From NCBI GenBank assembly GCA_004298325.1, contig SCUF01000425.1:1-35542 (forward strand): 35,542 nucleotides of DNA. The letters run 5' to 3'. Position numbers and translations under genes: made by a program. Under the pieces are notes generated by a model, which worked only from the letters and a program-made list of their open reading frames with translations, was not told the DNA's origin and did not search any database. This document shows, piece after piece, positions 1 to 35,542 of the stretch; position 1 is the first letter of the stretch; every line of letters starts with the position of its first letter. This DNA is from Betaproteobacteria bacterium (GTDB taxonomy: Bacteria > Pseudomonadota > Gammaproteobacteria > Burkholderiales > SG8-39).

Positions 1-138
1 GCGTTCGGCTCGCTGATGGGCGGCGTGCTGCATGACCTCACCGGCGGCTACCGCACGGGTTTCGTGTTCTCGCTGTGCGCCGTGGGCCTCGCCGTGGCAC
101 CGTTCTGGACCGTGCGCGCGCTGCGCGATTTCCGCTAG
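1..138 (+). CDS. MFS transporter, C-terminal end (partial)
   Basis: The frame is open from the first base and ends with TAG, giving the last 45 residues of a protein that begins outside the window. The segment has a loop with Asp and basic residues followed by one hydrophobic helix (GFVFSLCAVGLAVAPFWTV) and a short basic tail. This is how the last transmembrane helix of a major facilitator superfamily permease usually looks (GxLxDxTGxYxxGF pattern). The substrate cannot be told from this fragment. It converges on the next gene, and the two TAG stops overlap within a CTAG palindrome. Confidence 0.6.
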   Translation, partial: AFGSLMGGVLHDLTGGYRTGFVFSLCAVGLAVAPFWTVRALRDFR

Positions 139-1349
139 AGGCGCAGCCCGGCCGCCTCGCGCGCGAGACGCTCCCTGTAGGCCGGCGCAGCGATCGCGAT
201 CATGCGCCGGACGCGCTCCTGGAGCGTCAGGCCGCGCAGGTCGGCTGCGCCGTGCTCGGTGACGATCACTCCGGCCTCGCTGCGCGGCGTCGCGACCGGA
301 CCGGAAAGGCGCGCCACGATGCGCGAGCCCTTGCTGCCCGCGCGCGCGGGGAGGGCGATGATCGATACGCCGCCGGGAGAGTGGTTCGCGGCACGGATGA
401 AGTCGAGCGCGCCGCCCACTGCACCCACATAGCTGCCGCCGGCCACTTCGGCGTTGACCTGCCCGGTGAGGTCGACCTCGACGGCCGAATTGATCGCCAC
501 GAATCGCTCGATGCCGGCCAGCACACGCGGATCATGGGTGTAGTCGGACGAGCGCAGCTGCAGCCCCGGATTGCAGTGCGCGAAATCGAACAGCTTGCGC
601 GTCCCGAGCAGCACGCCGCCGGTCGTCCCGGTGATGACGCCACGCTGCATCAGATCGACGATGCCGTCGCCGAGCGCACCGGAGTGAACGCGCAGGCCCT
701 GGCGATCGCCGAGGCAGGACAGAACGGCATCGGGCAGCGCGCCGAGACCGAATTCGAGCGTCGCCCCGTCGGGAATGAATTGCGCGCAATGCCGCGCGAT
801 CGCCAGCTCGGTCGCGCCCGGTGCGCCGTAAGGCACGGCTGCCGGTTCCCGCGAAGTGCGCAGTGCAAAAGCGAAATCCTCGTCGCGCAGCAGACGCTCG
901 CTGTGCGTCCACGGAATACGGTCGTTGACTTCGGCAATCACGCTGCGGCAACCCGCCAGCGCGGGCACCAGATATTCCGCGGCCAGGCCCAGGCTGTATT
1001 CGCCGCGGGCGTTCGGCGGGCTCACCTGCACCAGCACCACGTCGGCGCGAATGGCGCGCGCGCGCAGCAGCGCGCCGAATCGCGAATAGGGATGCGGGTG
1101 GATGTCGAGCACGCCGGCATCGGCCAGCGCGCGGTTATGGCCGGCGCCGCAATACGCCGTCAGGCGCAGATGATCGGCGTGCTCGGGCCTCACGATCCCG
1201 GCGTAATTGATGCCGAGGAACACGCTGGCGCCGGAAAACGCGCTGCGCTGCGCGACCAGCGCTTCGACCAGCGACTGCGGTTCGGCGCAGGCCTGGCCCC
1301 AGAGAACGCCGTCGCCCGGACGGATCCATCGGCTCAGGTCCGGCTGCAT
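135..1349 (-). CDS. Acetyl-CoA hydrolase/transferase family protein, atypical active site
   Basis: A 404-residue protein of the acetyl-CoA hydrolase / 4-hydroxybutyrate CoA-transferase family. Such enzymes move CoA between carboxylates, or hydrolyse acyl-CoA, through a glutamyl-CoA thioester in the cytoplasm. Visible family marks are AEVNDRIPWTH in the N-terminal half, the glycine-rich FGLGALPDAVLSCL loop, GGxxDFIRAA, and the C-terminal VTEHGAADLRGLT motif. The length fits the short class of the family. At the place where the catalytic Glu normally sits (HTEM or HSEM followed by xxDGxVDL), this protein reads HSGALGDGIVDLM, with Gly224 in the Glu position. It may therefore use another residue, bind CoA esters without transferring them, or belong to a divergent subfamily. 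It is divergent from the Old Yellow Enzyme gene, with 87 bases between the starts. Family assignment is firm, reaction is not. Confidence 0.85.
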   Translation of the reverse strand: MQPDLSRWIRPGDGVLWGQACAEPQSLVEALVAQRSAFSGASVFLGINYAGIVRPEHADHLRLTAYCGAGHNRALADAGVLDIHPHPYSRFGALLRARAIRADVVLVQVSPPNARGEYSLGLAAEYLVPALAGCRSVIAEVNDRIPWTHSERLLRDEDFAFALRTSREPAAVPYGAPGATELAIARHCAQFIPDGATLEFGLGALPDAVLSCLGDRQGLRVHSGALGDGIVDLMQRGVITGTTGGVLLGTRKLFDFAHCNPGLQLRSSDYTHDPRVLAGIERFVAINSAVEVDLTGQVNAEVAGGSYVGAVGGALDFIRAANHSPGGVSIIALPARAGSKGSRIVARLSGPVATPRSEAGVIVTEHGAADLRGLTLQERVRRMIAIAAPAYRERLAREAAGLRL

Positions 1350-1436
1350 GCGGCGATGCTACCAGAGCACTCCGTTTGATCCAGGTTAAGGAACGGCTTG
1401 CCGCTGCAACCAAACTGCCCCTACGGAGGTTCACCG

Positions 1437-2546
1437 ATGGCCAGCGCCCTGTTTTCACCGATTTCACTGCGGGGTCTCACCCTGCCCAACCGCGTCGTGG
1501 TCTCGCCGATGTGCCAGTACAACTCCGACAGCGGTTCGGCGAACGATTGGCACCTCATGCACCTCGGCCAGTTTTCGCTCGGCGCCGGGGGACTGGTGAT
1601 GACCGAGTCGACCCACGTCACGCCCCAGGGCCGCATCTCGCTCAAATGCGCCATGCTGCATAGCGACGAGAACGAGGCGGCGCTCAAGCGCGTGATCGAT
1701 TTCTGCCGCCAGTATGGCGTCGCCAAGCAGGGCCTGCAGCTCGGGCATGCGGGACGCAAAGGCTCGACGCACCCGCCCGCCCTGGGCGGCAAGCCGCTCA
1801 AGCCGGAAGAAGGCGCCTGGGAAACCATTGCCCCCTCGGCGCTGGCCTTCGCGCCGGACTGGCATACGCCGCGGGCCATGACCCGGGCCGACATCGAGGC
1901 GGTCAAGGCGGCGTTTGTCGCCGCGGTGCGGCGCGCCGAACGCGTCGGCTACGATCTCGTCGAAATGCACGCCGGGCACGGCTATCTCGCCCACGAATTC
2001 CTCTCGCCGCTGTCCAACCGGCGCACCGATGAATACGGCGGCGGCCTGGAAAACCGCATGCGCATGCCGCTTGAGACCTTCGCTGCAATGCGCGCGGCCT
2101 GGCCCGACGCGAAGCCGATGGGCGTGCGGGTCTCGGCCACCGACTGGATGGCGGACGGCTGGACGCCCGAGGAAACAGTGGTGTTCGCGCGCGAACTGAA
2201 GAAGCTCGGCTGCGATTACGTCGACGTTTCCTCCGGCGCGCTCGATCCGCGCCAGCAGATTCCGCTCGCGCCCGGCTACCAGGTGCGGTTTGCCGAAAAA
2301 GTGCGCCGCGAAGCCGGCATCGCCACCATGGCGGTGGGACTGATCGCCGGTGCGCGGCAGGCCGAGGACATCATCGCCAACGGGCAGGCGGACTTCGTTT
2401 GCCTGGCGCGCGGCGCGATGTGGGATCCGCGCTGGGCCTGGCATGCGGCGGAGGAACTGGGTGCCGAAACGCCCTATGCGCCCAAGACCTTGGGTTGCCA
2501 TCCTTCGTTGCGGCCGCAGCTGTTTCCCAATCGCAGGAAGGCGTAG
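1437..2546 (+). CDS. NADH:flavin oxidoreductase, Old Yellow Enzyme family (YqjM-like)
   Basis: A 369-residue FMN-dependent TIM-barrel oxidoreductase of the YqjM branch of the Old Yellow Enzymes, which reduces activated C=C bonds (enones, nitro compounds) with NAD(P)H in the cytoplasm. With the start at 1437 the redox-tuning cysteine falls at Cys26 (SPMCQYNS), the same position as in YqjM. The substrate-binding His178/His181 and the Tyr183 region are present as HAGHGYLAHEFLSPLSNRR, followed by DEYGG and ENR, and LARG lies near the C-terminus as expected for phosphate binding. An in-frame ATG exists at 1398, but CGGAGG seven bases before 1437 and the Cys position decide for 1437. It stands alone on the plus strand and ends at a strong hairpin. 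The physiological substrate is unknown. Confidence 0.93.
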   Translation: MASALFSPISLRGLTLPNRVVVSPMCQYNSDSGSANDWHLMHLGQFSLGAGGLVMTESTHVTPQGRISLKCAMLHSDENEAALKRVIDFCRQYGVAKQGLQLGHAGRKGSTHPPALGGKPLKPEEGAWETIAPSALAFAPDWHTPRAMTRADIEAVKAAFVAAVRRAERVGYDLVEMHAGHGYLAHEFLSPLSNRRTDEYGGGLENRMRMPLETFAAMRAAWPDAKPMGVRVSATDWMADGWTPEETVVFARELKKLGCDYVDVSSGALDPRQQIPLAPGYQVRFAEKVRREAGIATMAVGLIAGARQAEDIIANGQADFVCLARGAMWDPRWAWHAAEELGAETPYAPKTLGCHPSLRPQLFPNRRKA

Positions 2547-2566
2547 GTCGGGCGCGCTCACGGTTG

Positions 2567-2619
2567 CCGGTGTTCACCGGTCTCGGCTTTTCCGGGAGAT
2601 TCACCCGGAAAAGCCGAGA
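2567..2619. terminator. Two adjacent inverted repeats, possible bidirectional terminator
   Basis: Two perfect inverted repeats lie side by side between the convergent oxidoreductase and YtkA-like genes. The first is CCGGTG-TT-CACCGG (2567-2580). The second has 16-bp arms (2581-2596 and 2604-2619) around a 7-base loop, with the core CTCGGCTTTTCCGGG. The second stem is very stable. Neither strand has a proper T-run after it, so it is not a textbook rho-independent terminator. Position and symmetry suggest transcription ending or 3' end protection from both sides; a REP-like repeat is the alternative. The rest of 2547-2683 shows nothing else. Confidence 0.5.
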
Positions 2620-2683
2620 TCTGGGAAAGTCAAAATCGTGTCTTCGCCTGCGATGGGATTCCCGTGCACGTCGTGCAAGTCTT

Positions 2684-3073
2684 CTAGCGCCGCGCCTTCC
2701 GCTTCGCCGGCCGGGCTCCCTGCTCGTCGAATTCGTAGTGCAGCACCAGCTGGTCGCGCACCGGGCCCGACAGCCGCAGCTTGATGGCCCATTCGCCCGT
2801 CATTTCAAGGTCCAGCCGCGCCTCGTATTCGCCCGACTGGCGGCCCGGTGTGGCCTTCACGGGCGCCATGTTGTGCGCCATGGGCATGGAAGGCATGTCG
2901 GCGCCGACGACGACCTGCGCGCCGCCGAGGGGCTGACCGGCGCGCGTCAGCCGGATCAGGCAATCGTAGACGAAGTCGGTGCCGGTGAAGCGGCAGGCGA
3001 GCTCGGCACGCGCGCCCTGCGCCAGCACCGGTGCGGCGGACAGCAGCGCGAGCACCAGGACCACGACTCTCAT
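2684..3073 (-). CDS. Exported YtkA/FixH-like domain protein
   Basis: A 129-residue protein with a clear signal peptide (short basic start, hydrophobic stretch, cleavage near VLAQG). The mature part has two cysteines (C-RFTGTDFVYDC), a methionine- and histidine-containing segment (ADMPSMPMAHNM) and then GEYEARLDLEMTGEWAIKLRL, the beta-sandwich pattern of the YtkA-like/FixH-type periplasmic family. Relatives with the Met/His segment are often linked with metal (copper) handling, but that function is inferred. Its ATG overlaps the TGA of the upstream permease gene (ATGA), so it is translationally coupled to the Liv operon and is its last gene. The C-terminus is strongly basic (RPAKRKARR). It has no obvious role in amino acid uptake. 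Confidence 0.7.
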   Translation of the reverse strand: MRVVVLVLALLSAAPVLAQGARAELACRFTGTDFVYDCLIRLTRAGQPLGGAQVVVGADMPSMPMAHNMAPVKATPGRQSGEYEARLDLEMTGEWAIKLRLSGPVRDQLVLHYEFDEQGARPAKRKARR

Positions 3074-3966
3074 CTTCGTTGCAACGCACGTGAGGTGATG
3101 CAGTGCACCAGCGCTTCGTCGAGCAGCCCGCGCGGCCGCAGCACCAGCAGCACCGCCACCAGTCCGCCGAAGACGATCATGCGCGCGCCGCCGAAGATGC
3201 GGCTGCCTTCCAGTACGCCGATATCGAGGGCCACGCCCAAAAGGGGTCCCAGCGCCGTGCCGAGGCCGCCGATCAGCGCGTAAGCGAGGCTGTGCACGCC
3301 GAGCATGATGTCGAAATTGCGCGGTTCGATGAAGGTGTTGTGGTGCGCGAACAGCACCCCGCCCAGCGCGGCGAGCGCGCCGGCGCTCGCCGCGACCCCG
3401 AGCTTGAAGCGATTCACGTTGACGCCGAGCGCGGCGGCGAGCTCGGGATCTTCCCCCACCGAGCGCAGCGTGACGCCCAGACGCGAGCGCTCCACGAGCA
3501 GCAACGCGGCGAGCACCAACGCGAGCAGCGCATAGGTGAGCAGCAGGAACTCCTGCGCCTCGATGCCCTGTTCGAAGATCCAGCGGATGCCGCGAAAACC
3601 CTGCGTGCCGTCGGGCCCTGCCAGCTCGCCCTCGATCTCGCGCTGAAAATGCAGCAGTTCGAACAGCAGGCGCGCAATCTCGGCGGCCGCCAGGGTCGCC
3701 ATGGCGAAGTAGAGCCCCTTCAGCCGCAGCGTGGGCAGCCCCACGAGGAACGCAGCGAGCGCGCCCAGGCCCATGGCGGCCAGCGCTGCGAGCGGCAGCG
3801 GCACGCCATAGAGCGTCGTCAGGATGCCGCCCGCATACGCGCCGACGCCGAAGAACGCCTGCTGACCGAACGACATCTCGCCCGCGAGCAGCAGCAGGTA
3901 AGCCGACAGGGCGAGGAACGAAAACAGCCCGACGTTGGTCAGGAGGCCGAGCGTGAAATCGTCCAT
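3070..3966 (-). CDS. livM: Branched-chain amino acid-type ABC transporter permease, LivM family (second copy)
   Basis: A 298-residue inner-membrane permease with about eight to ten hydrophobic helices and the LivM signature SFGQQAFFGVGAYAGGIL near the N-terminus. The cytoplasmic coupling stretch RSRLGVTLRSVGEDPELAAALGVN contacts the ATPases. Such permeases pair with a LivH protein and import amino acids, amides, urea or aromatic acids. The chosen ATG at 3966 gives a normal N-terminus (MDDFTLGLL) and lies inside the end of the preceding livH gene (28-base overlap). The stop overlaps the ATG of the YtkA-like gene. It is the second LivM in this operon and differs clearly from the copy at 6285-7187, so it is not a recent duplicate. 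Confidence 0.9.
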   Translation of the reverse strand: MDDFTLGLLTNVGLFSFLALSAYLLLLAGEMSFGQQAFFGVGAYAGGILTTLYGVPLPLAALAAMGLGALAAFLVGLPTLRLKGLYFAMATLAAAEIARLLFELLHFQREIEGELAGPDGTQGFRGIRWIFEQGIEAQEFLLLTYALLALVLAALLLVERSRLGVTLRSVGEDPELAAALGVNVNRFKLGVAASAGALAALGGVLFAHHNTFIEPRNFDIMLGVHSLAYALIGGLGTALGPLLGVALDIGVLEGSRIFGGARMIVFGGLVAVLLVLRPRGLLDEALVHCITSRALQRR

Positions 3967-4823
3967 CGCGTCATCCAGGACGGATTCGCCGCGAGCAGGG
4001 CGAAGAGCAGCAGGTAGGCCACGAGATCGCGCCATTGCGGCCCGAGAAACCACTGGCTGTGCGCCTCGATCTGGCCAAGCACCAGTGCGCCGACGATTGC
4101 GCCCCGCAGCGAACCGAGGCCGCCGAGCATCATCGCCAGCAAGCCCTTGAGAGTCGCCCACATGCCGAGCATCGGCGTCACCTGGCCGTGCGTCGCGACA
4201 ATGAGGAAACCGGCGATGCCGCCGATCGCCGAGGCCAGCGCGAAGATCAGCACGAAGATCCGCCCGGGATCGATGCCGGCGAGGCTGGCGGCGTGCGGGT
4301 TTTCGATCGTGGCGCGTACCGCAAGGCCGAAGCGCGTGCGATGCAGCAGGCCCTGCAGCAGGGCGCAGAGGATCGCCGCGACGCCGAGCACCGCGAGCGC
4401 GTCGGGCCGCAGGCTGAGGCCGAGGAACTCCACCGGCGCGCCCTCGTGCAGCAGCGGAAAGGCGTAGACATGGCGCGGCAGAACGAGCGTCGCCAGTTCC
4501 TCGAACTGCATCCAGAGCGCAAAGCTCGCAACCATGGCGGCGATGGCCGAGCCGGAGCGGTGCGGCGCAAAACACAGGCGCTCGACATAGGCGCCCGCGA
4601 GTACCGTGCCGGCCACCGCGGCCAGCGCGAGCACGATCAGCCCGGACTGGAAATTGAGGTGCAGCCAGGTCGCCGCGTAGCAGCCGATCATGACGGCGGG
4701 GCCGTAGGACAGGTTGACCCGGCGCAGGACCCCGAAGATCAGCGTGAAGCCCACGGCCAGCAGGGCATAGGAAGCGCCGGCCGCGGCGCCGTCGATCGTG
4801 TTCTGCAGCAGGTCGAGCAGCAC
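3939..4823 (-). CDS. livH: Branched-chain amino acid-type ABC transporter permease, LivH family (second copy)
   Basis: A 294-residue integral membrane permease. It opens with the LivH pattern (QNTIDGAAAGASYALLAVG, FTLIFGVLRRVNLSYG) and contains the coupling loop RTRFGLAVRATIENPHAASLAGI and the GGLGSLRGAIVGALVLG segment typical of the family. The start codon is GTG at 4823, directly after the TAA of the ATPase gene livF, so translation is probably coupled. The 3' end overlaps the next permease by 28 bases. Together with the following LivM it forms the second permease heterodimer of the operon. The imported substrate cannot be read from the sequence. Confidence 0.9.
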   Translation of the reverse strand: MLLDLLQNTIDGAAAGASYALLAVGFTLIFGVLRRVNLSYGPAVMIGCYAATWLHLNFQSGLIVLALAAVAGTVLAGAYVERLCFAPHRSGSAIAAMVASFALWMQFEELATLVLPRHVYAFPLLHEGAPVEFLGLSLRPDALAVLGVAAILCALLQGLLHRTRFGLAVRATIENPHAASLAGIDPGRIFVLIFALASAIGGIAGFLIVATHGQVTPMLGMWATLKGLLAMMLGGLGSLRGAIVGALVLGQIEAHSQWFLGPQWRDLVAYLLLFALLAANPSWMTRWTISRSAS

Positions 4824-5546
4824 TTAGCGCGCGGCGGAGCCGAGATAGGCCCTGCGGATGACCTCGTCCTCGGCGAGTGCACCGGGACTGCCGGAGAAGC
4901 TGACCTTGCCCTGTTCGATGAGATAGAAATGCTGCGCGACCTGGAGCGCGAGGTGAGCGTTCTGCTCCACCAGCAGGATGGTGGTGCCGTCGCGGTGCAG
5001 CTCGGCGATGATGCGGAAGATTTCCTCCACCACCAGCGGCGCCAGGCCGAGCGACGGCTCGTCCATCAGCAGCAGCCGGGGCCGGCTCATGAGCGCGCGC
5101 GCCACCGCCAGCATCTGCTGTTCGCCGCCCGAGAGCGTACCCGCATTCTGCGCCGCGCGTTCCCTGAGGCGCGGGAAACGCAGCATCAGGCGTTCGATGT
5201 CGCTCTCGATCTCCGCGCCGCCGCGGCGCTGGTAGGCGCCCGCACGCAGGTTCTCCAGCACGCTCATGTTCGCAAACACGAGCCGGTTCTCGGGCACCAG
5301 CGCGATGCCCGCGGCGACGATGACGTGCGGCGCTCGCCCGGTGATGTCGCGTGCGCCCAGGCGGATCGAGCCGCGGCGCGGGCGCAGGATGCCGGCAATG
5401 CTGAACATGAGCGTCGTCTTGCCGGCGCCGTTCGGTCCGAGCAGGCAGGTGATGGAGCCTTCCTGCACCGCGAGCGAAACCCCTCTGAGCGCCTCGATCT
5501 TGCCGTAGGCGGTGACCAGATCGCGCACTTCCAGCAGTGGCGCCAT
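4824..5546 (-). CDS. livF: ABC transporter ATP-binding protein, LivF family
   Basis: A 240-residue cytoplasmic ATPase. Walker A is GPNGAGKTT, the Q-loop region is followed by PENRLVFANMSVLENL as in LivF proteins, the signature is LSGGEQQ, Walker B is LLLMDEPSLGL, and the switch histidine region is close to LLVEQNAH. It powers import together with LivG. The ATG start is shared with the livG stop (TGATG), showing tight coupling. It sits between the two permease pairs, so one LivF-LivG pair probably serves both. Confidence 0.94.
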   Translation of the reverse strand: MAPLLEVRDLVTAYGKIEALRGVSLAVQEGSITCLLGPNGAGKTTLMFSIAGILRPRRGSIRLGARDITGRAPHVIVAAGIALVPENRLVFANMSVLENLRAGAYQRRGGAEIESDIERLMLRFPRLRERAAQNAGTLSGGEQQMLAVARALMSRPRLLLMDEPSLGLAPLVVEEIFRIIAELHRDGTTILLVEQNAHLALQVAQHFYLIEQGKVSFSGSPGALAEDEVIRRAYLGSAAR

Positions 5547-6292
5547 CAGGCTTCCCCGCCGAGGTAGGCGCGCCGCACCGCGGCATCGGCCTGGATCTCG
5601 GCCGGCGCGCCTTCCGCGATCTTCTGGCCGAAATTGAGCACTGCGATGCGGTCGGCCACACCCATCACCAGTTCCATCACGTGCTCGATGAGCAGGATGG
5701 TGACGCCGCGCTGGCGCAGACTGAGAATGCGCTCGCGCAGCTGGCCGATCTCCTCGCTGTTCATGCCGGCCGCGGGCTCATCGAGCAGCAGGAGCTTGGG
5801 TTTGGACGCCAGCGCGCGCGCCAGCTCCAGGCGCCGCTGCTCGCCGAAGGCAAGATTCGCCGCCAGCTCGTCCTGCTTGTGCGCGAGTGCGGAGAACTCG
5901 AGCAACTGGAAAATCTCCTCCCGCGCCCGCGCTCGCCCGCCCAGCCAGCGTGCGAAGAAGCCCCGCCGGGCACGATCCTCCAGCGCGTTCTGCGCCACCC
6001 ACAGGTTCTGCCACACCGTGAGCTGGCCGAAGAGGCGGATGTTCTGGAAGGTGCGCGCGATCCCGGCCTGCAGCCGCCGGTGGGTCGGAAGACCGCCGAT
6101 GTCCTCGCCGCGGAAATAGATTGCGCCCGCACTGAGGGGAAACACGCCGGCGATGAGATTGACCGTGGTGCTCTTGCCGGAGCCGTTGGGCCCGATCAGA
6201 GCGACGATTTCGCCGTCGCCCACGGTCAGCTCCAGCCCGTCGACGGCGCGCACGCCGCCGAAGTACCGCGCCACGCCCTTGAGGTCAAGCAC
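5546..6292 (-). CDS. livG: ABC transporter ATP-binding protein, LivG family
   Basis: A 248-residue ATPase with Walker A GPNGSGKST, Walker B LLLLDEPAAGMN, and the LivG-specific IARTFQNIRLFGQLTVWQNL segment after the Q-loop. The signature motif is LAFGEQRRLELARAL, slightly different from LSGGQ, as is usual in LivG (LxYGxQRRLE). It starts with GTG at 6292 inside the end of the upstream permease gene (8-base overlap), and its stop overlaps the livF start. It acts with LivF on the cytoplasmic side of the permeases. Confidence 0.94.
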   Translation of the reverse strand: MLDLKGVARYFGGVRAVDGLELTVGDGEIVALIGPNGSGKSTTVNLIAGVFPLSAGAIYFRGEDIGGLPTHRRLQAGIARTFQNIRLFGQLTVWQNLWVAQNALEDRARRGFFARWLGGRARAREEIFQLLEFSALAHKQDELAANLAFGEQRRLELARALASKPKLLLLDEPAAGMNSEEIGQLRERILSLRQRGVTILLIEHVMELVMGVADRIAVLNFGQKIAEGAPAEIQADAAVRRAYLGGEA

Positions 6293-7187
6293 GCGGGCCG
6301 CCGCCGAACACGCGCTTGAGCGAGGCCAGCGTACGCGCGTCGAGGAAACCGCGCGGCCGCAGGTTCATCGCCAGCACGATCAGCGCCCCGAACAGGAGAT
6401 TGCGCCAGTCGCCCAGGTCGCGCAGTCCCTCGATCAGGAAGGCCTGCACGAAAATCACCGCGACCACGGTGCCGAAGACGCTCTGCAGCCCGCCGACGAT
6501 CGGATAGGCGAGCGCGAACGTCGCCACCAGGATGTTGAAGCTCGAATGCTCGATGTGCGTCGTGTAGTGCGCGTACAGCCCGCCGCCGATGCCGGCAATG
6601 CCGCCACCGAGCGTCATCGCGCTGACCTTGATCGCGGTGAGGTTGAGTCCGACGGCCTGCGCGGCGAGCTCGTCCTCGCCCACTGCGCGCAGGGCGGCGC
6701 CGTAGCGCGAGCGGTCGATCCACCACAGCAGCGCCATGACCAGCAGCACGAAGCACCAGATGAACAGCATCACCTCCAGCGTGCTCCAGCCGTGCTCCGG
6801 GAAAAAGCGGATCTGGCGGAACCCTTCGCCACCGAGCGGGCCGACCTTCACCTCGCCTTTCGCGATCTGGTAATCGAAATTGAAGAAGAACAGCCGCACG
6901 CCCTCGCCGAAAGCAAGCGTCGCGACCACCAGCATCAGGCCCTTGATGCGCAGCGCCGGAAACCCCACTGCGCAGGCGGTTGCGGCGCTGACGAGGGCGC
7001 TCACGCCGAGCGCCGGAACCAGGTGCCAGCCGGCCAGCACGGTAAGCATGCCCGCCGTGTAGGCACCGACGGCGAAGAAGCCGGCCTGGGCGAGGCTCAC
7101 CTGGCCGGTCAGCAGCACGATGTAGGCCGAGAGGCCGAGCAGCGTGTGCACGCCCACCAGCTGCGCCAGTCCGAAGTAGAAGTCCAT
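6285..7187 (-). CDS. livM: Branched-chain amino acid-type ABC transporter permease, LivM family (first copy)
   Basis: A 300-residue membrane permease with the LivM motif SLAQAGFFAVGAYTAGML, the helical core and the coupling region RSRYGAALRAVGEDELAAQAVGLN. It ends in the common LRPRGFLD pattern followed by a short basic tail. The ATG at 7187 leaves 26 bases after the preceding livH and gives a normal N-terminus (MDFYFGLAQLVG). It overlaps livG by 8 bases. It pairs with the LivH at 7214-8092. Confidence 0.92.
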   Translation of the reverse strand: MDFYFGLAQLVGVHTLLGLSAYIVLLTGQVSLAQAGFFAVGAYTAGMLTVLAGWHLVPALGVSALVSAATACAVGFPALRIKGLMLVVATLAFGEGVRLFFFNFDYQIAKGEVKVGPLGGEGFRQIRFFPEHGWSTLEVMLFIWCFVLLVMALLWWIDRSRYGAALRAVGEDELAAQAVGLNLTAIKVSAMTLGGGIAGIGGGLYAHYTTHIEHSSFNILVATFALAYPIVGGLQSVFGTVVAVIFVQAFLIEGLRDLGDWRNLLFGALIVLAMNLRPRGFLDARTLASLKRVFGGGPRA

Positions 7188-7213
7188 CCGGGTGCAGGCC
7201 GCCCCGTGCCGCG

Positions 7214-8092
7214 TCAGTCGCGGCCGCCCTTCGTCGCGAACAGGCCGTCCGGGCGAAACACCAGGAATGCGAACAGCAGCAGCATGACGTACAGATCGCG
7301 CTCGGTGACACCGCGGAAGTGCTGCAGCACGTTCTCGAACCCGCCGACCAGCAGGCCGGCGACGATCGCGCCCGGGATGCTGCCCAGGCCGCCGATCACG
7401 GTGACGATCAGGCCCTTGACCGTGAGCGGCGTGGTGAGCAGCGGCGACAGCGCGCCCACGGAGGCGCCGATCAGCGCGCCGGCAATGCCGCCGAGCAGCC
7501 CGGTAATGACGAACGTCATCGCGTTCACCTGTCCGACCCGGATGCCGCACAGTTGGGCGGCCACCGATTGCTGCGATACCGCGCGCGTCGCCAATCCGAG
7601 CCGCGTGCGATAGAGCAGAACCATGAGCGCGATCATGCACAGCACCGCGACGCCGAACACGAGCAGCAGGTCGCCGCGCAGCGTGAAGGCGCCGGCGCGC
7701 AGCATGACGTCGTCGAAAATCGCGGGATACGCCTGCGGCATGCCGTTGGTGGCATGAACGATGACCTCGTCGATCAGCAGCAGCATGCCGACCGTGGCCA
7801 TCAGGGTCGCGAGGGGCGATCTGAGCGGAATGAAATGAAAGCACGTCAGGTACACGGCATAGCCCAGCGCGCCACCTGCCGCGAAGGCGCACAGAAATAC
7901 CAGCCATGCCGGCGCCCCGGCCATGACCTCGAGCACCAGCAGCCCTGCGTAGGCGCTGCCGACCGAGGCCGCGGCGTACGACAGGTTCAGCTTGTGCATC
8001 ACGCCGAACACCAGCGTGAAGCCGATGCCGATCAGCGCATAGGTGGCGCCGAACAGCACGCCGTCGGACACCGCCTGGAGGATATCCAGCAT
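7214..8092 (-). CDS. livH: Branched-chain amino acid-type ABC transporter permease, LivH family (first copy)
   Basis: A 292-residue permease with the LivH start pattern (DGVLFGATYALIGIGFTLVFG, HKLNLSYA) and the coupling stretch RTRLGLATRAVSQQSVAAQLCGI, followed by GGLGSIPGAIVAGLLVGGFE and the FRPDGLF end. Its ATG at 8092 directly follows the six-T run of a hairpin terminator, so there is no room for a Shine-Dalgarno sequence except inside the hairpin. Translation may need read-through RNA with the hairpin opened, or be leaderless. It is the first membrane gene after the binding-protein gene. Confidence 0.92.
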   Translation of the reverse strand: MLDILQAVSDGVLFGATYALIGIGFTLVFGVMHKLNLSYAAASVGSAYAGLLVLEVMAGAPAWLVFLCAFAAGGALGYAVYLTCFHFIPLRSPLATLMATVGMLLLIDEVIVHATNGMPQAYPAIFDDVMLRAGAFTLRGDLLLVFGVAVLCMIALMVLLYRTRLGLATRAVSQQSVAAQLCGIRVGQVNAMTFVITGLLGGIAGALIGASVGALSPLLTTPLTVKGLIVTVIGGLGSIPGAIVAGLLVGGFENVLQHFRGVTERDLYVMLLLFAFLVFRPDGLFATKGGRD

Positions 8093-8125
8093 AAAAAAGC
8101 GGGCGCCTGGAGGACGCCCGCTTTT
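8093..8125 (-). terminator. Rho-independent terminator/attenuator between binding-protein and permease genes
   Basis: On the minus strand, AAAAGCGGGCG and CGCCCGCTTTT form an 11-bp stem around a 9-base loop (8106-8114), and six T follow at once (8098-8093). This is a textbook intrinsic terminator 12 bases after the binding-protein stop codon. It probably lowers transcription of the downstream permease and ATPase genes so that the binding protein is made in excess, as is usual for such systems. The T-run touches the ATG of livH. Confidence 0.9.
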
Positions 8126-8137
8126 CGTGGCGTGCGC

Positions 8138-9316
8138 CTATAGCGGATTGTGCAGCACGACCCAGTCGTTGCCTTTCGCCTGCACGAAAAGGTACGGCTT
8201 GTCGGCTTCGCCCTCGGCGTCCCGCTTGGACACGCCAAGCAATCCCTGCGTCGTGTTCAGCTTCGCCAGCCCGTCGCGGATCTTGCGCCGGTCAGCCTGC
8301 ACGCTCGCCCTGGTGCCGGCGATTTTCTCGGATTCCATGACCTGCTTGAGGATGAACATGTTCTCCCACGCGGCCATGGAGTGCAGGTCGGCCGCACCCT
8401 TCTTCTTGGCAGTCTGCTCGGCGGCAAACTTGGCTTCCTTATTCACCGGCGCGAACGACGAAGGGATGATCATGCCCTGTGCCTGTTTGGCGCAACCCTG
8501 CAGGGTCTCAAGCGACGAGGAACTGGTCAGTCCCACCAGCAGCTTGGGCTTCACTCCCTGGCGCTGCATCTCCTTCAGCACGCCGCAGGTGGTGAAAGGG
8601 TGTGCACTGATCGCGACAATGTCTGCGTTCGCCTTTTTCATTTCGCGCACCTGGGTGGCGAAGTTCGTGTCGGCCAGGAGCCACTTCGACTCGCCTGCCA
8701 CGGCGAAGCCGCTCGCCTTGGCACGGTCCTTCATGACAAGGTGCCAGGTGGCCCGCGAGTGCGCGAAGTCCTCCTCGACGCCGCCGTACACGGTCTTCAG
8801 GTCCGGATATTTCTGGTGCAGCCAGTAGAAGACCGAGTTGTACATCGTCATCTCGTTGGGAACGTTGCGGAACGCCCATTCCGAGATCTTCGCCAGGCCG
8901 ACCTTGATGGCGACGTCGGTGAATACCGGAAACTGCAGGCCCGAGTCGCCCTTGTTGTCGACCTTCTTTTGCAGGATGCCGAACAAGGGTTCCGCGACGT
9001 TGGAACAGGTCGGACCGATTGCGACCAGGGCGTCGGTGCCGGCGATGCGGCGAATCACCGAAATGCCTTCCTCGGCGTTGCAGCGATCGTCCAGGAACTC
9101 GACCGCGATCTTCGCCTTGGAGCCGTCGGCGAGCTTGACACCCCCCTGCTTGTTGATCACTTCGGCGGCGGCCAGCATCGCCGCCTCGCTGTTGACGCCG
9201 AACGAGCGCACCACGCCCGACTTTGCGCCAAAGCCGGCGATCTTGATGGTCTTTTCCTGCGCCAGTGCCCCGCCCGCGGCGAAGGCGAGGGCCACTGCCA
9301 ATGCGAGTTTCTTCAC
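8138..9316 (-). CDS. ABC transporter substrate-binding protein, Liv (periplasmic binding protein type 1) family
   Basis: A 392-residue exported receptor. The start is GTG at 9316, preceded by AAGGAGGAGATACC, a very good Shine-Dalgarno. The frame is open further upstream, but the signal peptide (KKLALAVALAFAAGGALA) begins exactly here. The mature protein has the type 1 binding-protein layout: TIKIAGFGAKSG, INKQGGVKLADGSKAKIAVEFLDD near the start, then VAIGPTCSNVAEPL. It captures a ligand in the periplasm and delivers it to the LivHM permeases encoded downstream. The ligand is unknown; this family binds branched amino acids, amides, urea and aromatic acids. It is the first gene of the operon and is followed by a terminator/attenuator. 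Confidence 0.92.
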   Translation of the reverse strand: MKKLALAVALAFAAGGALAQEKTIKIAGFGAKSGVVRSFGVNSEAAMLAAAEVINKQGGVKLADGSKAKIAVEFLDDRCNAEEGISVIRRIAGTDALVAIGPTCSNVAEPLFGILQKKVDNKGDSGLQFPVFTDVAIKVGLAKISEWAFRNVPNEMTMYNSVFYWLHQKYPDLKTVYGGVEEDFAHSRATWHLVMKDRAKASGFAVAGESKWLLADTNFATQVREMKKANADIVAISAHPFTTCGVLKEMQRQGVKPKLLVGLTSSSSLETLQGCAKQAQGMIIPSSFAPVNKEAKFAAEQTAKKKGAADLHSMAAWENMFILKQVMESEKIAGTRASVQADRRKIRDGLAKLNTTQGLLGVSKRDAEGEADKPYLFVQAKGNDWVVLHNPL

Positions 9317-9368
9317 GGTATCTCCTCCTTGGGGTAGATTGAGGTCAGTGTAATTGGGAGGAGGAGCG

Positions 9369-11027
9369 ATGGCAAAGCGCAGATCCAGGAATGCTGCAGC
9401 GCAAAAGAAGAACCTGTGGACAGAACTCAAACCCGGGCCGCAGAACTACACGCCGCTGAGCCCGATCACGTTCCTGCCGCGCGCGGCCGAGATCTATCCG
9501 GACCGCGTTGCCGTGATTCACGGCGACCGGCGCTATACCAATGCCCAGTTCTACGAGCGCTCGCGGCGCCTGGCCTCGGCACTGGCGAAGCGGGGCGTGA
9601 AGCGGGGCGACGTGGTCTCCGCCATGCTGCCGAACACGCCGCCGATGCTGGAGGCGCACTATGGCGTTCCTGCACTCGGCGCTGTCCTGAACACGATCAA
9701 CACGCGCCTGGATGCCGACACCGTGGCCTACATCCTCGAGCATGGCCAGGCCAAGGTGCTGCTCGCCGACCGTGTCTTCTCCGCCGTGATCGGACCGGCG
9801 CTCGCGAAGCTGAAGAAGAAGCCTTTGGTCGTCGACATCGACGATCCGCTCTACACCGGGCCTGGGCAGCGCCACGGCGCGATCGAGTACGAGGCCTTTC
9901 TGCGCGCAGGCGACGCGCGCTTCGAATTCATGCTGCCGCGCGCCGAAACGGATCCCATCGCGCTCAATTACACTAGCGGCACGACCGGGCGACCGAAAGG
10001 CGTGGTCTATCACCATCGCGGCACCTACCTCGAGGCGGTGGGCAACGTGCTCGCCTGGGGCATGCCGGCGCACCCGGTTTACCTGTGGACGGTGCCGCTG
10101 TTCCACTGCAACGGCTGGGGTTTCGGCTGGAGCGTCACCGCCATGGGCGGGACGCACGTCTGCCTGCGCGCGGTGGATCCGGCGGTGATCTATCCGATGC
10201 TCGTGGAGCATGGCGTCACGCACATGGGGGGCGCGCCCACCGTGCTCACCATCCTGTCGCAGGCGCCCGAGGAGCAGAAGCGGCGCTTTGCGCAGAAGGT
10301 GAACGTCATGACGGGCGGCTCGCCGCCGCCCGCCAAGGTGATCAGGGCGATGGAGGAACTCGGCTTCCAGGTGCTGCACATCTACGGCATGACCGAGCTG
10401 CTGGGGCCGTCCACGTTCTGCGCGCCGCAGGATGCGTGGAATGCGCTGCCGCTGGAGGCGCGTGCCCAGGAGATGGCGCGCCAGGGCGTGCGCTACCAGG
10501 TGGTGGAGGCGCAGATCGTAGGCGACCCGAAGAGCTGCAAGCCGCTGCCGAAGGACGGCATGTCGATGGGCGAGATCCTGATCCGCGGCAACACGGTCAT
10601 GCTCGGATACCTGAAGGATCCGAAGTCGACGCGCGAAACCTTTCACGGCGGCTGGATGCATACCGGCGATCTCGCCGTCTGGCACCCGTCCAACTACGTC
10701 GAGATCAAGGATCGCAAGAAGGACATCATCATTTCGGGCGGCGAGAACATCTCCTCGGTGGAGGTCGAGATCGCGCTCTACCGGCATCCCGCGACCGCGC
10801 TCGCCGCGGTCGTCGCGCGGCCCGACGACAAGTGGGGCGAGACGCCCTGCGCCTTCGTGCAGCTCAAGCCGGGCGCGAACGTGAGCGAAGCCGAGATGAT
10901 CGAGCATTGCCGGTCGAGCCTCGCGCGCTACAAGGTGCCGAAGAAGGTGGTGTTCGGCGAGCTGCCCACGACGGCCACGGGCAAAATCCAGAAATACGTG
11001 CTGCGCGAGCGCGCCAAGTCGCTCTGA
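9369..11027 (+). CDS. Acyl-CoA synthetase (AMP-forming), medium-chain/DmdB-like branch
   Basis: A 552-residue ATP-dependent acid:CoA ligase. Motifs run in the normal order: YTSGTTGRPKGVVYHHRG (P-loop, near residue 200), YGMTELLGPSTFC, WMHTGDLAVWHP, KDRKKDIIISGGENISS, and the C-terminal PTTATGKIQKYVLR with the catalytic Lys. The pattern resembles the branch that holds AlkK-type medium-chain ligases and methylmercaptopropionate ligases; the exact acid is not known. ATG at 9369 is chosen because GGGAGGAGGAGCG precedes it; an in-frame TTG at 9354 lies inside that site. It is divergent from the binding-protein gene with 52 bases between starts, and the PhzF gene follows after two bases. Its nearness to a Liv-type importer hints that the imported compound could be a carboxylic acid, but this is inference. 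Confidence 0.92.
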   Translation: MAKRRSRNAAAQKKNLWTELKPGPQNYTPLSPITFLPRAAEIYPDRVAVIHGDRRYTNAQFYERSRRLASALAKRGVKRGDVVSAMLPNTPPMLEAHYGVPALGAVLNTINTRLDADTVAYILEHGQAKVLLADRVFSAVIGPALAKLKKKPLVVDIDDPLYTGPGQRHGAIEYEAFLRAGDARFEFMLPRAETDPIALNYTSGTTGRPKGVVYHHRGTYLEAVGNVLAWGMPAHPVYLWTVPLFHCNGWGFGWSVTAMGGTHVCLRAVDPAVIYPMLVEHGVTHMGGAPTVLTILSQAPEEQKRRFAQKVNVMTGGSPPPAKVIRAMEELGFQVLHIYGMTELLGPSTFCAPQDAWNALPLEARAQEMARQGVRYQVVEAQIVGDPKSCKPLPKDGMSMGEILIRGNTVMLGYLKDPKSTRETFHGGWMHTGDLAVWHPSNYVEIKDRKKDIIISGGENISSVEVEIALYRHPATALAAVVARPDDKWGETPCAFVQLKPGANVSEAEMIEHCRSSLARYKVPKKVVFGELPTTATGKIQKYVLRERAKSL

Positions 11028-11029
11028 GC

Positions 11030-11887
11030 GTGGCCGGATTGCAGTTCAAGCAGGTTGACGTCTTCACTCGCGTGCCGTTTCGCGGCAATCCGGTCGCCGT
11101 GGTGCTCGGGGCCGACGCGCTGGACGGTGGCGAGATGCAGCGCATCGCCGCATGGACCAACCTGTCCGAGACGACCTTCGTCCTGCCGCCGTCGTCTGCC
11201 GGCGCGGATTACCGCTTGCGCATCTTCACGCCACGCGCCGAGCTGCCGTTCGCCGGGCATCCTACGATCGGTAGTTTGCATGCGGTGCTCGAAGCCAGGT
11301 TGGTGACGCCGCGTAACGGCAGACTGCGGCAGGAGTGCGGTGCCGGCATTCTCGAGCTGTCCACTGACGGCGAGCGGCACTGGGTGAAGTCGCCGCCGGC
11401 GAGCGTCGCGTCGCTCGAACAGCGTCGCCGCGACGAAGTGGAACGCACGCTGGGCGCGGCGATCTCCGGCACGCCGCGCATCGTGAACGTCGGCCCGAAG
11501 TGGCTGGTGGCGGATCTCGGCGATAGCGTGACGGTGGCGAATCTGGCGCTCGATATGGCTTCTGTGGCGCAGCTCAGCGCGCTTCTCGAGATCACAGGCA
11601 TCACCGTGTTCGGGGCCGCCGACGACGATGGCGCGGCGCTGCACGTGCGCTCGTTTGCGCCGGCGCACGGCATTGCCGAAGATCCGGTGTGCGGCAGCGG
11701 CAACATCAGCGTCGCGGCGTATCTGCACGCGGCCGGGCTGCTGCAACGCTTCGGTTCAAGTTACGAGGCGCGCCAAGGCATGGCGCTCGGCCGCGACGGC
11801 CGCGTGTCGATCCGGATCGAGGGCGGCGAGATTTTCCTCGGCGGCAACGCGGTGACCTGCGTTGAGGGTGAATTGCGCCTCAGCTAG
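11030..11887 (+). CDS. PhzF-family isomerase/epimerase-like protein
   Basis: A 285-residue PhzF-fold protein with two related halves of the diaminopimelate epimerase type. It starts QVDVFTRVPFRGNPVAVV, carries the conserved acid in TNLSETTFV (Glu47), the FAGHPTIGS motif, and EDPVCGSGN in the second half, all PhzF hallmarks. Members catalyse proton shifts on various small acids; the substrate here is unknown. The start is GTG at 11030, two bases after the acyl-CoA synthetase stop, so the two are an operon, although no Shine-Dalgarno is clear. The 3' end overlaps the convergent membrane-protein gene by 8 bases. Confidence 0.88.
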   Translation: MAGLQFKQVDVFTRVPFRGNPVAVVLGADALDGGEMQRIAAWTNLSETTFVLPPSSAGADYRLRIFTPRAELPFAGHPTIGSLHAVLEARLVTPRNGRLRQECGAGILELSTDGERHWVKSPPASVASLEQRRRDEVERTLGAAISGTPRIVNVGPKWLVADLGDSVTVANLALDMASVAQLSALLEITGITVFGAADDDGAALHVRSFAPAHGIAEDPVCGSGNISVAAYLHAAGLLQRFGSSYEARQGMALGRDGRVSIRIEGGEIFLGGNAVTCVEGELRLS

Positions 11888-12314
11888 GCCGATCGCGCGA
11901 AGGCACGCGATACAGCCAGACCGCGAGTGCCACGCCCATCAGCGCAAGCGCGCCTTGCAGCCACGCCGACCGCACGAAGAACACGATCGAAGTGGCGAGC
12001 GTCGCCGACATGAGCGCGATCGCCCAGAGTTTCGTGCGCCACGGGATGCTGCGATGGCGGCGCCACTCGCGCACCGTGGGCCCGAAGACCCGGTGGGTCA
12101 GCAGCCAGCGGTAGAAACGCTCCGAAGCGCGCGCGTAGCAGGCCGCGGCGAGCAGCATGAACGGCGTGGTCGGCAGCACGGGCAGGAACAGGCCGAGCAC
12201 GCCGAGCGCCACGCAGAGAGAACCCGCGGACCAGAGCAGGAGGCGCACCGCCGGGGAGTCGTGCAGCCTGAGGTCGGCGAGGAGATCGTCGGCTTCGCCT
12301 TCCGGTTGCGGCAT
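11880..12314 (-). CDS. YbaN/DUF454 family inner-membrane protein
   Basis: A 144-residue protein. After about 25 hydrophilic, acidic residues it has helices at LLLWSAGSLCVALGVLGLFL, then the family motif PVLPTTPFMLLAAACYARASERFYRWLL, then FGPTVREWRRHRSIP, and two further helices. This is the DUF454 (YbaN) pattern: a small membrane protein of unknown function. Its length is close to the usual 120-150. It lies directly downstream of the DapA-family gene on the same strand, 17 bases apart, and may be co-transcribed with it. Confidence 0.85.
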   Translation of the reverse strand: MPQPEGEADDLLADLRLHDSPAVRLLLWSAGSLCVALGVLGLFLPVLPTTPFMLLAAACYARASERFYRWLLTHRVFGPTVREWRRHRSIPWRTKLWAIALMSATLATSIVFFVRSAWLQGALALMGVALAVWLYRVPSRDRPS

Positions 12315-12331
12315 GGGCGGATGCCAGGCGT

Positions 12332-13240
12332 TTAACTCGCCGCGCGAGCAGCTTCCAGCGCTCCAAGGTCGGCAAGAACGCCTCTGATTTCGGCGCGGCC
12401 TGCCTCGGACAAGGGCGTCTGGGGCGGCAGGGGCGCGCCGACCTCGTAGCCCTGCAGCGCGAGGCCGCCCTTGATGCAGGCTGCCAGGTTGTACGTGGCG
12501 AATACCCGGTTCATGCGCCAGAGGCTGCGCTGCAAGCGCATCGCTTCCTCCCACTGGCCGGCGCGACACAAGTCGTACAACTGGACGCTTTGCCGGGGCA
12601 CCACGCACGCGGGCCCTGCCATCCAGCCGACCCCACCGATCAGCATGACGCAGGCCGGGATGTGCGCCGAGGCGCTGAACACGCGTATCCGGTCTCCCAC
12701 GGCGTTGAGGATGCTGAGTAGCCGGCCGGTATCGGACGAGGCGTCCTTGAGGTAGCGGATATTCTCTATCCTGGCGAGGCGCTCGATGGCGGGCAGGGTG
12801 AGATCGCTGCGCTGGAACTGCGGATTCGTATAGAGCACCACCGGCAGCGCAGTTGCGTTTGCGATCGCGGTGAAATAGGCGACTACACCTTCTTCGGTGA
12901 GCGGGAAATAGGCTTCCAGAATTCCGAGAACGCCATCGACGCCGAGCGCCTCGTAGGCCTTGACCTGTTCGACGGCATCGGCGATCGTCGTCGCTGCGAC
13001 GCCGGCCACCACGGGCACCCTGCCGCGTGCCGCCTGCACCACGACTGCCACGATGCGATGGCGTTGCTGCCGATTCAGGTAGGCGAACTCCCCGGTCGAT
13101 CCGAGCGGCGTCAGGCCGTGCACGCCGGCGCCGATCAGGTCGTGCACGAGGCGTGTGAGCACCGCGTCCATGACGCGGCCGCGTTCGTCGATGGGTGAAA
13201 CCAAGCAGGGAAAGACACCGTGAAAATCGGTGTGCGTCAT
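12332..13240 (-). CDS. DapA/dihydrodipicolinate synthase family aldolase or lyase
   Basis: A 302-residue TIM-barrel protein of the N-acetylneuraminate lyase/DHDPS family, class I Schiff-base enzymes acting on pyruvate-type substrates in the cytoplasm. Visible marks are [12 protein letters not shown] (substrate carboxylate loop), LYTNPQF (catalytic Tyr) and YLKDASSD with the Schiff-base Lys165. The match to true DapA is not close enough to call lysine synthesis, and the gene stands beside unrelated functions, so a catabolic aldolase or dehydratase is more likely. ATG at 13240 is chosen; a GTG at 13267 is in frame but gives an odd extension. Upstream lie only decayed genes. Confidence 0.88.
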
Positions 13241-13328
13241 TCTTGGTGTCTGTTGACGGCTCGCCACCGGACAACGCGTTCAATCTCGCGACCAGCGCGT
13301 CGCGAGACGAAAAGCTCAAGCGGCATTC

Positions 13329-13430
13329 CTATCCGCAGCGTCGCTCTTGTTGCAGCGCGTAAGGATGCCAATGACGACCGCGCTCCAGCATTCCGCTGTC
13401 GATGGTAATGGCAACTTTGATGCTGCTCAT
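13329..13430 (-). pseudogene. Ribbon-helix-helix antitoxin-like gene start, truncated remnant
   Basis: A good Shine-Dalgarno (TTGGAGATGTCCC) precedes an ATG that opens MSSIKVAITIDSGMLE, the beta-strand and first turn typical of ribbon-helix-helix (CopG/ParD-type) antitoxins. After residue 16 the similarity stops, and the frame ends at TAG after 33 codons. Downstream on the same strand another frame gives SAVVIGILTRCNKSDAADRN, vaguely like a PIN-domain (VapC) segment. I read this as the fused and decayed ends of a toxin-antitoxin pair. A palindrome just upstream fits the matching operator. The antitoxin reading is inference from a short motif. Confidence 0.45.
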
Positions 13431-13443
13431 GGGACATCTCCAA

Positions 13444-13464
13444 GGTATGACATTTTGTTATACC
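13444..13464 (-). promoter_or_regulatory. Palindromic operator-like site upstream of the antitoxin remnant
   Basis: GGTATGAC-ATTTT-GTTATACC is an inverted repeat of two 8-base arms with one mismatch, ending 13 bases before the remnant's start codon. On the minus strand it contains TATAAC, a fair -10 hexamer, so a bound repressor would block transcription. Autorepression at such a site is usual for ribbon-helix-helix antitoxins. It is AT-rich compared with the surroundings. Confidence 0.45.
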
Positions 13465-13487
13465 CGAGGAGTGCGTGCAAGAAAACT

Positions 13488-13547
13488 GGCGTGCCGGCTC
13501 ATGTGCGGGCCGCTTGCGGCACGTCGCACTGCAACCGGGAGTTGAGC
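13488..13547 (-). other. attC-like (integron 59-base element) folded site B
   Basis: On the minus strand the site begins with GCTCAAC (fits RYYYAAC), continues CCGGTTGCAG, then an inner hairpin with core GCCGCAAGCGGC flanked by GTGCG/CGCAC, and returns with ATGAGCCGG, which pairs with CCGGTT-CA. It shares GCAG-GCGACG-GCCGCAAGCGGC with the element at 16327. The closing GTTRRRY box is not present at the expected place, so the site looks damaged. Orientation is uncertain because the GTTGAGC read on the plus strand also fits GTTRRRY. Confidence 0.4.
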
Positions 13548-13556
13548 GTCATTGCC

Positions 13557-13606
13557 GCCCAACCGTGGAGTTGTGCGGCGCGCTGCGGCACACCGCTTGA
13601 TTGCGC
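13557..13606 (-). other. attC-like folded site C, degenerate
   Basis: On the minus strand the element runs from GCGCAAT to a perfect GTTGGGC box (matches GTTRRRY) and can fold around GTGTGC/GCACAAC arms and a GC-rich tip. The first box differs from the ideal GCCCAAC at two positions, and the outer stem is poor. It lies 34 bases after the stop of the GFA remnant, where a cassette's attC would be expected, and only nine bases from site B. It is the weakest of the three candidate sites. Confidence 0.3.
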
Positions 13607-13640
13607 ACACCGGCTTGCACGCGTCCGCACCAACGCCATG

Positions 13641-13826
13641 TCAGGGAGCTTTCCTCGGTGGTAGCTCGGCGAATTGCGGTACCTCATCGGAGATACCGTG
13701 CCAAGGTGCCTTGTAATCCACGAATACATGAAATTCTGGCTTGATACCAGGGCCGTCGTCCAGCGCTCCGGGGATAGGACTACCGGCCGGAATGGTCGGC
13801 GGTATCTGAGGGCTGCTTGGCGCACC
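13641..13826 (-). pseudogene. GFA-family (glutathione-dependent formaldehyde-activating-like) gene, 3' remnant
   Basis: One frame gives about 61 residues ending in TGA that match only the C-terminal half of GFA/CENP-V-type zinc proteins: GALDDGPGIKPEFHVFVDYK, then APWHGISDEVPQF and AELPP. Whole members are about 130 residues and carry CxxC zinc ligands in the N-terminal half; that half and any start codon are missing. The remnant begins inside the last 47 bases of the cupin gene in a different frame, so a recombination joined the two. It is not expected to make a working protein. GFA genes are common cargo of integron cassettes, which fits the attC-like sites beside it. Confidence 0.65.
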
Positions 13827-14181
13827 CCTCTCGCTGCTTCTTCAGCTCCACGATGATCACGCGGGTGGGGGTATCGCCGACGTTCTCGCCGATATGGGTT
13901 TGCTCATCCGACCACATGACGTCGCCGGCCTTGAACTCACGCTTGAGCACTTTCCCGCTCGGCAATGTAATGGTGCGCTTGAAGCTGCTCAGCGCGTAGA
14001 GCACGAACGCCGGGTGCCGGTGCTGGTGAGTCCTGTCACCCGGGCGATCGGTGTATTCGAGTACGCGAACGCACTCGTTTTCGAGGATCGCCTTGTACTT
14101 GTCGCGGTCCGTTTGCACGGCATCCTGGGCGGATGCGCGAGTCGCGGCTAACAGCAATACGGCAATCGTAGCAAGGCGCAT
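13780..14181 (-). CDS. Exported small cupin-like protein
   Basis: A 133-residue protein with a signal peptide (MRLATIAVLLLAATRASAQ). The mature part has the single-domain cupin pattern: ENECVRVLEYTDRPGD, HQHRHPAFVLYAL with clustered histidines as possible metal ligands, KAGDVMWSDEQTHIGEN and the last strand TRVIIVELKKQ. Similar small secreted cupins are of unknown function. A GGAG lies eight bases before the ATG, and the methyltransferase gene ends 14 bases upstream, so they form a likely operon. The last 20 or so residues after ELKKQ may come from the GFA-remnant DNA joined to this gene, because the natural end of the fold is reached before them. Confidence 0.75.
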   Translation of the reverse strand: MRLATIAVLLLAATRASAQDAVQTDRDKYKAILENECVRVLEYTDRPGDRTHQHRHPAFVLYALSSFKRTITLPSGKVLKREFKAGDVMWSDEQTHIGENVGDTPTRVIIVELKKQREGCAKQPSDTADHSGR

Positions 14182-14195
14182 GGGATCTCCATTAG

Positions 14196-15059
14196 TTAGT
14201 TCGGCCGGCGGGCCGCGGTGAGCAGGAGCTCGTTCGGGCCTTCCCAGCCCGCGGCGGTATCGAATTTCCTCAGCCGCTCCTCCATCACCGTCCAGGCGGC
14301 CTGGCGGCGCGTGGGGTCGAGGCCGGCGAGGATCTGCTGGATCGGGCTGGCCGAGCTGCGCACGAAATCGAGATAGGCGCGCGCAGAAGGGAGGCGAAAC
14401 GGCGCCTGCAGCTTGGTGGTGGCTACGTCGCGAAATCGCGCCGCCCTGAAGAGCTCGTCGAGGGCGCCGGGCTTGCCGAGGCTGAACAGGCCGCCGGGCT
14501 GGAAAGGGTCGCGCGGCTGCTGGCCGGCGTGTTCGAGCGCGGTGGCCATCAGGATGGCGACGCACGGGTTCGCCTGCGGAACCGAAAAAACCATGGCGCA
14601 GGCGCCGCCGCAGGGCCTGAGCGCGCGCTGCATCGCACGCAGCGCGTGCAGGGGGTCGGGAAGCAGCATCAGCCCCAGCCGGCACACGGTGGCGTCGAAG
14701 CTCGCCTCCGGCAAATCGAGGGCCTCGGCGTCCGCCACCATGGTCTGCACATTGGCGCAGCCTGCGCGCGCGGCGTTGGCTTTCGCGAAAGCGAGGAGCG
14801 CCGGCGAGAAATCGGTGGCGACCACGGCGCCCTCCGGGCCGACGCGCTGCGCGATGTCGAGCGTCTGGTCCCCGGATCCGGCCGCGACGTCGAGGACGCG
14901 CGCGCCCGGCCGCACGCCGGCCATGGTGAGCATCGCGTCGGTCGCCGGCTGCAGCCAGGCGCGGATCTGCGGAGCGTGATCGTTCCAGCCGGGTGCCGCC
15001 TGCTCCCACTGCGTCAGCGCGGCGCGCTTGAAGGCCTCTGCATTGGATAATAGGCTCAT
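14196..15059 (-). CDS. Class I SAM-dependent methyltransferase (UbiE/Methyltransf_11-like)
   Basis: A 287-residue cytoplasmic methyltransferase. Motif I is VLDVAAGSGDQTLDIA, followed by VVATDFSPALLAFAK (acidic end of strand 2), VADAEALDLPEASFDATVCR (motif II/post-I) and LRPCGGACAMVFS (motif III), then a C-terminal region similar to small-molecule methyltransferases. The acceptor is unknown. The ATG at 15059 sits in a CATG shared with the ATG of the divergent LysR gene, so both starts overlap and their promoters must lie inside each other's coding sequence, unless one true start is further in. Confidence 0.87.
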   Translation of the reverse strand: MSLLSNAEAFKRAALTQWEQAAPGWNDHAPQIRAWLQPATDAMLTMAGVRPGARVLDVAAGSGDQTLDIAQRVGPEGAVVATDFSPALLAFAKANAARAGCANVQTMVADAEALDLPEASFDATVCRLGLMLLPDPLHALRAMQRALRPCGGACAMVFSVPQANPCVAILMATALEHAGQQPRDPFQPGGLFSLGKPGALDELFRAARFRDVATTKLQAPFRLPSARAYLDFVRSSASPIQQILAGLDPTRRQAAWTVMEERLRKFDTAAGWEGPNELLLTAARRPN

Positions 15060-16032
15060 GACTGAACAGTATCGGAGCCGGCCGGGCGCCCGGAAGCCGC
15101 AGGCGCGCATAACGGGGGCCGCGGAAGCGCATAGCCGCAAGCTCGACTGGAATGACCTGCGCTACTTCGTCGCCGTGGCGCGCCATGGCAGCACGGTCGC
15201 CGCAGCGCGGGCGCTCCAGACCAACCAGTCTACGGTGCAGCGCCGTCTTACCGCCCTCGAGCGCCGCATCGGCAAGCCGCTCGCGACGCGCGGCCCGGCG
15301 GGCTACCGTCTCACCGAGCTGGGGCAGCAGATGGTGGCGCACGCCGAGCGCGTCGAACAAGCCGCACTCGCCTTCGAGCAGCGCCTGAAGAGCGCCACCC
15401 GCGAGGTTTCCGGCGTGCTGCGCGTGGCTTGCCCGGAGCCAATCGTCTACCGCATCACGCAGTCGCCGCTGCTCGAGCGCTTCAAAGCGAAGCATCCGGG
15501 TATACGCGTGGAGTTCGTCATGAGCGACAAGTACATCGACCTCTCCAAAGGCGAGGCGGACGTGGCGCTGCGCTCAGGAGACACCGACGACATCGAGCTC
15601 GTCGGCCGCAAGATCGCAGATTCATTATGGGCGGTGTATGCGAGCTGCGGCTACATCGCGCAGCACGGCAAGCCGGAGCGCGTCGAGGACCTCGAGCGCC
15701 ACCCGCTAGTCGGTCTGGACGAAAGCATGGCGAAGCACCGCGCCGCGACGTGGCTCGCCCGCGTGGCACCCGGCGCCACCATCGTCGCCCGCAACAATAG
15801 CGTCCTGGGCCTGGTCTACGCCGTGAAATCCGGCATCGGGATCGCGCCGCTTCCAACCGCCCTCGGCGACAACGAGCCCGAGCTGGTGCGCGTGCTCGGC
15901 CCCATCGCCGAGCTGGCGCGGATCTGGCGCCTCCTCGCCCACCCCGACGTGCGCCGCACGCCCCGGGTCTCGGCCTTCTTCGACTTCATCGACGGCGAGA
16001 TCGAGGCACTGAAGCCGATCCTCACCGGCTGA
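15058..16032 (+). CDS. LysR-family transcriptional regulator
   Basis: A 324-residue regulator. After about 28 basic, unstructured residues comes the LysR DNA-binding domain (LDWNDLRYFVAVARHGSTVA, then ALQTNQSTVQRRLTALERRIG), followed by a LysR substrate-binding domain (GVLRVACPEP, GIRVEFVMSD, YAVKSGIGIAPLPTALGD). It probably binds a small effector and controls neighbouring genes; the divergent methyltransferase is the natural first target. The long N-terminal tail suggests that the start could lie downstream, just before LDWNDL, but no other ATG is available nearby. It is the only clear transcription factor in the window. Confidence 0.9.
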   Translation: MTEQYRSRPGARKPQARITGAAEAHSRKLDWNDLRYFVAVARHGSTVAAARALQTNQSTVQRRLTALERRIGKPLATRGPAGYRLTELGQQMVAHAERVEQAALAFEQRLKSATREVSGVLRVACPEPIVYRITQSPLLERFKAKHPGIRVEFVMSDKYIDLSKGEADVALRSGDTDDIELVGRKIADSLWAVYASCGYIAQHGKPERVEDLERHPLVGLDESMAKHRAATWLARVAPGATIVARNNSVLGLVYAVKSGIGIAPLPTALGDNEPELVRVLGPIAELARIWRLLAHPDVRRTPRVSAFFDFIDGEIEALKPILTG

Positions 16033-16079
16033 GCAGGCACCGAAGGTCCTGAACCGCGCGTGAGGCGTTCCTCCGGAGT

Positions 16080-16313
16080 CGAGTATAGAGCCTCTTCAAC
16101 ATTGTCTACTTCAATCGACATATCCGGTACAGCCGTACCCGACCGTCCCTCGGACATCACGCTGACCTGAATCGTCATCTTTGACCTAGAGCCGTATGTT
16201 CATATCCAGCCAAGGTCCATGAGGACCTCGAGGCCGAGAATCTCTTTATAGAGGGCGCTTGCCTTATCTACGTCGGACATAGCGAAATTTGAGACGATGC
16301 GCTTGACCTTCAC
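16080..16313 (-). pseudogene. VOC/glyoxalase-family gene, interrupted and truncated
   Basis: A GTG start at 16313 preceded by AAGGAGGGTCG opens VKVKRIVSNFAMSDVDKASA and continues LYKEILGLEVLMDLGWI, the typical first half of a vicinal-oxygen-chelate (glyoxalase/bleomycin-resistance) protein. A TGA then follows at 16202-16200, where relatives have Arg, probably CGA turned to TGA. The same frame goes on with TYGSRSKMTIQVSVMSEG, then SIEVDNVEEAL, the middle of the fold, and loses similarity near 16080. About a third of the normal 115-120 residues is missing at the end. The gene is thus doubly broken. Base composition is lower in GC than the neighbours. Confidence 0.65.
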
Positions 16314-16326
16314 CGACCCTCCTTGC

Positions 16327-16391
16327 GCCCTAACGCCCGGCTTCAGGCGCGCGCCGCTTGCGGCGCGTCGCTCTGCGAGCCGCTGTTCGGA
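16327..16391 (-). other. attC-like (integron 59-base element) folded site A
   Basis: On the minus strand it runs from TCCGAAC through CGGCTCGCAG, an inner hairpin CGCGCCG-CAAG-CGGCGCG, then CTGAAGCCGGGC and GTTAGGGC. The two outer arms pair imperfectly (AGCCG/CGGCT and CTG/CAG) and leave unpaired bases, as integron attC sites do. The end GGGCGTTAGGGC is close to the usual GCGTTAGGC. It sits between the end of one minus-strand gene and the Shine-Dalgarno of the VOC remnant, exactly where a cassette boundary belongs. No integrase gene is present in the window. Confidence 0.5.
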
Positions 16392-16435
16392 GGCACACGC
16401 GCCCGGATGACACTTCTATGAGTGGCCACACGTCA

Positions 16436-17488
16436 TCACTCGATCACCCGGTCGGCGCGCAGCAGAATCGACTGCGGCACGGCGAGGCCGATCGCCCTCG
16501 CGGTCTTGAGGTTGACCACTACCTCGAATCTCGCGGCCTGATCCACTGGCAAGTCTGCGGGCCTGGCGCCTTTCAGCACACGCGCCACCATGTCGGCGCC
16601 GCGGCGCACGTCGTCCACGAGATTGGTGCCCCAGGAAATCAGACCGCCCCATTCCACCGATTCGGCGTCGGCGAATACCGCCGCGATGCGGTTCCGGTTG
16701 GCAAACTCAACCACCGTGCTGCCGGTGACCGGCGAGTCGGCGAACCAGGAGAACGGCACGAGCGCCTCGGCGCTCGCATTGAGCGCGCGGCCGAGCGAAC
16801 TGTCCCATCCTGTCCGGTCCGCCGTCACGAACTCGAGGAGTTCGATCTGCAGCCGGGCAGACGTCTTGCGCAGCCCGGGCGCGATTGCGGCGAACTCGTC
16901 CGCGTAGCTCTGTCCGACCACGGCGACGCGTTTCGCTTTCGGCAACAGCTCTCGCACCAGCTCCAGGCGCTTGTGCACGAGCTCGCCAAACCGGCTGCTG
17001 ACCCCCGTGGCGTTGGCGCCTGGCCTGGCGTAGCTCTTCACGATCCCCGAGACGACCGGGTCTGGAACCCACGCGAACACGATCGGCACCGACTTGCTCG
17101 CGGACATCGCAGCCGCGGTGGCGTGAGAAGAGAAGGTGAAAACCGCATCCGCCCCGGCCGCCACCATGGCGCGGACGAATTCGCGGTCGTCGCCAAAAGT
17201 GCCGGCCGAGCCGCGCGCGTCGACGCGCAGGTTCCTGCCTTCCACGAAGCCGTGGCCCGCGAGCCGCTCGCGCAGTGCGTCGTGATAGCGTTCCATGCCC
17301 GAGCTGCCTGCCAGCAGCACGCCGACGCGGTAGTCGCGGCCCGGCTTTTGCGCGCGTGCGAGCGGCGACGCGAGCATCGCGCCCGCGGCGAGCAACAGTC
17401 TCCTGCGCCGGGTGTCGCTCAGATGCTGTCCCTTTGTGCCACCGAACTTGTGTTTAAACGTCTCCGCCCCGATGCTAGGACGATACAT
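16436..17488 (-). CDS. ABC_sub_bind-family (tryptophan/tyrosine-type) ABC transporter substrate-binding protein
   Basis: A 350-residue exported protein. A run of four Arg followed by LLLAAGAMLASPLARAQ looks like a signal peptide, possibly Tat-type. The mature protein follows the ABC_sub_bind (PF04392-type) pattern: YRVGVLLAGSSGMERYHDAL, GRNLRVDARGSAGTFG, then VPIVFAWVPDPVVSGIVKSY and ARPGANATGVSS, with LRADRVIE at the end. Such receptors are numerous in Burkholderiales and usually orphan, as here: no permease or ATPase gene is beside it. ATG at 17488 is the only nearby ATG; the frame stays open upstream into a hypothetical gene, so the start is not certain. A 7-bp inverted repeat touches the start. 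Confidence 0.8.
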   Translation of the reverse strand: MYRPSIGAETFKHKFGGTKGQHLSDTRRRRLLLAAGAMLASPLARAQKPGRDYRVGVLLAGSSGMERYHDALRERLAGHGFVEGRNLRVDARGSAGTFGDDREFVRAMVAAGADAVFTFSSHATAAAMSASKSVPIVFAWVPDPVVSGIVKSYARPGANATGVSSRFGELVHKRLELVRELLPKAKRVAVVGQSYADEFAAIAPGLRKTSARLQIELLEFVTADRTGWDSSLGRALNASAEALVPFSWFADSPVTGSTVVEFANRNRIAAVFADAESVEWGGLISWGTNLVDDVRRGADMVARVLKGARPADLPVDQAARFEVVVNLKTARAIGLAVPQSILLRADRVIE

Positions 17489-17510
17489 TGGTAGACGCAA
17501 CGATCTACCA
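17489..17510 (-). repeat. Perfect inverted repeat directly upstream of the ABC_sub_bind start
   Basis: TGGTAGA (17489-17495) and TCTACCA (17504-17510) form a perfect 7-bp inverted repeat around eight bases, ending one base before the ATG at 17488. It could be a repressor operator or an RNA hairpin that hides the start. No good Shine-Dalgarno is visible here, so the hairpin may matter for translation, or the start may be misplaced. Confidence 0.3.
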
Positions 17511-17559
17511 GTGCTGCATCCGAACTGCCGGCACATCCCCAGGGATCGAGGAAGGCCAG

Positions 17560-17911
17560 ACCAAAGTCGTACGACCCGGTCGGCGATTCCCAGATTCTTG
17601 GCGTCGAGCCAGCGCATCTCCCAGACTCTCCACTGCGGGCGCCAAAGCGCGCCCAGACGCCTGGCGCGCTCGCGCAAATCCGTTTCCGAATACCCAATGC
17701 GGACGGCAACCATTGCCTCGTCCCGGATTCGCGGAGCGCGACTCTGGGCGTTCCAGGGCACGGTCTCGACGATGAGTTCCACCGTCTTGTGCCGGCAGTT
17801 CCGCTCGGGTTCGTAGAGGTTGAGGCCGAACGGACAGGTGATGCCGAATTGGCGCAGCAGCCCGATCTGCGGCAAAGTGCGCGCTACAGCAAGAAGAATT
17901 CCTCGGCACAT
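17560..17911 (-). pseudogene. Small conserved hypothetical protein, probably a remnant
   Basis: From 17911 the frame reads CPFGLNLYEPERNCRHKTVE, LIVETVPWN, VAVRIGYSETDLRERARRLG and LWRPQWRVWEMRWLDAKNLG. This resembles a small family of proteobacterial hypothetical proteins with the pattern KTVELIVE...VxVRI...LRExV...GxWxxxxxVWxxR that I recall but cannot name. There is no stop before the frame runs into the ABC_sub_bind gene, so it is either a remnant that lost its end or the 5' part of an odd fusion. Its ATG overlaps the ATG of the divergent membrane protein. Function unknown. A working gene is possible if a GTG at VELIVE is the start. Confidence 0.4.
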
Positions 17912-18329
17912 GGAACTCCTTCCGCTGGCATTGATCGGCTGGCTCTTCACGCTGGGCAGCGGCGCCGCGCTCCTGCTCGGCGCGTGGCTGATGATCGGCG
18001 TGCACTTTTCCGGCGAGAAGGCGCGCGGCGAGCTGGCGCGCCGCGCGTTCGAAGACGCCGTGCTCTTCGGCATCTGGATCCTCGGTTTCGCGGGCGGCGT
18101 GGGCGTGCTGCTGGAAAGATCCTGGAGCCGCGGCGTGCTGGAACTCTTTTGCGCGGTCCTGATCGCCCTGGCCGGCCTGACCGCGTGGTCGCGCTACCGC
18201 GCCGCGCCACCGCCGCGAGGCACGCTGGCCGTCAGCCTCGCGCTTTTCCTGGTGCCCCTGGCCGCCGTGTGCATCGCCACGATCCTGACGCTGCGCAGCG
18301 AAACGGCGTTGCGCACGCTCGCCGGGTAG
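17910..18329 (+). CDS. Small integral membrane protein of unknown function
   Basis: A 139-residue protein with four predicted membrane helices: residues about 4-30 (LALIGWLFTLGSGAALLLGAW), 47-68 (AVLFGIWILGFAGGVGVLL), 75-92 (LELFCAVLIALAGLTAW) and 104-126 (LAVSLALFLVPLAAVCIATI). I do not recognise a family. The frame is open further upstream, but the ATG at 17910 starts just before the first helix. The peptidase C45-like gene begins 16 bases after its stop on the same strand, so they may be co-transcribed. Whether it is a transporter, sensor or assembly factor cannot be told. Confidence 0.65.
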   Translation: MELLPLALIGWLFTLGSGAALLLGAWLMIGVHFSGEKARGELARRAFEDAVLFGIWILGFAGGVGVLLERSWSRGVLELFCAVLIALAGLTAWSRYRAAPPPRGTLAVSLALFLVPLAAVCIATILTLRSETALRTLAG

Positions 18330-18345
18330 GCCTTAGACTACGGCC

Positions 18346-19473
18346 ATGTTCCCCATCCTCGACATCACCGGCACCGCCTCCGAGCGCGGCCGCATGCACG
18401 GCGCGCTGGCGAAGCGCCAGGTGGAGCGCACGATCGTCAACTACCGCTCGCTCTTCGAGCATTGCGGCATCGCCTGGCCGGAGGCGCAGCGCCTCGGCGG
18501 CGGCTACCGCGACGTGATCGGCGATTTCGCGCCCACAATGCTCGCCGAAATCGAGGGCATCGCCGCGGGCGCGGGACGTACGGTGGGGGAGATCCTCGCG
18601 CTGAACGCGCGCACCGAAATCCTGCCGCCGACGTTTCCGGGCAAGCCGTCTGCCGAATGGCTCGCCTCGCGCCTCGGGACTCCGGCCGATTTCGGCGAAT
18701 GCACGGCGATCGCGATATCGCCTTCACGCAGCGCGAACGGCGAGACGCTGCTCGCGCAGAACTGGGACTGGCTCGGCGCGCAGCGCGACGCGCTCGTCGT
18801 GCTGCGCATCCGCGGCGATGAGGCTTCATCCTGCCTGACGCTGACGGAAGCCGGAATGCTCGCCAAGATCGGCTGCAACGATCGAGGGTTCGGTGTCTGC
18901 CTCAACATCCTGCGTTCCGCGGACGACGGCGCCGAGCCGGGCGTGCCGGTGCACGTGCTACTGCGCGCGCTGCTCGATTGCGGTTCGGTGCGCGAGGCGC
19001 TGGAACGGCTGCGCGCGGTCCGCTTCGGAGCCTCGTCGAACGTGCTCTGCGCGGACCGCAGCGGCGATTCCGCCGCGCTGGAACTCTCGCCTGCGGGCCT
19101 GCACGTCGTGCGCGGCAATGACGGCACGCTCTGCCACACCAACCACTTCCTTTCGCCGGAGGCGCAGCCCGACGAGGTCGCACTGCCGCCGAGCCTTTCC
19201 TCCGTGCCGCGGCTCGCGTGCGCGCTGCGCCATGCGAAAAGCGCACGCACGCACGACGTGGGCAGTCTTCAACGCCTGCTGCGCAACGAAACCGACGGAC
19301 TGCTGTCGGTGTGCCGCCATCCCGATCCGAGCCTGCCGGAAGAAGCCCGCATCGAAACCGTCGCCTCGGTGATCATGGAACTGGCGCAGGGCGTGATGCA
19401 TCTCGCGCCGCACATTCCGACCACGGTAGCTTACGAAGCGCTGGCGGTTTCGCCCGCGGCCGTGCTGGCCTAA
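18346..19473 (+). CDS. Peptidase C45 / acyl-CoA:6-aminopenicillanate acyltransferase-like Ntn hydrolase
   Basis: A 375-residue protein of the C45 Ntn-hydrolase family, which is self-cleaved before a Cys that becomes the N-terminal nucleophile. The expected motif FGECTAIAIS is present, with Cys119 as the likely nucleophile. It is followed by GETLLAQNWDW (substrate-pocket Asn/Asp pattern), TEAGMLAKIGCNDRGFGVCL and NILRS, then CHTNHF near residue 260, all in family order. Members hydrolyse or transfer acyl groups on amides; the natural substrate is unknown and penicillin processing is not implied. There is no signal peptide, so it is probably cytoplasmic. It overlaps the convergent TauE gene by four bases. 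Confidence 0.85.
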   Translation: MFPILDITGTASERGRMHGALAKRQVERTIVNYRSLFEHCGIAWPEAQRLGGGYRDVIGDFAPTMLAEIEGIAAGAGRTVGEILALNARTEILPPTFPGKPSAEWLASRLGTPADFGECTAIAISPSRSANGETLLAQNWDWLGAQRDALVVLRIRGDEASSCLTLTEAGMLAKIGCNDRGFGVCLNILRSADDGAEPGVPVHVLLRALLDCGSVREALERLRAVRFGASSNVLCADRSGDSAALELSPAGLHVVRGNDGTLCHTNHFLSPEAQPDEVALPPSLSSVPRLACALRHAKSARTHDVGSLQRLLRNETDGLLSVCRHPDPSLPEEARIETVASVIMELAQGVMHLAPHIPTTVAYEALAVSPAAVLA

Positions 19474-20216
19474 GTCAGGCCGTCGTAGAGCAGCTTCGCA
19501 CCCGTCAGCAACAGGAACGCATAGACCAGTCGATAGAAGAGCGTCTCGCTGACGCGCTTGTGCAGCCAGACGCCAAGCGCGACGCCCGCGACCCCGACCG
19601 GCGCGAGCGCCGCCGAGGTGAGCAGGTTCTGGGCGCTGAACAGTCCCAGCCACCAGTAAGGCAGAACCTTGGCCCAGTTGAGGCAGGCGAACAGCACCGC
19701 GACCGTTCCGACCAGCACGCTCGGCGCCAGCCGCAGCGGCAGCAGGTAGACGCTGAGGGGCGGCCCGCCAGAGTGGGCGATGAAACTCGTGAACCCCGAG
19801 AGCATCGCCCAGAATGCGCCCCTGGCGGCGGACGGACTTGCCGGAGCGGCGGCGGGGTTGCGCAGCAGCGTGCGCCAGAGCACGAACCCGATGGCCAGTA
19901 CACCGAGCAACAGGCGGATGCCGTCGCTGCTCAATTCGCGAAAGGCCAGCGTGCCGATCGCGGTGCCCACCAGTCCCGCCGGGAGCAGCACCTTGAGAAG
20001 GTCGCGGTTCCAGTGCCTGCGATAGGCCCAGACCGCACCCAGGTCCATCACCAGCAGGATAGGGAGCATGATCGCCGCGGCTTGTGCCGGCGCGATGGCG
20101 AGCGCCATCAGCGGCACCGTCACGATGCCGAAGCCGCCCGCGAAACCGCCCTTGGAAATGCCGAACAGCAGCACGCCCGGCACCGCGGCAAGCCAGAAAA
20201 GCGGGTCGGCGATCAA
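19470..20216 (-). CDS. TauE/SafE-family sulfite/anion exporter-like permease
   Basis: A 248-residue membrane protein with about eight helices in the two-repeat TauE/SafE layout. The first repeat has GISKGGFAGGFGIVTVPLMA, and the second has MLSGFTSFIAHSGGPPLSVYLL, the most conserved family signatures. Members export sulfite, sulfoacetate or other small organic anions, or take up related acids. The start is TTG at 20216, inside the hyuB stop (TTGA), so it is translationally coupled to HyuB. That link suggests a role with the hyuB substrate or product rather than with sulfur, but this is inference. Confidence 0.88.
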   Translation of the reverse strand: MIADPLFWLAAVPGVLLFGISKGGFAGGFGIVTVPLMALAIAPAQAAAIMLPILLVMDLGAVWAYRRHWNRDLLKVLLPAGLVGTAIGTLAFRELSSDGIRLLLGVLAIGFVLWRTLLRNPAAAPASPSAARGAFWAMLSGFTSFIAHSGGPPLSVYLLPLRLAPSVLVGTVAVLFACLNWAKVLPYWWLGLFSAQNLLTSAALAPVGVAGVALGVWLHKRVSETLFYRLVYAFLLLTGAKLLYDGLT

Positions 20217-21946
20217 TTCGCGCGCTTGGCGCTGCCGTCGGGCTCGAAGCGCACGCCGAAGAGCCGCTCGGCTTGCGCCCTCGTGTAATAGCCTCGCATG
20301 ACGTCGCGCGCGACCTTTGCCGGATCGCGCCGCAGCGGGTCGCCGTAACCGCCGCCACCCGGGGTCGAAACGCGGATCACGTCGCCCGGGCGCATCTGGA
20401 TGTCCTGGTCCTTCGACAGGTGGGGCGGACGATAGGTATTGCCGTTACGTTCGATCGCCACCTGGTTGACACCGCCGTCCGCGCCGCCGAGCGCGCCGAG
20501 GGGCCCGGTGCGCCCGTGATCCATGACCATCGATGCGCGCGCTTCGCCCCGCCGCACGCGGATGGCGTAGTTGACGCCGAAGCCGCCGCGCGCCTCGCCC
20601 GCGCCGCCGGAGCCCTCATGGACGGCGAATTCCTCGAACAGCACCGGGTAATACTGCTCCATCACCTCGATCGGCGGCATTTTCGAGATGCCGATGGTGG
20701 AGCAGCCGTTGGAAATGCCGTCGGAAATCGCGCTGCCGCCGTAACCGCCGCCGGTGAACAGGTACATCACGTAGGAGCGTCCCCGTTGCGGGTCGGTGCC
20801 GCCGATGGCCAGATTGCCCGAAGTCCCCGCCGGTGCCGCGAACAGCTCCTGCGGGATCGCCTGCGTGAGCGCGTTGAACACGGCCTCGGCGATGCGCTGG
20901 CTCACCTCCGCGGCGCAGCCGGACACCGGGCGCGGATACCGGGCGTAGAGAAACGTGCCCGCGGGCTCGGCGATCTTCAGCGGCTCGAAGGTGCCGGCGT
21001 TGATCGGCACGTCGGGGAACACGTGTTTGACCGCCAGGTAGACGGACGAAAACGTCGTCGCAATGACCGAGTTCATCGGGCCGCGGCAGGGGCGCGAGGA
21101 GCCGGCGAAATCGAATTCGAGGTCCTGCGCCGCCGTCTTCGTGACCTGCAGGCGGATGTGCAGCGGCTCGTCCACCACGCCGTCCGAATCCACGATCGAA
21201 TGGCCCGCATATGTCCCGGCGGGAATTCCGGCGATCTTGGCGCGCATCTGCTGCGCCGCGCGCTGGCGCAGTTCCGCGATCGCCCGCTCCACGGTGTCCG
21301 CACCGTAACGATCGAGGAGGGCGCCGAGGCGCTTCTCGCCGATGGCGAGCGCCGCGCCCTGCGCCTTGATGTCGCCGATGCGCTGGTCGGCGATGCGAAT
21401 GTTGGAAAGAATGATCGCCAGGATTTCCTCGTCCATCACGCCCTTCTTGTACAGTTTCACGGGCGGCAGCCGCAGCCCTTCCTGCTCCACCTCGGTGGCG
21501 TTGGCCGAGAATCCGCCCGGCACCATGCCGCCGAGGTCCGGCCAGTGCCCGGTGTTCGCCAGCCAGCACCACAGCTTGCCCTGGTAAAAGAACGGCTTCA
21601 CGAAACGCACGTCCATCAGATGCGTGCCGCCGAGGTAGGGGTCGTTGACGATGAACACGTCGCCCGGTGCGAGCGTCCAGCCCTTCGCGCGCACCTGCTC
21701 GATCACGCTGCGCGTGGAGAACTGCATGGTCCCCACGAACACCGGCAGGCCGAGTTCGCCCTGCGCGATGAGCGAGCCGTCCTCGCGCGAGTAGATGCCG
21801 TCCGAGCGGTCCATCCCCTCCGAGATGACGGGGGAAAACGCCGCGCGGCAGAAGGCGAGGTCCATTTCGTTGCAGACCTGCTGCAGGCCGTTCTGGATGA
21901 CGGCGAGGGTGATGGGGTCGAGGGGCGGGGTTTGCGCCGTTGCCAT
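20213..21946 (-). CDS. hyuB: Hydantoinase B/oxoprolinase family protein (HyuB)
   Basis: A 577-residue protein covering the whole HyuB domain: LDPITLAVIQNGLQQVCNEM, then VFIVNDPYLGGTHLMDV, GHWPDLGGMVPGG, DFAGSS, and GSGGAGEARGGFGVNYAIRV near the end. HyuB works together with HyuA in ATP-dependent opening of cyclic amides (hydantoins, 5-oxoproline-like lactams) in the cytoplasm. The matching hyuA is not adjacent but lies at 27281-29290. A plausible promoter ends seven bases before the ATG, so this gene may have its own leaderless transcript, besides read-through from the CAP gene upstream. The substrate is unknown. Confidence 0.92.
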   Translation of the reverse strand: MATAQTPPLDPITLAVIQNGLQQVCNEMDLAFCRAAFSPVISEGMDRSDGIYSREDGSLIAQGELGLPVFVGTMQFSTRSVIEQVRAKGWTLAPGDVFIVNDPYLGGTHLMDVRFVKPFFYQGKLWCWLANTGHWPDLGGMVPGGFSANATEVEQEGLRLPPVKLYKKGVMDEEILAIILSNIRIADQRIGDIKAQGAALAIGEKRLGALLDRYGADTVERAIAELRQRAAQQMRAKIAGIPAGTYAGHSIVDSDGVVDEPLHIRLQVTKTAAQDLEFDFAGSSRPCRGPMNSVIATTFSSVYLAVKHVFPDVPINAGTFEPLKIAEPAGTFLYARYPRPVSGCAAEVSQRIAEAVFNALTQAIPQELFAAPAGTSGNLAIGGTDPQRGRSYVMYLFTGGGYGGSAISDGISNGCSTIGISKMPPIEVMEQYYPVLFEEFAVHEGSGGAGEARGGFGVNYAIRVRRGEARASMVMDHGRTGPLGALGGADGGVNQVAIERNGNTYRPPHLSKDQDIQMRPGDVIRVSTPGGGGYGDPLRRDPAKVARDVMRGYYTRAQAERLFGVRFEPDGSAKRAN

Positions 21947-21953
21947 GGGATCG

Positions 21954-21981
21954 ATTGTACGTTGCCGCTTCCGGCGCTCAA
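21954..21981 (-). promoter_or_regulatory. Sigma-70-like promoter candidate for hyuB
   Basis: On the minus strand TTGAGC (21981-21976) and TACAAT (21959-21954) stand 16 bases apart. TACAAT matches the -10 consensus at five of six bases, TTGAGC the -35 at four of six. Transcription would begin at or next to the ATG at 21946, giving a leaderless or nearly leaderless message. No Shine-Dalgarno is seen, which agrees with that. The -35 box overlaps the stop of the CAP-domain gene. Confidence 0.4.
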
Positions 21982-22841
21982 CGCGGCGCAGCGAAAACCT
22001 GCACCCAGTAGATGCCGGCCTTGCTCTCCCGCTCGACCGCGTAAGCCACGCCCATCTCGGTGAAGCGCTGGGCCATCAGGTTCGCGCAATGCCGCGGGCT
22101 CCGGATCCAGTCGGCGACGACCGCCTCCGGCGTGGTCTGACCGGCGGCGATATTTTCGCCCACCGAACGCCACCGGTATCCCGCGCGCGTCACCCGTTCC
22201 GCAAGCGTGCTGCCGTCGCGGCCTTCGTGGGAGAAGTAGCTCTTTTGCGCCATGTCTGCCGCATGCGCGAGCGACACGCGGTTCAGCGTGGCGTTCAACC
22301 TGAGCAGCCCTGCGGGAGGGTAGCGGGTGTTGCCGCAGAGCCTCGCCTGCATGCGGGCCTGGTTGACCCGTTCGAGTACGCGTTCTGCAACGTCGATCGA
22401 TGTTTCCTGTGCCGGCGGCGAAAACGGCGCCGCAAGGACGATCCAGGTTTCGCGTCCCAGCTGGTGGATGCCGATCTCCCGGTAGGCGGACTCGATCAGG
22501 TACGCGCAGTACTTGCTCGCGACGAGATCGGCGATCGCCCTCGCATCCGAATCGCCGGTCACGTGAATCGTCGCCGAAAGGGTCGCACGGTAGCCGACCG
22601 CGGCCGGCGCGTCCCGCAGGTCGCGTTGCGCGGCTGCGCGTCTTGCCGCCGCGACGAGCTGTGGATGCTCGCGCAGCGCCGGCGCGACCCCGGATCGGCC
22701 GCCGCAGCCATTGGCGCGCACGGCGTTCAGCCTGGCCAGCAGGTCTGCCGTAGCGGTGGTGCTCGACGCAGTGCCGCCCAAGATCGCGGCGGCGAGCAGC
22801 ATCGAACCGGCGATGCGGCGGGCTACCGGCGCAGAAATCAC
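21978..22841 (-). CDS. Exported protein with two CAP/SCP domains, the first degenerate
   Basis: A 287-residue protein with an N-terminal signal peptide (basic RR, then SMLLAAAILGGTASST). The C-terminal part (about residues 150-287) is a bacterial CAP domain (YkwD-like): NQARMQARLCG, LNRVSLAHAADMAQKSYFSH, GENIAAGQTTPEAVVADWI and the HCANLM segment, ending YWVQVFAAPR. The N-terminal part (about 33-140) follows the same plan (LLARLNAVRANGCGG, EIG, TWIVLAAPF) but lacks YFSH and GENIA, so it looks like a decayed duplicate. CAP proteins act outside the cytoplasm; the molecular role of the bacterial ones is unclear. The start GTG at 22841 is chosen because it leaves a signal peptide of normal size. 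Confidence 0.82.
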   Translation of the reverse strand: MISAPVARRIAGSMLLAAAILGGTASSTTATADLLARLNAVRANGCGGRSGVAPALREHPQLVAAARRAAAQRDLRDAPAAVGYRATLSATIHVTGDSDARAIADLVASKYCAYLIESAYREIGIHQLGRETWIVLAAPFSPPAQETSIDVAERVLERVNQARMQARLCGNTRYPPAGLLRLNATLNRVSLAHAADMAQKSYFSHEGRDGSTLAERVTRAGYRWRSVGENIAAGQTTPEAVVADWIRSPRHCANLMAQRFTEMGVAYAVERESKAGIYWVQVFAAPR

Positions 22842-22878
22842 TCGCAGCGGTTCACGCTTTCCATTGGCTCACCCCGTT

Positions 22879-23523
22879 CTAGGCGGCCGGGGTGTAGCTC
22901 CGGTACAGCCGCAGGATCCATTCGCAGCTGCGCGTCAGTTTGCCGATCTTGCGCGACCAGTCGGTGCGCAGCGCCGCCTGCCAGTCCGGGTGCTGCGGCA
23001 CGCTTTCGTCCGCGAGGTCATAGAGCGCGACATAGCGCGGCTTGCCGCTGGGGTCGAAGAAGCGCCGCGCGCGCAGCACCCCCGGCACCCGAGAAAGCAG
23101 CGGCAGGTGCTCGTCGTCGTACCAGCGGTTGAATTCCGCCTCGTATTCCGGCGGTGCGTCGCCGATGGCGACGAACTGCGCGTGCGCCATCATGCTCGGC
23201 AGGGCTTCGCCCGGATTGATCTGCTCGCAGGCCCAGCGGCGAAACACCACCGTGCTGCCGAGGCTGCGCTGCGTCCACGCCGTCGGCATGGCAAGGCGCA
23301 GGCGGTAGGCGGCCGATTCGAGCACCGCGGGCGAGACGAGCTCGTAGGTCGCGAGGTACTTGCCTTCGCCCGGCTTCACATCCGCCACCCAGCGCCGCGC
23401 GGAGAGAAATCCGGGGATCGAAACCCGTTCGACGATGTGCTCGGTGTCGTACCAGGCGTTGAATTCCGCCTCCTGATCCTGGGGCGGTTCGGTGATCGTC
23501 AGCAGCAGACCGAAGCGGTTCAT
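22879..23523 (-). CDS. Tandem EthD/DUF4286-like dimeric alpha-beta barrel protein
   Basis: A 214-residue protein made of two related ferredoxin-like units. Each begins with a strand, has EAEFNAWYDTEHI or EAEFNRWYDDEHL, then SIPGFLSARRW or RVPGVLRARRF, and then YLATYEL or YVALYDL. This N-x-WY-D-x-EH pattern is common to EthD-like and similar small barrels that bind or convert small molecules. No catalytic role is known for this arrangement. The ATG at 23523 is 37 bases upstream of the CAP gene's region on the same strand, and the two may share a transcript. Adjacent plus-strand gene is divergent. Confidence 0.7.
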   Translation of the reverse strand: MNRFGLLLTITEPPQDQEAEFNAWYDTEHIVERVSIPGFLSARRWVADVKPGEGKYLATYELVSPAVLESAAYRLRLAMPTAWTQRSLGSTVVFRRWACEQINPGEALPSMMAHAQFVAIGDAPPEYEAEFNRWYDDEHLPLLSRVPGVLRARRFFDPSGKPRYVALYDLADESVPQHPDWQAALRTDWSRKIGKLTRSCEWILRLYRSYTPAA

Positions 23524-23566
23524 GATAGTCGTGATTCTAGCTGCAAGGCGCACGAGACTTGCGCCA

Positions 23567-23576
23567 TGTCATGACA
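23567..23576. promoter_or_regulatory. Perfect 10-bp palindrome in a divergent intergenic region
   Basis: TGTCATGACA is a perfect palindrome in the 116-base gap between the EthD-like gene and the DUF748 gene, the only shared control region of this pair. It could be a repressor operator. Perfect 10-mers arise by chance at low rate, so this is only a weak candidate. I see no clear -35/-10 pair for either gene. Confidence 0.2.
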
Positions 23577-23639
23577 GCGGCGGGGGGGCCTGTTAGGCTG
23601 GCGTGGTCAGTTGCGCACTCCGTTCGAAAGGCTGCCGCC

Positions 23640-26600
23640 ATGCAGACCTCCCAGTCGTCCATTGCCGCGCGTGCCGGCAGCATCGCCAGGGCGCCGCGCA
23701 CCCGCAAGATCCTGTGGTGGATCGCCGGCCTCGTCGCGGCGTTCGCCGCGATCGGCTTTCTCGTCGTCCCGCCGATCGCGAAATCGAATCTGGAAGAAGC
23801 GCTGTCGGCGGCGCTGCACCGCAAGGTGACGGTCGAAAAGGTGAGCGTCAACCCGTTCGTGCCATCGGCCACGCTGCGCGGTTTCCTGGTGCGCGAGCGC
23901 CAGGGCGATGCGCCGTTCGCGAGCTTCGACGAACTGCACGTCAACGTGGCATGGACTTCGATCTTTCGCCTGGCACCCGTGGTGGACGAAATCCGGCTGG
24001 CGAAGCCGCACCTGAGGGTGGTGCGCAACGCCGACCGGACGTACAACTTCCAGGACCTGATGGACGCGTTCCTCGCGCGCCCGAAGAGCAACGCGCCGGT
24101 GCCGAAATTCGCGCTGTTCAACCTCCAGCTGAACGACGGGCAGGTCGATTTCGATGACCAGGCCGAAAAGGAAAAGCATTCGCTGACCGAGTTGCGGATC
24201 GGCATACCGTTCGTTTCGAGCCTGCCCGCGCATCGCGAGATCAAGGTCCTGCCGGAGCTGACGGCGAAACTCAACGGCGCGGCGCTCGGCGTCAAGGGCG
24301 AGAGCCTGCCGTTCCAGGACACGCACGTCACGGCCGTGAACGTGAATCTCGACGCCTTCGATCTCACGCGGCTGGTGGATTACCTGCCGTTCGAGCCGGG
24401 CGCCAGGCTGCGCTCGGCGCTGCTCGACGCGCGCCTCGTGATCGCCTTCGAGCAGCCCCCGGGCAAGGCGCCGCAGCTCACGCTGCGCGGCGGCACCGCG
24501 GTGAAGCAGCTCGATCTGCGCGACGCCGAGGACCGCCCGCTGCTCGCCTGGCAGCGCCTGGGCGTCGAGATCGGCGCGATCGAACCGCTCGCGCCGCGCG
24601 TGGCCCTGAAGAGCGTGGAGCTCGACGGCGTCGACGTGCGCGTGCGGCGCGACAAGTCCGGCGCGCTGAATCTCGCGCGCATCGTGCCGTCCGCGAAATC
24701 TGCTGCGGCGCCCGAGCCGCGCAAGGCGACGGGCGCGCCACTCATGGCGCTGAAGATCGAGCGCCTGGCCCTCAAGGCAGCCAAGCTCAGTTTTACCGAC
24801 CAGACGACCACACCGGCGTTTGCGACGGCGCTGGAAGACGTGCAGCTCGAAGCGGCGCATCTCGACCTCGCGAAGGACAAGCGCTCGGAATGGACCCTGG
24901 CTGCGCGCAGCGACGCGGGCGAGTCGGTCAAGCTCGCGGCCGGCGCGGTGGCCGATCCGCCTGCGGTCGACGGGCGCCTCGACATTGCAGGCGTGAAACT
25001 GAAGCGCTATCAGCCCTACGTGAACGGCGCGGCGGATCTCGAGCTGGACGACGGGCAGCTCGACCTGGGACTCGCATTCAAGTGGATCGGCGGCGCCGCG
25101 CAGAAAGGCCAGGATCTCAAGGTCTCGGACCTGGCGCTGACGCTCAAGAGCCTGCGCGCGCGGCTGCCGGGCGAGAAGCAGCCGTTCGCGCGGCTGGCGT
25201 CGCTCGAAATGAAGGGCGCCGCCGCCGATCTCGCCGCGCAGACCGTCAACCTCGGCGAAATCGCCGTGCGCGAGCTGACGGCCAGCCTGCGCCGCGAGAA
25301 GAACGGGCGGCTCAACGTAGAGCGCATCGCGCGGGCCGGGAAAGCCGGGGCTGCTTCTGCCAAAGCCTCCGGCTCGCCCTGGCGCATCGAACTTGGACAA
25401 CTGTCGCTGGAGCGTGGCTCGCTGACCTTGGAAGATCAGGCGATCGGCGGCGAGCCGGTGCGGATCAGTGTCGCGCCGCTGCAGCTGAAGGCGCAGAAAT
25501 TCTCCACCGCCAGGGGACAGCGCGGCACGGTCAGCCTGCAGGCGACGATCAACAAGACCGGTACGCTCGCCGTCAGCGGACCGCTTGCGCTCGATCCGCT
25601 CGCCGGCACCCTGAGCGTCACCGCGCGGTCCATCGGTTTCGTGCCGCTGCAGCCCTACATCGATGACAGGGTCAACTTCGCGCTGACTTCGGGCGCAGTG
25701 TCGGCGAAGGGGACGGCATCCTTCGCGATGCCGCCCGGCGGCGCGCTCCGGGCATCGTACAAGGGCGATCTCGGCGTCACGGATTTCGCCTCGGTCGACA
25801 AGCGCCTGACGCAGGATCTGCTGAAGTGGAAGACGCTGTCGCTCGGCGCGATCGATTTCAACCTGGAACCGTTGCAGGTTTCGCTCGACGAGATCGCGCT
25901 GGCGGATTTCTACAGCCGGATCATCCTGGCGGCGGATGGGCGCCTGAACCTGCAGGATCTCGTCGTCGCGCCGGGCGCGGCCCCCGACGCAGCCGTGGAA
26001 AAACCGCAATCCGCGGCCGCCAAGCCGGAGGCTCCGGTGCCGGTGGCGCGCGCAAAGCCGCCCGCGGTGCAGCCGCAGGCCGCGCTGCCGCAGAACCTGC
26101 GCATCGGCAAGATCACGTTGCAGGGCGGCAACGTCAATTTCAGCGATTTCTTCATCAAGCCGAACTACACCGCCAACCTCACCGGCGTCGGCGGCGTGGT
26201 GACAGAGATGACGCCGCAGAAGGCGGGCGACGTCGAATTGCGCGGCAAGATCGACCATGCGGCGCCGGTCGAGATCCTCGGCAGCGTGAACCCGCTCGCG
26301 GCCGACCTGTTCCTCGACATCAGGGCGAGCGCGAAGGACATCGAACTGCCGTCGCTATCGCCCTATGCGGTCAAGTACGCGGGTTACGGCATCGCGCGCG
26401 GCAAGCTCTCGATGAACGTCAAGTACCGCATCGAGAACCGCAAGCTCACTGCGGACAACAACATCTACCTCGATCAGCTCACGCTCGGCGAGCGGGTGGA
26501 GAGCCCCACGGCCACCACGCTTCCGGTGACGCTCGCAGTGGCGTTACTGAAGGACCGCAACGGCGTGATCGACATCAACCTGCCGATCTCGGGCTCGCTC

Positions 26601-27278
26601 GACGATCCGCAATTCAGCCTCGGCAGCATCATCGTCAAGGTGATCGTCAACCTGATCGTCAAGGCGGTCACGGCGCCGTTCGCGCTGATCGGATCGCTGT
26701 TTGGCGGCGGCGAGGAGCTTTCCTACCTAGAGTTTGCGCCCGGGCTGGCGAGGCTCGGCGGCAGCGAGGCAGGCAAGCTCAGGAACCTCGCCAAGGCCCT
26801 GATCGAGCGTCCGGGACTCAGGCTGGACATCTCCGGCCGCGCCGATCCGGCGGCGGATCGCGAAGGGCTGAAACGCGCCGCGATCGACCGCAAGGTGAAG
26901 GCGCAGAAGTTCAACGAGCTGCGGCGCGAAGGCAATGCGCCGGCGTCCGCCGACGCCGTGACGGTGGCGCCCGGCGAATACGAGAAATACCTGAAGCGCG
27001 CCTACGGCGAGGAAAAGTTTGCCAAGCCGCGCAACGTCATCGGCTTTGCCAAGGACCTGCCGGTGGCGGAAATGGAGAACCTGATGCTGGCGAATACGCC
27101 GGTGACGGAGGAAGACCTTCGCCTGCTGGCCAACGCGCGCGCGCAGACCGCCAAGGAGTGGCTGGTGGGGGAGGGCAAGGTGCCTGCGGAGCGCATCTTC
27201 ACGGTGACGCCCAGGCTCACGGCCGAGGGGATCAAGGACAAGGGCCAGCCGACCCGCGCCGATTTCGCGCTGAAATAG
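23640..27278 (+). CDS. Large AsmA/DUF748-family envelope protein
   Basis: A 1212-residue protein with one N-terminal membrane helix (ILWWIAGLVAAFAAIGFLVV, about residues 26-45), followed by a very long, mostly beta-stranded part facing the periplasm. It has the repeated pattern of AsmA/DUF748 proteins (VEKVSVNPFVPSATLRGFLV, LNDGQVDFDD, LDIAGVKLKRYQPYVN, FGGGEELSYLEFAPG). The C-terminal LIERPGLRLDISGRADPAAD segment is typical of DUF748. Related AsmA-like proteins bridge the membranes and are thought to move phospholipids, though DUF748 itself is unproven. The start is ATG at 23640 with AAAGG eight bases before. A Pro/Ala-rich linker lies at about residues 780-820. It stands alone between two minus-strand groups. 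Confidence 0.88.
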   Translation: MQTSQSSIAARAGSIARAPRTRKILWWIAGLVAAFAAIGFLVVPPIAKSNLEEALSAALHRKVTVEKVSVNPFVPSATLRGFLVRERQGDAPFASFDELHVNVAWTSIFRLAPVVDEIRLAKPHLRVVRNADRTYNFQDLMDAFLARPKSNAPVPKFALFNLQLNDGQVDFDDQAEKEKHSLTELRIGIPFVSSLPAHREIKVLPELTAKLNGAALGVKGESLPFQDTHVTAVNVNLDAFDLTRLVDYLPFEPGARLRSALLDARLVIAFEQPPGKAPQLTLRGGTAVKQLDLRDAEDRPLLAWQRLGVEIGAIEPLAPRVALKSVELDGVDVRVRRDKSGALNLARIVPSAKSAAAPEPRKATGAPLMALKIERLALKAAKLSFTDQTTTPAFATALEDVQLEAAHLDLAKDKRSEWTLAARSDAGESVKLAAGAVADPPAVDGRLDIAGVKLKRYQPYVNGAADLELDDGQLDLGLAFKWIGGAAQKGQDLKVSDLALTLKSLRARLPGEKQPFARLASLEMKGAAADLAAQTVNLGEIAVRELTASLRREKNGRLNVERIARAGKAGAASAKASGSPWRIELGQLSLERGSLTLEDQAIGGEPVRISVAPLQLKAQKFSTARGQRGTVSLQATINKTGTLAVSGPLALDPLAGTLSVTARSIGFVPLQPYIDDRVNFALTSGAVSAKGTASFAMPPGGALRASYKGDLGVTDFASVDKRLTQDLLKWKTLSLGAIDFNLEPLQVSLDEIALADFYSRIILAADGRLNLQDLVVAPGAAPDAAVEKPQSAAAKPEAPVPVARAKPPAVQPQAALPQNLRIGKITLQGGNVNFSDFFIKPNYTANLTGVGGVVTEMTPQKAGDVELRGKIDHAAPVEILGSVNPLAADLFLDIRASAKDIELPSLSPYAVKYAGYGIARGKLSMNVKYRIENRKLTADNNIYLDQLTLGERVESPTATTLPVTLAVALLKDRNGVIDINLPISGSLDDPQFSLGSIIVKVIVNLIVKAVTAPFALIGSLFGGGEELSYLEFAPGLARLGGSEAGKLRNLAKALIERPGLRLDISGRADPAADREGLKRAAIDRKVKAQKFNELRREGNAPASADAVTVAPGEYEKYLKRAYGEEKFAKPRNVIGFAKDLPVAEMENLMLANTPVTEEDLRLLANARAQTAKEWLVGEGKVPAERIFTVTPRLTAEGIKDKGQPTRADFALK

Positions 27279-27280
27279 GC

Positions 27281-29290
27281 TCAGACCTCGACCAGCAGAT
27301 TGCCCAGGGCGTCGACGCGCGCCACGTTGCCCGGCTCGAGCACCGTGGTGCAGTCGAGCTGCTCGATGATGGCGGGGCCCTCGATTTCAGCTGGCACGCT
27401 GTCGCGTTGATACACGCGCGTATCCTGCCAGCCACCCTCAAACCAGACTTTTCGCGATCGCGGCGCGTGATGCGCACCGCGATCGCAGAGAACCTTGAGA
27501 TCGAGGCGCGGGCGCAGACCAATGACGGCCGTGTGCAGGTTCACGAGCACCGCGCGGATCTCGGGGAGCTCGACGCCGAAGCGGTCCCAGTAAGCGCGGT
27601 CAAAAAGCTGCTGCAGCGCATCGCGCGTCACCTCGGGTCCCGGCAGCGCCACGCTCAGGATGTGGCTCTGGCCCTGGAACTGCATGTCGGCCGAGTAGAG
27701 CAGGCGTACGCCTTGCACGGCGATGCCTTCGCGCTCGAGAAGCTTGCGGCCCTCGGCCACCTGCGTCTCGAGCAGCGCCTTCACCTGCGCCATGTCGAGC
27801 GTCGCGACCGGGCGGTTCACGGTGTTGACGAAATCGTGGCGCAGGTCAGCGACCACGCATCCAAGCGCGTTGGTGATGCCGGGACGCGCCGGAATCAGCA
27901 GCCTCGGGATGCCCAGCTCGCGCGCCAGCGCCGCCGCATGCAGCGGGCCCGCGCCGCCGAAGGGAAACAGCACGAAGTCGCGCGGATCGTGCCCGCGCGC
28001 GAGCGAGACCATGCGGATCGCGCCCGCCATCCTGTCGTTCGCGATGCGCACGATTGCAGCGGCTGTCGCCACCGCATCGAGGCCGAGTGCGCCGCCGAGC
28101 TTTTCCTCGAGGATGCGTTCGATCTTCTTCGTGTCGGCGCGACCGTCCACGCCGAGCAGCCTTTCCGCGTTCAGTCGCCCCAGCACGAGGTTGGCATCAG
28201 TGATCGTGGGTTCGGTTCCGCCACGGCCGTAGCAGATCGGCCCGGGATGGGCACCGGCGCTCCGCGGCCCCACGCGCAGCATGCCGTCCTCGCCGAGAGA
28301 CGCGACCGAACCGCCGCCCGCGCCGATCGTGTGCACGTCTACCATCGGCACGTGCACCGGCATCGCGTATTCGATTTCCAGTTCCGAGGAGACCTGCGGC
28401 ACGCCGTCCAGGATCAGGCCGACGTCGGTCGAGGTGCCGCCCATGTCGTAGGTGATGGCGTGCGCAAAGCCGGCCGCTGCCGAGGAATAGGCCGAGGCGA
28501 TCACGCCCGAGGCGGGTCCCGACATCACGGTGTTGACCGCGGTCTCGGCGGCGAGCGCGGCCGACACCGTGCCGCCGTTGCCCTGCATCACCAGCAGGTC
28601 GTTGGCGAAGCCGCGCTGCCGCAGCTCGTCGGCCAGCTTCTGCAGGTAGCGGTCGAGAATCGGCTGCACCGAGGCGTTCACGGCGGCGGTGACGCCGCGC
28701 TCGTATTCGCGGTATTCCGACAGGATGGTGTGGCCTGCAGTGACGTAGCGGTTCGGCCAGTGCGCGCGCGCGATGGCCAGGGCCCGTTGCTCGTGCGCCG
28801 GGTTGAGGTAGCTGTGCAGGAAGTGGATCACCAGCGATTCGCAGCCCGCGGCCGCCAGCCGCCGCACGGCGTCGTGCACCGCGGCTTCGTCGAGCGGCAC
28901 GACCACCTCGCCTTCGGCGTCCATGCGCTCGGCAACCTCCAGCCGCAGCTCGCGCGGTATCAGCGGTTCGAACCAGCCCCGCAGGCCGTAGGCGCTCGGA
29001 CGCGTGCGGCGCCCGAGCTCGAGCACGTCGCGAAAGCCCTTCGTGGTCACGATGCCGGTCTTCGCCAGCTTGCGCTCGAGCAGCGCGTTGGTCGTCGTGG
29101 TGGTGCCGTGTACCACCAGCGCCAGCTCGCGCAAGGGAATGCGCGTCTGCTCCAGGGCGCGGATCACGCCGAACGCCTGGTTGTCGACCGTGGTCGGGAC
29201 CTTGGCCAGCCGCGCCTCACCGCTCGCCGGATCGAGCGCGATCAGATCGGTGAAAGTGCCGCCTACGTCGACGCCGGCGATCCAGCTCAT
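27281..29290 (-). CDS. hyuA: Hydantoinase A/oxoprolinase family ATPase (HyuA)
   Basis: A 669-residue protein with the HyuA start GVDVGGTFTDLIALDPASGE (ATP-binding fold of the acetate kinase/actin type), then VVHGTTTTTNALLER, NGGTVSAALAAETAVNTVMSG, ITYDMGGTSTDVGL, TIGAGGGSVAS, LFPFGGAGPLHA and a normal C-terminal domain. It activates the ring amide carbonyl with ATP while HyuB completes the hydrolysis. ATG at 29290 follows the stop of the thioredoxin-like gene by 12 bases, making it the last gene of the molybdenum-hydroxylase operon. It is two bases from the convergent DUF748 gene. The partner hyuB is found in a different operon 5.3 kb away. Substrate unknown; a lactam made by the upstream enzymes is an appealing idea. 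Confidence 0.92.
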   Translation of the reverse strand: MSWIAGVDVGGTFTDLIALDPASGEARLAKVPTTVDNQAFGVIRALEQTRIPLRELALVVHGTTTTTNALLERKLAKTGIVTTKGFRDVLELGRRTRPSAYGLRGWFEPLIPRELRLEVAERMDAEGEVVVPLDEAAVHDAVRRLAAAGCESLVIHFLHSYLNPAHEQRALAIARAHWPNRYVTAGHTILSEYREYERGVTAAVNASVQPILDRYLQKLADELRQRGFANDLLVMQGNGGTVSAALAAETAVNTVMSGPASGVIASAYSSAAAGFAHAITYDMGGTSTDVGLILDGVPQVSSELEIEYAMPVHVPMVDVHTIGAGGGSVASLGEDGMLRVGPRSAGAHPGPICYGRGGTEPTITDANLVLGRLNAERLLGVDGRADTKKIERILEEKLGGALGLDAVATAAAIVRIANDRMAGAIRMVSLARGHDPRDFVLFPFGGAGPLHAAALARELGIPRLLIPARPGITNALGCVVADLRHDFVNTVNRPVATLDMAQVKALLETQVAEGRKLLEREGIAVQGVRLLYSADMQFQGQSHILSVALPGPEVTRDALQQLFDRAYWDRFGVELPEIRAVLVNLHTAVIGLRPRLDLKVLCDRGAHHAPRSRKVWFEGGWQDTRVYQRDSVPAEIEGPAIIEQLDCTTVLEPGNVARVDALGNLLVEV

Positions 29291-29302
29291 GCCGGCAAGC
29301 CT

Positions 29303-29710
29303 TCAGCGCTTCGCTTGCGCGCGCGTCGCGGATCCCGCGACGACCTGCTTCAGGCGCGGCAGGAACTCCGTGCTGTAGCCGCCCGTGCCGTAAGCGCTGA
29401 ATGTCACGCGGCCATCCACCGCGAGCAGGAAGCGCGGCACGCCACGGCTCGGCCCGATCTGCTCGTAGACCCAACGGAACTCGGCCGGATAGTGCCGCGC
29501 CTCGATCGGGCGGCGCAGCGTCTCGCCCTGGACCTCGACGAAGCGGAACGAGCGCGCCTCGGGCGAAGCGAGCAGTGCGGGGCGCGACTGCGCCTCCCAG
29601 TGCCGGCAGTAGGGGCAGTCAGGGGTGCCGAGGTAGAGCACGACGATGTCCGCCGCGTTCGAGGGCAGCGCTATCGCCAGTGCGAGCAGCGCGATCGCAA
29701 GTCGCTTCAT
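29303..29710 (-). CDS. Exported thioredoxin-like protein with CPYC motif
   Basis: A 135-residue protein with a signal peptide (MKRLAIALLALAIALPSNAA), then VVLYLGTPDCPYCRHWEA, a thioredoxin-type active site with Cys32 and Cys35. A strand and GPSRGVPRFLLAVDG, with the usual cis-Pro, follow in the right order, and then YGTGGY. CPYC is the glutaredoxin-type motif. It most likely works in the periplasm as a thiol reductant or oxidant. Its ATG overlaps the UPF0280 stop (ATGA), so it is coupled to a metabolic operon, which is odd for a general redox protein; it may serve maturation of an exported partner. Confidence 0.82.
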   Translation of the reverse strand: MKRLAIALLALAIALPSNAADIVVLYLGTPDCPYCRHWEAQSRPALLASPEARSFRFVEVQGETLRRPIEARHYPAEFRWVYEQIGPSRGVPRFLLAVDGRVTFSAYGTGGYSTEFLPRLKQVVAGSATRAQAKR

Positions 29711-30570
29711 GAGCGCGGCAGTGTAAAGGCTTTGACGATCGGCTCCAAACGCGGCGGAGCGCACACCGCGGTGCTGCCCTGCAGCGCGAGGTAGGCCGCC
29801 TCGATGAGATCCGCCGCGGCCATCCGTGCCGCGGTTTCGAGACCGTTGCGCAGGGCATGCCGAACCACGGCGTCCGGCAATGGCCCGACTTCCACCGTGA
29901 CCAACCGATCGCCGAGGTCCGAGTCTGCCTTCACGGCCTGGGCCGGCAGACGACGGATCGCCGGGTGCTCGACGTTGACAGCGTTTGCGACCAGCGTCGC
30001 CGCGGCGTCGGCCGCCGCAGCGCTGCGCGCGAGCACCGTTACGGCGTCGGCGATACCGAGCGATTGCGAGCGGCCGCGCCATCCCGAGGTCGCGATGCCG
30101 CAGGGAGAATCGATCCTGAGCGACGCATCGATCGCCGGCCGATGCGGGTCGTTCACGATCCCCGCGTCCAGCCGCTCGCCCGGCGCCACGTGCACCGCGA
30201 TGTCGCCGCCATCGTTCACATAGGCCTTGGCGAGCGCATTCCCGGAAAGCATCGCCTGCAGCATCTCGTCGGCCACCGCGCCCGCGACCGCTGCCATGGG
30301 CGTGACGAACACTGCGCGATGCGGCCACACGGCGGCGACCATGCGGCGCGCCACGGGGCCGCGGGCGAGGGGATGGGCGTCGCCAACGGGCGAACGCAGC
30401 AGTTCGAGCTCGGCCACCAGTACTTCCAGGATGTCCTGGAACCGTGCCGAGGCCTGCGCGTAGGCGCGTTCGATCTGCACCGCGCCACCCCAGGCCTCGA
30501 TGACGAGATCGATCGGTCCGTGCTGCAGGTGCAGCCGCCCGTCAGGCAGGCGCGCGCTCAGCGCGGCCAT
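29707..30570 (-). CDS. UPF0280 family protein (ApbE-like fold)
   Basis: A 287-residue protein of the UPF0280 family, related in fold to ApbE flavin transferases. Visible family parts are ERAYAQASARFQDILEVLVA, then VTPMAAVAGAVADEML, AYVNDGGDIAVHV, CGIATSGWRGRSQSLGIADA and TLVANAVNVEHPAI. The N-GGD-IA stretch corresponds to the substrate loop of ApbE-type proteins. No function has been shown for the family to my knowledge. It starts inside the end of the reductase-like gene (13-base overlap), and in other bacteria I recall UPF0280 genes close to 6-hydroxynicotinate reductase genes, so a helper role for that enzyme, perhaps flavin attachment, is possible. That link is inference. Confidence 0.83.
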   Translation of the reverse strand: MAALSARLPDGRLHLQHGPIDLVIEAWGGAVQIERAYAQASARFQDILEVLVAELELLRSPVGDAHPLARGPVARRMVAAVWPHRAVFVTPMAAVAGAVADEMLQAMLSGNALAKAYVNDGGDIAVHVAPGERLDAGIVNDPHRPAIDASLRIDSPCGIATSGWRGRSQSLGIADAVTVLARSAAAADAAATLVANAVNVEHPAIRRLPAQAVKADSDLGDRLVTVEVGPLPDAVVRHALRNGLETAARMAAADLIEAAYLALQGSTAVCAPPRLEPIVKAFTLPRS

Positions 30571-31949
30571 GGCTCGAAGCGGTGCCTGGTCCTGGCGAGG
30601 GCTTCGTCGAGGGAGGTGATCTCGCTCAGGTGACCGCCCATCGCGGCATAGGCCTGCAGCGGAACCGTGAATTCGATCGGCAGCACGAGCGCCGGCGTCG
30701 GCACGTAGCCGAAGGAACGCTCGGGCATGCGCAGCACGTCCACCATCAGCGTGATGCCGCCCCCGGGCCAGACGTAGGTGGGCGCGCCGCCGCAGGTGAC
30801 GCGCGTGACGCGATCCTTCACCGAGCGCGTCAGGCGCACCGGGTTTTCGGTGACGCCCGCGCGCAGCGACCCGCCCGCGCCGCCCATGAAAAGTACCGTG
30901 CACAGCGCCGCTTCGCAGTTCTCGGCGATCCGCTCGACCACCCTGCGCACCGGTTCCGGCATCGGGGCTAGCTGCGGTTTCAGCTGCGCGTCCAGCACGA
31001 ACCATTCTGCGTCTTCGCCGGTCGTCGAGACCATGAGGAGCCGCAGGCCCGGCCAGGCCGTCCCGGGTTCCACTTTCTCGATGATCGAGAGCGGATCGGT
31101 GATGTCCGTGCCGCCCCAGCCGAGACCCGGTTCCGCGACCTTGAAGTAGCGCCCGGGCGTCGACCTGCGGCCGCGCACCCGGATGCCGGCGGGAGGCATG
31201 TCGAGAAAGCGCCCCGCCTGGTGCTCGGTCAGCACGCCCGTGATGTGATCGTCCACCACGATCACCTCGTCGGCGTGGCCGTGCCATTGCTTGGCGAAGA
31301 TGCCGATGGTCGCGCTGCCGCAGCCTACGCGCATGCGCTCCTCGCGTTCGCCGTTCACGACCGGCGCTGCTCCCGCCTGCACGACCACGCTGGACCCGCC
31401 GTCGATGCAAAGCTCCACCGCGTCGCGGTTGGCGAGCCGCAGCATCGCATCGCAGGTGACGACGCCTTCCTTCTTCGACCCGCCGGTGAGGTGCCGCACG
31501 CCGCCCAGCGCGAGCATCTGCGAACCGTATTCTGCGGTGGTGACGTGCCCGACCTGCTCGCCGGCCACACGCACCGGCGCCTGCTCCGGTCCGAGGAAGC
31601 GATCGGTGTCGATCTTCAGCTTGAGCCCGCAATACGAGAAGATCCCTTCGGTGACCACCGTCACCATGTCGACGCCATCCTGCTTCGAGGCAACGATGAA
31701 CGGGGCGGGCTTGTAGTCGGGATAGGTCGTGGTGGCGCCGAGGCCGGTGAGAAACGGTACCGCCTTCGCGCCGCGCTCCAGGAGCAGCAGCGGATCGACG
31801 CGCACCAGCCTGCCGTTCTCGTTCGCGTAGCGGTCGCAGGCGCCCGCCTGGCCGCGCCGGATGCGACACAGCACGGGGCAGGCGTCGCAGCGCACGACGT
31901 CACCCGTCAGGGGTTCGCTACTTTCTGCGGCGTCTTCAGGATCGCGCAC
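30558..31949 (-). CDS. hnr: 6-hydroxynicotinate reductase-like Fe-S protein
   Basis: A 463-residue protein of the family annotated as 6-hydroxynicotinate reductase, first known from nicotinate fermentation, where it reduces the hydroxylated pyridine ring to a tetrahydro-oxo product. Four cysteines near the N-terminus (Cys21, Cys24, Cys28, Cys38 in CDACPVLCRIRRGQAGAC) form a likely Fe-S site, followed by a long conserved body (SYCGLKLKIDTDRFLGPEQA, GGVRHLTGGSKKEG, VGCGSATIGIFAKQWHGHAD, FMGGAGGSLRAGVTENPVR, CGGAPTYVWPGGGIT). The start is GTG at 31949, 14 bases into the end of the molybdenum hydroxylase gene, showing coupling. The reductant is not encoded beside it. The family match is good; the real substrate may be another hydroxylated N-heterocycle. 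Confidence 0.8.
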   Translation of the reverse strand: MRDPEDAAESSEPLTGDVVRCDACPVLCRIRRGQAGACDRYANENGRLVRVDPLLLLERGAKAVPFLTGLGATTTYPDYKPAPFIVASKQDGVDMVTVVTEGIFSYCGLKLKIDTDRFLGPEQAPVRVAGEQVGHVTTAEYGSQMLALGGVRHLTGGSKKEGVVTCDAMLRLANRDAVELCIDGGSSVVVQAGAAPVVNGEREERMRVGCGSATIGIFAKQWHGHADEVIVVDDHITGVLTEHQAGRFLDMPPAGIRVRGRRSTPGRYFKVAEPGLGWGGTDITDPLSIIEKVEPGTAWPGLRLLMVSTTGEDAEWFVLDAQLKPQLAPMPEPVRRVVERIAENCEAALCTVLFMGGAGGSLRAGVTENPVRLTRSVKDRVTRVTCGGAPTYVWPGGGITLMVDVLRMPERSFGYVPTPALVLPIEFTVPLQAYAAMGGHLSEITSLDEALARTRHRFEPWPR

Positions 31950-34671
31950 TGTTCAGGGCTTCCAGCAGGCGATGCGGCAGCACGGGCACCTGCCGCATGC
32001 GCACGCCCGCGGCATGCTCGATCGCGCCGAGGATGGCGGGCGCGGTCGGGATCAATCCGGGCTCGCCGACGCCCTTGGCCCCGTACGGTCCGAGCGGCTC
32101 GGCATCCTCGACCAGCAGGCATTCCATCTGCGGAACGTCGCCCACGGTAGGGATCAGGTAGTCGTGCAGGTTTTCGGTGCGTCCCGGCACGTATTCTTCC
32201 ATCAGCGCGAGGCCCAGGCCCTGCACCGCGCCGCCCTGGATCTGGCCCTCGACCTGGATCGGATTGATCGCGCGCCCGACGTCGTGCGCGGCGTACAGGC
32301 GCAGCACCCGAGTCGTGCCGAGTTCCAGGTCGACCTCCACCGTGGCGATCTGCGCCGCGAAGGCGTAAGTCGCGTAGGGCGTGCCCTGGCCGTTCTCGTC
32401 CGCGGCGGTCGTCGGCGGATCGAAGCGGCCCTCGCCGCGGAGGTCTTCCCGCAGGGCGACGGCGTGCCGGATGCCGCCCTTGCGGAAGACGATCGAGCCG
32501 CCTTCGAGCGACAGGCGGTAATTGCGGTCGCGCCACTCGCCTTCGGGAGCACCCGCGAAGGCGAAGAGTTTTCGGCGCAGATCCAGGCCGGCGAGCTCGG
32601 CGGCCTTGCCGGAGATGAACGCCTGGCGCGACGCCGAGGTCTTTCCGGCATCGGCCGTGCGGTCCGTGTCGCCCATGACCCAGCGGAACTGCGACATCGG
32701 CAGCCCGAGCGCGTCGGCCGCGATCTGCACCAGGATCGTGTTCGAGCCCTGGCCGATGTCAACTGCACCGTTGTAGAGGGTGAGGGTGCCGTCGCGCGCA
32801 AGGCCGACGCGCAGGGTCGAGGGATTCGAGAGCGACGTGTTGCCGATGCCGTACCACATGCATCCGATGCCGGTGCCGTGCTTCAGGTGTCCGCCGGAGC
32901 CGTTGAATCGGGCGCAGGCGAGCAGTTCGCGCTCCCAATGGGGCCGCAGCGCATCCAGGCACTCGGCGAGCCCCGCCGAATGCTCGAGCACCTGCCCGGT
33001 GGCCGTGCGATCGCCCGCCTTGAGCGCGTTGCGGCGCCGGATCTCCAGCCGGTCAATGCCGAGCTTCGCGGCGAGCGCATCCATCAGTGCTTCGTGCGCG
33101 ATCGCGACCTGCGGCACGCCGAAACCGCGGAATGCGCCCGACGGATGGCAGTGCGTGAAATAGGCGCGTCCACGAGCGTGCACGTTCGGCACGCCATACG
33201 GGCCGCTCGCGTGAATCGGTACCCGCGTGGCCACGGTGGGCCCCCAACTCGCGTAGGCGCCGGTGTCGAAGACCGCGTCGACCTCGCACGCGAGGAGCCT
33301 GCCTTCGGCGTCGCAGCCGAACTTCGCACGGATCCGCGCCGGGTGGCGCTTGGTGCTCGAGGCCATGCTTTCCGGGCGCGTGTAAACGCAGGCGACCGCT
33401 CGGCCGGTGAGCCACGCGCCGAGCGCGATGAGCGGCTGCACCGAAAGGTCCAGCTTGCCGCCGAATCCGCCGCCGCAGGCGCTCGGCACGATGCGCACCT
33501 GCTCGGGCCTGAGACGCAGGATGAGCGCGACCTCGTCGCGGTCCATGTACGGCGTCTGCGTGGTGACGTGAATCTCGACGCGGTTGCCGACGCGCCGTGC
33601 CCAGCCGGCTTCGGGTTCGAGGTAGGCGTGCTCGACGAATGCCGTTTGATACGTGTCCTCGGCGACGCAGGCGCAATCCGCAAATCCCTGGTCGACATCG
33701 CCTTTTCGCACGCCGCCATCGAGCAGCAGATTGTCCGGCCTGCCGGGCTGCACCGGATGCGCGCGCGGCGCCATGGCGGCATCCAGCCCCATCACCGGCG
33801 GCAGCGGCTCCCATCGCACGGGAAATTCGGCGGCATCGAACGCCTCGATCGCGGCGCGCGTGCCGATCAGGGCCGCGACCGCTTCGCCGCGGTAGCGTGC
33901 CTCGGCCTCGGCCAGCACCGGCTGATCCTTGACGTTGGGATAGATCCCGAAGCCGTTCGACGGCACGTCGCCCGCCGTCAGTACGCGGACGATTCCTCGG
34001 CGCGGCTTCAGCTTGCCGATACGAAAACGCGCGCGATGGTGCGGCGAGCGGATGACCTTCAGCCAAAGCGCATCGGCGGGGATCGCGTCGGCGGCGTAAC
34101 GCTCGCCGCCGGTCAGCTTCGGAATGCCGTCCACCTTGCCGGCGCGCGCGCCAACGGCTTGCCCTGCCTCGGGTGGCAGGGGCAGCGTCTGCCGTTCACG
34201 GGACGCGTCGAGCACAGCCTCCACGATCTTCTGATAACCGGTGCAACGGCAGAGAACGCCGCCCAGCGCATCCCTGACCTGCTGCTCGTCCGGGGCGCGG
34301 ATCCTGCCGAGAAGATCCGCCGCCGCCATCAGCATTCCCGGGGTACAGATGCCGCACTGTGCCGCGCCGTGCGTCTGGAACGCGACCTGGAGCGCGGCCA
34401 GGCGCCCACCCTTGTTCAGTCCCTCGACCGTGACCACGCTGCGGCCTTCGACCTGCCCCAGCGAAGTCAGGCAGGAGCACACCTGCCTGCCATCGAGCAG
34501 CACGGTGCAGGCGCCGCAATCTCCCGCGTTGCAGCCGATCTTGGTGCCCGTGAGCCCGAGCTCGTCGCGCAGCACGTCGGCCAGCCGCGAATTGCGCGCG
34601 GCTTTCGCGTGCACGCTGCGGCCATTGAGCGTGAACCGTACGGCTGCAACGTCGGTGTGCGCGCGGTTCAT
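31936..34671 (-). CDS. Fused [2Fe-2S]-molybdopterin hydroxylase (xanthine dehydrogenase/aldehyde oxidoreductase family)
   Basis: A 911-residue fusion. Residues about 10-165 carry two [2Fe-2S] domains: KIGCNAGDCGACTVLLDG, then QVCSC, and later CGICTPGMLM with LCRCTGY. The rest is the molybdopterin large subunit: GKVDGIPKLTGGERYAAD, ACGGGFGGKLDLSVQ, SGAFRGFGVPQVAIA, DIGQGSNTILVQIAADALG, and YGAKGVGEPGLIP with the catalytic Glu near residue 870. This matches the Desulfovibrio MOP layout (about 907 residues) but with a separate FAD subunit encoded just upstream. It hydroxylates an aromatic N-heterocycle, purine or aldehyde with water-derived oxygen. ATG at 34671 overlaps the FAD-subunit stop. It is followed by the reductase-like gene, which argues for a heterocycle. 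Confidence 0.92.
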   Translation of the reverse strand: MNRAHTDVAAVRFTLNGRSVHAKAARNSRLADVLRDELGLTGTKIGCNAGDCGACTVLLDGRQVCSCLTSLGQVEGRSVVTVEGLNKGGRLAALQVAFQTHGAAQCGICTPGMLMAAADLLGRIRAPDEQQVRDALGGVLCRCTGYQKIVEAVLDASRERQTLPLPPEAGQAVGARAGKVDGIPKLTGGERYAADAIPADALWLKVIRSPHHRARFRIGKLKPRRGIVRVLTAGDVPSNGFGIYPNVKDQPVLAEAEARYRGEAVAALIGTRAAIEAFDAAEFPVRWEPLPPVMGLDAAMAPRAHPVQPGRPDNLLLDGGVRKGDVDQGFADCACVAEDTYQTAFVEHAYLEPEAGWARRVGNRVEIHVTTQTPYMDRDEVALILRLRPEQVRIVPSACGGGFGGKLDLSVQPLIALGAWLTGRAVACVYTRPESMASSTKRHPARIRAKFGCDAEGRLLACEVDAVFDTGAYASWGPTVATRVPIHASGPYGVPNVHARGRAYFTHCHPSGAFRGFGVPQVAIAHEALMDALAAKLGIDRLEIRRRNALKAGDRTATGQVLEHSAGLAECLDALRPHWERELLACARFNGSGGHLKHGTGIGCMWYGIGNTSLSNPSTLRVGLARDGTLTLYNGAVDIGQGSNTILVQIAADALGLPMSQFRWVMGDTDRTADAGKTSASRQAFISGKAAELAGLDLRRKLFAFAGAPEGEWRDRNYRLSLEGGSIVFRKGGIRHAVALREDLRGEGRFDPPTTAADENGQGTPYATYAFAAQIATVEVDLELGTTRVLRLYAAHDVGRAINPIQVEGQIQGGAVQGLGLALMEEYVPGRTENLHDYLIPTVGDVPQMECLLVEDAEPLGPYGAKGVGEPGLIPTAPAILGAIEHAAGVRMRQVPVLPHRLLEALNSARS

Positions 34672-35480
34672 GCGAGCTGGTCGAGCAGGCGCTGTACCAG
34701 CACCAGGACCGCGTCCCTGCGGTACTGCACGCTGCCGCGCACGTCGTCGAGGGGGGCGAGGGGCGCAAGGTGTTCCGGCCTGACGCGAAAGTCGCCGCGC
34801 AGCAGGTCCTGCTCGAGTCCGGCAAGACGCCGCGCCACTGGCGAGCAGGCGCCGACCGCCACGCGCGCGGCCGTGATCTCGCCGCCATCGCGCTCGATCA
34901 CTGCGGCGACCATCGCGATCGAGATCACGAGGTAGCGCCGCGCGCCAAGCTTGAGGAAGCCGCTCGCCGCCGCGTGCCGGGGCTTGGGAACGAGGATCGC
35001 CGTCACCAGTTCCCCGGGCTCGAGCGCGGTGCGGCGCGGCCCGAGAATGAATTCGCCCAGCGGCAGGCGCCGCCGCGCTCCGGCGCGGGCAATCTCGACC
35101 GACGCGTCCAGCGCCAGCAACGGCGGCACGCCGTCTGCGGCTGGCGAGGCGTTGCAAAGATTTCCGGCGACCGTCCCCGCGTTCTGGATCTGCCGGCCGC
35201 CGATTTCGCGCGCGGCGAGCTTGAGGCCGTGGAACGCGGGCGGCAGCTTCGCTTCGATCAACTCGCTCCAGGTGGTCGTCGCCCCGATCCGCCAGTCTGC
35301 GGCGACCTCCGCGATGCCGCGAAGCTCGTGCAGCGCAGTGACATCGAGCACGTTGGTCGCGGGCGGGGCACCGACCCGCGCGGGATAGAAATCCGTGCCT
35401 CCGGCGAGCACCGTCCGGGCATCGCGCGCAAGCAGCTCCAGCGCGTCTTCGATGCGGGTCGGCCGGGCGTACGCGGACAT
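34668..35480 (-). CDS. FAD-binding subunit of molybdenum hydroxylase (CoxM-like)
   Basis: A 270-residue medium subunit. FAD-contact motifs are TVLAGGTDFYP (first), ATTTWSELIEAKLPPAFHGL, and IQNAGTVAGNLCNASPAADG, then PPLLALDASVEI. The CO-dehydrogenase flavoprotein C-terminal domain follows (FLKLGARRYLVISIAMVAAV). It passes electrons from the [2Fe-2S] centres to NAD or a quinone. ATG at 35480 starts MSAYARPTRIEDAL, the usual N-terminus; a longer open frame exists upstream but adds nothing family-like. It is the first gene of the operon, and its stop overlaps the ATG of the fused hydroxylase (ATGA). Confidence 0.92.
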   Translation of the reverse strand: MSAYARPTRIEDALELLARDARTVLAGGTDFYPARVGAPPATNVLDVTALHELRGIAEVAADWRIGATTTWSELIEAKLPPAFHGLKLAAREIGGRQIQNAGTVAGNLCNASPAADGVPPLLALDASVEIARAGARRRLPLGEFILGPRRTALEPGELVTAILVPKPRHAAASGFLKLGARRYLVISIAMVAAVIERDGGEITAARVAVGACSPVARRLAGLEQDLLRGDFRVRPEHLAPLAPLDDVRGSVQYRRDAVLVLVQRLLDQLA

Positions 35481-35528
35481 CACCGGAAATCTAGCACAGC
35501 CTTCCCCGGCTGCGATAATGCGCGCGCC

Positions 35529-35542
35529 ATGCATCCGAAAAC
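35529..35542 (+). CDS. Possible start of a divergent gene, cut by the window end
   Basis: ATGCATCCGAAAAC reads M-H-P-K and then leaves the window. A TGCGATAAT stretch (35511-35519), like an extended -10 element, lies just before it. Nothing more can be said about the product. Confidence 0.25.

Follow-up and report, generated by a model that had tools for sequence, protein, structure and literature searches.

A nicotinate-type gene cluster carrying HyuA and HyuB: a proposed ATP-dependent variant of the reductive 6-hydroxynicotinate branch

Gene content of the locus

The window, a stretch of 35,542 nucleotides that is the entire contig C55 of a metagenome-assembled genome (G000), ends just upstream of the gene for the FAD subunit of a molybdenum hydroxylase (at position 35542). 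From that gene, six closely packed minus-strand genes lead to hyuA, with a small gene and hyuB farther along the same strand (Table 1). The close packing described in the original prediction was confirmed on the DNA. In particular, the FAD subunit and fused molybdenum subunit genes overlap by 4 bases (ATGA), the molybdenum subunit and Hnr genes by 14 bases, the Hnr and UPF0280 genes by 13 bases, and the UPF0280 and thioredoxin-like genes by 4 bases (ATGA); a 12-base gap separates the thioredoxin-like gene from hyuA.

Table 1. Genes of the cluster and its surroundings, with the evidence for their names.
Feature	Coordinates	Strand	Evidence or remark
FAD subunit of Mo hydroxylase, CoxM type	34668..35480	-	alternative start 35534; FAD_binding_5 134.9 bits, CO_deh_flav_C
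Fused [2Fe-2S] and molybdopterin subunit, likely nicotinate 6-hydroxylase	31936..34671	-	Fer2_2, MoCoBD_1, MoCoBD_2
Hnr, 6-hydroxynicotinate reductase-like	30558..31949	-	26 plasmid matches, 60-69% identity; 17 annotated as 6-hydroxynicotinate reductase
UPF0280, ApbE-fold, putative flavin transferase for Hnr	29707..30570	-	NCBIfam PRK04334.1-2 / NF003322, 360 bits (cut-off 290)
Thioredoxin-like protein, CPYC	29303..29710	-	sequence
HyuA, ATP-binding subunit of proposed ATP-dependent lactam hydrolase	27281..29290	-	Hydantoinase_A 307 bits
224-aa two-repeat protein	22879..23553	-	tblastn to L003 and L008; internal repeat by eye
HyuB, metal-site subunit, presumed HyuA partner	20213..21946	-	Hydantoinase_B 546.6 bits

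The idea that all six genes form one unit holds in part. What stays constant across the loci examined is Hnr together with its neighbour UPF0280, whose gene comes immediately behind that of Hnr in 112 of 123, and the recurrence of this core indicates that the gene set is more than a chance arrangement; the FAD subunit gene also adjoins Hnr in many loci. The thioredoxin-like gene, however, is present in only 4 of 135 loci and was rejected as a part of the pathway; its product has a CPYC motif and, judged by eye, a likely signal peptide, and the gene is a lineage-specific passenger outside the conserved set. In the loci of relatives, a transporter frequently sits before hyuA.

The hydroxylase, Hnr and UPF0280

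Chains A, B and D of nicotinate dehydrogenase (3HRD) match the fused molybdenum subunit with 274, 222 and 122 bits (618 when summed, the best summed PDB match), whereas among individual PDB chains aldehyde oxidoreductase 1DGJ scores highest (402 bits); the best NCBIfam models, selenium-dependent xanthine dehydrogenase and aldehyde oxidoreductase, both score below their cut-offs. These matches point both ways on a grouping with purine or aldehyde enzymes, which the original prediction had named as a refutation. The subunit retains the Glu of VGEP and has a Leu after GGGFGGK, two positions whose roles here we presume. Xanthine dehydrogenase has an active-site Glu after GGGFGGK, which is absent from the window's subunit, where Leu stands instead; the motif search matched in 83 of 100 relatives, and in these Leu or Ile follows the motif.

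Further, the first-step enzyme is exchangeable. An enzyme of the xanthine dehydrogenase (XDH) type lies beside Hnr in 32 of 52 genomes and NicB, as named in the submitters' annotation, in 18, with both in one genome and neither in three, so that the two are nearly exclusive; moreover, all four combinations of first step (XDH-type or NicAB) and ring opener (HyuA or enamidase) occur. A substrate other than nicotinate, which the original prediction had allowed for, is less supported now that NicAB-type genes are seen to stand in for the first enzyme in many genomes.

No Pfam or NCBIfam model scored above its cut-off for the window's Hnr, which owes its name to relatives annotated as 6-hydroxynicotinate reductase: 26 plasmid matches are 60-69% identical to it, and 17 of them (at 60-67%) carry that annotation. 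A PDB sequence search up to E 1 found no relative, and a fold search with a moderate structure model (pLDDT 77) gave no convincing match, the best being the glycine cleavage T-protein 1WOS (Z 4.0); this gives no ground for calling it a new fold. In the alignment of Hnr sequences (A3), residues C21, C24, C28 and C38 are invariant, and the window's protein is without a segment found in all 32 other rows. The GSAT stretch (212-214) was rejected as a flavin site, since Ala can stand in place of T214; T367, within LR[AS]GVT, is only a candidate for the flavinylated Thr.

The structure model of UPF0280 (pLDDT 93.8) matches the ApbE family with Z scores of 14 to 17 across some 200 to 220 residues, and by this model UPF0280 has the ApbE flavin-transferase fold. 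D188 and T192 are invariant within an ADxxxT stretch, which we take to have a counterpart in ApbE. UPF0280 thus resembles the flavin transferases ApbE, FmnB and Ftp in fold and in this stretch, but it is only about 11-18% identical to them, and its own flavin transfer is putative. In the open-licence PMC literature, no paper on UPF0280 was found.

HyuA and enamidase as alternative companions of Hnr

Across genomes, Hnr is accompanied by either the HyuA ortholog or enamidase and rarely by both, and the two have been exchanged several times. Of the 52 genomes with Hnr, 27 carry HyuA without enamidase, 23 carry enamidase without HyuA, two carry both and none lacks both (Fisher p 8.5e-13, with kinship ignored), and in 80 Hnr-negative genomes neither a HyuA ortholog nor enamidase was found at threshold (best scores 596 and 283 bits). 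The scores are bimodal for both proteins, with HyuA at 853 bits or more and then at 642 or less, and enamidase at 430 bits or more and then at 279 or less; the enamidase query itself matches PDB 2VUN, 'enamidase', with 343 bits. A further 40 genomes contained HyuA in 22 cases, enamidase in 14, both in none and neither in four, these last being MAGs; here, three partial genes below the 52-genome thresholds were accepted on identity, two for HyuA (G944, 538 bits, 84%; G962, 755 bits, 69%) and one for enamidase (G948, 393 bits, 55%). HyuA therefore accompanies Hnr in many genomes, as the original prediction needed, and not in one strain only, even though in 13 of the 29 genomes with HyuA it is not within 15 kb of Hnr in the assembly.

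The opener changes about 12 times on the Hnr tree, at least 5 of them on well-supported branches (L138 and L145 were left out for low coverage), and 7 times on the molybdenum-subunit tree, at least 4 on such branches. A tree-aware pair test gave five pairs for, none against and three undecided (p 0.0625).

The window's HyuA is not a lone orphan, a reading rejected on finding hyuB on the same strand 5.3 kb away, beyond an opposite-strand DUF748 gene, the small 224-aa gene and a CAP-domain gene. This HyuB is 66-91% identical to the HyuB proteins found near HyuA in relatives; the 224-aa protein matches L003 (82%) and L008 (61%) by tblastn, and in L003 its gene again separates hyuA from hyuB, while in L008 it follows hyuA. 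In 32 loci the sequence continues for 2 kb or more past hyuA. In 19 of these, hyuB comes next within 100 bases; in four it lies 1.1-5.4 kb off on the same strand; and in nine no same-strand hyuB was found, six of the nine forming a Reyranella-type clade. For one genome with hyuA and no nearby hyuB (G686), the 1.22 of 5.44 Mb that were read held no close HyuB, only a 37% paralog.

Residues D8, T12, D15, K30, D282, T286 and D289 of HyuA align with the ATP-site residues of CapA, and D46, H109, D112 and H134 of HyuB with the metal ligands of CapB, the roles being those given in the available portion of PMC8453981. The window thus has both subunits of the HyuA/HyuB superfamily with aligned active-site residues, from which a lactamase activity is predicted. 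In their two-subunit form and these residues they are like caprolactamase CapAB, OplAB and N-methylhydantoinase HyuAB; unlike them, the window's HyuA belongs to a distinct orthologous group tied to Hnr, and it scores 483.9 bits with the caprolactamase alpha model NF050156, under the cut-off of 1000. According to the part of PMC11033972 that was available, OplAB hydrolyses the six-membered delta-valerolactam with ATP.

Proposed route and competing explanations

The cluster probably represents the branch of nicotinate breakdown that proceeds reductively from 6-hydroxynicotinate, an ATP-dependent HyuAB taking the place of enamidase. The XDH-type enzyme would hydroxylate nicotinate at C6; Hnr, judging from its family, would reduce 6-hydroxynicotinate to 1,4,5,6-tetrahydro-6-oxonicotinate (THON) with electrons supplied by a ferredoxin or an NAD(P)H reductase. 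The ring lactam of THON would then be activated with ATP in HyuA and hydrolysed at the metal site of HyuB, and the enamine product would lose ammonia to give 2-formylglutarate, which enamidase yields in one go; the accessible text of PMC9304392 describes enamidase as opening THON to this compound. More speculatively, UPF0280 may mature Hnr, probably by installing or delivering its flavin. The order of hydroxylation, reduction and ATP-driven opening had been proposed in the original prediction and has gained strong comparative-genomic support, the reaction itself being one that we infer. Several observations weigh against this reading: the loci in which no hyuB was found near hyuA, above all those of the Reyranella-type clade; the p value of the tree-aware pair test; the two genomes with both openers and the four MAGs with neither; the genomes in which HyuA is not near Hnr; the aldehyde and xanthine matches of the molybdenum subunit; and the segment missing from the window's Hnr.

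The HyuA-type clusters might instead degrade another N-heterocycle, such as a substituted pyridine or pyridone, the opener differing with the substrate, as the varied lactams taken by caprolactamase and hydantoinase relatives would allow. This is unlikely: the openers interleave on both trees, NicAB-type genes occur with HyuA in three genomes and with enamidase in 15, and both pairings are seen in two named loci, L117 of Neorhizobium sp. NCHU2750, which carries hnr together with hyuAB, and L118.

It is quite improbable, too, that HyuA(B) acts elsewhere, perhaps on an amide or lactam formed further along, while an unrecognised co-travelling enzyme opens THON. Conserved cluster proteins without known function (AA_synth, PF06684, and UPF0280) could offer such an enzyme, the Reyranella-type clade has no HyuB near HyuA, and two AA_synth copies are commoner in enamidase loci (15 of 25) than in HyuA loci (2 of 48). 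However, AA_synth and UPF0280 accompany both openers, so neither explains the swap, and L002-L009, the loci closest to the window, showed no AA_synth.

Finally, an ordinary enamidase route with HyuAB as a bystander is very improbable: an enamidase gene could sit in the missing part of a genome that is 88% complete, on a contig ending just upstream, yet none was found there at E<=1e-40, in agreement with the original prediction, and the three Hnr-positive family members sampled (G000, G103 at 97% and G010 at 100% completeness) all have HyuA and no enamidase.

If the HyuAB route is correct, the same ring-opening step has repeatedly passed between an enzyme that needs no ATP and one that consumes it. 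A large HyuAB group now annotated as hydantoinases would gain a natural role, UPF0280/DUF375, a family so far uncharacterised, would be given a function open to testing, and nicotinate use would become predictable in genomes without enamidase. A fuller version can be offered only tentatively: that HyuAB is an ATP-dependent THON hydrolase swapped at least five times with the ATP-free enamidase in Proteobacteria, and that UPF0280/DUF375 serves Hnr alone as an ApbE-type transferase, attaching its flavin perhaps at T367. One pathway would then join a constant Hnr-UPF0280 core to exchangeable hydroxylase, electron-donor and ring-opening modules.

The HyuAB route would be a variant of a known pathway and is apparently unreported; within the open-licence PMC literature, no paper was found that joins nicotinate, 6-hydroxynicotinate or enamidase with hydantoinase. 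As far as the available portions of PMC3511419 and PMC9304392 describe them, the Eubacterium barkeri fermentation and the aerobic Azorhizobium/Bradyrhizobiaceae cluster share with this system a nicotinate hydroxylase (presumed for the window), Hnr, an ABC transporter (present in the window's relatives), and THON followed by hydrolytic opening; unlike them, the window has HyuAB and no enamidase, and its molybdenum enzyme has fused 2Fe-2S and molybdenum domains. Nine genomes of one family (f256), which we guess to be Bradyrhizobium-like, combine NicAB, Hnr and enamidase.

Alternative proposed ring-opening enzymes in Hnr-containing genomes

At E ≤ 1e-60, the 6-hydroxynicotinate reductase-like protein (Hnr) of the cluster has matches in 19 of the 200 genomes sampled from the order (22 at a looser E ≤ 1e-3), in 4 of 369 at class level and in 32 of 398 at phylum level; with the window's own genome included, there are 52 distinct Hnr-positive genomes. 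In some loci, an amidohydrolase replaces HyuA; that of locus L067 scores 343 bits against enamidase (PDB 2VUN). Using thresholds of at least 853 bits for a HyuA ortholog and at least 430 bits for an enamidase, 29 of the 52 genomes have the former and 25 the latter. In particular, 27 contain HyuA only, 23 enamidase only, two (G670 and G738) both and none neither, where independence predicts about 14 with both and about 12 with neither. Among 80 Hnr-negative genomes, a loosely matched control with 11 genomes from Hnr-containing families, HyuA and enamidase both remain below threshold. In a second sample of 40 genomes whose retrieved locus by itself had no ring-opening enzyme, 22 have HyuA, 14 enamidase, none both and four, all MAGs, neither. 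Overall, exactly one such enzyme is present in 86 of 92 genomes across both samples.

The Hnr tree has 134 rows (82 HyuA, 46 enamidase, two both and four neither), with 44 labels describing the locus alone and not the remainder of those genomes. On this tree, 12 changes of ring-opening enzyme are needed and at least five are forced by the starred branches, while a tree-aware pair test yields five concordant, no discordant and three undecided pairs (p = 0.0625), a test that cannot reach 0.05 because the independent events are so few. FastTree trees of the Mo subunit and of UPF0280 require seven changes (at least four forced) and nine changes (at least two forced), respectively. A non-homologous replacement inside a known pathway is well supported, with a putative reaction and a putative role for HyuB in the Reyranella-type clade. 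Further, 26 plasmid records carry Hnr, including those of Sulfitobacter, Rhizobium, Neorhizobium and a Comamonadaceae bacterium, which may help to explain the exchange of modules.

First-step enzyme, substrate and proposed reaction

Of the 52 genomes, 32 have genes for the window-type Mo hydroxylase (XDH-type) next to Hnr: that of the window itself, and 31 of the 51 covered by a stretch. A NicB query from Neorhizobium sp. NCHU2750 (L117), annotated by its submitters as nicotinate dehydrogenase subunit B, has matches of at least 891 bits in 18 of the 52 Hnr-positive genomes, three with HyuA and 15 with enamidase. One genome (G809) has both first-step enzymes and three (G075, G029 and G388) have neither, where the XDH-type was sought only in the stretch. 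At the locus level, the combinations are XDH-type with HyuA (39), XDH-type with enamidase (12), NicB with enamidase (13) and NicB with HyuA (2); none of 134 loci contains both ring-opening enzymes. Because the same Hnr with either hydroxylase pairs with either ring-opening enzyme, these combinations point to one common intermediate; the occurrence of NicAB as a first-step module points to nicotinate as the substrate. Nicotinate dehydrogenase 3HRD, taken chain by chain, matches the Mo subunit at 274, 222 and 122 bits (a rough sum of 618), compared with 449 for 1RM6 A and C together, 402 for the single chain 1DGJ and 286 for xanthine dehydrogenase. Three comparisons count against nicotinate: the best single PDB chain for the Mo subunit is aldehyde oxidoreductase 1DGJ; the NCBIfam models that come closest, none of them reaching its cut-off, are those for selenium-dependent xanthine dehydrogenase (572 bits, cut-off 830) and aldehyde oxidoreductase (536 bits, cut-off 1100); and the FAD subunit scores slightly higher against xanthine dehydrogenase 1JRO (88 bits) than against 3HRD (80 bits).

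According to excerpts of PMC9304392, enamidase opens and deaminates 1,4,5,6-tetrahydro-6-oxonicotinate to 2-formylglutarate; HyuAB would cut the same C-N bond using ATP. Excerpts of PMC11033972 describe ATP-dependent hydrolysis of delta-valerolactam by OplAB, and those of PMC8453981 assign a probable ATP site to CapA (Asp11, Thr15, Asp18, Lys32, Asp295 and Thr299) and metal ligands to CapB (Asp41, His99, Asp102 and His124). At the aligned positions, the window's HyuA has D8, T12, D15, K30, D282 and T286, with D289 for Asp302, and its HyuB has D46, H109, D112 and H134. The open-licence literature yielded no paper joining hydantoinase with nicotinate, 6-hydroxynicotinate or enamidase, and the titles and opening abstract lines of nicotinate-pathway papers contain no hydantoinase link.

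Pairing of hyuA with hyuB

Features beside hyuA in the window
Feature	Position	Strand	Remark
hyuB	20213-21946	same as hyuA	family search of window
224-aa protein with internal repeat	22879-23553		dimeric alpha-beta-barrel-like by eye
DUF748/AsmA-like gene	23559-27278	plus	between hyuA and hyuB

The window's HyuB, encoded 5.3 kb from hyuA, is 66-91% identical to HyuB near HyuA in relatives; five further family members in the source MAG (completeness 88%) are 28-37% identical to it. The DUF748/AsmA-like gene has no tblastn match at E ≤ 1e-10 in the loci compared; a counterpart of the 224-aa protein also separates hyuA from hyuB in L003 and follows hyuA in L008. In 32 loci, the sequence extends 2 kb or more past hyuA. 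A hyuB of at least 60% identity comes after hyuA on the same strand in 19 of them, no more than 100 bases away, and at a distance of 1.1-5.4 kb in four (L039 and L125 are the same genome); none was found on that strand in nine. Six of these nine form the Reyranella-type clade (L152, L193, L194, L197, L199 and L201), where the gene after hyuA belongs to the enolase superfamily. A search of 1.22 Mb of the 5.44-Mb Reyranella-type genome G686 found no close HyuB, only a 37% paralog. Based on this survey and search, HyuA-HyuB pairing is general, and putative in the Reyranella-type clade. Reyranella-type clusters are flanked by genes for a family III CoA-transferase and an ornithine cyclodeaminase-like protein (L013:3370-5653); the CoA-transferase would be consistent with an outlet from glutarate to glutaryl-CoA.

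Cluster conservation and UPF0280

The window, which is a complete contig of its source MAG, has the six genes on one strand, and the DNA bears out their predicted overlaps. Pfam and NCBIfam assign the FAD subunit, fused 2Fe-2S/Mo subunit, UPF0280 and Hydantoinase_A; no curated model of either collection matches Hnr above cut-off. In the Hnr tree, the named genomes closest to the window's are MAGs of betaproteobacteria. The original prediction proposed looking for the six-gene order elsewhere: across the nearest 80 of 291 loci, four plasmid loci and 51 genome stretches, HyuA and the core of Hnr and UPF0280 do recur, but the thioredoxin-like gene is present in only 4 of 135 loci. The gene order that recurs runs from the FAD subunit through the Mo subunit, Hnr, UPF0280, AA_synth (PF06684) and a branched-chain-type transporter to HyuA.

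Among 123 loci with enough sequence, UPF0280 directly follows Hnr in 112, is elsewhere in the locus in four and is absent from it in seven. Its structure model (pLDDT 93.8) matches the DUF375 structure 2O34 (Z = 20.1), followed solely by the flavin transferases ApbE, FmnB and Ftp (Z = 14 to 17), after which the score falls to uricase (8.2); Foldseek is concordant. The Hnr of E. barkeri is an iron-sulfur flavoprotein. As a near-constant neighbor of Hnr, UPF0280 is a good candidate for supplying or attaching its flavin.

The window's Hnr (31740-31770, near residue 66) lacks a segment present in all 32 other aligned rows; the segment varies in length and spans 18 residues, an in-frame 54 bases, in the nearest relative, L002, and its loss is either a real deletion or an assembly collapse. 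Two AA_synth copies occur in 15 of 25 enamidase loci versus 2 of 48 HyuA loci. The probable electron donor also varies, with a GltD-like oxidoreductase in some clusters and a ferredoxin-NADP reductase in others (for example, L003:1789-5298 and L018:5237-6133), and with both in L130.
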